NCBI GenBank assembly: GCA_007695005.1
Contig: REEQ01000091.1
Span: 1 to 64,000, forward strand
Reading direction: 5' to 3'
Source of the DNA: Wenzhouxiangellaceae bacterium
Lineage (GTDB): Bacteria; Pseudomonadota; Gammaproteobacteria; Xanthomonadales; Wenzhouxiangellaceae
Length of the DNA stretch: 64,000 nt
Shown here: positions 1-64,000 of the stretch, piece after piece
How the letters are laid out: the number at the start of each line of letters is the position of its first letter
How positions within the stretch are numbered: the stretch's first letter is position 1
Made by a program: the position numbers and the translations under genes
The notes under the pieces: model-generated
The model's input: only the letters and a program-made list of their open reading frames with translations
Database searches by the model: none
What the model was told of the DNA's origin: nothing

Positions 1-752
1 AGCGCGATACCCTGCTGGCCGCCTGCCGCTCGGTGGTGGTCGACAACGCCCTGGAATCGGCTTACCTGAGACCGATCGTGTTTCGCGGATACGGCAGCCT
101 CGGGCTGGTTGCCAGCGAGGATGTTGAAACCGAAGTGGTGGTCGCGGCCGTGTCCTGGGGTCGCTACCTGGGCGAGGAAGCGATGGAGCAGGGCGTCGAT
201 GCCGCGGTTACATCATGGCAGCGTCCGGCGCCGAACACGGTGCCGGCCCTGGCCAAGGCCGGCGGCAATTACCTGTCTGGCTCGCTGATCAGCAGTGAGG
301 CCAAGCGCCACGGCTACGGCGAGGGCATAGCCCTGTCGCACGATGGCCTGATCAGCGAAGGGGCAGGGGAAAACCTGTTCCTGGTCCGCGACGGGATCAT
401 TTACACCCCGCCGGTGGCCGCTTCCATCCTCGGTGGCATTACCCGTGACTCAGTCATTCGCATGGCCGCCGATCTTGGCTTCGAGGTGCGCGAGCAGCCC
501 ATGCCGCGGGAAATGCTCTATCTGGCTGATGAAATCTTCTTTACCGGCACGGCTGCTGAAATCACGCCGGTGCGCTCGGTCGACGGCATTGTCGTGCGCG
601 CGGGCGGCCGTGGCCCGATCACGCATCAATTGCAGGCGCGCTTCTTCGGCCTGTTCGACGGCAGCCAGCCCGACCGGCATGGCTGGCTGACCCACTTTGC
701 CCCCGTTTCAACCACTCACCAGGAATTGCCCCATGTCGCAAACGCTGTTTGA
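1..752 (+). CDS. ilvE: Branched-chain amino-acid aminotransferase (5'-truncated by window edge)
   Basis: This is the C-terminal part of a fold-type IV PLP aminotransferase that interconverts Leu, Ile and Val with their 2-oxo acids, using glutamate as amino donor, in the cytosol. The frame is open from base 3, so the true start lies upstream of the window; about 249 codons are visible. The PLP lysine sits in AKAGGNYL, and the family motifs GAGENLF and GTAAEITPV follow. The stop lies 20 bases inside leuC, so the two are translationally coupled and this is the first visible member of the ilvE-leuCDB-ilvA operon. The identification is secure; only the N-terminus is missing. Confidence 0.95.
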
Positions 753-2184
753 CAAGCTGTGGAATGCCCACATCGTCCAGGCCGAAACAGAGCAGGCGCC
801 GGCGCTGCTGTATGTCGATCTGCACCTGATTCACGAGGTCACCAGCCCGCAGGCCTTTGCCGAGCTGGCCGCGCGCGGTCTGAAAGTACGCTGTCCCGAG
901 CGCACGGTGGCGACCATGGATCACTCCACTCCGACCTGGGCGGCCGACCTGCAAGGCCAGCGCCGCTATGCCAGCGAGCAGGCCTGGGAGCAGGTCCGCA
1001 CGCTGATGGAAAACTGCGACCGCCACGGCATTACCCTGCATGACTGGGACAGTCCCAACCGCGGCGTGGTCCACGTCATGGCGCCCGAGCTGGGCCTGAC
1101 CCGGCCGGGCATGACCATCGTCTGCGGTGACTCGCACACCTCCACCCACGGCGCATTCGGCGCTTTGGCCTTCGGTATCGGCACCAGCGAAGTGGGTCAT
1201 GTGCTGGCCAGCCAGTGCCTGCTGCAGCGCAAACCGAAAACCATGCGTATTCGCGTCGAGGGCGAGCTGGGGCCAGGCGTGACGGCCAAGGATCTGGTTC
1301 TGCACGTGATCGGCAAGGTCGGTGTCGATGCCGGCACCGGTCATGTGATCGAGTTTGCCGGCAGCGCCATCCGCGCCCTGGACATGGAAGGACGGATGAC
1401 GGTGTGCAATATGGCCATCGAGGCCGGCGCCCGGGCCGGCCTGATCGCACCGGACCAGACCACGGTGGACTGGCTGCGCGGTCGGGCACACTGTCCACAG
1501 GGCGAGGCCTTCGAGCGTGCGGCAGTCGAATGGCTGGCTCTGGCCAGCGATACCGATGCCCGCTTCGATCGCGATGTGCTGGTCGAGGCCGACGAGATTG
1601 CGCCGAGCATCACCTACGGCACCCACCCAGGCATGGTCGTGGCCATTGACCAGGCCGTGCCGCACGCGGCCGATGCTACCGCCGCCCGGGCCCTGGACTA
1701 CATGCAGGTCGAGCCCGGCAAGCCCCTGCTGGGTCGCAAGATCGACGTGGTCTTTGTCGGCTCCTGCACCAATGCGCGCCTGGGTGATTTGCGCTCAGCG
1801 GCCGAGATCATGCGCGGTCGGCGCGTGGCTCAAGGCGTGCGCATGCTTGTCGTGCCGGGTTCGGAGCAGGTCCGCAAGGCGGCCGAAGCCGAAGGCCTGG
1901 ACCAGGTCTTTCGGGATGCGGGTGCAGAATGGCGCGAGCCCGGTTGTTCGATGTGCATTGCCATGAACGGTGACCGGGTGGCACCCGGACAGACTGCGGT
2001 CAGCACCTCGAACCGCAATTTCGAAGGCCGCCAGGGGCCGGGCAGCCGAACCTTTCTGGCCAGCCCGGCCACTGCGGCTGCCTGCGCGGTGGCCGGTCAC
2101 ATCGCCGATCCGCGCCGGCTCGACGGTGAGCCCGAGGTTCATATCCACTTCCCGGCCCCGCGCCACATGGAGGCCCGGCCATGA
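733..2184 (+). CDS. leuC: 3-isopropylmalate dehydratase large subunit
   Basis: LeuC is the aconitase-family large subunit that isomerises 2- to 3-isopropylmalate with LeuD in leucine synthesis. The 483-residue product is close to the usual size of about 470. The three [4Fe-4S] cysteines are visible: C345 in GSCTNAR, and C405 and C408 in PGCSMC. The N-terminal half has the [11 protein letters not shown] motif. The start ATG at 733 gives the family-typical [10 protein letters not shown] and has AGGA eight bases upstream; a start at 697 would add 12 residues unlike the family. It overlaps ilvE by 20 bases and leuD by 4 (ATGA). Confidence 0.96.
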
Positions 2185-2780
2185 AGCCGCTGCGACAGTT
2201 GAGTTCGAAAACCCTGGTTCTGGACCAGGACAATATCGACACCGACCAGATCATCCCGGCCCGGTTTCTGACCACCACCAGCCGCGACGGCCTGGCCGCT
2301 GCCGCTTTTGCCGACTGGCGCTTCGATGAGCAAGGCAGGCCGAAGGCCGACTCACCGCTGAACGCGCCGACCGCTCAAACCTGCGAAATCCTGGTCGCCG
2401 GCGACAACTTCGGCTGCGGCTCCTCGCGCGAACACGCCGTCTGGGCGCTGATGCAGTTCGGCTTTCGGGTCGTGATCAGCGCGAAGATCGCCGATATTTT
2501 TCGGGCCAACGCGCTCAAGAACGGCCTGCTGGCCATCGAGGTCGATCGCGACACCCAGCGCTGGCTGCTGGCTCACCCCGGCGCGGAGCTGAATATTGAT
2601 GTGACCGAATGCCGCCTCGACTTGCCCGGCAATGGCGCGGGTACGGAACTTTGGTCGGTGACTTTCGAGCTGGATCCTTTTGCCCGCACATGCCTGCTCG
2701 AAGGCGTCGATGCGCTGGGTTACCTGCTGGCCCAGTCCGATGCCATTGCTGAATTTGAACAGCGGCGGGAGGCGGCCTGA
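2181..2780 (+). CDS. leuD: 3-isopropylmalate dehydratase small subunit
   Basis: LeuD is the swivel-domain small subunit that partners LeuC in isopropylmalate isomerase. At 199 residues it has the usual proteobacterial length. The substrate-contact motif [13 protein letters not shown] is intact, preceded by [13 protein letters not shown], the family's N-terminal signature. Its ATG overlaps the leuC stop (ATGA), and its stop overlaps the leuB start (TGATG), so the three subunits are translated in tight coupling and probably in fixed ratio. Nothing is unusual about the protein, and the call is secure. Confidence 0.96.
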
Positions 2781-3910
2781 TGCAAGCCACCATTACCCTG
2801 TTGCCCGGTGACGGCATCGGCCCGGAAGTCATGGCCCAGGCCGAGCAGCTGCTGACCGAGTTGGGCGCACTGACCGGGCATTCCTTCCAGACTCATCGCC
2901 GCCTGATTGGCGGTGCTGCCATCGACGCGGTCGGCCAGGCCTTGCCCGGCAACACCCTGGCTGCATGCCGCCAGTCCGACGCGGTTCTGCTGGGCGCCGT
3001 CGGTGGGCCGAAGTGGGATGATCCGGAGGCCAGCATCCGCCCCGAGCAGGGCCTGCTGCAGCTTCGGGAACAGCTCGGTCTGTTTGCCAACCTGCGCCCG
3101 GTCAAGCCGCATCCGGCCATGATTCATGCCAGCCCGATCAGGCCCGAGCGCCTGGCTGGCGTCGACCTGGTCGTGGTTCGTGAGCTCACCGGCGGGCTGT
3201 ACTTCGGCCGCAAGCTGGCCCTGGCCGACATGGCCGAAGACGTGTGCCGCTACAGCCGCGAGGAAATCGAGCGGGTAGTGCGAAGGGCCGCTGCGCTGGC
3301 CCGCACCCGGCGCCGCCGCCTGACCCTGGTTGACAAGGCCAACGTGCTGGCGACCTCGCGCCTGTGGCGGCGGGTGACTAAGGAGCTGGTCCAACGCGAG
3401 TTTCCCGACATTGCGCTGGAAATCCTGCTGGTCGATGCCGCCGCCATGCATCTGCTGTCAAGGCCGGCCGAGTTCGATGTCATCGTCACCGAAAACCTGT
3501 TCGGCGACATTCTCACCGACGAGGCGGCCATGCTGGCAGGTTCCATGGGCCTGCTGCCCTCTGCTTCGCTGGGCAATTCCGGGCCGGGCCTGTATGAGCC
3601 CATCCACGGCTCGGCACCCGACCTGGCCGGCCAGGACAAGGCCAACCCTTTTGCCATGCTGCTATCGGTTGCGATGATGCTGGAGCACTCCCTTGGGCTG
3701 GTCGAAGAGGCCCGCCTGGTCGAGCGCGCAGTCAGCGACTGCATTGCTGCCAGCGAAACCACGGCCGACCTGGGTGGCCGACTGGGCACGGTCGAGGCGG
3801 CGGCAGCCGTTCGCTCGCGTTTGCGCAGTGCCACGGTCGGCAGCCAGGATCGAAAACCGGCAGCGTCGAAGGAAACCCACGCCACAACGCCGGTGTATTC
3901 GGTGGCCTGA
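2780..3910 (+). CDS. leuB: 3-isopropylmalate dehydrogenase
   Basis: LeuB is the NAD-dependent oxidative decarboxylase of 3-isopropylmalate, the third step of leucine synthesis. The 376-residue product has the N-terminal [10 protein letters not shown] motif, the catalytic [12 protein letters not shown] segment and the metal-binding [13 protein letters not shown] motif. The last 25 to 30 residues, after the usual VGSxLR-like end, form a polar Ser/Thr/Lys-rich tail not typical of LeuB. The tail runs on smoothly to the TGATG overlap with ilvA, so I read it as a genuine extension and not a frameshift. It lies between leuD and ilvA in the operon. Confidence 0.95.
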
Positions 3911-5484
3911 TGGACCACCTGGAAATCCTCAAGCGTATCGTTGCCGCCCCGGTGCAGGCGGTGGCGCGCGAGACGCCGGTGGAGCGGGCTGCGCTGCTGT
4001 CGGAAAAGCTCGGCCGTTCGATCTGGCTCAAGCGCGAGGATTTGCAGCCGGTATTTTCCTTCAAGCTGCGCGGTGCCTATGCGCGCATGGTGCGCTTGTC
4101 GGAGTCCGAAAAGGCCGCCGGCGTGGTCGCGGCCAGTGCCGGCAACCATGCCCAGGGGGTGGCCCTGGCCGCGTCCCGGCTGGGTCTGAGTGCTCGCGTC
4201 GTCATGCCGCGGACCACGCCGGCGATCAAGGTCGAAGCCGTGCGCCGGCTGGGTGCGTCGGTGATCCTGCACGGCGACGGCTACGATGCAGCCCAGGCCC
4301 GTGCCCATGCCGAGTGTGGCGATCTGGGCGCGACCTTCATTCATCCCTTCGATGATCCAGACGTGATCGCTGGTCAGGGCACGGTCGCCCTGGAGCTTCT
4401 GCGCCAGATGACTGTCACGCCCGCTGCGGTGTTCGTGCCGGTGGGCGGCGGCGGCCTGCTGGCCGGTATTGCTGCTGCGGTCAAGTCGATCTCGCCGGCG
4501 ACCAAGGTCATTGGCGTCGAGCCGGTTGGGGCGGCCAGCTTTGCCGCTGCACTCCGGGCCGGCAAGCCGGTTGATATCGGCCCGGTCAACCTGTTTGCCG
4601 ACGGCGTGGCCGTGCGCAAGGTCGGCGAGTGGCCGGTTCGCATCGCTGCCGGCCTGGTCGATGACATGATCACCGTCACCGTGGATGAAATCTGCGCGGC
4701 CGTGCACGATGTGTTTCTTGACACCCGCGCCCTGATCGAGCCGGCCGGCGCCCTGGCCGTGGCCGGCATTCGCCGCTATCTGGATGCCGGCGGCAGCGGC
4801 CAACACCTGGTCGCGATCAACTCCGGGGCCAATATCAGCCTCGAGCGCATGGCCCATGTGATCGAGCGGGCCGAGATCGGCGCGGGTCGCGAGATCCTGT
4901 TCACCGCCACCATCCCGGAGCAGCCAGGCAGCTTCCTGCGCTTCTGCCGTACCCTGGGGCGCCAGGAACTGACCGAATTCAACTATCGCTTTGCATCGTT
5001 GGACCAGGCCCACGTCTTCGTCGGCTTGAGAATGGAAAAAGGCCGCAGCCATCGCCGGGAGCTGTACCAGCGCCTGAATGCCGCCGGTTTCGAAGTGCTG
5101 GATCTGACCGACAACGAACTGGCCCGCGACCACCTGCGCCACATGGTCGGCGGCCGCTGCCCGGTACCTGGGCAGGAACAACTTTACCGCTTCCGCTTCC
5201 CCGAACGCCCCGGCGCACTGGAGGAGTTCCTCACCCAGCTCAAGGGCCGCTGGTCGATCAGCCTGTTCCACTACCGCAACCACGGCGCCGCTTACGGCCG
5301 CGTGCTGGCCGGCTTCTTGGTCCCCGACGGCGACCAGACCGCCTTCAGCGACTTCCTCAACGCTGCCGGCTACCCCTGGGAGCGCGTCTGCGACAGTGCC
5401 CTCGACCGCTTCCTGGGCCCACTGTCCCATTCTTCCTCAAAAATGGAGGAAAGTGCTAAGTTGGCACATGGCACCATTGCCTGA
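3910..5484 (+). CDS. ilvA: Threonine ammonia-lyase, biosynthetic
   Basis: IlvA deaminates threonine to 2-oxobutanoate, the committed step to isoleucine. The 524-residue protein has the biosynthetic architecture: a PLP catalytic domain (about 1-320; Schiff-base K52 in FSFKLRGA, phosphate loop VGGGGLL) followed by two ACT-like domains (about 335-510). The ACT domains mean it should be allosterically inhibited by isoleucine, unlike catabolic TdcB. It starts on the TGATG overlap with leuB and closes the operon, so leucine and isoleucine synthesis are co-transcribed. The last 15 or so residues are a polar tail. Confidence 0.94.
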   Translation: MDHLEILKRIVAAPVQAVARETPVERAALLSEKLGRSIWLKREDLQPVFSFKLRGAYARMVRLSESEKAAGVVAASAGNHAQGVALAASRLGLSARVVMPRTTPAIKVEAVRRLGASVILHGDGYDAAQARAHAECGDLGATFIHPFDDPDVIAGQGTVALELLRQMTVTPAAVFVPVGGGGLLAGIAAAVKSISPATKVIGVEPVGAASFAAALRAGKPVDIGPVNLFADGVAVRKVGEWPVRIAAGLVDDMITVTVDEICAAVHDVFLDTRALIEPAGALAVAGIRRYLDAGGSGQHLVAINSGANISLERMAHVIERAEIGAGREILFTATIPEQPGSFLRFCRTLGRQELTEFNYRFASLDQAHVFVGLRMEKGRSHRRELYQRLNAAGFEVLDLTDNELARDHLRHMVGGRCPVPGQEQLYRFRFPERPGALEEFLTQLKGRWSISLFHYRNHGAAYGRVLAGFLVPDGDQTAFSDFLNAAGYPWERVCDSALDRFLGPLSHSSSKMEESAKLAHGTIA

Positions 5485-5557
5485 GCAGGTCCTGCAGTGT
5501 CAACATCAATCCGTTCTTGCCTCTTCCCTTCTTCTTGAACATGCCCTCGTCAATTTC

Positions 5558-6949
5558 ATGAGCCTGACCCTGACCCTGGATTGCGGCGGTCACGGTTGTC
5601 AGGCGCTGCTGATCGACGATGATGCCGAAATCGTGGCGGAAGCCTTTCGCCCCGTTGCAAGCCGCGTTGACGGTGTCCGGGTAGAGCAGGACGCCAATGA
5701 AATTCTCGAGGCCATGCGAGCTGTCATTGCCGAGCTCGTCGACGCAGCTTGTCGATCGATTGCGGTGGCGGGGCTGGCCGTGCAGCGCGGCAATGTGCTG
5801 TGCTGGGACAAACACAGTGGCGACGCCCTAAGCCCGGTCATATCGTGGAGAGATCGTCGACGATCAAGCCATTTCGCGCCTGATCGTGAAATGTGCCGTC
5901 AAATACAGGCGGCAAACGGTTTGCGTGTGTCACCATATGCGGGGGCTGCCAAGCTGGCCTGGTGCCTGGAGCAGATACAGACGGTGCAGGCAGCGCGGGA
6001 CCGGGGCAGCCTCTGCTGCGGGCCGCTGGGTGCCTGGCTGGTCAAGCAGCTTTGTGGCGGGTCCGCAGCGGTTGATGACAGCCTGGCCCAGCGCAGCCTG
6101 CTCTGGTCGCGAGCGCGGTTTGACTGGGATGAAGAGCTCTGTCGCGTATTTGCTGTTCCGCGTCAACTGCTGCCGCCGGTCCGCGCCAGCCGATCGGACT
6201 TTGGCGAGATCAGGATGGAGCGCCAAAGTGTGCCGCTGCGGCTACTGATGGGGGACCAGAATGTACTGCCGTACCTGGACGGCAGACCGGACCCGGCCTG
6301 TCTGTCGATAAATCTCGGGACCGGGGCGTTCTTGCTGCGCCCTATGTCTGATCAGCGTCTCGCCAGCCGGTTTCAGCTCAGTATCCTGGATCGTACCGGG
6401 TCCGGTGTCTATGCCCTTGAGGCCAGCGTGCATGGTGCGGCCTCCGCCCTGGAGTGGCTTGAGCAGAAGCGGGGTGAAGGCATCCCGGCTGAGGACATTG
6501 ATGCGATCGCGGCCAAGGCCGGGACGCCACCCTTGTTTTTGAATACCATTGACGGCCTGGGATCGCCCTGGTGGCAGACTGGCCCGGAGCCGGCGTTTGT
6601 AGGGACGGTCGAGGATTCTGCCGCGGAGCTCGCCGCAGTGCTGGAGAGCATGGCCTTTCTGATTCGGGCCAACGTCGATGCGATGACTGCCCTGGCAGGA
6701 AGGCCTGAGCGGGTGCGCGTCAGCGGTGGCCTGAGCAGGAGCGAGCAGCTCTGTGGCCTGCTTGCAAGTCTGCTTGGAACCGATCTGCTGCGCTTGCGCA
6801 GTGGTGAGGGCACGGCGCTCGGGCTTTGGGCGGCGTTGCAAGGCAGGGCGGTGCCGGGTAGCGCCTTTGTCCGCGTTCCGACAGCGTCAGATAGCAGCCT
6901 CGAACAGCGCTACCAGGCCTGGTTGAAGCTGATGCCGCCGCTTCCTTGA
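5558..6949 (+). CDS. FGGY-family carbohydrate kinase, substrate unknown
   Basis: This 463-residue protein resembles the glycerol kinase/xylulokinase (FGGY) superfamily, which phosphorylates sugars or polyols in the cytosol. Visible family features are the N-terminal LDCGGHGCQALLID (actin-fold phosphate loop), the SPVISWRDRR segment seen in glycerol-kinase relatives, INLGTGAF in the C-terminal domain and the late VSGGLSRSEQL motif. The start ATG at 5558 puts the phosphate loop at the N-terminus; an in-frame start upstream would run back into ilvA. It lies 73 bases after ilvA on the same strand and has no sugar-transport neighbour, so the substrate cannot be inferred. Confidence 0.75.
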   Translation: MSLTLTLDCGGHGCQALLIDDDAEIVAEAFRPVASRVDGVRVEQDANEILEAMRAVIAELVDAACRSIAVAGLAVQRGNVLCWDKHSGDALSPVISWRDRRRSSHFAPDREMCRQIQAANGLRVSPYAGAAKLAWCLEQIQTVQAARDRGSLCCGPLGAWLVKQLCGGSAAVDDSLAQRSLLWSRARFDWDEELCRVFAVPRQLLPPVRASRSDFGEIRMERQSVPLRLLMGDQNVLPYLDGRPDPACLSINLGTGAFLLRPMSDQRLASRFQLSILDRTGSGVYALEASVHGAASALEWLEQKRGEGIPAEDIDAIAAKAGTPPLFLNTIDGLGSPWWQTGPEPAFVGTVEDSAAELAAVLESMAFLIRANVDAMTALAGRPERVRVSGGLSRSEQLCGLLASLLGTDLLRLRSGEGTALGLWAALQGRAVPGSAFVRVPTASDSSLEQRYQAWLKLMPPLP

Positions 6950-7055
6950 GCCCCATACAGCTTGTTCAGGCAGCAGCTCACGGGCTGTGGCCTGGGATAC
7001 GCTATATTTCCGAACGATTAAACTATTCCGGCAAGCAGTCCTCACAGGAACCAGC

Positions 7056-7733
7056 ATGTCAAGTACAGCGCCTTCACGTAGCGGTCTGCCAGCCAGACTA
7101 TGGGTACTGCCTGCCCTGATCGGGCTTGGCTTGCTGGTGGCCATGTGGCAGCCTGTTGAGCTGTCCGTGCTGCTGGAGTGGGGCAGGGCGGCATCCGGCC
7201 AGCCGCTGTTTCTCACTGCCATCGTACTGGCGATGGTTGTCTTGTTTGCTTTCGGGCTGCCGGGCAGCATTGGACTGTGGCTGATTGCCCCCTTCCAGCC
7301 GCCGCTGATCGCCACCGGCCTGCTGGTCACCGGTAGCGTACTCGGGGCACTGGGTGCCTACGCCATCAGTCGTCGGATGGCAGGCAACTGGCAGCCCGAG
7401 GGATTCTCCGGTCGGATTGTCAGTCTTCTGGAAAAGCGCGGCGGTATCATGACCCAGACGGCGCTGCGTATCCTGCCCGGCTTTCCGCACTCGGTGATCA
7501 ACTTTGCCGGTGGCCTGTTACTGTTGCCCTTGCTGGCCTTCACGCTGTCGGCGCTGATTGGTCTGACCGTCAAGTGGGCGGTGTATGCGTCGGCAGTTCA
7601 TGGTCTGGCTGACGCGGTGGAAAGTGGTCAGGCAGTGCAGCTTTCGACCATCGTCCCCTTGCTGGTGCTCAGTGCACTGCTGCTGCTCGGCGTTTGGGCC
7701 AAGCATCGCCTGGCTGCCTCGCCGAAGGCCTGA
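7056..7733 (+). CDS. TVP38/TMEM64 (VTT/DedA-superfamily) membrane protein
   Basis: A 225-residue integral membrane protein with five or six hydrophobic segments. The central part has the VTT-domain pattern: a reentrant stretch near GLPGSIGLWL and the conserved LRILPGFPHSVINFAGGLL region. Family members are inner-membrane proteins linked to lipid scrambling or flipping and to envelope homeostasis; the activity of this one is unknown. The ATG at 7056 follows an AGGAA ribosome-binding site at a good distance and gives a short cytoplasmic N-terminus. The next gene starts 47 bases downstream, so they may be co-transcribed. Confidence 0.8.
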   Translation: MSSTAPSRSGLPARLWVLPALIGLGLLVAMWQPVELSVLLEWGRAASGQPLFLTAIVLAMVVLFAFGLPGSIGLWLIAPFQPPLIATGLLVTGSVLGALGAYAISRRMAGNWQPEGFSGRIVSLLEKRGGIMTQTALRILPGFPHSVINFAGGLLLLPLLAFTLSALIGLTVKWAVYASAVHGLADAVESGQAVQLSTIVPLLVLSALLLLGVWAKHRLAASPKA

Positions 7734-7780
7734 TCCGATACCATGTCACGCTCCGTCTGCCGCCATCGATCGCCCCTGGC

Positions 7781-9082
7781 ATGAAACCGCTTGGCTTCAT
7801 TCTCGCGCTACTTTCGTGGCCCCTTGCCCATGCGCTGGTCGATGACGATGCAGCTCTGGTCATATACATGTTTTCCAGTGATCGCTGCCCGCATTGCCAG
7901 GCCCAGGAGCCGTTCCTGCAGGCGCTGAGCGACGCCCATGAGGACCTTGTTTTCCAGCGACTGGAAGTCAGGGCAACGCGGGTGTATCACGAGCTGTTTC
8001 GCGAAATGGCCGAGGCTCACGGCGTGGATGCAGGCTCGGTGCCGGCGGTTTTTGTCGGCGGTCGCGCCTGGGTTGGTGACAGTGCTGCTGTCCGGCAATC
8101 CATTGCCAGGCATGTAGCAAGCTGTCTCGAGCGGTCCTGTCCGGACTCCCGGAACATGTTGCTGCAGCCCGGGGAACCGGTGGCGCCGGCAACGGCTGAA
8201 GGACTGGTCTCAATACCCTTTGTTGGCGAGATCGATCTGGCCAGCCATTCACTGCTCCTTGCGACTGCACTGATTGCCTTCATAGACGGCTTCAACCCCT
8301 GTTCGCTGTGGGTGTTGACGATACTCCTGGCCCTGGTCATTCACTCCGGCTCAAGGGCCCGGGTGCTGGTGGTAGGCCTGACCTATCTCATGATCACTGC
8401 CGCCATCTATGGGTTTTTCATTACCGGCGTTTTCGGTGTGCTCAGCTACCTTGCCTATCTGCGCTGGGTTTATTGGCTGGTCGCTGCCTTTGCCTTGGTT
8501 TTTGCCATCGTCAACATCAAGGATTATTTCTGGTTCAAGCGCGGTTTTTCTTTCACCATCGATGATCGCCACAAGCCAGGCATTTTCCGGCGCATTCGCG
8601 GCTTGATCAGCGAGGGGCGATCGTGGCCGGCGCTGATTGGCGCTACGGTATTCATGGCGGCTGGCATTTCCTTGATCGAGCTGCCTTGCACGGCTGGCTT
8701 TCCAGTGATCTGGAGCGGGCTGGTTGCAGCTCACGATATTGACTGGGCCTATTTTGCCGTGCTGCTGGCGCTGTATATCCTGATCTACCTTGGCATCGAG
8801 CTGGTCATTTTCGCGATTGCCCTGATCAGCTTCCGGGTCGATCGTTTCGAGGAAAGACATGGCCGTGTGCTCAAGCTGATTGGTGGGCTGATCATGCTCG
8901 TCCTGGCCCTGATGCTGCTGCTGGCGCCGGATGCCATGCAGGATGTCGGTCTCACCCTGGCTGTTTTTGCACTGGCCCTGTTGGCTGCGGCCTTGATCGT
9001 GCTCGTTCATCGTCTGCTATTGCCGCGCCTTGGCATTCGCCTGGGCGATGACTGGCAGGATTCGAAAGCAGGGCGCCGCTGA
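7781..9082 (+). CDS. Thioredoxin-domain / CcdA-DsbD-like membrane fusion protein
   Basis: This 433-residue protein has a signal sequence (about 1-18) and a periplasmic thioredoxin-fold domain with a CPHC active site (C36-C39) and a cis-Pro loop at GSVPAVFVGG. A membrane part of six or more segments follows from about residue 155. Its two Cys-containing helices carry FNPC and IELPC, matching the paired membrane cysteines of CcdA/DsbD. The likely role is carrying electrons across the inner membrane to periplasmic thiols. The order (thioredoxin first, then CcdA core, no C-terminal domain) differs from classical DsbD. The partner substrate is unknown. Confidence 0.75.
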   Translation: MKPLGFILALLSWPLAHALVDDDAALVIYMFSSDRCPHCQAQEPFLQALSDAHEDLVFQRLEVRATRVYHELFREMAEAHGVDAGSVPAVFVGGRAWVGDSAAVRQSIARHVASCLERSCPDSRNMLLQPGEPVAPATAEGLVSIPFVGEIDLASHSLLLATALIAFIDGFNPCSLWVLTILLALVIHSGSRARVLVVGLTYLMITAAIYGFFITGVFGVLSYLAYLRWVYWLVAAFALVFAIVNIKDYFWFKRGFSFTIDDRHKPGIFRRIRGLISEGRSWPALIGATVFMAAGISLIELPCTAGFPVIWSGLVAAHDIDWAYFAVLLALYILIYLGIELVIFAIALISFRVDRFEERHGRVLKLIGGLIMLVLALMLLLAPDAMQDVGLTLAVFALALLAAALIVLVHRLLLPRLGIRLGDDWQDSKAGRR

Positions 9083-9168
9083 GCGCTCGCTGGTGATGGT
9101 GCCGGCGAGCCTGCTGCATTGGTTATACTCGCAGCCGTGCTTCCGACTCAATGCCTCAGGCCTTGCGC

Positions 9169-10230
9169 ATGAACAGCCCCGCAGCAAAACCCGTGCTCAG
9201 CGTAATCATCCCCTGCTTCAACGAGGCTGATGGAATCGATGCCCTGGCTGCGGCGCTGGAGCCGGTACTTGATGCTGTCGAGGAAGCGAATTACGAAGTG
9301 CTGATGGTCGACGACGGCAGTCGCGACGATACCGGCGCCCATATCGATACCTGGCGGGAGCGCAATCCGCGCATCCATTGCATTCGCCTGGCCCGAAATT
9401 TCGGCAAGGAAGCAGCCATGAGCTGCGGCCTGCACTTTGCCCAAGGACAGTGCGTGGTGATACTTGATGCCGATCTTCAGGACCCGCCGGAGCTGATCCC
9501 GGAAATGCTCCGGCGCTGGCGCGGAGGCGCCGATATCGTGCTTGCACATCGCGCCTTGCGCAGAGGAGACGGCTGGTTCAAGCGTTTCACTGCTGCCGGC
9601 TTCTACCGCGTCATGAGTCTGCTTGCCGGTAATGCCGTGCCGTCAAACGTCGGTGACTTCCGTCTGATGGACAGGCGAGTGGTCGATGCCCTGCTGCATC
9701 TGCCCGAAAAGACCCGGTTCATGAAAGGCTTGATGAATTATGTCGGCTTTTCCACTGACAGTCTCGAGTACGAGCGGCCCGGACGCCACAGTGGCAGCAG
9801 TCGATGGAGCGTCTGGCGGCTGTGGAATCTGGCCCTGGAAGGCATTACCTCCTTCAGTACCGCGCCACTTCGCGCCTGGGGCTATCTCGGTTTTCTGTTC
9901 GCTGCCATTGGCCTGGGGTATGCGGCCTGGATCGTGCTCAGAACCCTGATCCATGGCGTGGATGTTCCCGGCTATGCGTCACTGGCGACCTTGCTGCTGT
10001 TCTTCAGCGGCCTGCAGCTGATCAGCATCGGCATTCTCGGTGAGTATCTGGCGCGTGTATTCATCGAGACCAAGAACCGTCCCCTTTATGTCGTCGAACG
10101 CATGGATGGCTTCGAGCCAGACTGGATCGACCAGCGCTCGCAGCAAGTCATCGGCAACATCGTGCTGCCGCGTTCGCAGCGCCGACCGGTCACTACAGAG
10201 CGATTCACGACGAAGCGCAAGGCTTCCTGA
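9169..10230 (+). CDS. GtrB/DPM1-like polyprenyl-phosphate glycosyltransferase
   Basis: This is a GT2-family glycosyltransferase of about 353 residues. The GT-A domain (about 1-225) carries LSVIIPCFNEADG, the MVDDGSRDDT nucleotide-binding motif and the metal-binding DADLQDPPEL motif. Two C-terminal membrane helices follow (about 230-320), ending in the family-typical GEYLARVFIETKNRPLY. Relatives transfer glucose or similar sugars from a nucleotide to undecaprenyl phosphate at the inner-membrane face. The ATG at 9169 has AGG nine to eleven bases upstream; an ATG at 9151 would add six residues. A TATACT -10-like hexamer lies at 9124-9129. It converges on the ArsS-like gene with a 9-base gap. Confidence 0.85.
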   Translation: MNSPAAKPVLSVIIPCFNEADGIDALAAALEPVLDAVEEANYEVLMVDDGSRDDTGAHIDTWRERNPRIHCIRLARNFGKEAAMSCGLHFAQGQCVVILDADLQDPPELIPEMLRRWRGGADIVLAHRALRRGDGWFKRFTAAGFYRVMSLLAGNAVPSNVGDFRLMDRRVVDALLHLPEKTRFMKGLMNYVGFSTDSLEYERPGRHSGSSRWSVWRLWNLALEGITSFSTAPLRAWGYLGFLFAAIGLGYAAWIVLRTLIHGVDVPGYASLATLLLFFSGLQLISIGILGEYLARVFIETKNRPLYVVERMDGFEPDWIDQRSQQVIGNIVLPRSQRRPVTTERFTTKRKAS

Positions 10231-10239
10231 TCAGCCGCC

Positions 10240-11196
10240 TCATTCCTGCAGGGCGCCGCCGCAGCTTGATCCCTGGCCGGCCGTGCAGCCGTAGCAATGT
10301 CCGGCCACCGCGATGCGCTTCGGCACCTGGTCTTGATCAAGCAGCTCGCGCAGATGACGGCGTTCGCCGCCCTGCGGCAAGCCCAGCATCTGGTTGAAGT
10401 CGCAGTCGTAGACATAACCCTGATAGTCGACGCTGATCAGGTCGCGGCACATCACTGATTTCAGATTGGCCGCCTGATAGGCATCCTTCAGCAGCCTCAT
10501 GTAGTCCTCGAACTCCCCCTTGGCCAGCAACACCGCGCCGAAGCGCTTGATGGGCATGTTGGTGATCGTGTAGAGGCTGTTGAAGCGAATCCCGAACTGC
10601 TCGAACAGAAAGCGCTTGTAGTCTGCTTCAAGGGCCTGCTGCGGCGGCGGCAGAGCTGGTCCCAGCGGGTTGTAGACCAGATTCAGAACCAGACCGCTGT
10701 CGGGGGCGCCGTAGCCCAGCTCATTGAGCCTTTGCAATGCCTTGATCGACGCTTCGAACACCCCGTTGCCGCGCTGGGCATCGACATTGTCCCTGGAATA
10801 ACAGGGCAGTGAGGCGACGGCTTCAATCCGGTGGCTGGCGAGAAACTCACCGACCCACTCATAGCCGGGCTCTTCCATGATGGTTGGATTGAGACGGTCC
10901 ATCACATGCATGCCAAGCTTTCGCGCCTGCTCGACCAGACAGCGAAAATGCGGGTTCATTTCGGGCGATCCGCCGGTCAGGTCCAGCGTGCGGACACCGA
11001 AATGCTCTGCAAACTGCAGGGCAACCTGCATGGTGTCAAGATCCATCAACTCCTTGCGGTTTGGGCCGGCGGCGACATGACAGTGCAGACAGGCAATGTT
11101 GCACAGATAACCGAGGTTGAGCTGCAGGGTGTTGACCCGATCACGGCGGATGGTCGGGAAGTCATGGTCTTTCAGAAGTGGCCAGGTATCTCGCAT
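10240..11196 (-). CDS. arsS: ArsS-type radical SAM protein (arsenosugar-biosynthesis family)
   Basis: This 318-residue radical SAM enzyme has the [4Fe-4S] motif CNIACLHC (C32, C36, C39), GGSPEMNPHF after it, and a C-terminal Cys-rich tail ending CYGCTAGQGSSCGG (C301, C304, C312). That layout is the ArsS family, which in arsenosugar pathways is thought to transfer the SAM-derived 5'-deoxyadenosyl group to dimethylarsenite. Some relatives carry selenocysteine in the tail; here all positions are plain Cys codons. It is the last gene of a minus-strand run, 23 bases after a sterol-desaturase-family gene. No arsM or other arsenic gene is in the window, so the arsenic role is inferred from family only. 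Confidence 0.82.
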   Translation of the reverse strand: MRDTWPLLKDHDFPTIRRDRVNTLQLNLGYLCNIACLHCHVAAGPNRKELMDLDTMQVALQFAEHFGVRTLDLTGGSPEMNPHFRCLVEQARKLGMHVMDRLNPTIMEEPGYEWVGEFLASHRIEAVASLPCYSRDNVDAQRGNGVFEASIKALQRLNELGYGAPDSGLVLNLVYNPLGPALPPPQQALEADYKRFLFEQFGIRFNSLYTITNMPIKRFGAVLLAKGEFEDYMRLLKDAYQAANLKSVMCRDLISVDYQGYVYDCDFNQMLGLPQGGERRHLRELLDQDQVPKRIAVAGHCYGCTAGQGSSCGGALQE

Positions 11197-11219
11197 CGGG
11201 CTATTTCGGTAGGGCTTGC

Positions 11220-12038
11220 TTATGAACTGCAGCGGTCTTGCTTGACCGGCTTGCGGAAAGGGTTGACGAGCAAGGCAAACAGGCCCTGATCTCGGTCGTC
11301 GCGAAACGATTCCAGGCCCACCGGCATGCTGCGCTCATCCGAGCGCGGATCAACCGTGTAGCTGCCGAACAAACGATCCCAGATCGACAGGTGGAAGCCG
11401 TAGTTGCTGTCCGTTTCAGGTTGCCAGGTGGAGTGATGAATTCGATGCATGGACGGCGTGACGATAAACCAGCGCAGGCGCCTGTCCAGATTCTTTGGCA
11501 GGGCAAAATCAGCATGGGTGAACAGGGCGCCGGCGGCAAGCAGGACTTCGAAGATCAGCACGGCCAGCGGATGGGGACCCAGCAGCCAGATCAGCGCAAG
11601 CTTGATCAGCATGGACAAGGCGATTTCCAGCGGATGAAAACGCACCCCGGTAGTGACATCGAAGCCCGTATCAGCGTGGTGGACGCGATGTAGTCGCCAT
11701 AGCAACGGCAGCTCGTGCATCAGTCGATGCTGCCAATAGATGGCCGCATCCAGCAGAATGATGGCCAGCGGAATGCTGATCCAGAGCGGCCAGTCCAGCC
11801 AGCCAAACAGGCCGCCGCTGTCTTCATGAACAATCACGGCCAGTCCGACCGCGAGCAGCGGGAACAGTAGCCTGAGCATCAGCGTGTTGCCGACGACCAG
11901 ACCAAGATTGACCGCTTGCCGCTTAGACCAGCGCCCGTCTCCGCGCGCAGGCCACAAGCGCTGAGCCAGGACCACAAGCAAGAACACGCCCAAAAAAGCG
12001 CTTAGTCGCAGGGTCGGTTCGTGGGCAATCAGATCCAT
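11220..12038 (-). CDS. Sterol desaturase / fatty acid hydroxylase superfamily protein
   Basis: This 272-residue membrane di-iron enzyme has four or five hydrophobic segments and the three histidine clusters that bind the iron pair: HRLMH (about 104-108), HRVHH (117-121) and HRIHH (about 205). Family members hydroxylate or desaturate lipids using O2. The ATG at 12038 gives a short N-terminus; upstream extension is possible but lacks support. The gene sits between a DUF2064 protein and the ArsS-like gene, all on the minus strand with short gaps. It may therefore act on the lipid part of a glycolipid or arsenolipid made by this cluster, which is inference only. Confidence 0.82.
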   Translation of the reverse strand: MDLIAHEPTLRLSAFLGVFLLVVLAQRLWPARGDGRWSKRQAVNLGLVVGNTLMLRLLFPLLAVGLAVIVHEDSGGLFGWLDWPLWISIPLAIILLDAAIYWQHRLMHELPLLWRLHRVHHADTGFDVTTGVRFHPLEIALSMLIKLALIWLLGPHPLAVLIFEVLLAAGALFTHADFALPKNLDRRLRWFIVTPSMHRIHHSTWQPETDSNYGFHLSIWDRLFGSYTVDPRSDERSMPVGLESFRDDRDQGLFALLVNPFRKPVKQDRCSS

Positions 12039-12095
12039 CTTGCAGAGCCTAGCAGTCGCGGGGCGAAGACGTTGACATGGGATCAAGAAAAGTCA

Positions 12096-12761
12096 TCAGT
12101 CTTCAGCCTGTGATTCCCTTTGCGCTGTCAGCAACTGTCGTTGCCGCGGCAGGGGGGAAGTCAGGTTGGTCAGTTCCGCGGCCATCGCGGTCAGATCGCC
12201 GGCCTCGTCGACATCGGTCAGTGCGGGCAGTATCTGCCAAACACCGAGACCGCTCATGGCTCGCTTGAAGGCACTGCAGGTATCGGCCCGACTGTAGTTC
12301 ACCGAACACCAGCGAACCTGGTCGATGACAAGATTGGCGCCAAAGGTCCAAAAGCCGCCATCACGCGCCGGTCCCAGACACAAGCGTGCCTCCGGCTTGT
12401 CCAACCATTGCGAAGCGCCGCGCAGCCATTCGTGATCGATCTGTGGCGCATCGGCGCCGAGGAGCAGGGAGGCACCGTGTCGGGCGACCAGCGTATTGTG
12501 GACCCTTGCCATGCGCGCCCCCAGCTTGCCGTTTCCTTGCGGGAGGCAGGGCAGGCCGGTCCAGGCCGGATAGGATTGCCCATTGGCTTCGGCAACGGCC
12601 CAGTACACGGCGTCCAGCCCGGCGGCCTGGGCCAGCTCCGCAACCGCTGCTGCGGCCTGCAGATACCAGCGCTCAGCTTTGGCCTGGCCAATATCCCTGG
12701 CCAGTCGGGTTTTGAGTGGTGACAGTCCCGGGGTCTTGACGAAAATGGCGGCAGCGGTCAT
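12096..12761 (-). CDS. DUF2064 / TIGR04282-type glycosyltransferase-like protein
   Basis: This 221-residue protein opens with the family's IFVKTPGLSPLKTRLA, a nucleotide-sugar-binding-like loop related to the GT-A fold of nucleotidyltransferases. LLLGADAPQI and GPARDGGFW complete the pattern of the DUF2064 family, which databases associate with arsenosugar gene clusters. The chemistry is not proven; transfer or activation of a sugar is the usual suggestion. Its ATG overlaps the stop of the upstream GT2 gene (ATGA at 12758-12761), so the two are coupled, and both precede the hydroxylase and ArsS-like genes. Confidence 0.8.
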   Translation of the reverse strand: MTAAAIFVKTPGLSPLKTRLARDIGQAKAERWYLQAAAAVAELAQAAGLDAVYWAVAEANGQSYPAWTGLPCLPQGNGKLGARMARVHNTLVARHGASLLLGADAPQIDHEWLRGASQWLDKPEARLCLGPARDGGFWTFGANLVIDQVRWCSVNYSRADTCSAFKRAMSGLGVWQILPALTDVDEAGDLTAMAAELTNLTSPLPRQRQLLTAQRESQAED

Positions 12762-13438
12762 CGACGGCGCGCCTCGCGTATCAGGCGCCAGGCCTGTCGC
12801 TGGTGGTTGAGCGTGGTCTTGAACCAGCCCTGTTGTGCATAGCGACGGGCGCTGCTGGTCAGCCTCGGGCCCATGCAACGGATTGGCAGCCCGGCGCGAC
12901 CGGCGCGCACGACCAGATCAAGGTCTTCGCCCCGTTCCAGATCCTCGCGAAAGCCGCCCAGACTCCTGAACCACCGCGCGGGCAGGCACAGGCCCTGGTC
13001 GCCGTAGGGCAGCCCCAGCCAGCGGCTGCGCAGGTTGGCGCCGATTGCGTTCAGCCGGCTCAAGCAAGGGCCGTCGTCGGCAAAACGCAGGCGACAGTAG
13101 CCGAGGGCTGCTTCTCCCATGATGAAGTCCATCACCCGAGACAGCGCACCATGCGGCAGGATCGAGTCGGCATGCAGAAACCAGAGCCAATCGCCGTTGG
13201 CAAGGGCAGCGCCGGCGTTTTGCTGAGAGCCGCGCCCGAGCGGAGCGTTGACCATGCGCACATCCCCGGACGGGCGGTCAACCGCCGCGCCGGCGACGGC
13301 CAGAATCCGCTCAATCTGCGCAGCTGGATCGCCAAGCGTCGACAGCAGGGCTTCCGGCAAGCTTTCGTCAACCGCCATGGGCACGATGATGCTGAGCCGG
13401 ATCCGCGATTCCGGAGCCTTGCTGGCGGCCGGCTCCAT
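12758..13438 (-). CDS. GT2 glycosyltransferase, TIGR04283-type (arsenosugar-associated)
   Basis: This compact GT2 enzyme of 226 residues starts with IRLSIIVPM, then has GRGSQQNAGAALANGDWLWF, and FLHADS in place of the usual DxD. The GDQGLCLPARWFRSLGGF segment is characteristic of the small family found beside DUF2064 and ArsS genes. It has no membrane helices, so it probably acts in the cytosol. The ATG at 13438 lies 53 bases after the uup stop, and the 3' end overlaps the DUF2064 gene by four bases. The sugar donor and acceptor are unknown. Confidence 0.8.
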   Translation of the reverse strand: MEPAASKAPESRIRLSIIVPMAVDESLPEALLSTLGDPAAQIERILAVAGAAVDRPSGDVRMVNAPLGRGSQQNAGAALANGDWLWFLHADSILPHGALSRVMDFIMGEAALGYCRLRFADDGPCLSRLNAIGANLRSRWLGLPYGDQGLCLPARWFRSLGGFREDLERGEDLDLVVRAGRAGLPIRCMGPRLTSSARRYAQQGWFKTTLNHQRQAWRLIREARRR

Positions 13439-13491
13439 TGCTGGGGTTTTGCGGCCGGAGTTGCGCTGATGGTCTGCTTGCACAGGGCAGT

Positions 13492-15372
13492 TCAGTCGCC
13501 AGCAGACTCCAGCGCTTCCCAACGCTGGTAGGCCAGATCCAGCTGCTGCTGTAGCTGCTGGATCTCGGCACTGACCCTGGCAATTTCCTCGGAGGGGCGT
13601 TGGTAGAAGGCCGGATCATTCATCAATGCGCCGATGCGTTCGATTTCCGCTTCCATGGACTCGACCTGGCCGGGCAGCTGCTCCAGTTCCCGGGCGAGTT
13701 TGTAGCTGAGTTTGGCCGGGCGCGGTTTCGGTGCCGGGGCATTGGCCGGCCTCACAGAAGGGCTTGAGACCGGATCAGCTTGCAGTTGATCGCTGTCGCC
13801 TGGGCGCTGGCGTAGCCAGTCGCTGTAGCCGCCGACGTATTCGCTGACATGGCCTTGTCCTTCGAACACCAGGGTGCTGGTGACAACGTTGTCGAGAAAT
13901 TCGCGATCGTGGCTGACCAGCAGCAAGGTGCCGGGATAGTCAGCCAGGCGCTCTTCCAGCAGCTCCAGGGTTTCGGCGTCGAGGTCGTTGGTTGGCTCGT
14001 CCATGACCAGGAAGTTGGAGGGGCGGGCAAACAGACGGGCCAGCAGCAGGCGGTTGCGCTCGCCGCCGGAGAGCTTGGAAATCGGGGCGCGTGCGCGCTC
14101 CGGCGGAAACAGAAAGTCCTGCAGATAGCCGATGATGTGCTTGCGTTTGCCGTCGATTTCGACGAAGTCCCGTCCTTCGGCCACGTTTTCGGCAGCTGAC
14201 CAGTCGTCCCTGAGCACGGCCCGATGCTGGTCGTAGTAGGCGATCTCCAGCCCGGTTCCCAGGCGCACCTCACCGGCCTCGGGCTGGACCTGGCCCAGCA
14301 ACAGCTGAATCAGGGTGGTTTTCCCGGAGCCATTGGGTCCGATCAGGCCAATCCGGTCGCCGCGCATGATCACGGTGGAAAAGTCGCGGACCAGGGGTTG
14401 TCCTGACCAGCCGTGACTGATGCCGATGGCCTCGATGACTTTGCGACCTGACTGGCCGGCGTGGGCCACCTGCAGCTGGACCTGGCCCTGGCGCTCCCGG
14501 CGCTGGGCGCGCTCGGCGCGCAGTCGCTTCAGCGCCCGCACGCGGCCTTCATTGCGCGTGCGCCGCGCCTTGATGCCCTGGCGTATCCAGACTTCCTCCT
14601 CGGCCAGCTTCTTGTCCATGCGCGCATGCTCCAGGCTCTCGGCATGCAGTCTCTCATCGACGCGGCGCTGGTAGTTGCCCCAGTCCCCTGGCCAGGAAGT
14701 GACCTGGCCGCGGTCGATCTCGACAATGCGGGTGGCCAGGCTCTTCAGGAAACGGCGATCGTGGGTCACGAACACCAGGCTGCCGGAAAAGTTTTTGAGA
14801 AAGGACTCCAGCCACTCGATGGCGGCAATATCCAGATGATTGGTCGGCTCGTCCAGAAGCAGGACATCGGGCCGCTGGACCAGTGCCCGGCCCAGCAGCA
14901 CGCGGCGCTTGAGGCCGCCGGAAAGCTGTTCGAACAGCAGCTCGCCTTCCAGCGACAGCTGCTCGAGCACGGTCGCCACCCGCAGATCCAGATCCCAGCC
15001 TTCGACGGCCTCGATGCGGCTCTGGATATCGGCGAGGCGATCCGTCTGTGCTCCGGACTGGCTGAGCTGGTGAAACTCGGCCAGCCAGCTTCCCAGCTCA
15101 CCGAGACCACCGGCGACCACGTCGAACACGGTGCCGCTGCCGGCGTCCGGGACATCCTGCTGCAGACAGGCCAGGCGCACGCCGGGGCCGCGAATGACCT
15201 GACCGTCGTCCGGCTGGATTTCGCCGGCCATCAGCTTCAGTAGCGTAGACTTGCCGGCGCCGTTGCGCCCGACCAGGGCGATGCGCTCGTCGGATCCAAT
15301 GTCCAGGTTGACCTGCTCCAGCAGCAGCGGCCCGCCGATGCTGAAATCGAGTTGGCGCAGCGAGAGCAGCAT
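13492..15372 (-). CDS. uup: ABC-F family ATPase, Uup type
   Basis: This soluble 626-residue protein has two ABC domains and no membrane segments. The Walker A loops are GRNGAGKST and GPNGSGKTT, and the ABC signatures are LSGGLKRR and LSGGERNR. A C-terminal extension from about residue 560 is a charged, Leu/Glu-rich coiled coil of the kind that binds nucleic acid in Uup. ABC-F proteins act on ribosomes or branched DNA, not in transport. The ATG at 15372 overlaps the stop of the P-type ATPase gene (TGATG). An open extension upstream of this ATG runs inside the ATPase gene and was not used. Confidence 0.88.
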   Translation of the reverse strand: MLLSLRQLDFSIGGPLLLEQVNLDIGSDERIALVGRNGAGKSTLLKLMAGEIQPDDGQVIRGPGVRLACLQQDVPDAGSGTVFDVVAGGLGELGSWLAEFHQLSQSGAQTDRLADIQSRIEAVEGWDLDLRVATVLEQLSLEGELLFEQLSGGLKRRVLLGRALVQRPDVLLLDEPTNHLDIAAIEWLESFLKNFSGSLVFVTHDRRFLKSLATRIVEIDRGQVTSWPGDWGNYQRRVDERLHAESLEHARMDKKLAEEEVWIRQGIKARRTRNEGRVRALKRLRAERAQRRERQGQVQLQVAHAGQSGRKVIEAIGISHGWSGQPLVRDFSTVIMRGDRIGLIGPNGSGKTTLIQLLLGQVQPEAGEVRLGTGLEIAYYDQHRAVLRDDWSAAENVAEGRDFVEIDGKRKHIIGYLQDFLFPPERARAPISKLSGGERNRLLLARLFARPSNFLVMDEPTNDLDAETLELLEERLADYPGTLLLVSHDREFLDNVVTSTLVFEGQGHVSEYVGGYSDWLRQRPGDSDQLQADPVSSPSVRPANAPAPKPRPAKLSYKLARELEQLPGQVESMEAEIERIGALMNDPAFYQRPSEEIARVSAEIQQLQQQLDLAYQRWEALESAGD

Positions 15373-18005
15373 CAGCGGCCGTCCGGAGCTGCCCAGCGTA
15401 GTTTGAGCACGCGGGTCAGCAGCTTCTCGATCTCGACCAAAGCGAACACCAGCAAACCGAAAGCGACCACGACCAGCCAATAGTTCGGTGGCAGATAGGT
15501 GGTGGCGAACACGGTCTGGAACCAGGGAAGATAGGTAAAGGCCAGCTGCATGACCAGCAGCAGCGCCACCGATGCCCACGCCCAGCCATTGGCCAGCAGG
15601 GCTGATAACGTGTAGCTGGGTTGCTGCCAGCGCCGGCAGTTGAACAGATAGGTGATCTGACCGGCAACCAGAATATTGACCGCAAGCGTGCGGGCAAGGT
15701 CGATGTCATCCAGGGTGCTCAGGATATGGTTGTAAGCGATGAATGTCCCGGCTGTCAGTACCCCGCCTACCCACAAGATGCGAGTCAGGATGAATGAGCT
15801 GATCAGGCCCTGGTCCAGCGGGCGCGGTTGGCGCTGCATGATGTCGTCCTCCAGCGGCTCGAAGGCCAGCGACAGGGCCAGGGTGATGGCGATCGCCATG
15901 TTGACCCAGAGGATCTGAACCGGCGTGATCGGAAGAGTCAGCCCGGCCAGCACGGCCAACAGGATGACAGCTGCCTGCGCGGCATTGGTCGGCAGCACGA
16001 ACAGCACGGCCTTGCGGATGTTGTCGTAGACGCCGCGTCCTTCTTCGACACCGTTGACGATGGTGGCGAAATTGTCATCGGCCAGCACCATTTCCGAGGC
16101 CTGGCGCGAGGCTTCCGTACCCTTGATGCCCATGGCTACACCGATATCGGCGCGCTTCAGGGCCGGCGCGTCGTTGGCGCCGTCGCCAGTCATGGCAACG
16201 ACCTCGCCGTGCGCCTGCAAGGCCTTGACCAGACGCAGCTTGTGCTCGGGCGTTGCCCGGGCGAAGACCTCGGATTGGAGACTGGCCTGTTCCAGCGCGC
16301 GATCATCCATGGCATCGATCTCGCGTCCTGACATGGCCTTGCCATCGGCGTCGGTCAGGCCGAGTTCGCGCGCAATGGCAAGGGCCGTGATGGCATGATC
16401 ACCAGTGATCATCTTGACCTTGACCCCGGCACTCTGGCAGGCAGCAATGGCATCGGGAACTTCCGGACGGGGCGGGTCGGCAAATCCAACCAGGCCGAGC
16501 AGCCTCAGCTTGCGCATGTCGCGGTTGGAGTCGATGCTGGACTGAGACTCGTCGACCTGCTTTTCGGCAAAGGCCAGAACGCGCAACCCCTGTGCAGCCA
16601 TCTCGTCCAGGCGTTTTTGCCAGGCGTCCAGATCGAGCTGGGTACCCTGGCTGCCATCAAACTGGTCCACGCAGCGATCAAGGATGGCCTCAGGCGCGCC
16701 CTTGATCGTGATCAGCCCGCGACTGAGACTGGCCATATACTTATGGTCGGAGGAAAAGGGAATCAGGGCAATGCGCTCATGGTCGCGGCGCAGGCCGTTC
16801 ACGTCGCAGTCGTGGGCTTCGGCCAGTTCAATCAGCGCGCGCTCCAGCGGATCACCGCCGTCGTGACCGGGCTCGTGATCGTTGCATAGTACGCCGGCGC
16901 GCAGCAGGGCCTGGGCGGCCGGATTGTCCAGACGCTGCTGGTCGGGATTGACCTCGCCCTCATGCAGGGCAATTCGTCGCGCCTTGAGTTCATTGCGGGT
17001 CAGGGTGCCGGTCTTGTCAGAGCAGATAATGCTGACCGAACCCAGGGTTTCCACCGCTGGAAGACGCCGGATGATGGCCTGGCGGGTAGCCATCCGTTGC
17101 ACGCCAATGGCGAGGGTGATGGTGATGATCGCCGGCAGACCTTCGGGAATGGCGGCAACCGCCAGTGCAATGCCGGCCAACAACCCCTCGGACAGAGCCA
17201 GGTTGTGGATCAGGGCGCCGGCGCCGACTGCCAGCACGGCAAACAGGACGATGACAATGGTCAAGGCCTTGGCAAAACGGTTGATCCGTTGCAGCAGTGG
17301 CGTGGTCAGGGTCTCGACCTCGCTGAGCATGCCGCTGATTCGGCCCAGTTCGGTCTCGCTGCCGGTGACGGCAACCACGCCTGTGGCCTGGCCGTTGGTG
17401 GTCATCGATCCGGAGTAGATCATGCAGTCGCGATCGGCCAGATCTGTGCCCTCCTCAACCGCCGCCGGAGTTTTCTTGACCGGCAGGGACTCGCCGGTCA
17501 GTGCGGCCTGGTCAACACGCAAATCATGCGCTTCCAGCAGGCGAATGTCCGCCGGCACACGGTCCCCGGCCTTGACCTTGACCAGGTCGCCGGGTACCAG
17601 CTGGTCGGCATCGATATCTTGCCAGCGACCTGCGCGTTTGACCCGAGCCTTTGGCGCGAGCATGTCACCAATCGCTTCCATGGCGCGTTCGGCCTTGCCT
17701 TCCTGAACAAAGCCGATGGCAGCATTGATCAGGACCACGGCGAGGATTACCGCCGTATCAATCCACTCGCCGAGCAGTGCCGCGAACACCCCGGCGGCCA
17801 TCAGCACATAAATCAGAACGTTATGGAACTGTGCAAGGAAGCGCAGCAGGGCCGGGCGCTTGGGTGGCTTCGGCAAAGCGTTCGCGCCGTGAGCATCAAG
17901 ACGACGGCTGACCTCCTGTTCATCCAGCCCATTGCTGTCTATGGCCAGCTCGGATCGCAGGGATTCAATGTCTAAGGCATGCCAAGGGACCGGCTTGTCG
18001 GGCAT
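15372..18005 (-). CDS. P2-type cation-transporting ATPase
   Basis: An 877-residue P-type ATPase of the SERCA-like architecture. TGES (170-173) is the actuator loop, PEGLP (287-291) lies in helix M4, DKTGTLT carries the phosphorylated D330, and TGDGAND (606-612) is the hinge. About ten membrane helices are visible. In M6 the segment LWVNMAIAIT keeps the asparagine (N702) but lacks the Thr-Asp pair that binds calcium in SERCA, so the ion may not be Ca2+. It lies 116 bases after slyD and overlaps uup. The family is certain; the ion is unknown. Confidence 0.88.
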   Translation of the reverse strand: MPDKPVPWHALDIESLRSELAIDSNGLDEQEVSRRLDAHGANALPKPPKRPALLRFLAQFHNVLIYVLMAAGVFAALLGEWIDTAVILAVVLINAAIGFVQEGKAERAMEAIGDMLAPKARVKRAGRWQDIDADQLVPGDLVKVKAGDRVPADIRLLEAHDLRVDQAALTGESLPVKKTPAAVEEGTDLADRDCMIYSGSMTTNGQATGVVAVTGSETELGRISGMLSEVETLTTPLLQRINRFAKALTIVIVLFAVLAVGAGALIHNLALSEGLLAGIALAVAAIPEGLPAIITITLAIGVQRMATRQAIIRRLPAVETLGSVSIICSDKTGTLTRNELKARRIALHEGEVNPDQQRLDNPAAQALLRAGVLCNDHEPGHDGGDPLERALIELAEAHDCDVNGLRRDHERIALIPFSSDHKYMASLSRGLITIKGAPEAILDRCVDQFDGSQGTQLDLDAWQKRLDEMAAQGLRVLAFAEKQVDESQSSIDSNRDMRKLRLLGLVGFADPPRPEVPDAIAACQSAGVKVKMITGDHAITALAIARELGLTDADGKAMSGREIDAMDDRALEQASLQSEVFARATPEHKLRLVKALQAHGEVVAMTGDGANDAPALKRADIGVAMGIKGTEASRQASEMVLADDNFATIVNGVEEGRGVYDNIRKAVLFVLPTNAAQAAVILLAVLAGLTLPITPVQILWVNMAIAITLALSLAFEPLEDDIMQRQPRPLDQGLISSFILTRILWVGGVLTAGTFIAYNHILSTLDDIDLARTLAVNILVAGQITYLFNCRRWQQPSYTLSALLANGWAWASVALLLVMQLAFTYLPWFQTVFATTYLPPNYWLVVVAFGLLVFALVEIEKLLTRVLKLRWAAPDGR

Positions 18006-18121
18006 CTAAGAGCTCGCAGAATCGCCAGAACGTATTTTAGCGGATGCTGATCGTCAGGTAGTGGCCAGATAAGTGGTACGAGGCCGGCAGTGCGGCCCCG
18101 TGGCGCGTTTGCGCGATTGGA

Positions 18122-18589
18122 TCAGGCGGCTTCGGCAACGCCTTGATCAATTTCCTGTTCGGTGGCTGCTCGAACACTCTTGATGGCCACCTGGAAATTG
18201 AGAACCTTGCCCGCGAGGGCATGATTGCCATCGACCGTTACCGTATCGGCACCCACGGCGCGCACGGTGACGGTCATCGGACCGGCATTGGACTCGGCCC
18301 GGAAGCTCATGCCAGGCTCGACCTTGTCAACGCCGGCAAAGGCTGATTTCGGTACTTCCTGGACCAGTTCTTCGCGATAGGGGCCGTAGCCTTCTTCGGG
18401 AGCAACCTGTACCTTCATTTCCTCACCGGCCTGCTGGCCTTCCATCGCCTTTTCCAGGCCAGGGATGATGTTGTGATGGCCGTGCAGGTAGACCAGCGGC
18501 TCGCGCCCATCTGAGCTGTCAATAACCTGGCCGGATTCATCGGTCAGGGTGTAGTCGAAGCTGACAACGCTGTTTTCGGAAATCTGCAT
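18122..18589 (-). CDS. slyD: FKBP-type peptidyl-prolyl isomerase, SlyD-like
   Basis: This 155-residue protein is of the SlyD type: an FKBP fold (VSFDYTLTDESG at the start, GREPLVYLHG, IIPGLEKAMEGQ) with an inserted IF chaperone flap in the middle (about 70-125). The histidine-rich metal-binding tail of E. coli SlyD is missing, and the end is instead acidic/Ala-rich. It should act as a cytosolic folding helper. I chose the ATG at 18589 because AAGGA lies about nine bases upstream; a TTG one codon earlier is possible. It lies between the RuBisCO-like gene (49 bases upstream) and the P-type ATPase gene. Confidence 0.88.
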   Translation of the reverse strand: MQISENSVVSFDYTLTDESGQVIDSSDGREPLVYLHGHHNIIPGLEKAMEGQQAGEEMKVQVAPEEGYGPYREELVQEVPKSAFAGVDKVEPGMSFRAESNAGPMTVTVRAVGADTVTVDGNHALAGKVLNFQVAIKSVRAATEQEIDQGVAEAA

Positions 18590-18638
18590 CAATGATCCTT
18601 CGTTCTGGATAAATGAACCGGGAAGGGTAACATGAGCA

Positions 18639-19772
18639 TTAGCGAGACAGACCCGTTTGTTCGGTATTCAGTTCGGCCAGGCCCTTGATGGCCTGGCGCA
18701 CCTGTTCGGGAATCGCCGGCCCATGACGCAGCAGATCACCGCCGACGACGATGGCGCAGTCGCGGCCATGACGGGCCTGGATGGACGCCAGATCGGACAG
18801 GGTCTTGCCACCGCCGCTGCAGGGCAGGGAGGCGCGATGCCTTGCCTGCTCGATCAAGAGCGCGTGATGGATGTGCTCGGCCGTTTTCGCGCCACCAGTG
18901 CTGATGCGGCCACCGCAGCCTGGATAAATCACCAGGTCAGCGCCGGCCAGACGGGACAGGGTGCCGAAGATCAGTTCCGGCGCTATCCCGGTCTCGCCTG
19001 GCTGGGTCAGGGCACCGGCCATCGCCGGATGGGCCAGCCACATCAGTTCATGCTGGCGGGCTGCCGTGGCAGTGAGTTCCAGCCCCATTACCCAGGGACA
19101 GAACACCACACCGGCCAGCTCCATCCGGCGCACCGCATCCAATTGCCGCTGCAGATGGCTGCCGCTGCCGGCCACGTGCGGCAGATAAAGGCAGCGCCTG
19201 CCGCTGGCCTGGGCAGCCCTGTCGACGGCTTCGGCGCAGGCCTGAACCCGGGTTTTGAATGCCCGCAAGTCGCTTTCGACCAGATTCTGATCATCCTTGA
19301 GAATGTCGCCGCCGCCGCTGGCAAATCGAAACGCCAGTTCTGCCAGAAACTCCGGTGTGGATCCGCGCGGCTTCAGCACGCTCAGCAGCAGGGCTCGATC
19401 ATCTATGCCGACGTGTGACCGGACCGCCGGGATGCCGCCGAGCGGGCCGGGAAACTGGTCCAGCAGCGAGTCGGGCAGCTTGAGGTCAACCAGGCGAATG
19501 CGTGGATAGAAGGAGACGTTGCCGTAGAGCAGGTGTAGCAGCTGGCCCAGCTGAGCGCTGGCGAGGTGATCGGGGTACGCGATCGTCAGGGACCAGCGCC
19601 GTGCGTCCAGTTGTCGGACATCAATCACCTGGCCCAGGAAGTCGCGAGCGATATCAGCCGGAATCAGCTCGGGCAGGATCTCCAGGCTTTGCTCGCGGGC
19701 AATGGCTTCAGCCAGCGCTTCCGGATCAGTTTCGGGGCAGGAGGCCTGGTAGACGACTTCGATATGGGACAT
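18639..19772 (-). CDS. RuBisCO-like protein (form IV large-subunit homologue)
   Basis: This 377-residue protein is homologous to the RuBisCO large subunit: PGPLGGIPAVR, LKPRGS (K134, equal to K175 of plant RuBisCO), GGGDILKDDQN (K159 and D161 equal to K201 and D203) and VVGGDLLRHG near the end. Key carboxylase residues are changed: E204 is Gln162, R295 is Pro, and loop 6 reads YPGCGGRIS with no catalytic lysine. It should therefore be a form IV RuBisCO-like protein, doing an enolase or isomerase-type reaction and not CO2 fixation. The ATG at 19772 gives a family-like N-terminus. It is divergent from trpS and heads a minus-strand gene run. Confidence 0.85.
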   Translation of the reverse strand: MSHIEVVYQASCPETDPEALAEAIAREQSLEILPELIPADIARDFLGQVIDVRQLDARRWSLTIAYPDHLASAQLGQLLHLLYGNVSFYPRIRLVDLKLPDSLLDQFPGPLGGIPAVRSHVGIDDRALLLSVLKPRGSTPEFLAELAFRFASGGGDILKDDQNLVESDLRAFKTRVQACAEAVDRAAQASGRRCLYLPHVAGSGSHLQRQLDAVRRMELAGVVFCPWVMGLELTATAARQHELMWLAHPAMAGALTQPGETGIAPELIFGTLSRLAGADLVIYPGCGGRISTGGAKTAEHIHHALLIEQARHRASLPCSGGGKTLSDLASIQARHGRDCAIVVGGDLLRHGPAIPEQVRQAIKGLAELNTEQTGLSR

Positions 19773-19870
19773 GGCTCGGGGCAACAAGTCGCGGCGGCTC
19801 CGTGGGTGCCAAGCACTTATGCATGTACTAGTAGAATAGCAAGCCATCGACCAAGACTGGAAACCATGGG

Positions 19871-20881
19871 ATGACTAGCAAGCAGCGGGTTCTGACCGGA
19901 ATCACCACGACCGGCACACCGCACCTGGGCAATTATGTCGGCGCGATCAAGCCCGCCATTGCCGCCAGCCGGCATGAAGCTGCCGAGTCCTTTTACTTTC
20001 TCGCCGACTATCACGCACTGGTCAAGTGCGAGGAGCCGGAGCGGGTTCAGCGCTCGACCCTTGAGATTGCCGCTACCTGGCTGGCCCTGGGCCTGGATAC
20101 CTCGCGCTCGGTGTTCTATCGGCAGTCGGACATTTCCGAGATCCCGGAGCTGACATGGCTGCTGACCTGCGTGACGGCCAAGGGCCTGATGAACCGGGCC
20201 CATGCCTACAAGGCGGCGGTGGATGCCAACCTGAAGGCCGAGGAAGATCCGGATTACAGCATCAACATGGGCCTGTACTGCTACCCGGTGCTGATGGCGG
20301 CCGACATCCTGATGTTCAATGCCCACCGGGTGCCGGTCGGCAAGGATCAGGTCCAGCATCTGGAAATGGCGCGCGATATTGCCCAGCGCTTCAATCATCG
20401 CTTTGGCGAGCATTTCGTGCTGCCGGAGGCCGAGGTTGACGAGCATGTAGCCACGCTGCCCGGCACAGATGGTCGCAAGATGTCGAAAAGCTACGACAAC
20501 ACCATTCCCTTGTGGCTGCCGGAAAAGCAGCTGCGCAAGGCAATCATGAAGATCAAGACGAACTCGCAGGAGCCGGGCGAGCCGAAGGATCCGGACACCG
20601 CCGCGGTCTACACGGTCTATGCCGCTTTTGCCAGCCAGGCCGAGCGCGAGGCAATGCGCAAGGCCTTCGCCGAAGGTGTTGCCTGGGGAGAGGTCAAGCA
20701 GCAGCTGTTCGAGCTGATCAATCGCGAATTGCAGGGCCCGCGAGAGGTTTATGAGGCCCTGATCAATGATCCGCGGCGGGTCGAGCGCGAGCTTGAGACG
20801 GGGGCCGAGCGCGCGCGCAGCTTGAGCCGTCCTTTCATGGACCGACTGCGTGACGCCGTCGGCATCCGGCCGCTTCGATGA
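19871..20881 (+). CDS. trpS: Tryptophanyl-tRNA synthetase
   Basis: TrpRS charges tRNA-Trp. The 336-residue protein has the class I HIGH-like motif as [10 protein letters not shown] near the N-terminus and the KMSKS loop in [13 protein letters not shown] (about 200-212). Length and order match the bacterial enzyme. The ATG at 19871 lies 98 bases from the divergent RuBisCO-like gene, and the gap should hold both promoters. The 3' end overlaps the next gene by four bases (ATGA), so trpS leads a four-gene coupled run: trpS, fumarylacetoacetase-family hydrolase and two fluoride-channel genes. Confidence 0.96.
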
Positions 20882-21564
20882 GCGCTGACGAGATCAGCTG
20901 GCAGCCGCCACATCTGGCTGTGGCCGGCGGTGGTGACTTCCCCGTGCGCCATGTCTGGTGCGTAGGCCGGAATTATGCCGAGCATGCCCGTGAGATGGGC
21001 GTGGACCCTGACAAGTCCGATCCGGTGTTCTTTTCCAAGCCGGCTGCCAGCGCGCACCAACAGCAGCGGGTGCAGTATCCGGCGGCCACCGAGGAGCTGC
21101 ACCACGAGGTCGAGTTGGTGGTCTGTCTGGCAGAAGGTGGTCGCAATCTCGGCGCCGAGCAGTGGGCCGGGCGAATTTTCGGGTTCGCTGTCGGTGTTGA
21201 TTTGACCCGCCGCGATGTGCAGGCACGCTTCAAAAAGGCCGGCCAACCCTGGGAGCTGAGCAAGGGCTTTGACCAGGCGGCCCCGGTCGGTGTCATTGTC
21301 AGGGCAAGCGACTGGAGCCCGGATCCAGAGGCAGGCATAGAGCTGCAGGTCAACGGCATACTGCGCCAGCAGGCGACGCTAGGCGAAATGATCTGGAGTG
21401 TGCCCAAGCTGTTGGAGCGGCTGTCGCAGAATCTGACCCTGCATGCCGGTGATGTGCTGATGACGGGCACGCCGGCCGGGGTAGGTCCCCTGAAGGTCGA
21501 TGACCGGGTGCTTGCCCGAATCAGCGGTCTGCCGGTACTGGAGTTTTCCGTGCGCGGCGCTTGA
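20878..21564 (+). CDS. Fumarylacetoacetate hydrolase-family protein (YcgM-like)
   Basis: This 228-residue enzyme of the FAH superfamily has [15 protein letters not shown], the metal-ligand segment [10 protein letters not shown] and [14 protein letters not shown], followed by [14 protein letters not shown]. Close relatives are acylpyruvases or fumarylpyruvate hydrolases that cleave C-C bonds of 2,4-dioxo acids with Mg2+; oxaloacetate decarboxylase activity also occurs in the family. The start overlaps trpS by four bases, and the stop overlaps the first fluoride-channel gene (TGATG). No aromatic-degradation genes are nearby, so a metabolite clean-up role is more likely, as inference. Confidence 0.88.
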
Positions 21565-21956
21565 TGCCGGCGTTCACCACCCTTTTGCTGGTCATGCTGG
21601 CCGGCAGTGCCGGCGCCGTGGCTCGCCTGTCCGTGACGCGTCTTGGAGTGGCCTTGTTGGGACAAGGCTTTCCCTGGGGCACCCTGGCGGTCAACTTCAG
21701 CGGCGCATTGCTGGCCGGTCTGCTGGCCGGCGGCCTGTCCGCCTGGCTGGGGCTGGAGCCAGGATCCGGCGGCTGGAACATCCTGGTTTACGGTTTTCTC
21801 GGCAGCTACACGACGGTCTCGAGTCTGAGTCTGGAGTGGTTGCTGTTGCTGCGCGATGGCCGTGGACGGGCGGCCTGGGCCTACCTTGCACTGAGCCTTT
21901 GCGGCGGGGTGATGCTGGCGCTTTCAGGTCTGCTGGTGGCTGCTCAGCTGTCATGA
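21564..21956 (+). CDS. crcB: Fluoride channel subunit, CrcB/Fluc family (first of tandem pair)
   Basis: This 130-residue membrane protein has four hydrophobic helices. The Fluc pattern is present: AGSAGAVARL near the start, TLAVNFSGALLAG in helix 2 and GFLGSYTTVSSLSLE in the helix 3 break. In the last motif both phenylalanines that line the fluoride pore (TTFSxF) are replaced, giving V and L. That suggests a subunit with a vestigial half-pore that works only with a partner. The ATG at 21564 overlaps the upstream stop; a TTG one codon earlier is less likely. The gene overlaps the second copy by four bases. Confidence 0.85.
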   Translation: MPAFTTLLLVMLAGSAGAVARLSVTRLGVALLGQGFPWGTLAVNFSGALLAGLLAGGLSAWLGLEPGSGGWNILVYGFLGSYTTVSSLSLEWLLLLRDGRGRAAWAYLALSLCGGVMLALSGLLVAAQLS

Positions 21957-22369
21957 AGTTCATGCCGGGTTTGCGAGACTGCCTGTGGGTAGGTCTGGGT
22001 GGCGCGCTGGGCACTGGCCTGCGCTTTGTCTGTGCCATGGCCTGGCCACTGACCGATGTTGACAGCCTGCCGCTTGCCACCCTGGCGGTCAACGTGGCAG
22101 GTTCGGTTTTGATTGGAGTCTTCGCCGCGCTGTCGATGCGGCAGCACATCGAATTTGGCGCCTCCATCATGATGTTCCTGATGGTCGGATTCTGCGGTGG
22201 CCTGACCACTTTTTCCTTCGTCGGTCTGGAGTCGGCGCAGCTGGTGCACCAGGGCCAGTGGCAGATGCTCGCGATCTACCTTTTCCTGTCGCTGCTCGGC
22301 TGGCTGGGCGGAGTGGCGGCTGGCTACCGCATCACCCTGGCATTGATGCCGAACCGACCCGCATCCTGA
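21953..22369 (+). CDS. crcB: Fluoride channel subunit, CrcB/Fluc family (second of tandem pair)
   Basis: This 138-residue, four-helix Fluc homologue has GGALGTGLRF, TLAVNVAGSVLIG and GFCGGLTTFSFVGLE. Unlike its neighbour it keeps the first pore phenylalanine (TTF), but the second is Val. Fluc channels are dual-topology dimers that expel fluoride across the inner membrane. Two divergent genes in tandem usually form an antiparallel heterodimer, which fits the complementary loss of pore residues here. The ATG at 21953 overlaps the first copy by ATGA. No fluoride riboswitch-like element was recognised upstream of the run. Confidence 0.86.
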   Translation: MKFMPGLRDCLWVGLGGALGTGLRFVCAMAWPLTDVDSLPLATLAVNVAGSVLIGVFAALSMRQHIEFGASIMMFLMVGFCGGLTTFSFVGLESAQLVHQGQWQMLAIYLFLSLLGWLGGVAAGYRITLALMPNRPAS

Positions 22370-22500
22370 CCGTCGCGGTCGCTGGTCAGCCAGATTTGGT
22401 CACAGATGGCTCCTTGCTGATTTCAGGCCAGCTTCGCCCGATGCTTGAAAATCAGTGGCTTGAAATGTGTTGTTGACGCTCGGGCCCTCGACGTTTTCGT

Positions 22501-22517
22501 CTGGCACTAATCTTGCA
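22501..22517 (+). promoter_or_regulatory. Sigma-54 (RpoN) promoter upstream of diguanylate cyclase
   Basis: The sequence CTGGCACTAATCTTGCA matches the sigma-54 consensus TGGCAC-N5-TTGCW: GG at 22503-22504 and GC at 22515-22516 are separated by exactly 10 bases. The predicted start of transcription is about 22527, some 19 bases before the ATG at 22546. I did not identify an enhancer-binding site. Confidence 0.65.
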
Positions 22518-22545
22518 TACCGATGTAGCAGGTTTTTCTTGTGAC

Positions 22546-23280
22546 ATGGCGGAGCAGATTGAAATGGGACTTGAGCTGATAGATGCAAGAACGCTCGCCT
22601 TGCTGTCTGGACTCGGCGGGCTGGTTCTGGGAATGGCCATCATGCTGATCTGGACGCTTGCGCGAGGAAGTCGGACGAAGGGCGATTCGGCGGTCGGGCG
22701 TGATCCCCTCACCGGATTGAGAAACCGCATGTCGCTGGACGATCATGCACGGCGCGAACTGGATTTCGCACAGCGCTATCAGGCCTCGCTGTCGGTGCTG
22801 GCCATCGACATTGATCACTTCGCCCGGATCAATAGTCGATACGGTTTTGCTGCCGGGGACCTTTTACTGAAGGCTGTCTCGGATGAATTGACCGACGAGT
22901 TGCGCTCTACCGACTTCGTCTTTCGCATTGGCGGCGAAGAGTTCCTGGTTCTGCTGCCTTTCGCCGCACTCAAGGATGGCGCGCTGGTTGCCGAACGTTT
23001 GCGCGAGCGCATCTCACGCCAGCGCTTCGCCAGTCCGTCAGCTCAGCCAATCGAAGTGACGATCAGCATCGGCGTGGCTGAGGTGAGAATGGCGGAAGAA
23101 AACTGGGACGAGGCGGTTCTGCGCGCCGACCAGGCCCTCTCAGAAGCCAAGTCCGCTGGCCGGGACCGGGTGTTTGCGGCCAGCATGGACGAATGGAAGC
23201 GGCCATTCGCCATGGGCCTGGACCGCCTCCTCGAAAGCGAAACCCCACAGCCAGCCTTGCTGCGCTGCGTCAACGGCTGA
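22546..23280 (+). CDS. Membrane-anchored diguanylate cyclase (GGDEF)
   Basis: This protein of about 244 residues makes cyclic di-GMP from two GTP. One membrane helix (about 14-36) precedes a single GGDEF domain. The active-site loop is RIGGEEF, the domain start DPLTGLRNR is intact, and IDIDHFARIN holds the metal Asp. The product-inhibition I-site RxxD (RSTD) sits exactly five residues before GGEEF. There is no recognisable sensor domain. The ATG at 22546 lies just after the predicted sigma-54 start; an ATG at 22564 with GGAG upstream is an alternative, and a TTG at 22513 lies within the promoter. Confidence 0.88.
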   Translation: MAEQIEMGLELIDARTLALLSGLGGLVLGMAIMLIWTLARGSRTKGDSAVGRDPLTGLRNRMSLDDHARRELDFAQRYQASLSVLAIDIDHFARINSRYGFAAGDLLLKAVSDELTDELRSTDFVFRIGGEEFLVLLPFAALKDGALVAERLRERISRQRFASPSAQPIEVTISIGVAEVRMAEENWDEAVLRADQALSEAKSAGRDRVFAASMDEWKRPFAMGLDRLLESETPQPALLRCVNG

Positions 23281-24492
23281 TCAGTTGCTGGTCAGCTGCT
23301 GAACCATGCGGAAACCGGCAATCCAGGTGCCGGCTGCCGACCCGAGGTTGGACAGGAAAAACACCACAAAGACATGCGAGACCCGGTTCCGGAACCAGCC
23401 GGACAGTCGGGTGACATCATCACGCAAGGTTTCGAAATCGGCCACGCGTGGCTTGCGCAGCCAGGCCTCGACGGCGCCGGTGACCATGCCGGCGCCGATG
23501 GTCGGGTTCAGCGAGGTCAACGGGGCGGCCAGCAAGGCGGTCAGTACGGTCAAGGGGTGAGCCCGGGCGATCAGTGCGCCCAACGCTGACAGACCGCCAT
23601 TGATCACCACCCAGGTCAGCACCAAAGCAAAACCCAGCTCCGGTGAGCGCGCGAAGCCGAAGCCAAAGCCGGTCAGCACGGCAACCAGAATCAGCCAGGG
23701 AATCGCCTTCAGCAGCCGCGACGGGGGCGGCATGCGGTTGAGCTCGTCCAGTCGCTCCGTCGTATTCTGCTCTTCGGCCAGTGCCCGGGCCGTGCCATCC
23801 AGGTGGCCGGCGCCGAGCACTGCCAGCACCCGGCGTCCGGATTGGCCCTTGTTTTCTTCCAGCAGGCGTGCGGCCATGAAGCGATCCCGCTCGGCGATCA
23901 GCGATTCGTACAGTTCAGGGGAGCTGTCCGAGAATTCGGTGAAGGTTTCGGTCAGCAGGTCGCCTTGTTTCAGGCGTTCGATGTCTTCCTCGGCGATCTC
24001 CTCGCGCGAGAACAGAGACAGGATCAAGCCGTTGACCATCACCCAGCGCTTCCAGGGCGCAAGGCGTCGGCTGGCGCGACGAAGGGTGATGCCGATCTCG
24101 CGGTCAATTAGTTGCAGCGGCAAACCGGCCCGGTCTGCCGCCTCAATTGCGGTTTTCATTTCGGCACCAGGCTCGATACCGAACTGATCGGCGATCCGAC
24201 GCTGATAGGCTGACAGCGCCAGCGACGCCATCATCATGCCGGCCTTGCCCTCGCGCAGTATCGAGAAGACATTCAGGTTGTGCCAGGCCGAGCGGTCAGT
24301 CAGTGCCTGGTGGCGCGATGCACACAGCTCGATGGCCACGGCGTCATAGTGACCGCTGGAGAGCAGCCGCTCGACGGCTTCGGCGCTGGTGCGAGACACG
24401 TGCGCCGTGCCCAGCAAGGTATATTCGACACCGTCGACGCTGAGTTGCCTGACCGGCTCATCGGCAAATAAGGTGTTCAGTTCCGACTGCAT
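23281..24492 (-). CDS. TraB/PrgY-family membrane protein
   Basis: This 403-residue protein has an N-terminal TraB domain (LLGTAHVSRTSAEAVERLL, DAVAIELCASRHQAL, and VLAVLGAGHLDG near 240) and a C-terminal half with several hydrophobic segments. The domain contains the conserved GTAH, ELC and GAGH motifs of the family. Enterococcal PrgY/TraB blocks peptide pheromone activity; the bacterial chromosomal homologues are uncharacterised, and a proteolytic or Tiki-like role has been suggested. The ATG at 24492 is preferred to an upstream TTG. It is divergent from the amidoligase operon, 81 bases away. Confidence 0.82.
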   Translation of the reverse strand: MQSELNTLFADEPVRQLSVDGVEYTLLGTAHVSRTSAEAVERLLSSGHYDAVAIELCASRHQALTDRSAWHNLNVFSILREGKAGMMMASLALSAYQRRIADQFGIEPGAEMKTAIEAADRAGLPLQLIDREIGITLRRASRRLAPWKRWVMVNGLILSLFSREEIAEEDIERLKQGDLLTETFTEFSDSSPELYESLIAERDRFMAARLLEENKGQSGRRVLAVLGAGHLDGTARALAEEQNTTERLDELNRMPPPSRLLKAIPWLILVAVLTGFGFGFARSPELGFALVLTWVVINGGLSALGALIARAHPLTVLTALLAAPLTSLNPTIGAGMVTGAVEAWLRKPRVADFETLRDDVTRLSGWFRNRVSHVFVVFFLSNLGSAAGTWIAGFRMVQQLTSN

Positions 24493-24573
24493 GAGGTCTC
24501 GGCCTGAAAAATCGAGCGGCAAGTTTAGCAGCTATGTCAGGCGATACCGGCCTGTCTGCATGGGGCCGCAGCG

Positions 24574-25344
24574 GTGAACCAAAGTGCGTGGCCGCGTTCA
24601 AAGCAGGCACTTCCGGGGAGCAAACACTTGATTGACCCGAACCATGCCGGCCGTGTGCTGGCAATCGAACCGCAGCCTGACTCGACCACCTGCGGACCGA
24701 CCTGCCTGCATGCGGTCTACCGGCACTTTGGCCGACCGTTGGCGCTGGCCAGCATCATCGAAGAAATCCACCGTCTGGATCATGGCGGCACGCTGGACGT
24801 TTTTCTCGCCAACCATGCGCTGGCCCGAGGATTCAAGGCCACTCTATGGACGTATAATCTCAAGGTTTTCGATCCAACCTGGTTTCGATCGCCTGGCCTG
24901 GATCTGGCCGCAAAGCTCAAGGAGCAGGCTCGCTTCAAACGCCGTGAAAAGCTGCGAATCGCTACCAGGGGCTACCTGGATTACCTGGCTGCCGGCGGTC
25001 GCATTCGCTATGCCGACCTCAATCGCGCCCTGCTCAGGCGCCTGCTGTCCAGTAACCAGCCCGTGCTGACCGGGCTCAGCGCAACCTATCTGTATCGTTC
25101 GGCCCGTGAGTGGGGCCCGGATGATGTCGATGACGATGTGCGCGGCGAACCAGTCGGCCATTTTGTCGTCCTGCAAGGCTACAATCGCGGCAGCCGTGAG
25201 GTCGGCGTTGCCGATCCCACCGACCCCAACCCTCAGGGCAGTCGCCATTACTGGGTGCATATCGATCGGGTAATTGGTGCCATCCTGCTGGGCGCGCTGA
25301 CCTACGACGCCAACCTGCTGGTGCTCAAGCCATGCGCCAACTGA
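24574..25344 (+). CDS. C39-like papain-fold peptidase, first gene of amidoligase operon
   Basis: This 256-residue protein shows a C39-like cysteine-peptidase pattern: Gln34 and catalytic Cys40 in PQPDSTTCGPTCLHAVYR, His196 in GHFVVLQGYN and Asp214 in VADPTDPN. It has no membrane segments, ABC domain or signal peptide, so it is a free-standing cytosolic enzyme and not a bacteriocin exporter. The frame opens with GTG at 24574; a TTG at 24628 would remove 18 poorly conserved residues. Its last 13 bases overlap the ATP-grasp gene. It probably cleaves or trims the product or target of the ligases that follow, which is inference. Confidence 0.78.
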   Translation: MNQSAWPRSKQALPGSKHLIDPNHAGRVLAIEPQPDSTTCGPTCLHAVYRHFGRPLALASIIEEIHRLDHGGTLDVFLANHALARGFKATLWTYNLKVFDPTWFRSPGLDLAAKLKEQARFKRREKLRIATRGYLDYLAAGGRIRYADLNRALLRRLLSSNQPVLTGLSATYLYRSAREWGPDDVDDDVRGEPVGHFVVLQGYNRGSREVGVADPTDPNPQGSRHYWVHIDRVIGAILLGALTYDANLLVLKPCAN

Positions 25345-26795
25345 TCATTGTCAGTCGTCGTGAAGACTGGCCGCTGGATGTGCCCGGCGTGGAGATTGTG
25401 ACCGCTCGCGATTACCTGACCAGGCCGGAATGGTCGACGTTGAAGTCCGCGCGCATATACAACCTGTGTCGTTCTTATCGCTATCAGGCCAACGGTTACT
25501 ACGTCTCGCTGCTGGCCGCAGCGCGCGGCCACAAGCCGCTGCCAACAATCGGCACCATCCAGGATTTCAAGTCCAGTAATGTGGTCAGAATCGTCTCAGC
25601 CGACCTGGCCCGCCTGATCGAGATCAGCCTGCGCCCCCTGCAGTCGACCCACTTCACCTTGAGCATTTACTTTGGCCGCAATCTGGCCCAACGCCATCAG
25701 CGTCTGGCCACGGCCCTGTTCAACCTGTTTCCCGCACCCTTGCTGCGCGCCGAATTCCAGCGCAGCGACGAGCAGTGGCTGTTGTCGCGCCTCTCGCCCA
25801 TTGGCTACAGTGACATACCCGAGCAGCACCACGAGTTTGCCGCCGAAGCCGCAACCCTGTACTTCTCTGGCAAACGGCCGCGCACGCGAACCAAGCGCAA
25901 CAGTCGCTTCGATCTGGCGATCCTGGTCAATCCGGCCGAGCCCAACCCACCATCGGATGAAAAGGCCATTATCCGCTTCGAACAGGCCGGTGAGGCGGTG
26001 GGCTTCAACGTCGAGCGCATTGGACCGGATGAAATCGGTCGCCTGGCAGAATTCGATGCGCTGTTTATCCGTGAAACGACGGCGGTCAATCATCACAGCT
26101 TTCGCATTGCGCGCCGAGCTGCGGCCGAGGGCCTGGTAGTGATTGACGATCCCGAATCGATCCTGCGCTGTACCAACAAGGTCTACCTGGCCGAGCTGCT
26201 GGAACGCCATGGCGTGCCGGCGCCGCGCACCTTGCTGGTGCATCGCGACAACGCCGACCAGATCGAGGCCAGGCTCGGTCTGCCGGTAGTGCTCAAGCAG
26301 CCTGACAGCGCCTTTTCCCTGGGCGTGATCAAGGTGCATGATCGGGACCAGCTGAAAAACAGCGTCAACGCCTTGCTCAAGCGCTCGGATCTTGTCGTGG
26401 CTCAGGAATATCTGCCGACTGACTTTGACTGGCGCGTAGGCTTGATCGATGGCAGGCCGCTGTATGTGTGCCGCTATCACATGGCCCGCGGCCATTGGCA
26501 GATCATCCAGCGCGACGGAGAGGCCAGCCGGGAAGGTGAGGCCGACTGTCTCAGCGTTGGTGAAGCACCGGAAGCCGTCGTCGCCACCGCGGTCAAGGCA
26601 GCCGCCCTGATCGGGCAGGGCCTGTACGGCGTCGACCTGAAGGAAGTCGATGGCCGTGTTGTGGTCATAGAAGTCAATGACAACCCCTCGATCGACGCCG
26701 GCGTCGAGGATGCCGTCCTCAAGGGCGCACTCTACAGAGAAATCATGGGCGTCATGTTCAAGCGGGTGATGGCCCGCAAACTTGCCCCTGGCTGA
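25332..26795 (+). CDS. RimK-type ATP-grasp ligase with RLAN N-terminal domain
   Basis: This 487-residue protein has an N-terminal RLAN-type domain (about 1-150, with LCRSYRYQANGYYVSLLAAA) and a C-terminal ATP-grasp domain (about 190-480). In the latter, LPVVLKQPDSAFSLGV supplies the ATP-binding Lys and glycine-loop equivalents, and VVVIEVNDNPSIDAG supplies the Mg2+-binding Glu and Asn. ATP-grasp enzymes of this type join a carboxylate to an amine through an acyl phosphate, as in RimK glutamylation. The ATG overlaps the C39-like gene by 13 bases, and the GCS2 gene follows after 27 bases. The substrates are unknown. Confidence 0.85.
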   Translation: MRQLIIVSRREDWPLDVPGVEIVTARDYLTRPEWSTLKSARIYNLCRSYRYQANGYYVSLLAAARGHKPLPTIGTIQDFKSSNVVRIVSADLARLIEISLRPLQSTHFTLSIYFGRNLAQRHQRLATALFNLFPAPLLRAEFQRSDEQWLLSRLSPIGYSDIPEQHHEFAAEAATLYFSGKRPRTRTKRNSRFDLAILVNPAEPNPPSDEKAIIRFEQAGEAVGFNVERIGPDEIGRLAEFDALFIRETTAVNHHSFRIARRAAAEGLVVIDDPESILRCTNKVYLAELLERHGVPAPRTLLVHRDNADQIEARLGLPVVLKQPDSAFSLGVIKVHDRDQLKNSVNALLKRSDLVVAQEYLPTDFDWRVGLIDGRPLYVCRYHMARGHWQIIQRDGEASREGEADCLSVGEAPEAVVATAVKAAALIGQGLYGVDLKEVDGRVVVIEVNDNPSIDAGVEDAVLKGALYREIMGVMFKRVMARKLAPG

Positions 26796-26822
26796 TCATC
26801 TTCAACCTGGAATGAATGGACC

Positions 26823-28070
26823 ATGCCCAGCCTAGAGCCCTTGGTTGTTCCGTCTCCGCTGCATGCCTTTACCGGCTATGGCATCGAGCTTGAATACATG
26901 GTTGTCGATGCCAAAAGCCTCAAGGTCCGGGCGCTGGCGGATCGGCTGCTTGTCGATAGCCAGGGGCAGGTGGTCAACGAACTGGCGCACGGCGAACTGG
27001 CCTGGTCCAACGAGCTGGTAGCTCATGTCATCGAGCTCAAGACCAATGGTCCGGCCGACTCGCTGCCGCCCCTGGCAGAGCGCTTTCATCGCGATATTGT
27101 GGATATCAATCGCCGCCTTGCCGAGTTCCAGGCCTGCCTGATGCCGACCGCGATGCACCCGATGTTCAACCCCGGTCTGGAAACCCGACTGTGGCAGTAC
27201 GGCCAGAACGAAATCTACGCGGCCTACGACCGGATTTTTGATTGCCGCGGCCATGGCTGGTCCAACCTGCAGTCCATGCATATCAACCTGCCGTTCCATG
27301 ATGACGATGAGTTTCGCCGCCTGCACGCCGCGATTCGGGTCGCCTTGCCGCTGATTCCGGCCCTGTCGGCCGCCTCGCCGCTGGAGGAGGGACGGCGTTC
27401 GGCATGGCTGAACGGGCGCCTGGCCTACTACCGCAACAACCAGCGTGCCATTCCCGAGATTTCCGGGCTGGTAGTACCGGAGGCGGTCACCGATATCAAT
27501 GACTATCATGAGCGCATACTCGCGCCGATGTACCGGGCCATCGGCCCTCATGATCCGGACAGCATCCTGGCGGATGACTGGCTCAATTCACGTGCCGCCA
27601 TCGCCCGATTCGAGCGCCAGACCATAGAAATACGGATCATCGATCTGCAGGAGTGTCCGGCCATGGACCTGGCCATCGCCGAGGCTGTGGTGGCGCTGGT
27701 TCAGGCCCTGTATGAGGAGCGACTGGGCAGCTTCGACGCCCAGCAGACCATTGCCACCGAAGCATTGGCCGACCAGCTGTGGGCAGCGGCTGCCGCCGGC
27801 GGGCAGGCGGTTCTGGAGGCACCAGGTCTGGCCGCGCTGATGGACTTGTCTGCCGGGTTGAAATTGTCCGAGGTCTGGTCCAGCCTGCTTGCCGGCCCTC
27901 TGAAAACCAGCCCTGAAGCCGCCGGTCGCCTGGAGCTGATCCTGAGCCAGGGCAGTCTGGCCGAGCGCATCGTCCGCACCCTGGGTGATGCGCCTGATCA
28001 GGCCGCCATCGAGCGTGTATACCGGGACTTGATCGAATGTCTGGCCGACAACCGCGCCTATCGGGGCTGA
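26823..28070 (+). CDS. GCS2-family carboxylate-amine ligase
   Basis: This 415-residue protein is related to glutamate-cysteine ligase type 2 (YbdK-like). GIELEYMVVD supplies the Glu-x-Glu metal ligands, LQSMHINLPF is a central conserved strand and TIEIRIIDLQECP ends the active site. Such enzymes make an amide from a carboxylate and an amine with ATP. The product is unlikely to be ordinary glutathione because the context is a RimK-type ligase, a peptidase and an amidohydrolase. The ATG at 26823 has GGA-rich sequence upstream. The 3' end overlaps the next gene by 34 bases. Confidence 0.85.
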   Translation: MPSLEPLVVPSPLHAFTGYGIELEYMVVDAKSLKVRALADRLLVDSQGQVVNELAHGELAWSNELVAHVIELKTNGPADSLPPLAERFHRDIVDINRRLAEFQACLMPTAMHPMFNPGLETRLWQYGQNEIYAAYDRIFDCRGHGWSNLQSMHINLPFHDDDEFRRLHAAIRVALPLIPALSAASPLEEGRRSAWLNGRLAYYRNNQRAIPEISGLVVPEAVTDINDYHERILAPMYRAIGPHDPDSILADDWLNSRAAIARFERQTIEIRIIDLQECPAMDLAIAEAVVALVQALYEERLGSFDAQQTIATEALADQLWAAAAAGGQAVLEAPGLAALMDLSAGLKLSEVWSSLLAGPLKTSPEAAGRLELILSQGSLAERIVRTLGDAPDQAAIERVYRDLIECLADNRAYRG

Positions 28071-28744
28071 TCACGGCCGAGCATGCCAGCCGCCGGGTGC
28101 CGGCGCGCTGGCGTGGGCTTTTTGCCGAACAGCCGGCAGTGCTGTCCAGTCATCGGGCCTGGGACCCGGGCACCGACATGCTGGCACGGGCGCTCTCAGA
28201 TTCGCTGCAGGCGCCTCTGCTGCGCGGTCGGGTAACGCGGCTGCTGGTCGACCTGAATCGATCTCGGGGTCACCCGGCGCAGTTCAGTGAGTTCAGCCGG
28301 CGTCTGGAGCGGCGCGAGCAACAGGCCCTGATGGAATGCTACTGGCTACCGCACTGGCAGGCCTATGCCGATGCGCTGACGTCTTTGCCTGGCCGCATCG
28401 TGCATCTGGCCTGCCACAGCTTCGCACCGATCATGGACGGGCGCGAGCGACCGGTGGACATCGGCTTGTTGTATGACCCGGCGAGAGACCGCGAACGACG
28501 CTGGTGCGAGCTGCTGGCCAGCTGCTTGAATAAGCATCTGCCCAACTGCAGGGTTCGGCGCAACCAGCCGTATCGGGGAACAGCGAACGGGCTTGGTCAG
28601 CAGCACAGAAAGTGGCTGGATGATAATCGCCTGCTGACCGTTGAGCTCGAACTACGATCCGACTGGGCGCTGCGTCGCGACATCCGGGCTGCTGTCCTTG
28701 CTGCTTGCGTTGAGGCCTTTCCTGGCGCTGCGACGATTGACTGA
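28037..28744 (+). CDS. N-formylglutamate amidohydrolase-family protein
   Basis: This 235-residue protein of the N-formylglutamate amidohydrolase (NFGA) family has ITAEHASRRVP, SSHRAWDPGTDMLARAL, VDLNRSRGHP and HLACHSFAP, the last holding a likely metal-binding His, then LTVELELRSD near the end. Family members hydrolyse the amide of N-formyl-Glu in histidine breakdown, but no hut genes are nearby. In this operon it more likely removes an acyl or glutamyl group from the ligase product. The 34-base overlap with the GCS2 gene shows coupling. It converges on the GDPD-like gene with only five bases between stops. Confidence 0.82.
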   Translation: MSGRQPRLSGLITAEHASRRVPARWRGLFAEQPAVLSSHRAWDPGTDMLARALSDSLQAPLLRGRVTRLLVDLNRSRGHPAQFSEFSRRLERREQQALMECYWLPHWQAYADALTSLPGRIVHLACHSFAPIMDGRERPVDIGLLYDPARDRERRWCELLASCLNKHLPNCRVRRNQPYRGTANGLGQQHRKWLDDNRLLTVELELRSDWALRRDIRAAVLAACVEAFPGAATID

Positions 28745-28749
28745 CAGGA

Positions 28750-29625
28750 TCAGTGGCCGTCAGGCCCAGGCACCAGGCAGTCTGTGATCACGCCAGTGAC
28801 GCATTCAGGCAGTGCTTCCATGCGCTGCCTGTCGTTGACGGTGAACACCCAGATCGCAAAGCCCTGGTTGATCAGGGCCTGCAAATGGGGCTCATCGGTT
28901 CCGGACCGCAATCGGCGTTGGTCGAGCACGACCAGGTCGAGATGCTGTCCGGCAAGGCCTGCCGGCAGGGCATTCAGTGGCCATCGAGGGACATAGTTGG
29001 CCCATGCCACCCGGCCATAGCCGAGGCGGCGGGCCAGGCCGATCTCCTCGATGGTAAACACCTGGGCAACAACACGCTGCACCAGCGGGCCCAGCGCTCT
29101 GGCCAGGTCCTGCAGTCCGGCAGCGTTGTCCTGCTTGATGTCGGTGACCAGCCAGGCCTCGGGGTGAACCTGCAGCCAGGCACGCAGGCGCCGCAGGGTG
29201 ATCACCGTCAAGTCGCCGCGCATGCGCAGTGAGGTCATCAGGCCTGAGCTCAGTGCGCGCCGTGGTTGCAGCGCCGCCAGCATCTGTTCTTTCAGCGGCA
29301 GGCCAGACAGGTCGAACCAGCGCATCAGGGTGGGGCCCCAGTCATGCAGACCGATCCAGCTGCCGTCGGGCGTAGGCTGCAGGTCAAACTCGAAATAACG
29401 AACACCCATCGCGTGCCATTGGTCCAGGCTTTCCAGCGCGTTCGGATAGCTGCCGATGGCGCTGCCGCCGCAGGCATGGGCAATCAAGGTTTTCGGTGTG
29501 GAAACGGTCTCGAAGTCCAGCCTGCTCTCTCTGCGCCAGGCCCGACGCGTGCGCTGGCGCCAGATGACCCAGGCGGTGGCCAGGATCAGTAACAGCATCA
29601 GGGGAAGGCTCAGAAGCAGGCTCAT
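28750..29625 (-). CDS. Glycerophosphodiester phosphodiesterase-like membrane-anchored protein
   Basis: This 291-residue protein has one N-terminal membrane helix (about 1-22) followed by a TIM-barrel GDPD-like domain. Visible motifs are LIAHACGGSAIGSYPNALES, RYFEFDLQPTPDG and GLHDWG, giving the catalytic His pair and the Glu-x-Asp metal site. The Arg that normally follows the first His (HRG) is Ala here (HACGG), so activity or substrate may be unusual. It probably acts on phospholipid head groups or their glycerophosphodiesters at the membrane. The ATG at 29625 has AAGG upstream. The gene is divergent from gyrA. Confidence 0.78.
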   Translation of the reverse strand: MSLLLSLPLMLLLILATAWVIWRQRTRRAWRRESRLDFETVSTPKTLIAHACGGSAIGSYPNALESLDQWHAMGVRYFEFDLQPTPDGSWIGLHDWGPTLMRWFDLSGLPLKEQMLAALQPRRALSSGLMTSLRMRGDLTVITLRRLRAWLQVHPEAWLVTDIKQDNAAGLQDLARALGPLVQRVVAQVFTIEEIGLARRLGYGRVAWANYVPRWPLNALPAGLAGQHLDLVVLDQRRLRSGTDEPHLQALINQGFAIWVFTVNDRQRMEALPECVTGVITDCLVPGPDGH

Positions 29626-29720
29626 CGGCAACCTTGTATGACCGCTGGGGAGGCCTGGCTCCGAGATCGTTGCCCGGGCCAGCTCAGAGACGTCATATGG
29701 TATCATTTCGGTCTTGTTGC

Positions 29721-29769
29721 GCAGGTTTTTGCCTGCCTTGACCCAGCCGGAAAGGTTTTTCTAAAACCT
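29721..29769 (+). promoter_or_regulatory. gyrA upstream region: two inverted repeats and a possible promoter
   Basis: Two palindromes lie in the gyrA/GDPD gap: GCAGG...CCTGC (29721-29736, 6-base loop) and AGGTTTT-TCT-AAAACCT (29753-29769, perfect 7-base arms). A possible sigma-70 promoter has TTGACC at 29738-29743 and TAAAAC at 29762-29767 (18-base spacing), so the second repeat would overlap the -10 box. This suggests an operator-like site, but the promoter match is moderate. Confidence 0.35.
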
Positions 29770-29822
29770 CAATAAATCAGGGGCTTGGGTTAAAATTCTC
29801 AACTGAATTCGGAACTGTTCTG

Positions 29823-32384
29823 ATGGCGGAACTGGCACGAGAAGTTCTCCAGGTCAACCTGGAAGATGAAATGCGGCAGTCGTATCTCGATTACGCCATG
29901 AGCGTGATCGTCGGACGAGCGCTGCCGGATGTGCGAGATGGTCTCAAACCTGTTCATCGGCGCGTGTTGTTTGCGATGCATGAACTGGGCAATGACTTCA
30001 ACAAGCCGTACAAGAAGTCCGCCCGCGTGGTCGGTGACGTGATCGGTAAGTACCATCCGCACGGTGACACTGCGGTATACGACACCATCGTGCGCATGGC
30101 CCAGCCATTCTCGATGCGATACATGCTGGTCGATGGTCAGGGCAACTTCGGGTCGGTGGATGGCGATTCGCCAGCCGCCATGCGCTATACCGAGGTGCGA
30201 ATGGCCCGCCTGGCTCACGAAATCCTTGCCGACATCGACAAGGAGACGGTCAACTTCGTTCCGAACTACGATGAGTCCGAGCATGAGCCCACGGTCATGC
30301 CGACCCGTGTGCCGAATCTGCTGGTCAACGGTGCCGCCGGCATTGCCGTGGGCATGGCAACCAATATCCCGCCGCACAACCTGGGTGAGGTGATCAGCGC
30401 GCTGCTGGCCCTGATCGAGCAACCGGAGCTGTCGATCGACCAGATCATGACCCACTTGCCGGGTCCTGATTTTCCTACAGCGGCAATCATCAACGGGGCC
30501 GATGGCATCGATCAGGCCTACCGCACGGGGCGCGGGCGGATTTATCTGCGTGCCCGTTCCCACGTCGAGATCGATGACGATAGCGGGCGCGCCCGAATCG
30601 TTGTGACCGAGCTACCGTACCAGGTCAACAAGGCCAGATTGCTGGAGAAGATCGCCGAACTGGTCAAGATCAAGCGCCTGGAGGGTATCTCCGAACTGCG
30701 CGATGAGTCGGACAAGGACGGCATGCGCATGGTCGTCGAGTTGAAACGGGGCGAAGTGCCGGAGGTTGTTCTAAACAATCTGTATCAACTGACTGCTCTG
30801 CAGACGGTTTTCGGCATCAACATGGTTGCCCTGGTGGACGGCCAGCCCAAGCTGCTCAATATCCGTGACATGCTGATGGCCTTTCTTGCTCACCGTCGCG
30901 AGGTCGTCACCCGTCGCAGCCTGTTCGAGTTGCGCAAGGCGCGCGAACGCGCCCACATCCTGGAAGGTCTGACCGTCGCCCTGGCCAATCTTGACGAGGT
31001 GATCGAGTTGATCAAGGCCTCGCCAACCCCGGCTGAAGCGCGCGAGCGATTGCAGGGCCGGCGTTGGGATGCGGGTATGGTCAAGGCCCTTCTCGGTCAG
31101 GCCGGTGCCGAGTTGTCGCGTCCCGAGGATTTGTTGCCGGAATACGGTCTGGCAGAGGACGGCTATCAGCTGTCTCCGGCCCAGGCCCAGGCCATTCTTG
31201 ATCTTCGCCTGCAGAAGCTGACCGGGCTGGAACAGGAAAAACTGGCCGAGGAATACCAGACCATCCTCGACCAGATCAAGGAGCTGATGCGCATCCTGTC
31301 CGAGCCGGATGCCTTGATGCAGGTCATCCGGGATGAGCTCGAGGCGCTCAAGGACCAGTACGTGGACGAGCGTCGTTCCGAAATTGTGCGCGACCATCTC
31401 AACCTGACCATGGAAGACCTGATCACGCCAGAAGATGTCGTGGTCACCTTGTCCCATGCCGGCTACGCCAAGTATCAGCCGCTCGACCGCTACCGCGCGC
31501 AGCGTCGTGGCGGCCGCGGTAGAACGGCAACCCGGACCAAGGATGAAGATTTCGTTGAGCGTTTCTGGGTAACCAATACCCATGACACGCTGCTGGTGTT
31601 CACCAGCGCCGGCAAGGTTTACAAGACCAAGGTTTACGAGCTGCCGCAGGCCGGACACAACAGCCGTGGCCGCCCGATGGTCAACCTGTTGCCGCTTGAG
31701 GAAGGAGAACGCATCAATGCCGTGTTGCCGACCCGAGAATTTCCGGACGACTGGTTCGTGTTCTTTGCCACGCGCGCTGGGCGGGTCAAGAAGACTCCGT
31801 TGTCGGACTTTGCCAATATCCGTTCAAATGGCATCTGGGCGATCCTGCTGGAAGAGGACGACGAACTGGTCGATGTCGCTTTTACCGACGGCAAGCGCGA
31901 CATCCTGTTGTTTTCCTCAGCCGGCAAGACCATCCGTTTCCATGAAGATGATGCCCGGCCCATGGGGCGTCAGACGCGCGGCGTGGTCGGTATTCGCCTC
32001 AAGCCGGAGCAGCGCGTAGTGTCCATGCTGGTCAGCGGTGAGGACAGTGGCGACATTCTCCTGGCCACCGCGAACGGCTACGGCAAGCGTACCGCCCTGA
32101 GCGACTTTCCGGTCTACAAGCGCGGCGGCCAGGGCGTGATTGGCATCCAGGTCTCCGAGCGCAACGGTGCCCTGGTTGCAGCGCTGGCCGTTGCTGATGA
32201 GGATGATGTCATGCTGACCTCCAATGGCGGGACCCTGGTGCGCACTTCGGCTGGCGAGATTTCCCGTCTCAGTCGCAACACCCAGGGAGTCACCCTGATT
32301 CGCCTCGGCGAGGGCGAGCAAGTCATTGGCATGGCCCGGGTGGCCGCCTCTGAAGACGAGGAAGACGGCGAGCAGGAGGTCTGA
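29823..32384 (+). CDS. gyrA: DNA gyrase subunit A
   Basis: GyrA is the DNA-cleaving subunit of gyrase. The 853-residue protein has the active-site tyrosine in [10 protein letters not shown], the quinolone-resistance region [15 protein letters not shown], and the GyrA-box QRRGGRGR at the start of the C-terminal beta-pinwheel, which separates it from ParC. The residue equal to E. coli Ser83 is Thr, a natural variant in several genera, with Asp87 kept. An acidic tail closes the protein. The ATG at 29823 gives the family start [20 protein letters not shown]. It stands alone, with a terminator-like hairpin after it. Confidence 0.96.
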
Positions 32385-32388
32385 CGGA

Positions 32389-32423
32389 AAAGCCCTGTTC
32401 ACCGCTTGCGTGGACGGGGCTTT
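32389..32423 (+). terminator. Hairpin after gyrA, probable terminator
   Basis: AAAGCCC (32389-32395) pairs with GGGCTTT (32417-32423), and the enclosed GTTCAC/GTGGAC adds a second stem. It starts five bases after the gyrA stop. There is no long T tract, so termination efficiency is uncertain. Confidence 0.5.
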
Positions 32424-32452
32424 CGGCATGGCTTTGGGGTTGCAGTGAACGT

Positions 32453-32458
32453 TATACT
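32453..32458 (+). promoter_or_regulatory. Possible -10 box for the Tricorn-type protease gene
   Basis: TATACT at 32453-32458 lies 35 bases before the ATG at 32494, in the gap after the gyrA hairpin. No convincing -35 hexamer is seen at 16 to 18 bases upstream. Confidence 0.35.
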
Positions 32459-32493
32459 GTTGCACTTGTTTACGCTGCGCCCAGGATCCACCC

Positions 32494-35400
32494 ATGTTCA
32501 TTCGAGTTCGTGCCGGGCTGTGCCTGTTGCTTATCGGCTTCCTGACTTCCAGCCTGGCTCAGGCTGATACCCGTCTTCTTCGATTTCCTCACCTGCATGA
32601 CAACCTGGTTGTCTTCAGCTATGGCGGCGATTTGTGGACCGTTTCTGACCAGGGCGGGGTCGCTTCGCGCCTGACCAGCCATCCAGGCAAGGAACTGTTC
32701 CCGCGTTTCTCTCCGGACGGCCGCTACATTGCCTTTACCGGCCAATACGGCGGGGACGAACAGGTCTATCTGATCCCGAGTGCGGGTGGCGAACCTGTGC
32801 AGTTGACCTGGTATCCGGCTGCCGGGCCGCTGCCTGCCCGTTGGGGGTACGACAACCAGGTGTATGGCTGGACACCTGACGGTGAGCGCATTCTGTTTCG
32901 CTCGCAACGCGATGCCTGGGGTTCAAGCACGGCTACGCTCTATACCGTCTCGCGCCAGGGTGGCTTGCCGGAACAGATGCCCATGCCGGTCTCCGGTGCA
33001 GGCACCTTTACCGACGATGGTCGCAAGCTGTTTTACTCCCCATTGTTTCGTGACTTTCGCACCTGGAAACGCTACCAGGGTGGTTGGGCGCAGAGTCTGT
33101 GGCTGTTCGATCTGGAAGCAAAGAATGCCCGACAGATCACCGATCACCCGCGTACCGACCGTGATCCAATGTGGATTGATGGTCTGGGCTATTTCGTCTC
33201 CGATCGTGATGGCAAGCTCAATATTTATCGGGTGGATCCGGATGGCCTGGAGGTGACGCAGCTGACATTTCACCGTGACTGGGATGTGCGCTGGGCCAGC
33301 GCAGCTGCCGATGGTCGGATCATTTATGAGCTGGACGGACGGCTGCGGATTTTCAACACGCGCGACCACAGTGATCGGGGTCTGGCCATCCGGGTGCCGG
33401 ATGACGGTGTCAATCGACGTCAGCGCAATCTGGCGGTGGCTGACCAGATCACAGGCGCACGCTTGAGCCCAACCGGTCGCCGGGTGCTGTTTTCGGCGCG
33501 CGGCAACCTGTTCAATGCGCCCGTGGACGATGGCGTTACTCGCATGGTCACGCATCGGTCCACAGCCCATGATCGCGAAATGAGCTGGTCGCCGGACGGC
33601 CAATACCTAGTGTTTGTCTCCGACAGCAGTGGTGAGGAAGAGCTGTATATTGCTCGTGCCGATGGCAGCGGGCAACCGCGCCAGCTCACCGACGGTAATC
33701 AGACCCGCTTCTACCAGCCGCGTTTCTCACCCTCCGGTGATCACGTCGCGGTATCGGACAAGGACGGGCGTATCCTGGTGATTCGCAGCGATGGCCGTGG
33801 CGACTTGCGCGAGGCTGGGCGCGATCCGGGCTGGCGCAACCGCGATTATGCCTGGTCACCGGCCGGCGACTGGCTGGCCTTCAGCCAGACACAGGAAAGT
33901 GGGCTTCGGGCTCTCTACCTGTACAGTGTCACCGACAACCGCAGTCATCGAATCTCCGATGGCTTGTTTTCGGAGTATGCTCCGTCGTTCTCGGTCGATG
34001 GCAAGCACCTGTTCTTTTTGGGCGATCGCGAATTTGCGCCGCAGATTTCCCAGCGCGAATGGAACTTTGCGGTCAACCGGATCACTGGCATTTTTGCTCT
34101 TGGCCTGACCAGATCGGCACCTAATCCCTTCGCCCCGCGCGATGCCGAGGAGCGCGGCCTGAATGCGGAGCCGGACGACAAATCCAACGACAAGAACAAG
34201 GACAGACCCACGCGTACCGAGATCGAGCTCGACGGCCTCTGGAGCAGGGTCATCCGCCTGGATGTGGACAACACCAACATCAGCAGTGTGAGCGCCGTCG
34301 AGGGCGGCGTGCTCTACGTAGAGACCGACCCCTTCTTCTACGGCCGCGCGCCTGAGCGGCAGCCGCGGATTCGCTTCCTCCGTTTCCAGGACCGTGAAGT
34401 CATCACCTTCCCCGACGGCCTGCAAGCTGTCGATGTCAGCGCCGACGGTCGGAGATTGCTGACTCGTCAAGGCAGCAACTGGCAGGTCTTTGAAATCTCG
34501 CGTGAAGGCAGGGAACCGGAATCGGTCGTGACCTCCGGCCTGCGCGCTACGATCGACCCGGTTGCCGAGTGGGCCACCGCCTTCGAGGAAGTCTGGCGAC
34601 GTTTTCGCGATCACTTCTATGTCGACAACATGCACGGCTATGACTGGGAGGCCCTGCGCGAGCAGTATCGGCCATGGCTTGAGCATGTCGCCCATCGCAG
34701 TGACCTGAACTATCTGATGGGTGAAATGATCGCCGAGCTCAATGTCAGCCACGCCTATGTCAGCGGTGGTGACGAGGGTCTGCCGCCGCGCCACCCGGTG
34801 GCCCTGCTGGGTGCGCGCTTCGAGACCGACCGCGATCGTTACCGCATCAGCCGGATATTCGAAGGCCAGAATGATGAGCCCCGCTACCGCTCGCCGCTGA
34901 CCGAAGTCGGTGTGGAAGTACGCGAGGGCGACTACATCCTGGCGATCAACGGCAGAGCATTGTACGCATCGGAAAACATTTATCGACGGTTGCATCTGCC
35001 GCTCGGCGAAGCCGTGGTCCTGACAGTCAGCGAGCGCGCCGATGGGCGCAATCCGCGCACGGCTATCGTGCGTCCGATCAACAACGAATCCTCGCTCCAT
35101 TACCTGGCCTGGGTGCGGGACAACCATCGCCGGGTGACCGAGGCGAGCGATGGCCGGATCGGCTATCTGCACGTGCCGGACATGGGTCCCGATGGCATCC
35201 GTGAGTTCATCAAGTGGTTCTACGGCCAGCTGCGCAAGGATGGGCTGGTTATCGATGTTCGCTCCAATGGCGGCGGCAATGTTTCGCAGATGCTGATCGA
35301 GCGTTTGTCCCGGCGGCCATTGTCGCTGGGCTACTCCCGCACCATGCCCCATGTCAGCACCTATCCCAATCAGGCCTTCAACGGCCACATGGCGGCCTTG

Positions 35401-35760
35401 CTGGACGAAAACTCCGCCTCCGATGGCGATATCTTCCCCTGGCAGTTCCGCAACGCCGGCCTGGGCCCGCTGATCGGCAAGCGCTCCTGGGGTGGCGTGG
35501 TCGGTATTACCAACCACGGGCCATTGATCGACGGCGGCGTGGTCAATGTGCCTGAGTTCGGCTTTGCAAGCGTCGACGGCGAATACGTGATTGAAGGCGA
35601 GGGCGTCAGTCCGGACATCGAGGTCGACAACGATCCAGCCAGTGTCATTGCCGGTCGTGATCTACAGCTGGAGCGAGCGATTGAAGAGGTCATGAATCAG
35701 ATCGAAGCCAACCCTCCGCGCTTTCCAGCACGTCCCGAAGCCCCGGTAAAGCTGGACTGA
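32494..35760 (+). CDS. Secreted Tricorn-type S41 peptidase
   Basis: This 1088-residue protein has a signal peptide (cleavage likely after Ala24, in LAQA) and then WD40/PD40-like beta-propeller repeats (FSPDGRYIAF, WSPDGQYLVF) up to about 680. A core domain holds the catalytic His in ELNVSHAYVSGGD, a PDZ domain lies near 760-850, and a C-terminal S41 domain has the nucleophile Ser in LDENSASDGD and the Glu-containing IEGEGVSPDI. This is the complete Tricorn architecture. In Gram-negative bacteria such proteins are likely periplasmic peptidases that process oligopeptides. A strong terminator follows. Confidence 0.92.
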   Translation: MFIRVRAGLCLLLIGFLTSSLAQADTRLLRFPHLHDNLVVFSYGGDLWTVSDQGGVASRLTSHPGKELFPRFSPDGRYIAFTGQYGGDEQVYLIPSAGGEPVQLTWYPAAGPLPARWGYDNQVYGWTPDGERILFRSQRDAWGSSTATLYTVSRQGGLPEQMPMPVSGAGTFTDDGRKLFYSPLFRDFRTWKRYQGGWAQSLWLFDLEAKNARQITDHPRTDRDPMWIDGLGYFVSDRDGKLNIYRVDPDGLEVTQLTFHRDWDVRWASAAADGRIIYELDGRLRIFNTRDHSDRGLAIRVPDDGVNRRQRNLAVADQITGARLSPTGRRVLFSARGNLFNAPVDDGVTRMVTHRSTAHDREMSWSPDGQYLVFVSDSSGEEELYIARADGSGQPRQLTDGNQTRFYQPRFSPSGDHVAVSDKDGRILVIRSDGRGDLREAGRDPGWRNRDYAWSPAGDWLAFSQTQESGLRALYLYSVTDNRSHRISDGLFSEYAPSFSVDGKHLFFLGDREFAPQISQREWNFAVNRITGIFALGLTRSAPNPFAPRDAEERGLNAEPDDKSNDKNKDRPTRTEIELDGLWSRVIRLDVDNTNISSVSAVEGGVLYVETDPFFYGRAPERQPRIRFLRFQDREVITFPDGLQAVDVSADGRRLLTRQGSNWQVFEISREGREPESVVTSGLRATIDPVAEWATAFEEVWRRFRDHFYVDNMHGYDWEALREQYRPWLEHVAHRSDLNYLMGEMIAELNVSHAYVSGGDEGLPPRHPVALLGARFETDRDRYRISRIFEGQNDEPRYRSPLTEVGVEVREGDYILAINGRALYASENIYRRLHLPLGEAVVLTVSERADGRNPRTAIVRPINNESSLHYLAWVRDNHRRVTEASDGRIGYLHVPDMGPDGIREFIKWFYGQLRKDGLVIDVRSNGGGNVSQMLIERLSRRPLSLGYSRTMPHVSTYPNQAFNGHMAALLDENSASDGDIFPWQFRNAGLGPLIGKRSWGGVVGITNHGPLIDGGVVNVPEFGFASVDGEYVIEGEGVSPDIEVDNDPASVIAGRDLQLERAIEEVMNQIEANPPRFPARPEAPVKLD

Positions 35761-35794
35761 AAGACCGCGAGCTAGGGCGAGAAGGACACCAAAA

Positions 35795-35815
35795 AGGCCG
35801 GGAACTCCCCGGCCT
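35795..35815. terminator. Bidirectional intrinsic terminator between the Tricorn gene and gcvP
   Basis: GGCCGGG (35796-35802) and CCCGGCC (35808-35814) form a 7-base perfect stem with a 5-base loop. Five A residues precede it and TTCTCTT follows, so it can work for both convergent genes. Confidence 0.75.
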
Positions 35816-35870
35816 TCTCTTGTGTCGTCTCGCTTCTCCCAGCGCCACGGCGCAAGCCGAGCCTCTTGGA

Positions 35871-38777
<2,907 letters not shown>

Positions 38778-38796
38778 GGTGTTTTTTCTCAAGAGC

Positions 38797-39678
38797 TTAA
38801 AGGGGGAGATAATGGTCGAGCAGCAAGAAGGCGAACAGCATCATCAGATACAGAACGGAGTAGCTGAACATCTTCATGGCGATCTGCTCGTTGCGCGGTT
38901 TCAGCATGGCGATCGCATAGCCAAGAAATCCGATGTTGAGCACGCTGGCGCCCGCCAGATAGACCAGGCCGCTCATCCCGGTCAGCCAGGGCAGCAGGGT
39001 GACCAGGACCAGAATGATGCTGTAGAACAGGATCTGCCAACGAGTGAATTCAACGCCGTGAGTCACCGGCATCATCGGCACGTCGGCTGCCGCATAGTCG
39101 TGCCTGCGGTAGATCGCCAGGGCCCAGAAGTGGGGCGGTGTCCAGACGAAAATGATCAGGAACAGGATCAGCGCATGGGCGTGGATGTCGCCGGTAACCG
39201 CAACCCAGCCAAGCACCGGCGGGGCCGCGCCAGCGGCGCCGCCTATCACGATATTCTGCGGCGTGGCGCGTTTCAGCCAGGCGGTGTAGACAATCGCATA
39301 ACCGATCAGGCTGGCAAAAGTCAGGATCGCGGTCAGCGAGTTGGTGAACGCGACCAGAATGATCATTGACAGGACGGCCAGGATCAGGGCGAAAAGCAGT
39401 ACCTGGCGCCGACCCAGCTGGCCGGTGGGCAATGGCCGATTACGGGTGCGCACCATCACTTCATCGGCCCTGGCGTCCAGCAGGTGATTGATGGCGGCCG
39501 CGCTGGAGGCAGCCATGCCGATACCCAGCGAGCCGAACACCAGGACGTCCAGTGGCACCATGCCGGGAACCGACAAAAACATGCCGACTACGGCAGTAAA
39601 CACAATCAGGCTGACAACCTTGAGCTTGCAAAGCGCAAGGAAGGTCCGGATTCGGCTCCCGGTCAAGACGGCATTCAT
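38797..39678 (-). CDS. ctaB: Protoheme IX farnesyltransferase (heme O synthase)
   Basis: CtaB/CyoE attaches a farnesyl group to heme B to make heme O, in the inner membrane. The 293-residue protein has about eight helices and the two prenyltransferase Asp motifs: [19 protein letters not shown] near 80-100 and the later loop at [15 protein letters not shown]. The ATG at 39678 gives [10 protein letters not shown] and overlaps the ctaA stop by four bases, so the heme O and heme A synthases are coupled. With surf1 and the CxxxC protein upstream it forms an operon for aa3-type cytochrome oxidase assembly. Confidence 0.94.
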
Positions 39679-40676
39679 CCGGAAGGTGCCGGTCTCTCGC
39701 CGGTCAGGGTCAGCAGCCATACCATGCAAGCGAGCAACAAGGCCGCCATGCCGTTGTGCGCAACGGCAATCCACAATGGCAGCCCCAGCACAACGTTGAG
39801 GATGCCGAAGCTGATCTGCACGCTCAGCAGGACAGTCAACACCGCACCGGGCATGCCCATGCCGGGGGTGCGGAACAGCTGCCACAGTAGCCAGGCAAAC
39901 ACGGCGACCACGAACAGGGCACCGATCCGATGGGTCAGGTGGATTGCAACCCGGGCATCGTGGTCGAGAATGCCACCTTCATAATCCACGCCGACTCCTC
40001 GCCACAAGGTAAATCCTTCTCCGAAATCGGCCTCGGGCCACCATTGGCCCATGCAGGTCGGGAAATCGGGGCAGGACAAGGCGGCGTAGTTGGTGCTGAC
40101 CCAGCCACCGAGCAGGATCTGTACGATGAGCACGCACAGGGCAATGCTCAAGGGCCAGCGCAGTCGGCGTTGCGGCAGGTTTGGACGCGGTTGTCGCACT
40201 CGTGTCTTGAGGTACAACCACACCAGCAGACTGAACGTCAGCATGCCACCGGCCAGATGGGCGAGAACAATCGCCGGTTTCAGTAGCATGGTCACGGTCC
40301 AGGCACCCAACGCGGCCTGGAAAATGATCAACACGAGCAGCCCAGTCGGCAACAGCAGTGGTTGTCCGGGCTGCTGACGTCGCCGCCAGGCAAGTACCGC
40401 CAGGGCGAGCACAATCAGGCCCAGGATGCCGGCCGCATAGCGATGGACCATTTCGCGAACGGCAGAACCCACGTCCACGTTGCGCTCTGGTCGGACTTGT
40501 TCGGCACGGGCCAGGGCGTTTTCGTCCTGCGGCCAGGTCAGATGCCCGTAACAGCCGGGCCAGTCGGGGCAGCCAAGCCCGGCATCGGTCAGGCGCACCC
40601 AGGCGCCAAGTACGATGACGATAAAAGTCAGGTAGACGGCAATCAACGCCAGGCGATTGTAGAATTTGGCGGTCAT
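39675..40676 (-). CDS. ctaA: Heme A synthase (COX15/CtaA family)
   Basis: CtaA oxidises the C8 methyl of heme O to a formyl group, making heme A for cytochrome c oxidase. The 333-residue protein has eight hydrophobic segments. The first loop reads [23 protein letters not shown] with a cysteine pair, [13 protein letters not shown] carries a heme-ligand His in the first half, and [13 protein letters not shown] carries one in the second, matching the internal duplication of the family. It overlaps ctaB by four bases and lies nine bases after the CxxxC protein gene. Confidence 0.93.
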
Positions 40677-40685
40677 GGGCGGAAG

Positions 40686-41258
40686 TCAGTTGCGCTGGGT
40701 CCAGGTCAGGAGACGCCGCAAATCCCGACGAACATGGTTGGGGTCGGCATCTTCGGGGTAGCGCATTATTATATTGGCCATGGGGTCAAGGATGTAGCTA
40801 CGACCGTTATCCGGGACATCTGGAAAAGCGCTGGCGAGCGCGGCAGCATCGCTGCCGCTGACAATGACGAAGTCATCGGCCAGATCGCGAATTTGCTTCA
40901 CCTGGTCTTCGTCCATGTCGGCCAGGCTGATCAGCATCAGACCAATATCGGGCTGGTGCCGATTCTGGGCACGGCGGACCTGTCGCAACCAGTAAAGATC
41001 TTCCAGACAGGCTTCTTTACAGTCTCCGGCCCGCAAATGCACGAGCTGCCAACGCTCAAGCAGATCGGCATGTTCGAGCACGCGACCGTCTGGCTGACGC
41101 AGGTTCAGCGCCGGCAGGGGGATGACTGGCTGCACCAGCTCACCGTGGTTGCGGGTTCCAGCCAGACGGACATCGAACCATTCGCTGTGCAGCAGAGTGG
41201 CAATCAGCACCGGAGCGCCGAACAGGAGAAAGACGATGATGATGATGACTTTGTTCAT
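40686..41258 (-). CDS. Membrane-anchored SCO-like protein with CxxxC, oxidase-cluster associated
   Basis: This 190-residue protein has one N-terminal membrane helix (about 3-22) and a periplasmic domain with a weak thioredoxin-like pattern. A CxxxC motif (C80 and C84 in GDCKEACLEDLYWL) sits where SCO copper chaperones carry theirs. NGRSYILDPMANIIMRYP near the C-terminus resembles the SCO strand that ends in a Tyr or His. Proteins of this size lie between surf1 and ctaA in other proteobacteria without a known function. Copper delivery or thiol reduction for the oxidase is my inference. It overlaps surf1 by four bases. Confidence 0.7.
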   Translation of the reverse strand: MNKVIIIIVFLLFGAPVLIATLLHSEWFDVRLAGTRNHGELVQPVIPLPALNLRQPDGRVLEHADLLERWQLVHLRAGDCKEACLEDLYWLRQVRRAQNRHQPDIGLMLISLADMDEDQVKQIRDLADDFVIVSGSDAAALASAFPDVPDNGRSYILDPMANIIMRYPEDADPNHVRRDLRRLLTWTQRN

Positions 41259-41953
41259 CTGCGCTTGATTTGCCGATAGCCGAGAAAACACCAGATAAGA
41301 AATACTGCCAAGGCGATGCTGTACCACTGAAAAGCATAGGCGCGATGTCGCTCCGGGCCCATGATCACCGTGCGCCATGGTTCAGAGGACAAATGCAGCG
41401 GATGTTCCGGTTCCAGCAGCACGATCTGGTCATGCAAATCAGCGCCGAGCACGGCCCGGATCTTGTCGAGATCGAAGTAGGTCATCAGATTGGGCCAGGA
41501 CTCCGAATCCAGATCTTCTGCCTCGCCCAGCTGAAATCCGACGCGGGGAGGAGGGCTCAGCCGGCCGCTGAGCTCGATCGGGCCCTCTGGCGTTTCAAAC
41601 CGGGGCCATTCACCGGTGCGACGCAGCCATGGCTGCCAACCTCGATTGACCAGGATCCTGAGCTCGCCTTCTTCCACCGAGAAAAGGCTGAAGACATGGA
41701 CGCCGGGATGATTGTTGAGCAGCTGATTGTCAAGGAGGATGTGACGTTCGGTATCAAAGCGGCCGCTGCCGGCAACCAGCGCAAAAGGCGGCGGCGATTC
41801 TCCCAGATCGGAGAGGGCCAGGGCCGGGGCCTCGGCCCATTGGGCGACCAGCAGGTCCTTTTCTTCAGCTCGATCGAGCTGCCAGCCGGCAAGGCGCAGA
41901 CAGGCCGTGAGCACGAGAACGGCGACCAGGTGAGGCAGGAGGGTTCGCAGCAT
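41255..41953 (-). CDS. SURF1-family cytochrome oxidase biogenesis protein
   Basis: This 232-residue protein has the SURF1 layout: an N-terminal helix (about 5-24), a periplasmic domain with LLDNQLLNNHPGVHVFS and ILVNRGWQPW, and a C-terminal helix preceded by AYAFQWYSIALAVF, the family's closing signature. SURF1 proteins help insert heme A into subunit I of cytochrome c oxidase. The ATG at 41953 is the first gene of the minus-strand surf1-CxxxC-ctaA-ctaB run. It is divergent from the DUF2909 gene, which is a common neighbour of oxidase genes. Confidence 0.92.
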   Translation of the reverse strand: MLRTLLPHLVAVLVLTACLRLAGWQLDRAEEKDLLVAQWAEAPALALSDLGESPPPFALVAGSGRFDTERHILLDNQLLNNHPGVHVFSLFSVEEGELRILVNRGWQPWLRRTGEWPRFETPEGPIELSGRLSPPPRVGFQLGEAEDLDSESWPNLMTYFDLDKIRAVLGADLHDQIVLLEPEHPLHLSSEPWRTVIMGPERHRAYAFQWYSIALAVFLIWCFLGYRQIKRR

Positions 41954-41990
41954 CAGTCTGCTTCAGCCGGGCTTCGTCACGGAACAGTTT

Positions 41991-41996
41991 TATAAT
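41991..41996 (+). promoter_or_regulatory. -10 box upstream of the DUF2909 gene
   Basis: A perfect TATAAT at 41991-41996 lies 29 bases before the TTG start at 42026. No clear -35 hexamer is seen at the usual spacing, so an activator or weak promoter is possible. Confidence 0.45.
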
Positions 41997-42025
41997 GAGG
42001 GCCTGTCGCAACAGAGACCCTTCCC

Positions 42026-42262
42026 TTGTTAAGCAAGTTATTGATCATTGGCGTTTTCCTTGCCATTCTCTACACCCTGGCATCAAGCTTCTATTTTCTG
42101 ATTACGGACTCAGGGGACAGTGATCGCACCGTACGCCGCCTGAGCTGGCGCGTTGGATTGTCTGTCGGGCTGATCCTGGTACTGTGGGGTGGATTCCACT
42201 TCGGCATCATAGAGCCTCAAGGTGTAAATCCCGTGCAGTACCCGAGCAGGGAAGGCGGCTGA
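42026..42262 (+). CDS. DUF2909 twin-transmembrane small protein
   Basis: This 78-residue protein consists of two hydrophobic helices (about 3-25 and 45-63) joined by a polar loop, with SDRTVRRLSWRVGLSVGLIL and GFHFGIIEPQG matching the DUF2909 family. The function is unknown, but the gene commonly lies beside cytochrome oxidase assembly genes, as here next to surf1. The start is TTG at 42026, which gives the family-like MLSKLLII. A consensus -10 box lies 29 bases upstream. It converges on the peroxiredoxin gene. Confidence 0.82.
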   Translation: MLSKLLIIGVFLAILYTLASSFYFLITDSGDSDRTVRRLSWRVGLSVGLILVLWGGFHFGIIEPQGVNPVQYPSREGG

Positions 42263-42263
42263 T

Positions 42264-42285
42264 CCGAGCGCCGTGAGGCGCTTGG
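42264..42285. terminator. Hairpin between convergent DUF2909 and peroxiredoxin genes
   Basis: CCGAGCGCC (42264-42272) pairs with GGCGCTTGG (42277-42285), one pair being G-U, closed by a GTGA (GNRA-type) tetraloop. It starts two bases after the DUF2909 stop. There is no T tract on either side. Confidence 0.4.
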
Positions 42286-42309
42286 ACTGATGGAAAATCA
42301 GCGCGAGTC

Positions 42310-42792
42310 TTAAAGTTGAGACAGTACGTGCTCGGCGCTGGAAACCCGGAATTCACCAGGCGCTTCGACGAACAGGCTAGAGACCTTGCCATCGTCAATG
42401 ATCATGGCAAATCGCTGACTCCTTTTGCCCATACCGAATGCACTTGCGTCCATTTCCAGACCCAGCGCTGAGGCAAGCTGGCCATTGCCATCGGCGACCA
42501 TGATGAGGCTGTCTTCGACGTTGCCGGCCTTGCCCCAGGCGTCCATGACAAAGACGTCATTGACCGCCATGCAGACGATGCGATCGACGCCCTTGGCGCG
42601 GAAATCTTCGGCCTGATCGACAAAACCTGGCAGGTGATTCGCCGAGCAGGTCGGCGTAAAAGCGCCCGGCACGGCAAAAAGCACCGTTCGTCCCTGACCG
42701 AAAAGCTCGGCGGTATTGACGGGTTTCGGTCCCTCGGCCCCCATCATGGTCAGGCTGGCTTCGGGAATGCGATCTCCAACAGCAATAGTCAT
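42310..42792 (-). CDS. Peroxiredoxin, Prx5 type
   Basis: This 160-residue thiol peroxidase reduces H2O2 and organic peroxides. The peroxidatic C49 lies in PGAFTPTCSANHLPGF, the Prx5 active-site pattern, and FAMIIDDGKV precedes the C-terminal strand as in atypical two-Cys and one-Cys Prx5 proteins. A further Cys occurs at IVCMAVND, a position common to the group. The reductant is probably glutaredoxin or thioredoxin. It lies four bases after the PilH-like gene, so the two may be co-transcribed, though a functional link is unclear. Confidence 0.9.
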   Translation of the reverse strand: MTIAVGDRIPEASLTMMGAEGPKPVNTAELFGQGRTVLFAVPGAFTPTCSANHLPGFVDQAEDFRAKGVDRIVCMAVNDVFVMDAWGKAGNVEDSLIMVADGNGQLASALGLEMDASAFGMGKRSQRFAMIIDDGKVSSLFVEAPGEFRVSSAEHVLSQL

Positions 42793-42796
42793 CGCT

Positions 42797-43162
42797 TCAG
42801 CCCTCCAGCGCCTTGTTCATGGCAGCGAGCAAGGCCGCCTTGTCCACCGGTTTGGTGATGTACGCAGAAGCCCCCTGGCGCATGCCCCAGATCCTGTCGG
42901 TTTCCTGATCCTTGGTGGTGACGAAAATGACCGGGATATTGGCCGTGGTCTTTTCCTTGGAGATCTTGCGGGTGGCCTGGAAGCCATTCAGACCCGGCAT
43001 GACCACATCCATCAAAATCAGGTCTGGCAGCTCGGCCATGGCCTTTTCAACACCTTCCTCGCCGTTCACCGCAGTGACGACCTGATGACCCGCGCCCTCG
43101 ACTATCTTGGTCAGTGCGAACAATTGCGATTCCGAATCATCGACGATCAATACTTTGGCCAT
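42797..43162 (-). CDS. pilH: PilH-like single-domain response regulator
   Basis: A 121-residue receiver domain with no output domain. The acidic pair is D8-D9, the phosphorylated Asp is D52 in LILMDVVMPGLNGFQATR, and VTTKDQETDRIWGMRQGA with TKPVD gives the Thr and Lys switch residues. The stretch from MPGLNGFQATR to WGMRQGA matches PilH of type IV pilus twitching systems closely, but no pil genes are adjacent, so the symbol is a family-level call. The ATG at 43162 has AGGG about nine bases upstream. Confidence 0.8.
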   Translation of the reverse strand: MAKVLIVDDSESQLFALTKIVEGAGHQVVTAVNGEEGVEKAMAELPDLILMDVVMPGLNGFQATRKISKEKTTANIPVIFVTTKDQETDRIWGMRQGASAYITKPVDKAALLAAMNKALEG

Positions 43163-43240
43163 GCTCGTTTCCCTTGTTGATTGATTTGATGCCACAGACA
43201 TTCCGGTTCCCATGATACTGCAAACCGGCAATCGTCGGAC

Positions 43241-44251
43241 CTAGGAGGTCTCGTGAGGGACCTCGACCAGTACTCGACCGCGACCACCGCCAGCCAGCAG
43301 GCGCTCAAACACAGCTGGAAGTCCTTCCAGAGTGACCGGACTGGCGGCAATGCTGTCCAGGTGAGCAGGCTTCCATGCGCCGCCCAGGCGCGTCCAGAGT
43401 TCCTGGCGCAGCGGATAGGGGCAGCCGGCGGAGTTGATCCCCAGCAGGCTGATGCCGCGAATGATGAACGGCATCACTGTCGTGTGCAGGCCGACGCCAC
43501 CGGCCAGACCGCAGGAGGCAATGCTGCCCCATGGCTTGATGACCCGGGTCAGGCCTGCCAGGGTATCGCCGCCGACATTGTCCAGGGCGCCTGCAAACAT
43601 GGCCGAAGCCATGGGTGTCTCAGGCCAGTACAGCTCGTGACGGGAGATACACTGGCTGGCACCGAGTTCGTGCAGCCACTCGAACTCCTCAAGCTTGCCG
43701 CTGATCGCTGTCACTTCGTATCCGGCCCGGCTGAACAGGTCGACGGCGATAGAACCCACGCCGCCGGTGGCGCCGGTGACGCATATCGGCCCCATCTCCG
43801 GGCGCTGGCCGTTGGCCTCCATCCGGTAGAGCGACAGCGCCGCGGTGAAGCCGGCCGTGCCCAGAATCATCGCTTCCCGCAAGTCCAGGCCGTCGGGCAA
43901 TGGGACCAGCCATTGCGAGGGGACGCGCAAGTACTCGCTGTAGCCGCCATCACGCGATTCGGACAGCCCGCACCCGGTCATCACCACCGGATCTCCCTCC
44001 TTGAAACGGTCCGAGCCGGACTGGGCGACATGACCAGCCAGATCGATACCGCCATTGAGGGGGAAGTTTCTCAGGATCTTGCCCTTTCCGGTGCCGGCCA
44101 GGGCGTCCTTGTAATTGACGCTGGAGTAGGCCACCTTGACCACGACATCGCCATCGGACTGCTCATCCAGTCTCTGCTCGACGACCCTGGCACGATAGCC
44201 GTCCTCGTCGTCAAAGATACGAAATGCCTTGAAAGTCGAAGGGATAGTCAT
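43241..44251 (-). CDS. acuI: AcuI/YhdH-type NADPH-dependent acryloyl-CoA reductase
   Basis: This 336-residue zinc-independent medium-chain reductase belongs to the YhdH/AcuI quinone-oxidoreductase group. SSVNYKDALAGTGKG and NGGIDLAGHV mark the GroES-like part, and VTGATGGVGSIAVDL is the NADPH-binding loop. AcuI relatives reduce the toxic acryloyl-CoA to propionyl-CoA, which protects cells using DMSP or 3-hydroxypropionate; no DMSP genes are in view, so a detoxification role is possible. It lies about 80 bases before the PilH-like gene, same strand. Confidence 0.85.
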   Translation of the reverse strand: MTIPSTFKAFRIFDDEDGYRARVVEQRLDEQSDGDVVVKVAYSSVNYKDALAGTGKGKILRNFPLNGGIDLAGHVAQSGSDRFKEGDPVVMTGCGLSESRDGGYSEYLRVPSQWLVPLPDGLDLREAMILGTAGFTAALSLYRMEANGQRPEMGPICVTGATGGVGSIAVDLFSRAGYEVTAISGKLEEFEWLHELGASQCISRHELYWPETPMASAMFAGALDNVGGDTLAGLTRVIKPWGSIASCGLAGGVGLHTTVMPFIIRGISLLGINSAGCPYPLRQELWTRLGGAWKPAHLDSIAASPVTLEGLPAVFERLLAGGGRGRVLVEVPHETS

Positions 44252-44367
44252 GGCGTCCTTGTCGTCGTCATCGGTTTTTCAGGATCAGGTCCTGGCCGGC
44301 AGGAGATACGCAGCGCAAAGCGTTTCCGACCGATAGTCCAGTCTGAGCAATGCATGAACTGTTCAGG

Positions 44368-45795
44368 CTAGTTGGCCTTGTGTATGGCGCGCTTGTCGAC
44401 CGCCAGTGCCGCTTCGTGGACCGCCTCCGAGAGTGTCGGGTGGGCGTGCACGATGCGGGCGAGGTCTTCGCTGGTGCCATGGAACTCCATTGCAACCACG
44501 CACTCGGCAATCAGCTCCGATGCATTGGCACCGATGATCTGCACACCCAGCAGACTGTCATCCTCGGCGTCAGCCAGAATCTTGACGTGGCCGGTGGCAT
44601 TGCCCATGGCCAGCCCGCGGCCGGTCGCGGCGAACGGGAAACTGCCGGAACGGTATTCACGGCCTTCGTCCTTGAGTTCCTTTTCGGTCTTGCCTACCCA
44701 GGCAATTTCGGGATCGGTATAGATCACCCAGGGGATGGTGTCGAGATTGAAATGCCCGTAGCCGGTGGCCAGGGCTTCGACAACGGCGATACCTTCTTCC
44801 GAGGCCTTGTGCGCCAGCATCGGGCCGCGCACCAGGTCGCCGATGGCCCAGACGTTCTTGACGCTGGTCTGACAATGTTCGTCGACCTTGACCTGGCCGC
44901 GATCGGTCAATTCCACGCCGCTGTCCTCGGCCAGCAATCCGTTGCTGGCTGCCTTGCGGCCGACCGCCACCAGCAGGCGATCAAAGCTTTCGCTGTGGTC
45001 ACCGTTTTTGTCGGTGTAACTCACCTTGACCTGGTTGTCGCTGATTTCGGCCGCCGATACCTTGGCACCAAGCCGGATGTCAAGGCCCTGCTTCTTGAAC
45101 TCGCGTGCCGCGGCGCGACTGAGGTCCTGGTCAACCACGCCGAGCAACTCATCCATCGCTTCCAGCAGCACGACTTCCGCACCGAGTCGGGACCACACGC
45201 TGCCCATTTCCAGGCCAATGACGCCGGCTCCGATCACGCCCATACGGGCGGGCACTGCATCAAACTCGAGCACACCTTCGTTGTCGACAATGAACTTGCC
45301 GTCGATTTCGACGTTGGGGATGGTGAAGGGCACGGAGCCGGCGGCGAGCATGACATGCTTGCCGACAGCAGTGAAACTGTCTCCGTCATGCGGTCTCACC
45401 TCGACACGGCGCTCCGCCAGCAGCTTGCCGCGGCCATTCGCGAATTCAATCTTGTTGGCCTTGAACAGCTGCATCAAGCCGCCGTTGAGCTGCTTGACGA
45501 TACTGCGCTTGCGCTCGATCATCTTGCCGACATCCATGCTGACGTCGTCAACGTTGATCCCATGTTCGCTGTAGTCGTGTCGGATGTGATGATAGTGCTT
45601 GGACGAGTCGAGCAGCGCCTTGGAGGGCACGCAGCCAACGTTCAGGCAGGTGCCGCCCGGCGCCGGCTTGCCGTCATCGCCCTGGCGATCATCAATCAGC
45701 AAGACCTTCAGATCGAGCTGTGCTGCCCGAATAGCAGCGGCATAGCCGCCTGGGCCGCCACCGATAACGACGAGATCGAATTCCTTGTCAGCCAT
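44368..45795 (-). CDS. lpdA: Dihydrolipoyl dehydrogenase (E3)
   Basis: E3 reoxidises the dihydrolipoyl groups of 2-oxo acid dehydrogenases with NAD+. The 475-residue flavoprotein has IGGGPGGYAAAIRAAQL (FAD), the redox disulfide C50-C55 in GTCLNVGCVPSK, the GAGVIGLEMGSVW NAD-binding loop, and HAHPTLSEAVHEA with the catalytic His-Glu pair at the dimer interface. It is the third gene of sucA-sucB-lpdA, but a gap of 183 bases with hairpins separates it from sucB, so it may also have its own promoter to supply other complexes such as glycine cleavage. Confidence 0.95.
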   Translation of the reverse strand: MADKEFDLVVIGGGPGGYAAAIRAAQLDLKVLLIDDRQGDDGKPAPGGTCLNVGCVPSKALLDSSKHYHHIRHDYSEHGINVDDVSMDVGKMIERKRSIVKQLNGGLMQLFKANKIEFANGRGKLLAERRVEVRPHDGDSFTAVGKHVMLAAGSVPFTIPNVEIDGKFIVDNEGVLEFDAVPARMGVIGAGVIGLEMGSVWSRLGAEVVLLEAMDELLGVVDQDLSRAAAREFKKQGLDIRLGAKVSAAEISDNQVKVSYTDKNGDHSESFDRLLVAVGRKAASNGLLAEDSGVELTDRGQVKVDEHCQTSVKNVWAIGDLVRGPMLAHKASEEGIAVVEALATGYGHFNLDTIPWVIYTDPEIAWVGKTEKELKDEGREYRSGSFPFAATGRGLAMGNATGHVKILADAEDDSLLGVQIIGANASELIAECVVAMEFHGTSEDLARIVHAHPTLSEAVHEAALAVDKRAIHKAN

Positions 45796-45860
45796 TTATC
45801 ATTCCTTTGCAATGAGATTTTGGCAGTAAGCCATCGAGCGAATCTGTCACTGTTCTATCA

Positions 45861-45887
45861 ACGCGGCAACCAAATGGATTGCCGCGT
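45861..45887. terminator. Strong hairpin after sucB
   Basis: ACGCGGCAA (45861-45869) and TTGCCGCGT (45879-45887) form a perfect 9-base stem with a 9-base loop, 91 bases after the sucB stop. No T tract follows on the minus strand, so it may be a processing or stabilising element, not a simple terminator. Confidence 0.4.
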
Positions 45888-45892
45888 CAATA

Positions 45893-45961
45893 AGCACGAA
45901 GGCCCCAGGGGCGCGAAGGCAAGATCCTTGAATGGTCTTGTCTTCGTGTGCTCTTCGTGGT
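45893..45961. repeat. Dispersed imperfect palindrome, copy A (sucB-lpdA gap)
   Basis: The left arm (45893-45924) carries CACGAAG and GCGAAGGCAAGA; the right arm (45936-45961) carries TCTTGTCTTCGTG and CTCTTCGTGGT, their inverse complement with a few mismatches. It shares the CACGAAG/CTTCGTG core with copies B and C. Confidence 0.6.
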
Positions 45962-45978
45962 GAAAGTGAAGCAGCCCA

Positions 45979-47199
45979 TCAAAGGCCCAGGAGCATCCGT
46001 GCAGGATCTTCCAGTGCCTCCTTGACCGCAACCAGGAACTGCACTGCGTCCTTGCCGTCGATGATGCGGTGGTCGTAGGAAAGGGCGATGTACATCATCG
46101 GCCGGATGACGATTTCGCCGTTTTCGACAACCGGGCGCTCCTTGATCGTATGCATGCCCAGGATTGCGCTCTGCGGCATGTTCAGCAGCGGCGTAGACAG
46201 CAGCGATCCGAAAACCCCGCCATTGGTGATGGTGAAGGTTCCGCCCTGCAGGTCCTCGAGCTGAATGCTGCCCTTGCGTGCCTGCTCGGCAAAGTCGCCG
46301 ATGGACGCTTCGATATCTGCCAGCCCCATGCGTTGCGCATCGCGCAACACCGGAACCAGCAGGCCGCGATCGGTAGAAACCGCAACGCCGATGTCCTGGA
46401 AGCCGTGATACACGATTTCGTCGCCGTCGACCGAGGCGTTGACGACCGGATGTTTCTGCAGGGCCTCGCAGCAGGCCTTGACGAAGAAGGACATGAAGCC
46501 GAGCTTGACGCCGTGCCGTTTCTGGAAGTCATCCTTGTAGCGCGTCCGGAGGTCCATCACCGCCTTCAGGTTGACCTCGTTGAAGGAGGTAAGAATGGCA
46601 GCGGTGTTCTGCGCCTCCTTCATCCGCTCGGCAATGCGCGAGCGCAGACGCGACATCTTGACCCGCTCTTCCGGACGCGGTCCCGATGCGCCGCCCTGAC
46701 CGTGGCGAATGACATCACCTTTGGTGATCCGACCGCCGCGACCGCTGCCGCTCACTTCCTTCAAGTCGACTGCAGCTTCGGCTGCCGCCCGACGTGCAGA
46801 GGGTGAGGGCGCGTGACCCTGCTTGCCCGAATCACGTGATCCGGAGTCAGTCTTGCCGGACTCATCCTCGCTCGAATCTGCAGCCTGCTTGCCCTTGTCC
46901 TCGGCCTCGGCCGTTTCGCTATCGCCATCATCCTCAGCCTGCCCGGCATCAGCTTTGGCTTCACCTTCTTCCAGCAAGCCGAGAATCTGGCCTTCGGTAA
47001 CGGTGTCCCCTTCCTCAGCCTTGATCTCCTTGAGCACGCCGTCAGCCGGTGCCGGCACTTCCAGCACGACCTTGTCGGTTTCCAGGTCAACCAGGTTTTC
47101 GTCCCGGGCAACCGCATCGCCGGGCTTCTTGTGCCATTTGGCTATGGTTGCGTCGGAGACCGATTCCGGGAGATTCGGGACCTTGATTTCTAAACTCAT
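45979..47199 (-). CDS. sucB: 2-oxoglutarate dehydrogenase E2 (dihydrolipoyl succinyltransferase)
   Basis: E2 is the core of the 2-oxoglutarate dehydrogenase complex. The 406-residue protein has one lipoyl domain (1-80, lipoyl lysine K43 in [11 protein letters not shown]), a peripheral E1/E3-binding domain (about 130-165, [15 protein letters not shown]) and a catalytic domain ending with [13 protein letters not shown], which holds the active His and Asp. The linker between the first two domains (about 80-128) is unusually acidic and Ser/Asp/Glu-rich, not the Ala/Pro-rich type common in E. coli, perhaps a salt adaptation. It starts nine bases after the sucA stop. Confidence 0.95.
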
Positions 47200-47208
47200 C
47201 TTGATTCC

Positions 47209-50022
47209 TTAGACTGTTTCTTCACCAAGCGTCAGCGCCTGGCTGACGAGTCGTTTCTGTTGTTCCAAATGAACCTGGTAGTAGCCAACGGCGGGCGAGG
47301 CCGAGCCCTCGCGGCCAACATAGCGCAGTTTCTGCTCATCCCGCACGCAGGCCTGCAGGTGATGACGAATCTGGAACCAGGCACCCTGGTTGAGAGGTTC
47401 TTCCTGGCACCAGACGACCTCGTCGGCCTGGTCGTAAAGGGCGATGATTTCCTGAACTTCCTCACGCGGGAAAGGATAGAGCTGCTCGACACGGACAATG
47501 GCGACATTGTCGACATTGTCTTCCCGACGCTGGGCGTCGAGATCGAAGTAGACCTTGCCTGCGCAGAACACAACCCGACGAACCTTGTCTGGATTCGGTT
47601 CGGCCGGATCATCAATGACCACCTGGAATTCGCCGCGCGCGAGGTCATCCAGGGTCGAGGTCGAAGCCTTGTGCCGCAACAGTGACTTCGGCGTCATAAC
47701 GATCAGCGGCTTGCGGAACGGCCGCAGCATCTGGCGTCGCAGCATGTGGAACATCTGCGCCGGCAGCGACGGGACACAGACCTGGATGTTGTTGCCGGAA
47801 CACAGCTGCATGAAGCGCTCCAGGCGAGCTGATGAATGCTCGGGCCCCTGGCCCTCATAACCGTGCGGCAGAAACATGACCAGCCCACACAAACGCCCCC
47901 ACTTCGCCTCGCCCGAGGTGATGAACTGATCGATCACTACCTGAGCGCCGTTGACGAAATCGCCGAATTGAGCCTCCCAGATCACCAGTGAACCGGGGTC
48001 GGCGGTGGCATAGCCATACTCGAAGCCCAGGACCGCCTCTTCCGATAGCAGCGAGTCGATGACGGTGACTCGTGAAGGATCCTTGGCGAGTCGGCTCAGC
48101 GACAGGTAAGGCGTGCCGTCGGCCTGGTTGTGGAGCACCGCGTGACGGTGAAAAAAGGTACCGCGACCCGAATCCTGCCCAACCAGGCGCAGACCGTGCC
48201 CTGCCTGGATCAGGCTGGCATATGCCATGGTTTCTGCAAAGCCCCAGTCCATGGCCTGCTCGCCGGCGGCCATCTTGCGACGCGCCTCGACAATCCGCTG
48301 TACCTGCTTGTGCAGTTCGAAGCCCTCGGGCAATTCGGTCAGAACCTCGTTGAGTCGACGCACCTCTTCGGTCGAAAGGCGGGTCTCGGCCGCCTCGCGC
48401 CAGTCGGCTTCGAGGAAAGGCGTCCAGTCCGTTGTGACCAGGGCTTCCTCATCAGGCACCAATTCAACCACCGGCTCACCGGCATCGAGGCGATCCCGAT
48501 ACTCGCTGGCAATACGGTCGACGCCGGCATCGTCAAGCAGGCCATCCTTGCGCAGTAGGTCGGCGTATTGCTTGCGAATCGGGTCAAGGGCGCGAATGAC
48601 CTGGTACATGCGCGGCTGGGTTGCGGCCGGCTCGTCGGCCTCGTTATGGCCATGACGCCGGTAACACACCAGGTCGATGATCACATCCTTCTTGAACTCG
48701 CGCCTGAAGTCGGCGGCGAGGCGGGTAGCGTACAGCACCGCCTCGGGATCGTCGGCATTGACGTGCAGAATCGGCGCCTGAACCATCTTTGCCACTTCGG
48801 TGCAATACAGGGTCGAGCGCGCGTCGAGGGGGTTGGAAGTGGTGAAGCCGATCTGGTTGTTGACCACGATGTGGAAGGTGCCGCCTATTGCAAAGCCCCT
48901 GGCCTGAGACATGTTCAGCAGCTCCATCACCACGCCCTGTCCGGCAATGGCAGCGTCGCCGTGGACCAGTACCGGCAGTACCTGCTCGCGGCGAGCATCG
49001 CCGAGCCGGGTCTGGCGCGCGCGGGCCGAGCCGGCAACTACCGGGTTGACGATTTCCAGGTGCGAGGGATTGAAGGCCAGCGCCAGGTGCATGATGCCGC
49101 CGGGCGTGCGCACATCGGAGCTGAATCCCATGTGGTATTTCACGTCACCGGAGCGGTTTGGATCATCCTTGGCGATGGTGCCCTCGAACTCGGCGAACAG
49201 CTCGCCCGGACTCTTGCCGAGCACATTGACCAGCACGTTGAGACGGCCGCGGTGGGCCATGCCGATGACCATCTCCTTGACGCCCTGGCTGCCGCAGTGA
49301 CGAATCAGGGTGTCGAACAGAGGAATCAGCGATTCTCCGCCCTCGAGGGAAAAGCGTTTCTGGCCGACATACTTGGAATGCAGGTATTTCTCCATGCCTT
49401 CGGCAGCGGTGAGCTTTTCGAGCAGGCGCAGGCGCTCTTCCTGCGAAGGCGTGTAGTTGCCGCGGGTCGATTCCAGGCGCTGCTGCAGCCAGCGACGCTG
49501 GGTGGTGTCGGCGATATGCATGTATTCAACGCCGATGCTGCCGCAATAGGTACGCCGGCAGATGTCGATGATCTCGGCCAGCGGCAGATGGTCCGGCGCT
49601 GCCAGGCTGCCGGTGTGAAAGCTGGTCTTGAGATCGGCCTCGCTCAGGCTGTGGAAACCCAGCTCCAGATCCGGCACCTCCGGTCGTTCGCTCAGGTTCA
49701 GCGGATCAAGACGGGCGCGTTGGTGACCGCGTACGCGATAGGCATTGATCAGGCGCAGGACGCCGGCCTGCTTGTAGTCTTCGGCCATGGGCATGCCGGA
49801 CTGCAAGAGCCCGTTCTGCCCGAGGCCGCGAAAGTATTCGAGCATGGCCAGATGACGGCTGTCGTCCCGGGCACCGCCGCTGAGGTCGGCAAACAGTTGC
49901 TGCCAGTGCGACGGCACCGAGTCGGCGTCGTCGAGCCAGCTTTCATAAAGCTCCTCGACATAGGCGGCGTTGGCGCCGGACAGGTGCGAGGCCTGGTACT
50001 GCGCCTGGAGAAAATCGGTCAT
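47209..50022 (-). CDS. sucA: 2-oxoglutarate dehydrogenase E1 component
   Basis: E1 decarboxylates 2-oxoglutarate with thiamine diphosphate and passes the succinyl group to E2. The 937-residue protein has HRGRLNVLVNVLGK, GDAAIAGQGVV followed by NNQIGFTT (ThDP and Mg2+), and the C-terminal transketolase-like part with EAQFGDFVNGAQ. I chose the ATG at 50022 (MTDFLQAQY) because the family begins at this distance from LSGAN; an ATG at 50052 adds ten residues and lies only 18 bases after a -10 box at 50070-50075. Confidence 0.95.
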   Translation of the reverse strand: MTDFLQAQYQASHLSGANAAYVEELYESWLDDADSVPSHWQQLFADLSGGARDDSRHLAMLEYFRGLGQNGLLQSGMPMAEDYKQAGVLRLINAYRVRGHQRARLDPLNLSERPEVPDLELGFHSLSEADLKTSFHTGSLAAPDHLPLAEIIDICRRTYCGSIGVEYMHIADTTQRRWLQQRLESTRGNYTPSQEERLRLLEKLTAAEGMEKYLHSKYVGQKRFSLEGGESLIPLFDTLIRHCGSQGVKEMVIGMAHRGRLNVLVNVLGKSPGELFAEFEGTIAKDDPNRSGDVKYHMGFSSDVRTPGGIMHLALAFNPSHLEIVNPVVAGSARARQTRLGDARREQVLPVLVHGDAAIAGQGVVMELLNMSQARGFAIGGTFHIVVNNQIGFTTSNPLDARSTLYCTEVAKMVQAPILHVNADDPEAVLYATRLAADFRREFKKDVIIDLVCYRRHGHNEADEPAATQPRMYQVIRALDPIRKQYADLLRKDGLLDDAGVDRIASEYRDRLDAGEPVVELVPDEEALVTTDWTPFLEADWREAAETRLSTEEVRRLNEVLTELPEGFELHKQVQRIVEARRKMAAGEQAMDWGFAETMAYASLIQAGHGLRLVGQDSGRGTFFHRHAVLHNQADGTPYLSLSRLAKDPSRVTVIDSLLSEEAVLGFEYGYATADPGSLVIWEAQFGDFVNGAQVVIDQFITSGEAKWGRLCGLVMFLPHGYEGQGPEHSSARLERFMQLCSGNNIQVCVPSLPAQMFHMLRRQMLRPFRKPLIVMTPKSLLRHKASTSTLDDLARGEFQVVIDDPAEPNPDKVRRVVFCAGKVYFDLDAQRREDNVDNVAIVRVEQLYPFPREEVQEIIALYDQADEVVWCQEEPLNQGAWFQIRHHLQACVRDEQKLRYVGREGSASPAVGYYQVHLEQQKRLVSQALTLGEETV

Positions 50023-50069
50023 AGAACTGCGGCGCTCCGTGCTGGGGGCCATGCGGAAATCAACTGGTG

Positions 50070-50075
50070 ATTATA
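50070..50075 (-). promoter_or_regulatory. -10 box for the sucA-sucB operon
   Basis: On the minus strand this is a perfect TATAAT about 48 bases before the preferred sucA ATG. With an 18-base spacer the -35 position reads TGCCCA, a weak match. Confidence 0.45.
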
Positions 50076-50154
50076 GCCTCGCGTCCCGCGTCATGGGCAT
50101 GGAATAAGCGAATTTGCGCACGTCAGGCACCTGTGCTTGAGCGTTTCAGGATGA

Positions 50155-51258
50155 TCATTGCGGCTGGGCTTCGAGGGCAATCGCATCGAGCTCGCAAAGC
50201 TGGATCAGGGCCTGCTCCAGCTGCTGCCACTCGGCGCTGAATTCACGCGTTACGGCCACATGCCTGCCCAGCTCCGGCGGGCAGTCGACATGCTCGCCGT
50301 TGACGTACAAACGACCATTGCTCAGGGCGAGCCGGGCCGCTGCTGCAAGTCGCAGTGTGCGCCCCTGACGGATGGCCGCAATCACGGCTTCGACCGCCGG
50401 CGACTCGGGTGCTTCCGGCCAGCTTCTCCAGCGTGTCAGAAAGCCCGCGCAGAAGTCGGCCAATGCTTCGTCGTTCATGCCCATGGCCTCGTCCAGCAGT
50501 TGACGGATCGCTGTAAGGTGCTCCGTGCTCAGCGTGGCCGGGGCCTCGCTGTCGACCGTTTTGACCGGCAGGCGACGACTTGCCGAGCCATGCCTGTCCA
50601 GATGTTCGGCCAGGTCGAACATGAGCTCGGCAGCCGAGGGCGTGCGCAAACCGACAGACCAGGTCTGGCAGTGACCCAGCGCAATGCCATGATGTGCAAC
50701 GCCGGCCGGCAGGTACAAGGTCTGTCCGGGGCGGAGCACGGCGCTGGCCTGCTGCGACCAGGAGGCCAGCAGGTCGATCTCGAAACGGGGGTCGCGGCGA
50801 TCGTCGAAGGCTGCGGCCAACTCCCAGCGACGCTGGCCGGCAGCCTGGACGAGGAAAACATCGTAGGCATCGACATGCGGACCTACCGAGCCGCCGTCGA
50901 CGGCATCGCTGATCATGATGTCGTCCAGCATCCAGTCCGGCAGGAAGCGGAACTGATCGAGCAGTCCCGCGACCTCATCATCAACCTTGTCAACTTCCTG
51001 CACGAGCACGGTCCAGCAGCGTTCCGAGCGCGGCAAGTCGGCGGCTGACAGCGGTCCATGCCGAAGCTGCCACTGATCCTGCTCACGGCTGCCCTGTACC
51101 AATCGGACCGGCAGCTCCCTGACCTCGGCCAGCTCGAGCAGACGAGCCAGGGGCAGGGGATCGGGCTGCACCCAGTTGCTGATCAGGCAGGGACGCTGCT
51201 GCCAGAACTCCTCAAGGAAGCGAGCGCGATGGAAGCGATCCAGGTGTCCCAGAATCAC
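50155..51258 (-). CDS. roxA: 50S ribosomal protein uL16 arginine hydroxylase (RoxA/YcfD, JmjC-type)
   Basis: This 367-residue Fe(II)/2-oxoglutarate oxygenase hydroxylates an arginine of ribosomal protein uL16. FWQQRPCLI at the start and the metal ligands in VGPHVDAYDVFLVQ (His-x-Asp) with a distal His in AGVAHHGIAL make the JmjC facial triad. A dimerisation helix and a winged-helix domain follow in the C-terminal part. E. coli YcfD is of similar length. It overlaps the purB stop by four bases, so purB and roxA are coupled. Confidence 0.88.
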   Translation of the reverse strand: MILGHLDRFHRARFLEEFWQQRPCLISNWVQPDPLPLARLLELAEVRELPVRLVQGSREQDQWQLRHGPLSAADLPRSERCWTVLVQEVDKVDDEVAGLLDQFRFLPDWMLDDIMISDAVDGGSVGPHVDAYDVFLVQAAGQRRWELAAAFDDRRDPRFEIDLLASWSQQASAVLRPGQTLYLPAGVAHHGIALGHCQTWSVGLRTPSAAELMFDLAEHLDRHGSASRRLPVKTVDSEAPATLSTEHLTAIRQLLDEAMGMNDEALADFCAGFLTRWRSWPEAPESPAVEAVIAAIRQGRTLRLAAAARLALSNGRLYVNGEHVDCPPELGRHVAVTREFSAEWQQLEQALIQLCELDAIALEAQPQ

Positions 51259-52634
51259 GTGTAACGACTGATTGCCCGGGCCATGGCCACGGCGTTGCCG
51301 GTGTAATCTGCCGGTGTCAGTGCCAGCAGGCGATCGCGATCGGCGGCGGGAATGTCGAGCTTGCCGATGAAGTTCAGCAGCCGGTCACGATCAATCCCCT
51401 GGCCGCGGGTCAGAGCCTTGAGTTTTTCGTAGGGCTCTGGCACCCCGTGCAGGCGCATCACCGTTTGCACGGGCTCGGCCAGCACCTCCCAGGCCTGGTC
51501 AAGATCGGCGGCCAGGCGTTTCGGGTCGGCGGCGATGCGATTCAGGCCGCGCAGGATCGAGCCCCAGGCAAGCGCGCAGTAGCCGAAGGCGCTACCGAGG
51601 CTGCGCTGGACGGTGGAATCGGTCAGGTCACGTTGCCAGCGCGAGATCGGCAGCTTGGCCGCCATGTGTTCGAGCAGTGCGTTGGCCAGGCCCAGGTTGC
51701 CTTCGCCGTTTTCAAAGTCGATCGGATTGACCTTGTGTGGCATGGTCGAGGAGCCGACTTCACCGGCGACCAGCTTTTGTCGAAAGTAACCCAGCGAGAC
51801 ATAGCCCCAGGCGTCACGGGCGAAATCAAGCAAAACGGTATTGATCCGCACCAGGGCATGAGCAATCTCGGCGATCATGTCGTGCGGTTCGATCTGGGTG
51901 GTATAGGGGTTCCAGATCAGGCCCAGGTCTTCGACGACCTGACGCGACAGCGCTGGCCAGTCCAGGCCCGGGCAGGCAACCATGTGCGCATTGAAGTTGC
52001 CGACGGCGCCGTTGATCTTGCCGCTGATCTCCACCCGATGAAGAACCCGGCGCTGGCGTCGCAGGCGAAACACCACGTTGGCCAGCTCCTTGCCCAGGGT
52101 GGTCGGCGAGGCGGTTTGGCCGTGCGTGCGCGACAGCATGGGCAGCTCGGCGGTTTCCAGCGCAAGCGCTTCCAGCTGCCGATCCAGCTGACCCAGCAGC
52201 GGGTCCAGTTCCTCAGTGATCGCAGAGCGGATGATCAGGGCCCAGGCCAGGTTGTTGATATCCTCCGAAGTACAGGCGAAGTGCACGAACTCGGCCCAGG
52301 CTGCCAGCGACGGTCGCTGGGACATTTGCTGTTTGAGCCAGTACTCGACAGCCTTGACGTCGTGGTTCGTCTCCTTTTCGATGGCCTTGACCTCGGCCGC
52401 CTGCGCCGGACCGAAATCCATCACCAGTTTGTCCAGAAAGGCCTGGTCAGATGCATTCAAGGGTGGCAGCGACTCGAAGTCGGGGTGGGCTGCCAGGGCC
52501 TTGAACCAGGCCACCTCCACCGCTATCCGACGACTGATCAAGCCGGCTTCGGAACACAGCGACTTCAGGCCCTGCAGGCGCGCGCCATAGCGACCGTCCA
52601 ACGGCGACAGTGCGGTCAATGCATTCAAATCCAT
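51255..52634 (-). CDS. purB: Adenylosuccinate lyase
   Basis: PurB acts twice in purine synthesis, splitting fumarate from SAICAR and from adenylosuccinate. The 459-residue protein opens with LNALTALSPLDGRYG, has SRTHGQTASPTTLGKE with the catalytic His, and carries the superfamily signature GSSTMPHKVNPIDFEN. The ATG at 52634 has GGAG upstream and gives the family start; longer in-frame readings go into the divergent flavodoxin-fold gene's promoter. The stop overlaps roxA. Confidence 0.96.
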   Translation of the reverse strand: MDLNALTALSPLDGRYGARLQGLKSLCSEAGLISRRIAVEVAWFKALAAHPDFESLPPLNASDQAFLDKLVMDFGPAQAAEVKAIEKETNHDVKAVEYWLKQQMSQRPSLAAWAEFVHFACTSEDINNLAWALIIRSAITEELDPLLGQLDRQLEALALETAELPMLSRTHGQTASPTTLGKELANVVFRLRRQRRVLHRVEISGKINGAVGNFNAHMVACPGLDWPALSRQVVEDLGLIWNPYTTQIEPHDMIAEIAHALVRINTVLLDFARDAWGYVSLGYFRQKLVAGEVGSSTMPHKVNPIDFENGEGNLGLANALLEHMAAKLPISRWQRDLTDSTVQRSLGSAFGYCALAWGSILRGLNRIAADPKRLAADLDQAWEVLAEPVQTVMRLHGVPEPYEKLKALTRGQGIDRDRLLNFIGKLDIPAADRDRLLALTPADYTGNAVAMARAISRYT

Positions 52635-52689
52635 CGGGGTTTGCTCCAGATCAATAGCGGCGGCAGGACAACCCCCTATGATAGCCGAC

Positions 52690-53274
52690 ATGAAACGTCG
52701 AATACTGATCATCCAGGCTCACCCCGACCCAAGGCCGGAACGCTATTGCCAGGCCCTGGCTGCGGCCTATCGGGCCGGCGCCGAGTCAGGTGGTCACGAA
52801 GTCGAAACGCTGACCGTGGCTGAGCTTGATTTCAAACTGCTGCGCAGCGAACGTGAGTGGCATGAACCACCGGCGCCGGATATCCAGCGAGCGCAAGAGG
52901 CGATTGCCGCTGCCGATCATCTGGTATTCGTTTTCCCGCTCTGGATGGGCACGATGCCGGCGTTGCTGAAAGCTTTTCTGGAGCAGGTTCTGAGACCAGG
53001 GTTCGCGTTTGATGATCAGGCCCGGGAAGGCTTCGGCGGCAAACGCCTGCATGGCAAAAGTGCGCGGACCCTGGTCACCATGGGCATGCCAGGGCCGGTG
53101 TACCGATGGTTTTTTGGCGCTCACGGTTATTTGTACTTCAAGCGCAATATCCTGAATTTCTGTGGCATCAAACCTGTTCGACACTGCTTCGCCGGCCTGG
53201 CTGCCGCCAAGGACGGGAAAGGTAGGCAACGTTGGCTGCAGCGCGTCGAGAAGCTTGGCCGGGACGCCAGGTAG
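52690..53274 (+). CDS. Flavodoxin-fold NAD(P)H dehydrogenase (quinone), KefF/MdaB-like
   Basis: This 194-residue flavoprotein belongs to the NQO1/KefF family. ILIIQAHPDPRPERYC binds FMN or FAD phosphate, FVFPLWMGTMPALLKAF is the signature segment, and TMGMPGPVYRWFFGAHG follows. Such enzymes reduce quinones by two electrons or regulate Kef channels; no kef gene is nearby. The ATG at 52690 is chosen; an ATG at 52678 overlaps a TATGAT that may be the -10 box, so the shorter form is more likely. It is divergent from purB. Confidence 0.82.
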   Translation: MKRRILIIQAHPDPRPERYCQALAAAYRAGAESGGHEVETLTVAELDFKLLRSEREWHEPPAPDIQRAQEAIAAADHLVFVFPLWMGTMPALLKAFLEQVLRPGFAFDDQAREGFGGKRLHGKSARTLVTMGMPGPVYRWFFGAHGYLYFKRNILNFCGIKPVRHCFAGLAAAKDGKGRQRWLQRVEKLGRDAR

Positions 53275-53444
53275 GCTGAACAATCCCTAAAATCCGCGCA
53301 ATGATCGCGCAGGATATTGTTCGCACGGTGGATTTTCTGATGGGGCCTTGGTTCAGGCCATACGCCCGACTGAGGAAAAGCGGCTGTGAAGTCAATGGAC
53401 CAGCGAGGGCACGCGCAACTTCATGAATTGCTCGGGTGATGGTT

Positions 53445-54329
53445 TCAGCGGCGCCAGCGTTTGAGCAGATCGGCGTAGGCGTCGATCCGTCGATCCCGTA
53501 GAAACGGCCAGATTCGCCGCACCTGCTCGCCGCGGCCGAGATCCAGGTCGGCGACCAGGATCTCCGCCTCAGTGCCGGCCTCATCGATGATTTCGCCTTG
53601 CGGACCGCAGATGAAACTGTGCCCCCAGAATTCGGCATCGCAGCCGTTCCCGGAGCGGTCCGGCTCGAAGCCAACCCGGTTGCAGGCGAGCACTGGCACG
53701 CCGTTTGCGACCGCGTGCCCGCGCTGAATGGTTCGCCAGGCATCGAGTTGACGAAGCTGCTCGTCTTCGCTGTCGTCCGGGTCCTTTCCGATCGCGGTGG
53801 GATAGAGCAGGATTTCAGCGCCGGCCATGGCCATCAGGCGGGCTGCTTCCGGATACCACTGATCCCAGCACACCAGAACTCCCAGTCGGCCGATCGAGGT
53901 TTGAATCGGCTCGAATCCCAGATCGCCGGGGGTGAAGTAGAACTTCTCGTTGTAGCCGGGATCGTCCGGGATGTGCATTTTCCGATAGATGCCGGCCAGC
54001 GAGCCATCGTTATCGATGACGATCGCCGTATTGTGGGCCAGTCCAGGAGCACGATGCTCGAACAGGCTGCCAACCAGCACTACGCCATGCTGACGGGCCG
54101 CGTCAGACAGAGCATGCCGGGTGGGGCCGTCGATTGGCTCGGCAAGATCGAACAGGACAGGGTCCTGATACTTGCAAAAGTACTCGCTGGCGTGCAGCTC
54201 CGGCAGCAGGACCAGCTCCGCACCGTCGGCGGCTGCGCGTGCAACACCCGCCAGCGAAGCCTGGCGGTTCTCCTCGGCATCCGGACCCATGGCGTGTTGA
54301 ACGAGGCCAACGCGGACTATCCTTTTCAT
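53445..54329 (-). CDS. aguB: N-carbamoylputrescine amidase
   Basis: AguB hydrolyses N-carbamoylputrescine to putrescine, CO2 and ammonia. The 294-residue nitrilase-superfamily enzyme has the Glu-Lys-Cys triad: E44 in LLPELHASEY, K117 in IYRKMHIPDDPGY and C154 in VLVCWDQWYPE. Residues near HIPDDPGYNEKFYF match carbamoylputrescine amidases and not other nitrilases. It overlaps aguA by four bases, and the two steps turn agmatine into putrescine. The C-terminal side faces a 170-base gap before the flavodoxin-fold gene. Confidence 0.93.
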   Translation of the reverse strand: MKRIVRVGLVQHAMGPDAEENRQASLAGVARAAADGAELVLLPELHASEYFCKYQDPVLFDLAEPIDGPTRHALSDAARQHGVVLVGSLFEHRAPGLAHNTAIVIDNDGSLAGIYRKMHIPDDPGYNEKFYFTPGDLGFEPIQTSIGRLGVLVCWDQWYPEAARLMAMAGAEILLYPTAIGKDPDDSEDEQLRQLDAWRTIQRGHAVANGVPVLACNRVGFEPDRSGNGCDAEFWGHSFICGPQGEIIDEAGTEAEILVADLDLGRGEQVRRIWPFLRDRRIDAYADLLKRWRR

Positions 54330-55315
54330 GGCAATGCCTCCGGAATCTGCATGCTGGCACAGTGGATTCCACCATACTGACGGATCAAGGCCGCGGCGGG
54401 TACCGAAACCACGGCGTACTGCGGCAGGGCCTCGGCCAGGATGGCCCGAGCCGGCTCGTCGGCCGGCAGACCGTAAGCGGGAACCAGGCAAGCATCGTTG
54501 ACGAACAGAAAGTTGACGTAGTTGGCCGGCAAGCCGCTCTCCACGCCTTGTGGAGCAGGCAGGCAGAGCAGCTCGAAAGCCTGTCCGGTCAGATTCCTGA
54601 GTGCTTCCAGCTGGTCACGCAAGCGAGTGGTGCGGGTTGGTTCAAGCTGCTCTTGAAAAACCAGCCTGTTGTCGGGCAGAAAGCGCGCCAGGGTATCGAT
54701 ATGGCCATCGGTATCGTCGCCGGGCGTTGGCTCGATGTCGATGCCCAGCACTCGTCGGATACTAAGCAGAAGCTCGAGCTCGCGCTCGATTTCGACCTGC
54801 CTCAAGTGCGGGTGGCGGGTGCGCAGACAATGCCAGTTGACGAGCAATTGGCCGGCACCGTCGCAGTCGATGGCGCCGCCTTCAAGCTCAAACAGGGACT
54901 GCCGGAAACGCAGGCCGCGGAACAGGGCATGCCGCGCCAGATGGGTATTGACCCGGTTGTCCCTGGCGGCCGGATACTTGCCTCCCCAGCCATTGAACAG
55001 GAAGTCCATGCCCAGAAGCTGGCCGGCATGTACCAGCGTGATCGGTCCATAATCCCGACACCAGGTGTCATCGAAAGGTATCTCCAGCAGATGCAGCCCA
55101 GCTTGCTCGCCGAGCTGTGCCTGGGCGCTGCTGTCGCCCGGCGCAACCAGCAGAAATACCGGCTGACGTTCGAGCACGGCTTCGATCAGCGCCTGGTACT
55201 CGGCGCGTATCGCGGCCAGGTTGTCGACCCAGTCACCGTGCCCGTGCGGCCAGGCAAGCAAAGTAGCGCGTTGCCGTTCCCACTCTGCGGGAAGGCGATG
55301 ATCCTTCAAAGACAT
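54326..55315 (-). CDS. aguA: Agmatine deiminase
   Basis: AguA converts agmatine to N-carbamoylputrescine. This 329-residue member of the peptidyl-arginine deiminase (pentein) fold has the substrate Asp and Arg region in DDTWCRDYGP, the catalytic His in GDDTDGHID and the nucleophile C319 in GGIHCASMQIP. The protein is shorter than plant and Pseudomonas AguA (about 365), mainly at the N-terminus, but all motifs are present. It lies ten bases after a small secreted-protein gene and is coupled to aguB. Confidence 0.92.
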   Translation of the reverse strand: MSLKDHRLPAEWERQRATLLAWPHGHGDWVDNLAAIRAEYQALIEAVLERQPVFLLVAPGDSSAQAQLGEQAGLHLLEIPFDDTWCRDYGPITLVHAGQLLGMDFLFNGWGGKYPAARDNRVNTHLARHALFRGLRFRQSLFELEGGAIDCDGAGQLLVNWHCLRTRHPHLRQVEIERELELLLSIRRVLGIDIEPTPGDDTDGHIDTLARFLPDNRLVFQEQLEPTRTTRLRDQLEALRNLTGQAFELLCLPAPQGVESGLPANYVNFLFVNDACLVPAYGLPADEPARAILAEALPQYAVVSVPAAALIRQYGGIHCASMQIPEALP

Positions 55316-55325
55316 GGATCGTCAA

Positions 55326-55643
55326 TCAGTTGTTGCGGCGCTGAACCTCACGCACCACGGCTTCATGGTGCAGAACGCTTTCAATGACCAGCTGATACTC
55401 GAAATACACGCTGTAATCAGCGTATATCCAGCGCGTGATCGGCGGCTGGCCGACCGCGGCATGTCGTTCCAGCGGTGCACCGTAGCGTGCTTCGACTTCG
55501 CTCATGCTCAGGCCATTGCCGGGCAGATCGCGGAGCATGCGCTCGCGCACCTTTTCGATCAACAGAATGTCGGCGGTGGCAGGGGCCACCAGCGCCAGCA
55601 GAACCATCCCCCAGAACAGCTTCACAACGGTTTGTCTGACCAT
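55326..55643 (-). CDS. Small secreted BamE/SmpA-like conserved protein
   Basis: This 105-residue protein starts with a signal peptide (about 1-24, cleavage near PATA). The mature part has GLSMSEVEARYGAPLERHAAVG, which resembles the helix-turn of BamE/SmpA-fold domains (GMSxxxVxxxxGxP), and then PPITRWIYADYSVYFEYQLV. No lipobox Cys is seen, so it is probably soluble in the periplasm. It lies ten bases upstream of aguA and so heads the agmatine operon. Function is unknown. The ATG at 55643 has AAGGAAAG upstream. Confidence 0.75.
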   Translation of the reverse strand: MVRQTVVKLFWGMVLLALVAPATADILLIEKVRERMLRDLPGNGLSMSEVEARYGAPLERHAAVGQPPITRWIYADYSVYFEYQLVIESVLHHEAVVREVQRRNN

Positions 55644-55908
55644 GTTGCTTTCCTTGCGTTTTCGGGTATCTGAATGATGACCAAGTGCCTGGCTGACGGG
55701 CAGCTTCGACCTTGACTCCGGTCTGGAGAGCTCATGCATCAAGGCCCGGCTGCCGCCGATTCGCCCCGCCGCCTGACATTCCCCATCCGAGCTCGCAGCT
55801 TAGCATATTGCCGGTCGAGCAGGCCACGCCGGACTTGAAACCGGGCCGGTCTGCGTGCATGTCCTGAACGACGCAGCTTTGTCAATCTTCCAAGGAGAAC
55901 GCAACGAG

Positions 55909-56577
55909 ATGAAAACCGCACTTGTCACAGGCGCCAATCGCGGAATCGGGCTGGAGCTGGTCCGCCAGCTCAAGCATCGGGGTTATCAGGTGATCGCCGT
56001 ATGCCGGGAGTCTTCGCCTGAGCTCGACCAGGCATCGGTCCGGATCGAGAGTGGCATCGACATTACCAGTGCCGAGGATCTGAAAGCCCTGACCGGCCGC
56101 CTGGCCGATATTCGCCTGGACCTGCTGATCAACAATGCCGGGTTGCTGCGCAACTCCAGCCTGGCAGGTATCGAGGATGAGCTCGACGGCTGGCGCGCCC
56201 AGATCGAAGTCAATTCACTGGCGCCAATCCGGGTGACCAGCGCCCTGGCCGACAAGCTGGGCTCTGGCGCCAAGGTCATCGTCATTACTTCTCGCATGGG
56301 CTCGATTGCCGACAATACTTCCGGCGGTCATATGGCATATCGCATGTCCAAGGCTGCCGTCAATGCGGCCACAGTCTCACTGGCCCATGAGCTGAAGGAG
56401 CGCGGCATAGCAGTCGGCCTGCTGCACCCCGGCTATGTGCGTACCGGGATGACCGGCAACACCGGCCATATCGACCCGGATGAGGCCGCAGCCGGCCTGA
56501 TTGCCCGGATCGAGGAGCTGAGCCTGGACACTACCGGCAGCTTCCACCACGCCAACGGCGAAGCACTGCCCTGGTAA
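55909..56577 (+). CDS. Short-chain dehydrogenase/reductase, YciK/CsgA-like group
   Basis: This 222-residue classical SDR has the cofactor motif TGANRGIG (7-14), NNAG (75-78), Ser128 in TSRMGS and the catalytic Y144-x3-K148 in YRMSKAA. The short form with no long C-terminal extension resembles SDRs named after CsgA of myxobacteria. The substrate is unknown. The ATG at 55909 has AAGGAG at 55892-55897. The 265 bases upstream, shared with the divergent small secreted-protein gene, hold no recognised gene. Confidence 0.86.
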   Translation: MKTALVTGANRGIGLELVRQLKHRGYQVIAVCRESSPELDQASVRIESGIDITSAEDLKALTGRLADIRLDLLINNAGLLRNSSLAGIEDELDGWRAQIEVNSLAPIRVTSALADKLGSGAKVIVITSRMGSIADNTSGGHMAYRMSKAAVNAATVSLAHELKERGIAVGLLHPGYVRTGMTGNTGHIDPDEAAAGLIARIEELSLDTTGSFHHANGEALPW

Positions 56578-56618
56578 CGAGTGACTATTGGTGGCAGAGC
56601 TAAGAAGTACTGGCTAAC

Positions 56619-56689
56619 CAACCGCAAGACGCGAAGATCGCAAAGATAAAGCATTGTTGTTCTTTGTGTACTTCGCCTCTTCGCGGTTG
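56619..56689. repeat. Dispersed imperfect palindrome, copy B (SDR-rsgA gap)
   Basis: The left arm begins CAACCGC followed by AAGACGCGAAG and CGCAAAGA; the right arm has TTCTTTG, ACTTCGCC and TCTTCGCGGTTG, the inverse complement with a few mismatches. The arms end at 56619 and 56689, between two convergent genes. It resembles copies A and C in layout and core. Confidence 0.6.
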
Positions 56690-56712
56690 CTATTCATTTC
56701 TTTGTAATTTTC

Positions 56713-57588
56713 CTATCGCCCGAGGCGTTTCTGTTCGCGCAGCAGGCGGATCCAGGCCTGGTAGCGGGCAGGGGGGATCTGGCCGGTTTCGCTGGCCGCG
56801 CGAATCGCGCAGCCAGGCTCGGTGAGGTGGCGGCAATTGCGGAAGCGGCAGCTGGCTTCCAGTCGACCAAATTCAGGAAAGCCGCGCTCGAGCTCGACAC
56901 TTTCCATGGTCCAGAGACCGAACTCCCAGACGCCCGGCGTGTCGACCAGCCAGGCGCCGGAGGGCAATTGGTGCAGGGTGGCGCTGGTGGTCGTGTGCGT
57001 TCCCTTGCCCGTGACCCGAGACAGGGCGCCGGTTTGCCGGGCCAGATCGGGTACCAGGGCATTGAGCAGGGAGGTCTTGCCGACGCCGGACTGCCCGGCC
57101 AGCAAACTGACGCCGTCGGCGAGCAGCGCCGGCAGCTCGCCCAGTTCCGCAGCAGGGCGGCAGCGACAGTGAATGACGCGGATGCCGAGGGCTGTGAAGT
57201 CAGACAGTTCACTGAAAGGCGGCCGGTCGGGCGTAGCCAGGTCGGACTTGTTGATCACGATCACCGGCTGGATGTCGCGAATAAGGGCCGCCGCGACATA
57301 GCGGTGCAACAGGTCAGGGCTGGGCGCGGGTTCTGCAGCGATGACTATCAGGGCCCGATCCAGGTTCGCCGCCAAGGCCTTGAAGCGGCCATGCTGGTCA
57401 CCACGACCGAACTCGTTCTTTCGTTCTTCGATGACAGTCAGGCTGCCGGCTGGGTCCAGCGCGATACGATCGCCGGGCAGCGGTCGGCCCAGCCGACGCG
57501 GAAAGTGAAAGGTTTGCAGCTCGCCGCTTGTGGCGATGGCGACGCCGCGGTTGCTGTGGGCCTCGACGACCAGCGCCTGGGCGCTCAT
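56713..57588 (-). CDS. rsgA: Ribosome small subunit-dependent GTPase A
   Basis: RsgA helps mature the 30S subunit. The 291-residue protein has an N-terminal OB fold, then the circularly permuted GTPase domain: NKSD (G4) comes before GQSGVGKTS (G1) and VDTPGVWEF (G3). A zinc site (C, C, H and C in CRFRNCRHLTEPGC) closes the domain. The permuted order is diagnostic. The ATG at 57588 is used because upstream in-frame codons are not conserved. It is divergent from orn, as in E. coli. Confidence 0.94.
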   Translation of the reverse strand: MSAQALVVEAHSNRGVAIATSGELQTFHFPRRLGRPLPGDRIALDPAGSLTVIEERKNEFGRGDQHGRFKALAANLDRALIVIAAEPAPSPDLLHRYVAAALIRDIQPVIVINKSDLATPDRPPFSELSDFTALGIRVIHCRCRPAAELGELPALLADGVSLLAGQSGVGKTSLLNALVPDLARQTGALSRVTGKGTHTTTSATLHQLPSGAWLVDTPGVWEFGLWTMESVELERGFPEFGRLEASCRFRNCRHLTEPGCAIRAASETGQIPPARYQAWIRLLREQKRLGR

Positions 57589-57644
57589 TCGGGAACGCTC
57601 CGTTGGTATAGTGCATCGAAGCAAATTTGTCCGCGAGTGCCTTG

Positions 57645-58199
57645 ATGAACGAACAGAACCTGGTCTGGATCGATCTGGAGATGACCGGCCTTGATCCGCT
57701 GCGTGACACGATCATCGAAATCGCCACAGTCGTTACCGATGCCCAGCTTGAGGAAGTGGCCGAGGGGCCAGTCATCGCGATAGCCACCGCCAGGGAGCGG
57801 TTGCAAGCCATGGATGAGTGGAACACCCGCACCCACGGTGAATCTGGCTTGATCGAGCGGTGCATGAAAAGCCGGATCGATCTGGCCGAAGCCGAGCGCC
57901 AGACCCTGGCCTTCCTCAGCGAACACGTGGTAGCGGGAGTGTCGCCGATGTGCGGCAACTCGATCTGTCAGGATCGGCGGTTTCTGGCGCGCTGGATGCC
58001 GGGGCTGGAAGCCTGGTTTCACTACCGTAACCTGGATGTCAGCACGGTCAAGGAACTGGCGCGACGATGGGCGCCGGCCATAGCCGAGGGCCTGGTCAAG
58101 GACTCCAGCCACCAGGCCCTGGCAGACATCAGGGATTCGATTGACGAACTGCGCTACTACCGGCGCCACATGGGCGCCTTGTCCGGGCTCGAGGGCTGA
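57645..58199 (+). CDS. orn: Oligoribonuclease
   Basis: Orn degrades dinucleotides and pGpG to monomers. The 184-residue DEDDh exonuclease has D10 and E12 in WIDLEMTGL, the middle metal Asp in MCGNSICQD and [14 protein letters not shown] at the end, which holds the catalytic His and last Asp. An upstream TTG would add six residues; the ATG at 57645 fits the family. A TATAGT at 57607-57612 may be the promoter -10 box. Its stop is 14 bases from the ppsA stop, with a shared hairpin. Confidence 0.95.
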
Positions 58200-58217
58200 G
58201 CGCTGCCAAAGGCTCAG
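58196..58217. terminator. Hairpin over the convergent orn and ppsA stop codons
   Basis: CTGAGC (58196-58201) pairs with GCTCAG (58212-58217), enclosing ten bases. It lies between and partly over the two convergent stop codons, so it may end both transcripts. There is no long T tract. Confidence 0.4.
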
Positions 58218-60574
58218 TCTTCGCGAGACGCAGCGAGACGACGCCAGGTATCGACCACGGTATCAGGGTTCAAGGACATGCTCTCGATCCCCTGATCCAT
58301 CAGCCACTGGGCCAGGTCGGGATAGTCTGATGGCCCCTGGCCGCAAATGCCGATGTACTTGCCCTGCTCACGACAGGTCTTGATCGCCATGGCCAGCAGG
58401 GCCTTGACCGCGCCATCGCGCTCGTCAAACCGGTGCGCAACCAGGGCGGAGTCTCGATCCAGTCCTAGGGTGAGCTGGGTCATGTCGTTGGAGCCGATCG
58501 AAAAGCCGTCGAAGTACTCAAGGAACTGCTCGGCCAGCAGCGCATTGGATGGCAGCTCGCACATCATGATCAGCTTCAGGCCGTGTTCACCGCGCTTCAG
58601 ACCGAACTGTTCCAGCACCTTGACGACATCGCGCGCTTCGTCGACCGTGCGCACAAAGGGAATCATCGCCCAGACATGGTCCAGGCCCATGTCCTCGCGC
58701 ACTTTCTTCAACGCCTTGCACTCAAGCTCGAAAGCGGCCTTGAACTTGGCGTCCACATAGCGCGAGGCACCGCGCCAGCCGATCATGGGGTTTTCCTCGT
58801 CCGGCTCGTACTGCTCGCCGCCGATCAGGTTGGCATATTCATTGCTTTTGAAGTCGGACAGCCGCACGATCACCGGATTAGGGCCGAAGGGGGCGGCAAT
58901 GGTGGCAATGCCCTCGGCCAGCTTGTCGATGTAGAAGGAAACGGGATCAGCGTAGCCCGCGATTCGGCGATCGATCTCGGCTCGCACATCATCAGCCTGT
59001 CGGTCGTATTCCAGCAAGGCGCGGGGGTGTATGCCGATCATCCGATTGATGATGAACTCAAGGCGGGCAAGGCCAATACCATGATTGGGGATCTGGGCAA
59101 AATCGAAAGCGCGATCGGCGTTGGCGACGTTCATCATGATCTTCAGCGGCGCTTCGGGCATGTCATCGAGGGTGTCCTCGGCAACGCTGAAGGCCAGCTT
59201 GCCGCGATAGATGCGGCCGGTGTCGCCTTCGGAGCAGGCAACGGTGACCCGCTCGCCGTGCGGGATTCGATCGGTGGCGTCACCGCAGCCGACTACGGCA
59301 GGGATGCCAAGCTCGCGGGCGATGATGGCGGCATGACAGGTGCGGCCACCACGGTTGGTGACGATGGCTGCGGCCCGCTTCATGATCGGCTCCCAGTCCG
59401 GGTCGGTCATGTCGGTAATCAGCACATCGCCGGCCGCGACATCGTGCATTTGATCGAGGCTCTGGATAACACGGGCAATTCCCTGGCCGATGCGCTGACC
59501 AATGGCGCGTCCCTCTGACAGCACTTCTCCGCTTTCTTCAAGCCGAAATCGCTCCATCGCCTGGCCGGAACGGCTCTTCACCGTCTCCGGACGCGCCTGC
59601 AGGATGAAAAGTTCGCCGGTATGACCGTCCTTGCCCCACTCGATGTCCATTGGTCGACCGTAGTGCTTCTCGATGGTCATGGCCATCCTGGCCAGCGCCG
59701 TTGCCTCGTCATCGGAAATCGAGAATCGCTGCCGTTCGGCATCCGGAGTGTCCTCGGTGATGACGCCGCCACCTTCACCGTAAATCATGCGGGTGGCCTT
59801 GCTGCCCAGGGAGCGCCTCAGAATGGCTGGTCTGCCCGCGTCCAGATTGGGCTTGAATAGATAGAATTCGTCCGGGTTGACCGCCCCCTGGACAACGCTT
59901 TCACCAAGGCCATAGCTTGAGGTCAGGAACACCACGTTGCGGTAGCCGGACTCGGTGTCGAGGGTGAACATGACACCGGCAGCGCCGCTGCCGGCGCGGA
60001 CCATGAGCTGTATCCCGGCCGACAGGGCAACCTCGTGGTGTTCGAAACCATGGTGGACCCGATAGGCGATGGCTCGATCGTTGTAGAGACTGGCGAAGAC
60101 CTCGTGGATCTTTGTCACCACCTGGTCAATGCCGCGTACGTTCAGGAATGTTTCCTGCTGGCCGGCAAATGAAGCATCGGGCAGGTCTTCAGCGGTTGCC
60201 GAGGAGCGAACGGCAACGGCGAGATCATCGCCATAGCGGCTCTGCATGCTTCCCCAGGCAGCGCGCACGGCCTGCTCGAGTTCGGCCTGCAGCGGTGTCT
60301 CCATGATCCACTGCCGAATCTGCTTCCCGGTCTCTGCCAGAGCTCGGGTATCGTCGGCATCCAGCGTCTCCAGTGTTGTTCGAATACGTTCGGCCAGGCC
60401 GGACTGCTGCAGAAAGTCGCGGTAGGCCAGGGCGGTGGTAGCGAATCCACCCGGCACGCTGACCCCGAGATCGCTCAAGTGGGCGATCATCTCGCCCAGG
60501 GAGGAATTCTTGCCGCCGACCTTTTCCAGGTCGTTCATGCCAAGCTCGTCAAGCCAGAGGATATACTCGGTCAC
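58214..60574 (-). CDS. ppsA: Phosphoenolpyruvate synthase
   Basis: PpsA converts pyruvate to PEP with ATP for gluconeogenesis. The 786-residue protein has the N-terminal [11 protein letters not shown] (nucleotide-binding domain), the phosphohistidine domain with the active His in [15 protein letters not shown], and the C-terminal PEP/pyruvate barrel with [13 protein letters not shown]. The start is GTG at 60574, which gives the family-typical [11 protein letters not shown] at the N-terminus. It is divergent from ppsR, whose product switches it on and off by phosphorylation. Confidence 0.96.
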
Positions 60575-60643
60575 CAGGATTCAGCCGCTGCGTCTGCAAA
60601 GGGCAGTATTGTACCCAAACCCAGCTGCGATTTTATCGAACCC

Positions 60644-61459
60644 ATGCGCAGAACCGCCTTCTTCGTCTCCGACGGCACGGCCATTACCGCGGAAACCTTT
60701 GGCCACAGCCTGTTGACTCAGTTTTCCTGCGTCGACTTTCGCCAGATCAGGCTTCCTTTTGTCGATACGCATGAAAAGGCGAGAGATGCGGTATCACTGA
60801 TCAACCGGGCCGCAGAAGCGGATCAGCACAAGCCGCTGGTATTCAGCACTATCGTCGATGCTGACATCGGTCGTGAGCTGTTCGCTTGCGACGGTCATGT
60901 GTTTGACATGTTTGCCACCTTCATGGAGCCGTTGGAGTCGATTCTCGGCGTTGAGCGCTCGCCCCGCGTCGGCCAGGCGCATGGCATGGGCAACACGCAC
61001 GCCTATGAAGATCGGATGGAGGCAACCAACTATGCGCTGGCCCATGATGACGGCATCAGCAAGAAAATGGACCAGGCCGAGGTCATCCTGATCGGCGTGT
61101 CCCGGTCGGGCAAGACACCCACATGCCTCTACATGGCGCTGCATTACGGGATCAAGGCTGCCAACTACCCGCTGACCGAAGAGGATCTCGAACAGCCCCG
61201 ACTGCCAGCATTTCTGCGCAAGCACCGGCAGAAATTGTTCGGGCTGACCATCGATCCTGATCGACTGGCCCAGATTCGCGAACACCGGCGCCCGGGCAGC
61301 CGTTATGCCTCCGTCAAGCAGTGTCGCTACGAGGTCGACGCTGCCGAGGCCATGCTCCGGGCGGAGAAAGTACCCATGCTTTCATCCACCGACTCTTCGG
61401 TGGAAGAGCTGGCAAGTCGAATTCTGCTTGAATTGGGACTGCAACGCGAAGTATTCTGA
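60644..61459 (+). CDS. ppsR: PEP synthase regulatory protein (kinase/phosphorylase)
   Basis: PpsR inactivates PEP synthase by ADP-dependent phosphorylation of a threonine and reactivates it by Pi-dependent removal. The 271-residue DUF299 protein begins RTAFFVSDGTAITAETFGHS, has HGMGNTHAYEDRMEA, the P-loop ILIGVSRSGKTPT near 150 and KQCRYEVDAAEAM towards the end. The ATG at 60644 is preferred as longer readings run through the ppsA start region. Its divergent arrangement with its target gene suggests joint control from the 69-base gap. Confidence 0.95.
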   Translation: MRRTAFFVSDGTAITAETFGHSLLTQFSCVDFRQIRLPFVDTHEKARDAVSLINRAAEADQHKPLVFSTIVDADIGRELFACDGHVFDMFATFMEPLESILGVERSPRVGQAHGMGNTHAYEDRMEATNYALAHDDGISKKMDQAEVILIGVSRSGKTPTCLYMALHYGIKAANYPLTEEDLEQPRLPAFLRKHRQKLFGLTIDPDRLAQIREHRRPGSRYASVKQCRYEVDAAEAMLRAEKVPMLSSTDSSVEELASRILLELGLQREVF

Positions 61460-61592
61460 TTGGCTGGCCGGTAGTGCAAACGACGGCGGGCTTGGTGTCA
61501 GTGCTGATCCGATTCGGATCCGATCGGAACCAAAGGCCGCATGTCCTGTCTGCACTCCGAATACTCACCAACCATCAAGCCTTGGGTTCGAC

Positions 61593-62093
61593 ATGCTGAC
61601 GAGAGTGCGCAATCTGCATCCCCCCGCCAGGGTCCTGGCGCGACGTCTGCCGGAGTTACACACCTCCGTGTTCCGGGCGCTGAACGTGCTCATGCCCGAG
61701 GGCCTGGGGCGCAGCGACTGTCTGGTATCGCGTGTGGGTAATGGTCCGGACCTGTACATGCAAGTCATTGAACGGCACGATTACACGACTTTTCTGCGCC
61801 TGACCTACGTCATTGGGGACCAGCAGCAGCACAATCCGAACGCGCATATCCGCGTCTACCACGACGCGCGCATGGCCGAAGCTACCGCATTCAGCCCGCA
61901 GCAGGGGTTCCATCGGCTGGCCGGGCCCGAGCTGCCCCTGCACGGCCTGGTGGTGCGCAACTGGCGTCTGAATCGGGCCTTGCTGAAGTGGCTGGATTAC
62001 TTGCTGGAGCAGGGCCACAGCGCAGCGACCTTGAAGCCGGTCGAGGAAACGCCGCCTGGCCTGCCACCGCTGGTCGCGCTGGAAGCTGGCTGA
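61593..62093 (+). CDS. DUF1249 (YqiB-like) protein
   Basis: This 166-residue protein has FRALNVLMPEGLGRSDCLVSR, then YMQVIERHDYTTFLRLTYV and HIRVYHDARMAEATAF, the pattern of the DUF1249 family (E. coli YqiB). No catalytic motif is known and no membrane segment is seen; function is unknown. The start at 61593 (ATG) gives a short arginine-rich N-terminus. It stands between ppsR and carA; the 132 bases upstream contain no recognised gene. Confidence 0.75.
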   Translation: MLTRVRNLHPPARVLARRLPELHTSVFRALNVLMPEGLGRSDCLVSRVGNGPDLYMQVIERHDYTTFLRLTYVIGDQQQHNPNAHIRVYHDARMAEATAFSPQQGFHRLAGPELPLHGLVVRNWRLNRALLKWLDYLLEQGHSAATLKPVEETPPGLPPLVALEAG

Positions 62094-62173
62094 GTCGAGA
62101 GAACTCAGGCCGCGAGCCCCCCCGCGAACTCCTGGGCGGTCGGTCCGGGCTGGCCGTTGGCGCTCGCCTCGGT

Positions 62174-62250
62174 TACAATGGTATCCCGGAGCGGGCCTAG
62201 GGCCCGATGACGCGATTCCCGGGCCGGAACTCAGCAATTCCGGCCCTTTT
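62174..62250 (+). promoter_or_regulatory. carA leader: promoter -10 box, two hairpins and terminator-like attenuator
   Basis: TACAAT at 62174-62179 resembles a -10 box. In the leader CGGGCC/GGCCCG (62192-62206) forms a small hairpin, and GGGCCGGAA (62221-62229) pairs perfectly with TTCCGGCCC (62238-62246), followed by TTTT (62247-62250). The GGGCC and GGCCC blocks of the two hairpins can also pair with each other, so alternative folds are possible. This could be an attenuator or just the terminator of the DUF1249 gene. Confidence 0.5.
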
Positions 62251-62273
62251 CGCATACCCGGAGGTCAAGCATC

Positions 62274-63419
62274 TTGTCCCGAATGCAGGCAATACTGGCG
62301 CTGGAAGACGGCAGCACGTTTTCCGGCCACGGTTTCGGTGCGCCAGGCGCATCTGTCGGCGAGGTCGTTTTCAATACGGCCATGACCGGCTACCAGGAGA
62401 TTCTTACAGATCCAAGTTACGCCGGGCAGCTGGTCACCCTGACCGCGTCCCATGTCGGCAACACCGGCGTCAACGCCGCCGATGTCGAGTCCGGCGGCAT
62501 CCATGCGCGCGGACTGATCGTGCGCCATTATCCGCGCCGCCACAGTTCCTGGCGGGCAGAGCAGTCGCTGGACGAGTACCTGGCCAGCCAGGGAATAAGC
62601 GGCATTGCCGGTCTGGATACCCGCAGCCTGACCATCCATCTGCGCGAGCACGGTGCCCAGAATGGTTGCATCCTGGCCGGTGAGTCGGTCGATGTCGACC
62701 ATGCCATCTCTCTGGCGCAGGCTTGTGCACCCATGACCGGGCAGGATCTGGCCAGCCAGGTCTGCTGTGCCGAACCCTATCTCTGGGAGCAGGGCAGCTT
62801 TGATCTGTCCAGCGGGGAATTCCTTCGCAGCGACGCACGCTTCCACGTTGTCTGCTACGACTTTGGCGTCAAGCACAATATTCTTCGTCTGCTGGTTGAT
62901 GCCGGTTGCCGGGTTACGGTGGTGCCGGCCCGACACACCGTGGAGCAGGTGCTGGCCCTGCAGCCGGACGGCGTCATGCTGTCCAATGGCCCCGGCGATC
63001 CGGAGCCCTGTGACTATGCCATTCGTGCCATCCAGGGGCTGCTGGAGCGTGGTCTGCCCGTGTTCGGCATTTGTCTTGGCCATCAGCTACTGGCCCTGGC
63101 CGCCGGTGCCCGCACCGTAAAGATGAAATTCGGTCACCATGGTGCCAACCATCCAGTCAAGGATCTGGGCAGCGGACAGGTACTGATCACCAGCCAGAAC
63201 CATGGTTTTGCCGTCGATGAGGCCAGTCTGCCCGCCGGCGTTGTGCCCACACACTACTCGCTGTTCGATGGCACCCTGCAGGGCTTCCGCATCGAAGGCA
63301 AGCCGGCGATGGGATTCCAGGGCCATCCCGAAGCCAGCCCGGGCCCGCATGACCTGCGACCGCTGTTCAGCCGCTTCGTCGAGATGATGGAGTCTGCGGC
63401 CAAGGAAGGCCGCTCGTGA
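62274..63419 (+). CDS. carA: Carbamoyl-phosphate synthase small subunit
   Basis: CarA hydrolyses glutamine and channels ammonia to CarB for arginine and pyrimidine synthesis. The 381-residue protein has the N-terminal [10 protein letters not shown] and [11 protein letters not shown], and the class I amidotransferase nucleophile in [16 protein letters not shown] chose the TTG at 62274: GGAGG at 62260-62264 lies nine bases upstream, while the ATG at 62283 is 18 bases away. E. coli carA also starts with TTG. A terminator-like hairpin lies in the leader, and a palindromic repeat separates it from carB. Confidence 0.95.
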
Positions 63420-63422
63420 CCG

Positions 63423-63507
63423 CCATGAAAGTCATTTCACAACGAAGGACACGGAGAGCGCAAAGGTTTGAAATCGTCACTCCTTGTGCTCTTCGTGGGC
63501 TTCATGG
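63423..63507. repeat. Dispersed imperfect palindrome, copy C (carA-carB gap)
   Basis: CCATGAA (63423-63429) pairs with TTCATGG (63501-63507). Inside it ACGAAGGACACGGAGAGCGC faces CTTGTGCTCTTCGTGGG. The layout and ACGAAG/CTTCGT core match copies A and B. It begins four bases after the carA stop. Confidence 0.6.
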
Positions 63508-63556
63508 TTCCAGTCTTTTTCCCCAAAGCCCATGCCTCAAGCATTCAGGTTGAACC

Positions 63557-64000
63557 GTGCCGAAAAGAACTGATATTGAATCCATTCTGATCATCGGGGC
63601 CGGGCCGATCGTTATCGGGCAGGCCTGCGAGTTTGACTACTCCGGCGTTCAGGCGGTCAAGGCCCTGCGCGCTGAGGGTTACCGCGTCATCCTGGTCAAC
63701 TCGAACCCGGCCACCATCATGACCGACCCCGAAGTGGCCGATGCGGTCTACATCGAGCCGATCCGTTGGGATGTGGTCAGAGACGTGATTGCCAAGGAGC
63801 GTCCTGATGCGCTGCTGCCCACCATGGGCGGACAGACGGCGCTCAACTGCGCCCTGGACCTGGCGCGCCACGGCGTTCTGGAGGAGTTCGGCGTCGAGAT
63901 GATTGGCGCATCGAGGGATGCGATCGACATGGCCGAAGACCGCGACCAGTTCCGCAAGGCGATGCAGGAAATCGGTCTGGCCATGCCGGTGGCCGATATT
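63557..64000 (+). CDS. carB: Carbamoyl-phosphate synthase large subunit (3'-truncated by window edge)
   Basis: CarB makes carbamoyl phosphate from bicarbonate, ammonia and two ATP. The first 148 residues are visible and match E. coli CarB closely: [20 protein letters not shown], then [37 protein letters not shown] and [12 protein letters not shown], the start of the first ATP-grasp domain. The start is GTG at 63557 and the end lies beyond the window. The 137-base gap to carA is larger than usual and contains the palindrome copy C. Confidence 0.95.

Follow-up and report, generated by a model that had tools for sequence, protein, structure and literature searches.

What could two amide-forming ligases and two amide-cleaving enzymes, encoded together as one unit, be making? 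The question is raised by four open reading frames, all on the plus strand between positions 24574 and 28744 of the window, the 64,000-nucleotide stretch of a Wenzhouxiangellaceae contig (REEQ01000091.1) analysed here (Table 1). The C39-like and RLAN genes overlap by 13 bases, a gap of 27 bases separates the RLAN and GCS2 genes, and the GCS2 and FGase genes overlap by 34 bases. The original prediction, made from sequence alone, had described this single direction and these junctions, all of which match the ORF coordinates, and had named the four families, each of which is borne out by a Pfam match above its cut-off. A promoter and terminator scan returned no signal exceeding that of shuffled sequences.

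Table 1. Genes of the amidoligase unit and its flanks in the window.
Feature	Position	Strand	Length and domain match
TraB-family gene, divergent; boundary of the set	23281..24522	-	Pfam TraB, 96.5 bits
C39-like (papain-fold) cysteine peptidase	24574..25344	+	256 aa; PF13529 Peptidase_C39_2
RLAN domain and LysX/RimK-like ATP-grasp ligase fusion	25332..26795	+	487 aa; PF14401, PF08443
GCS2-type carboxylate-amine ligase	26823..28070	+	415 aa; PF04107
FGase-family amidohydrolase	28037..28744	+	235 aa; PF05013
GDPD-family gene, convergent; 3′ boundary of the unit	28750..29706	-	Pfam GDPD, 31.6 bits

The first protein matches PF13529 with 38 bits (cut-off 24), and the expected catalytic Gln-Cys-His-Asp set (Q34, C40, H196, and D214) is invariant in all 37 relatives aligned, which represent 37 of 47 non-redundant rows. 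Together with the papain fold of the predicted model, these residues place it in the peptidase C39-like class, with proteolysis itself as a predicted activity. Its closest folds are C39 exporter peptidases (Z 16.0 over 136 residues) and, tied with them, phytochelatin synthase (2bu3; Z 15.1, 170 residues, 2.7 Å), despite the lack of any match to the phytochelatin synthase domain PF05023 at E 1e-3. The true start probably lies downstream of position 24574, since residues 1–16 of the model are of low confidence and the profile of the relatives begins at about residue 17.

The second protein joins an RLAN domain (residues 25–173; PF14401, 163 bits, cut-off 25) to an ATP-grasp part (approximately residues 193–481; PF08443 RimK, 40.5 bits, cut-off 21), and thus belongs to the RLAN ATP-grasp family. 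Its start at 25332 agrees with the relatives, in which M1 is nearly invariant. The ATP-grasp half resembles the folds of LysX, ArgX, and RimK (Z 27–29) and retains K283, K322, D435, E447, and N449, which we take to be ATP/Mg-type residues, in 45/45 aligned sequences (45 of 98 non-redundant rows). Unlike RimK, it carries the extra RLAN domain and scores below the cut-off of the RimK alpha-L-glutamate ligase model (TIGR00768; 73.2 vs 143.4 bits). The RimK stretch FRSNLHRGG aligns with the RLAN profile at low confidence only, so any substrate borrowed from the RimK or LysX reaction would be a guess.

The third protein is assigned to the GCS2 ligase family by its Pfam match (PF04107, 79 bits, cut-off 21) and by acidic and arginine positions (E22, E24, E64, E71, R199, E269, and R271) that are invariant in 37/37 relatives aligned, or 37 of 47 non-redundant rows, and are presumably the acidic and Arg residues of the active site. 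R199 and E269-x-R271 align with YbdK, and the best NCBIfam match is of the YbdK type, although its scores (NF010039, 66 vs 371 bits; TIGR02050, 60 vs 176 bits) leave the protein outside that group by NCBIfam cut-offs. The fourth protein is a member of the FGase family (PF05013, 88 bits, cut-off 28.9), in which E15, H16, H39, D43, H123, H127, and E203, a predicted metal-site-like set, are invariant in 28/28 relatives (28 of 38 non-redundant rows). Its start at 28037, the sole ATG, GTG, or TTG before the conserved FGase motif, agrees with the relatives, whose M1 is nearly invariant. It matched no NCBIfam family, including HutG (N-formylglutamate deformylase of histidine catabolism), a model that we take to be part of that collection.

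Comparison across genomes demonstrates that the four genes are conserved as a unit. The complete set is present at 73 of the 105 GCS2-linked RLAN loci, on one strand in 73/73 and in the order C39-RLAN-GCS2-FGase in 72/73, and the shared order places the set far beyond chance. The loci carry titles from Gammaproteobacteria, Planctomycetota, Myxococcota, Gemmatimonadota, and Acidobacteria, among others; Aromatoleum (L053 and L109) and a Stieleria isolate (L065) are among the carriers of the set. Within 2.5 kb of the 105 GCS2-type loci, C39 is found in 98 and FGase in 76; some of the absences (7 and 29 loci, respectively) fall at contig ends, which were retained in the counts, and distant versions may be missed because neighbors were called with profiles made for this analysis. 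Protein distances are correlated among the families (r 0.56–0.81 in 75 loci, against a largest value of 0.19 in 500 shuffles), which partly reflects shared species history. RLAN and GCS2 are fused in five loci (L107, L111, L217, L218, and L221). A C39-RLAN fusion in L050 and L078, suggested at first by what looked like nested ORFs, was rejected, as no C39 domain was found in that frame. Given the co-occurrence in fixed order and the invariant residues of both ligases, the predicted pairing of two makers with two breakers of amides holds, except that the breakers are optional.

The main new point of this analysis is that RLAN ligases adjoin either GCS2 or one family of GNAT acetyltransferases, and never both. 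Of 191 loci, 105 have GCS2 as the partner, 72 have a member of the GNAT family, 0 have the two together, and 14 have neither; with the sole repeat (L219 and L107, the same ligase) counted once, the loci comprise 104 with GCS2, 72 with GNAT, 5 with C39 only, and 9 with none. In other lineages, the GNAT stands in place of the GCS2 partner. The partner changes about 3 times on a 122-protein tree (114 rows labeled), compared with a shuffled mean of 36.8, and GNAT is itself fused to RLAN in three loci (L096, as GNAT-RLAN-ATP-grasp, L212, and L214). GNAT-type loci, among them one in an Alteromonas strain (L099), usually have their own papain-like domain. The exclusivity is valid for this one family and not for GNATs generally, since 5 of the 105 GCS2-type loci have, next to the set, a GNAT of another kind that is joined to a carbon-nitrogen hydrolase. 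Profiles detected no partner for the RLAN genes of L079, L147, L171, L188, and L222, each of which has 2.8 kb or more of sequence to either side, and only C39 for that of L163. By eye, an ORF upstream in L171 looks GNAT-like, although the locus is counted among those with none. The alternative partner is absent from the window and went unseen in the original prediction.

Of the genomes sampled from the window’s class, 63 of 274 encode an RLAN ligase (60 of the 62 matches outside its own genome were read, with G151 and G260 left out), as do 53 of 199 from the phylum of a planctomycete (51 of the 53 loci were fetched, and the homologue set already contained the remaining two, as L064 and L047). 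We recognized no experimental study of these ligases among the matches listed in targeted open-literature searches.

The flanking genes do not share in this conservation. TraB matches occur in 6 of 112 loci (30 of them short, at about 3 kb), all Wenzhouxiangella-like and with the window counted twice (L001 and WIN), and GDPD matches in 2 of the 112, one being the window itself; both were therefore rejected as partners. The divergent TraB gene, earlier suggested as a further partner, is found at 4 of the 9 Wenzhouxiangella-like loci other than the window with at least 1.7 kb of upstream sequence. As had been noted for the window alone, no gene for a carrier peptide emerged: 1329 small ORFs (20–85 aa), taken from gaps in or within 700 bases of loci with C39, RLAN, and GCS2, yielded no widely shared family among the 12 largest groups inspected. 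In close relatives, the largest group (5 loci) lies mostly opposite TraB, and another, in 4 distant loci, lies opposite the longer GNAT/carbon-nitrogen-hydrolase fusion gene; both were discarded as carriers.

The set belongs to a kind of operon already known in outline. Iyer et al. in 2009 reportedly predicted amidoligase operons in which ATP-grasp and other peptide ligases are linked with peptidases of unrelated folds. Those operons share with the set the linkage of ligase and peptidase and, in Pfam, the RLAN name. Because amidoligase operons as such were predicted at that time, and are uncharacterized, we place the set among them. The available parts of PMC2922099 and PMC4431377 make no mention of this gene set. 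In synthesis of the osmolyte N-acetylglutaminylglutamine amide (NAGGN; PA3459-PA3461 or asnO-ngg), Ngg is responsible for both glutamine N-acetylation and peptide-bond formation, and the operon includes a peptidase gene, according to an extract of PMC8070244; this acetylation plus ligation recalls the L096 fusion. However, the NAGGN synthetase model TIGR03103 does not match the window ligase at E 1e-3, none of the four genes of the set encodes an AsnO-type amidotransferase, and GCS2 takes the place of the acetyltransferase. Pseudomonas rim/rlo operons likewise encode an ATP-grasp protein beside a peptidase, and genetics indicates that the rlo genes act together, although the peptidases are retropepsin-like aspartic enzymes and the extract of PMC12239564 names no GCS2, C39, or FGase partner. 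C39 exporter proteins are described as the commonest family in graspetide ATP-grasp loci in the accessible part of PMC8939145, which favors the graspetide (RiPP) class; the window C39 protein has no exporter part, and the small-ORF comparison above gave no widely shared precursor peptide family by the ATP-grasp ligase.

We propose, with a probability of about one half, that the set encodes two ligases which together build a small, capped, peptide-like metabolite without the ribosome. The GCS2 enzyme, judging by its family, would activate a carboxylate, probably the side-chain carboxylate of glutamate, with ATP and cap a second building block by linking that carboxylate to its amino group. The RLAN/ATP-grasp enzyme, by analogy of fold with LysX, ArgX, and RimK, would then activate a carboxylate of the capped intermediate and add a further amino acid. 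The papain-like C39 protein may cut this newly made amide or transfer it, and the FGase-family protein may take off the acyl cap, leading to turnover or maturation of the product; both hydrolases would be optional, serving to trim or recycle it. The conserved unit, the co-variation, the fusions, the invariant catalytic residues, and the GCS2/GNAT replacement speak in favor of such a pathway, whose substrates, products, and order of steps we infer. The LysX/ArgX/RimK-like fold and the failure to find a widely conserved small ORF among the groups inspected agree with it, and Ngg of NAGGN synthesis offers a precedent. Counting against it are the low-confidence alignment of the RimK stretch, the loci in which C39 or FGase is missing, the RLAN genes with no detected partner, and the GNAT/carbon-nitrogen-hydrolase fusion beside some GCS2-type sets.

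Alternatively, a RimK-like ligase could extend a cellular protein at its C-terminus, with GCS2 or GNAT modifying a different group on that protein and C39 and FGase erasing the marks, a reading that we find rather unlikely. The ATP-grasp half is nearest to LysX, ArgX, and RimK, which act on proteins, and since RimI and RimK modify proteins in E. coli (for RimK, as stated in the accessible part of PMC12239564), the GNAT type would suit a protein mark equally well. With 88.8 bits, the L125 GNAT passes the RimI threshold of 86.4, although that of the L096 fusion (77.3) does not, and an ordinary cellular protein would require no dedicated carrier. However, clustering of 80 homologue loci and the window revealed no recurrent target gene beside the set, and its patchy presence within the genus, in 12 of 25 genomes (many of them incomplete), is ill-suited to modification of a core protein. 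In addition, all GCS2 enzymes known to us act on small molecules.

A glutathione- or phytochelatin-like route, in which GCS2 makes gamma-glutamyl-Cys or similar, RLAN is the second ligase, and C39 acts on the tripeptide much as phytochelatin synthase does, reproduces the combination and logical order of folds in GshA (type 2), GshB, and phytochelatin synthase, and the structural match to 2bu3 agrees with it. We nevertheless judge it improbable. The window proteins lie far under the relevant cut-offs (TIGR01380, 23 vs 299 bits; NF010041, NF010043, and NF010045, 44, 32, and 27 bits against 332–409), and two dedicated enzymes are encoded at other places in the genome: a GshB that scores 394 bits (cut-off 299) and a second GCS2 ligase with a strong Pfam GCS2 score of 302 bits. 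These dedicated enzymes make plain glutathione synthesis by the set unlikely, and the cysteinyl-type product once suggested stays hypothetical. In the 28 genomes compared that carry the GCS2-type set (representing 28 of 57 GCS2-type homologue loci), GshB is above cut-off in 11, below it in 11, and lacking in 6; matches below the cut-off carry little weight, as one or another match is seen in 8 of 14 control genomes and exceeds the cut-off in just 3 of these. This mixed pattern implies that the set neither clearly replaces glutathione nor tracks it, and on these grounds glutathione by another route was dropped as the main reading. The exchange of GCS2 for an acetyltransferase also fits it poorly. 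Still less probable is that the papain-like enzyme is an acyl or peptidyl transferase completing the assembly, as CtaG does as the peptidyl transferase of closthioamide synthesis, a pathway that includes an ATP-grasp protein according to the portion of PMC6772006 at hand. The C39 model matches CtaG in Foldseek (9quz, E 1.8e-3) and its Gln-Cys-His-Asp set is invariant, but CtaG ranks 34th, is absent from the best 50 rows of the Z-scored comparison, and is less near than the exporter peptidases and phytochelatin synthase. Moreover, no C39 was detected at the loci of L139 (RLAN and GCS2), L121, or L132 (both RLAN and GNAT), which suggests that assembly may be possible without this enzyme if no other locus supplies it.

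Of the original interpretation, the conserved maker and breaker operon therefore stands, the TraB partner is not supported, and the cysteinyl-type product stays hypothetical. Beyond the capped-peptide pathway itself, we tentatively raise the possibility of a widespread, undescribed class of small peptides that carry a cap and share one RLAN-ligase backbone step, in two chemically different versions, one with a gamma-glutamyl-type cap from GCS2 and one with an N-acetyl cap from GNAT, each with a related papain-like processing enzyme. RLAN ligases occur in approximately a quarter of sampled genomes, in the window’s class and in Planctomycetota alike. If the model is true, present knowledge would lack a metabolite or protein mark that is common among bacteria, and the shared ligase step would use a gamma-glutamyl-type intermediate in one lineage, but an acetylated one in another.

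Open reading frame calls placed all four plus-strand genes of the original prediction where it had put them; neighbouring genes overlap by 13 and 34 bases, and one 27-base gap separates the remaining pair. Going by the nearest named relatives, the source genome is Wenzhouxiangella-like. The proteins carry the Pfam names Peptidase_C39_2, RLAN with a RimK-like ATP-grasp, GCS2 and N-formylglutamate amidohydrolase (FGase), every one above its curated cut-off. NCBIfam gave no above-cut-off name to any of the four: scores of the two ligases against RimK, LysX and YbdK-type models fell far short of cut-off, and the C39-like and FGase proteins had zero matches. The set is bordered by a divergent TraB gene and a convergent GDPD-family gene (Table), the latter also matched at another RLAN locus (L037). 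An adjacent pair of small membrane-protein ORFs, CrcB-type-like by eye only, was also seen in the window.

RLAN ligase homologues were gathered in three samples: (a) the best 80 of 88 found in named genomes, (b) 60 of the 62 non-own matches in the window's class, for which 274 genomes were surveyed and 63 contain RLAN (one Pfam match each), and (c) 51 of 53 matches among 199 genomes of the planctomycete phylum of locus L064. Neighbours within 2.5 kb of RLAN were called as partners with profiles built in this analysis. Co-occurrence of the same four families elsewhere, on which the original prediction depended, was borne out: all four lie near one another in 73 of the 105 loci with a GCS2 partner (GCS2-type; C39 near in 98, FGase in 76). 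In all 73 the genes share one strand, and in 72 the order is C39-RLAN-GCS2-FGase, the exception being L221, where the RLAN and GCS2 profiles match the same ORF. Judged by first start codons, the 34-base overlap of FGase with the end of GCS2 is identical in 13 of the 73, occurring both in planctomycetes and in the window's relatives. Pairwise protein distances of the four families across 75 loci correlate at r 0.56–0.81 (at most 0.19 in 500 shuffles), which supports rather than proves a unit, as shared species history contributes. At L041, C39, RLAN and FGase are open, and a 101-aa fragment between RLAN and FGase, at the GCS2 position, reflects either gene decay or misassembly.

The ATP-grasp and GCS2 active sites have not been lost, the expected positions being invariant in aligned relatives: ligase K283, K322, D435, E447 and N449 in 45/45, with GCS2-type and GNAT-type loci both included, and GCS2 E22, E24, E64, E71, R199, E269 and R271 in 37/37. 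YbdK aligns with GCS2 R199 and E269-x-R271, and plant glutamate-cysteine ligase with R199. Likewise invariant are C39 Q34, C40, H196 and D214 (37/37 aligned relatives, and also 47 non-redundant ones) and FGase E15, H16, H39, D43, H123, H127 and E203 (28/28). The conserved ligase and GCS2 residues presumably bind metal, ATP or glutamate.

Across samples a, b and c, the RLAN partner is GCS2 in 105 of 191 loci (57 + 11 + 37) and a single GNAT acetyltransferase family in 72 (17 + 43 + 12), while C39 stands alone beside RLAN in five and nine have no partner by profiles; with one repeated ligase dropped, the counts become 104, 72, 5 and 9. GCS2 and the partner GNAT family occur together in 0/191. 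Four partnerless loci (L115, L142, L095, L062) have less than 0.5 kb of sequence on at least one side, and in five (L079, L147, L171, L188, L222) each flank spans 2.8 kb or more. Among the C39-only loci, the sequence stops directly after the ligase in L039, L043 and L153, L163 is complete, and L041 has its remnant at the GCS2 position. Either partner can be joined to RLAN in a single protein: RLAN-GCS2 in L107 and L111 (Pfam) and in L217, L218, L219 and L221 (own profiles; the L219 ligase is identical to that of L107), and GNAT-RLAN in L096 (Pfam), L212 and L214 (own profiles). A quick tree built from 122 RLAN proteins, 114 of which have a partner label, requires 3 changes of partner, against a mean of 36.8 for shuffled labels (0/500 as low as 3), and the starred branches force at least two changes. 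Therefore, two unrelated enzymes share one seat beside the same ligase. This alternation may be new, though it may already be in the survey of Iyer et al. 2009. In L222–L227, from the planctomycete phylum, the RLAN profile matches two adjoining ORFs, weakly the first and more strongly the second, with a GNAT gene adjoining in 5/6; these are possibly a split form of the family.

In GNAT-type loci the acetyltransferase usually carries a papain-like DUF3335 domain in the same protein. Of the 43 such loci in the class sample, 39 have a matching ORF of at least 330 aa, long enough for this fusion, and Pfam confirms it in L099. By hhalign, the DUF3335 domain aligns with the window C39 protein at probability 95.4 (E 1.9e-8), the Gln, Cys, His and Asp residues of the two lining up; within the domain, Q161, C167, H303 and D319 are invariant (12/12). 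Of the two acetyltransferase parts compared with NCBIfam, that of L125 exceeds the RimI cut-off (88.8 vs 86.4 bits) and that of L096 falls below it (77.3 bits). A passage in PMC10318531, citing Iyer et al. 2009, describes DUF3335-GNAT fusions as frequent and the GNAT as maybe a peptide ligase or acetylase.

Structure prediction gave a C39 model (mean pLDDT 87.6) whose nearest folds are those of C39 exporter peptidases (PCAT1 Z 16.0, 136 residues, 1.9 Å; ComA Z 15.8), tied within 1 Z with phytochelatin synthase 2bu3 (Z 15.1, 170 residues, 2.7 Å); CtaG, the closthioamide-synthesis peptidyl transferase, was a lower-ranked Foldseek match (E 1.8e-3). In the ligase model (pLDDT 87.7), approximately residues 193–481 resemble LysX (Z 29.2), ArgX (28.9) and RimK (27.6) more than glutathione synthetase (Z 22.6), the first 190 residues being barely covered. 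The RimK stretch FRSNLHRGG aligns with the RLAN profile at low confidence only, whereas the His-Trp pair of LysX coincides with H388-W389, which is invariant; this we take to mean that the substrate probably differs.

A glutathione pathway was rejected as the main reading of the set because its own genome has, at other places, GshB (394 bits, cut-off 299) and a second GCS2 ligase, which is most likely GshA (506-aa open frame; Pfam GCS2 score 302 bits). Within a 659-aa open frame of this genome there is also a third GCS2-like match, scoring only 23 bits. Among 28 genomes with a GCS2-type set, GshB is above cut-off in 11, below only in 11 and lacking in six.

With its own genome included, RLAN is found in 12/25 genomes of the genus and 16/41 relatives, many of them incomplete; it is absent from four (G509, G515, G517, G521) despite 98–99% completeness, and from all 14 well-known control genomes. 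The patchy set is probably a transferred accessory unit, judging from this distribution. Iyer et al. 2009 reportedly predicted amidoligase and peptidase operons as a kind. Literature searches aimed at the set yielded no description that we recognised of the operon or of RLAN biochemistry, an absence that is not proof.

A 514–521 aa protein joining a GNAT part to a carbon-nitrogen hydrolase part (CN_hydrolase 95–124 bits, cut-off 23) adjoins or lies inside the set in 5/105 GCS2-type loci, which are distantly related (Table), and in 0/72 GNAT-type loci at E 1e-10. Its NCBIfam matches, including nitrilase and deaminated glutathione amidase models, are all far below cut-off. Because its GNAT is distinct from the partner family, the GCS2/GNAT exclusivity is limited to that family. 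This nitrilase-type fusion is a possible optional fifth member of the set.

Table. Coordinates of features in and around RLAN loci (window positions unless a locus or contig is named).
Feature	Coordinates	Placement	Remark
GNAT/CN-hydrolase fusion	L155:7845-9398	upstream of set	
GNAT/CN-hydrolase fusion	L058:1-558	upstream of set	cut by contig end
GNAT/CN-hydrolase fusion	L184:8759-10321	between GCS2 and FGase	
GNAT/CN-hydrolase fusion	L077:10925-12466	downstream	replaces FGase
GNAT/CN-hydrolase fusion	L059:11411-12964	convergent to set	
GDPD-family gene	28750-29706	convergent	stop end 5 bases from operon end
Membrane-protein ORF pair	21561-22369		
GCS2-position fragment	L041:2650-2952		
Third GCS2-like match	G000:C48:44555-45142		own genome

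The minimal core is the RLAN ligase with a GCS2 or GNAT partner, because loci holding only such a pair exist (L139 with GCS2; L121 and L132 with GNAT). GCS2 and GNAT chemistry have amine acylation in common. For the pathway, each chemical step of which we infer, capping first and extension second would be the simplest reading, the course that Ngg follows in making NAGGN (N-acetylglutaminylglutamine amide; PMC8070244). In this cap-then-extend scheme, C39 and FGase would trim or recycle the product, or C39 might instead act as a transferase like CtaG (PMC6772006). In the loci that have it, the GNAT/CN-hydrolase fusion would be a further amide-cleaving enzyme.
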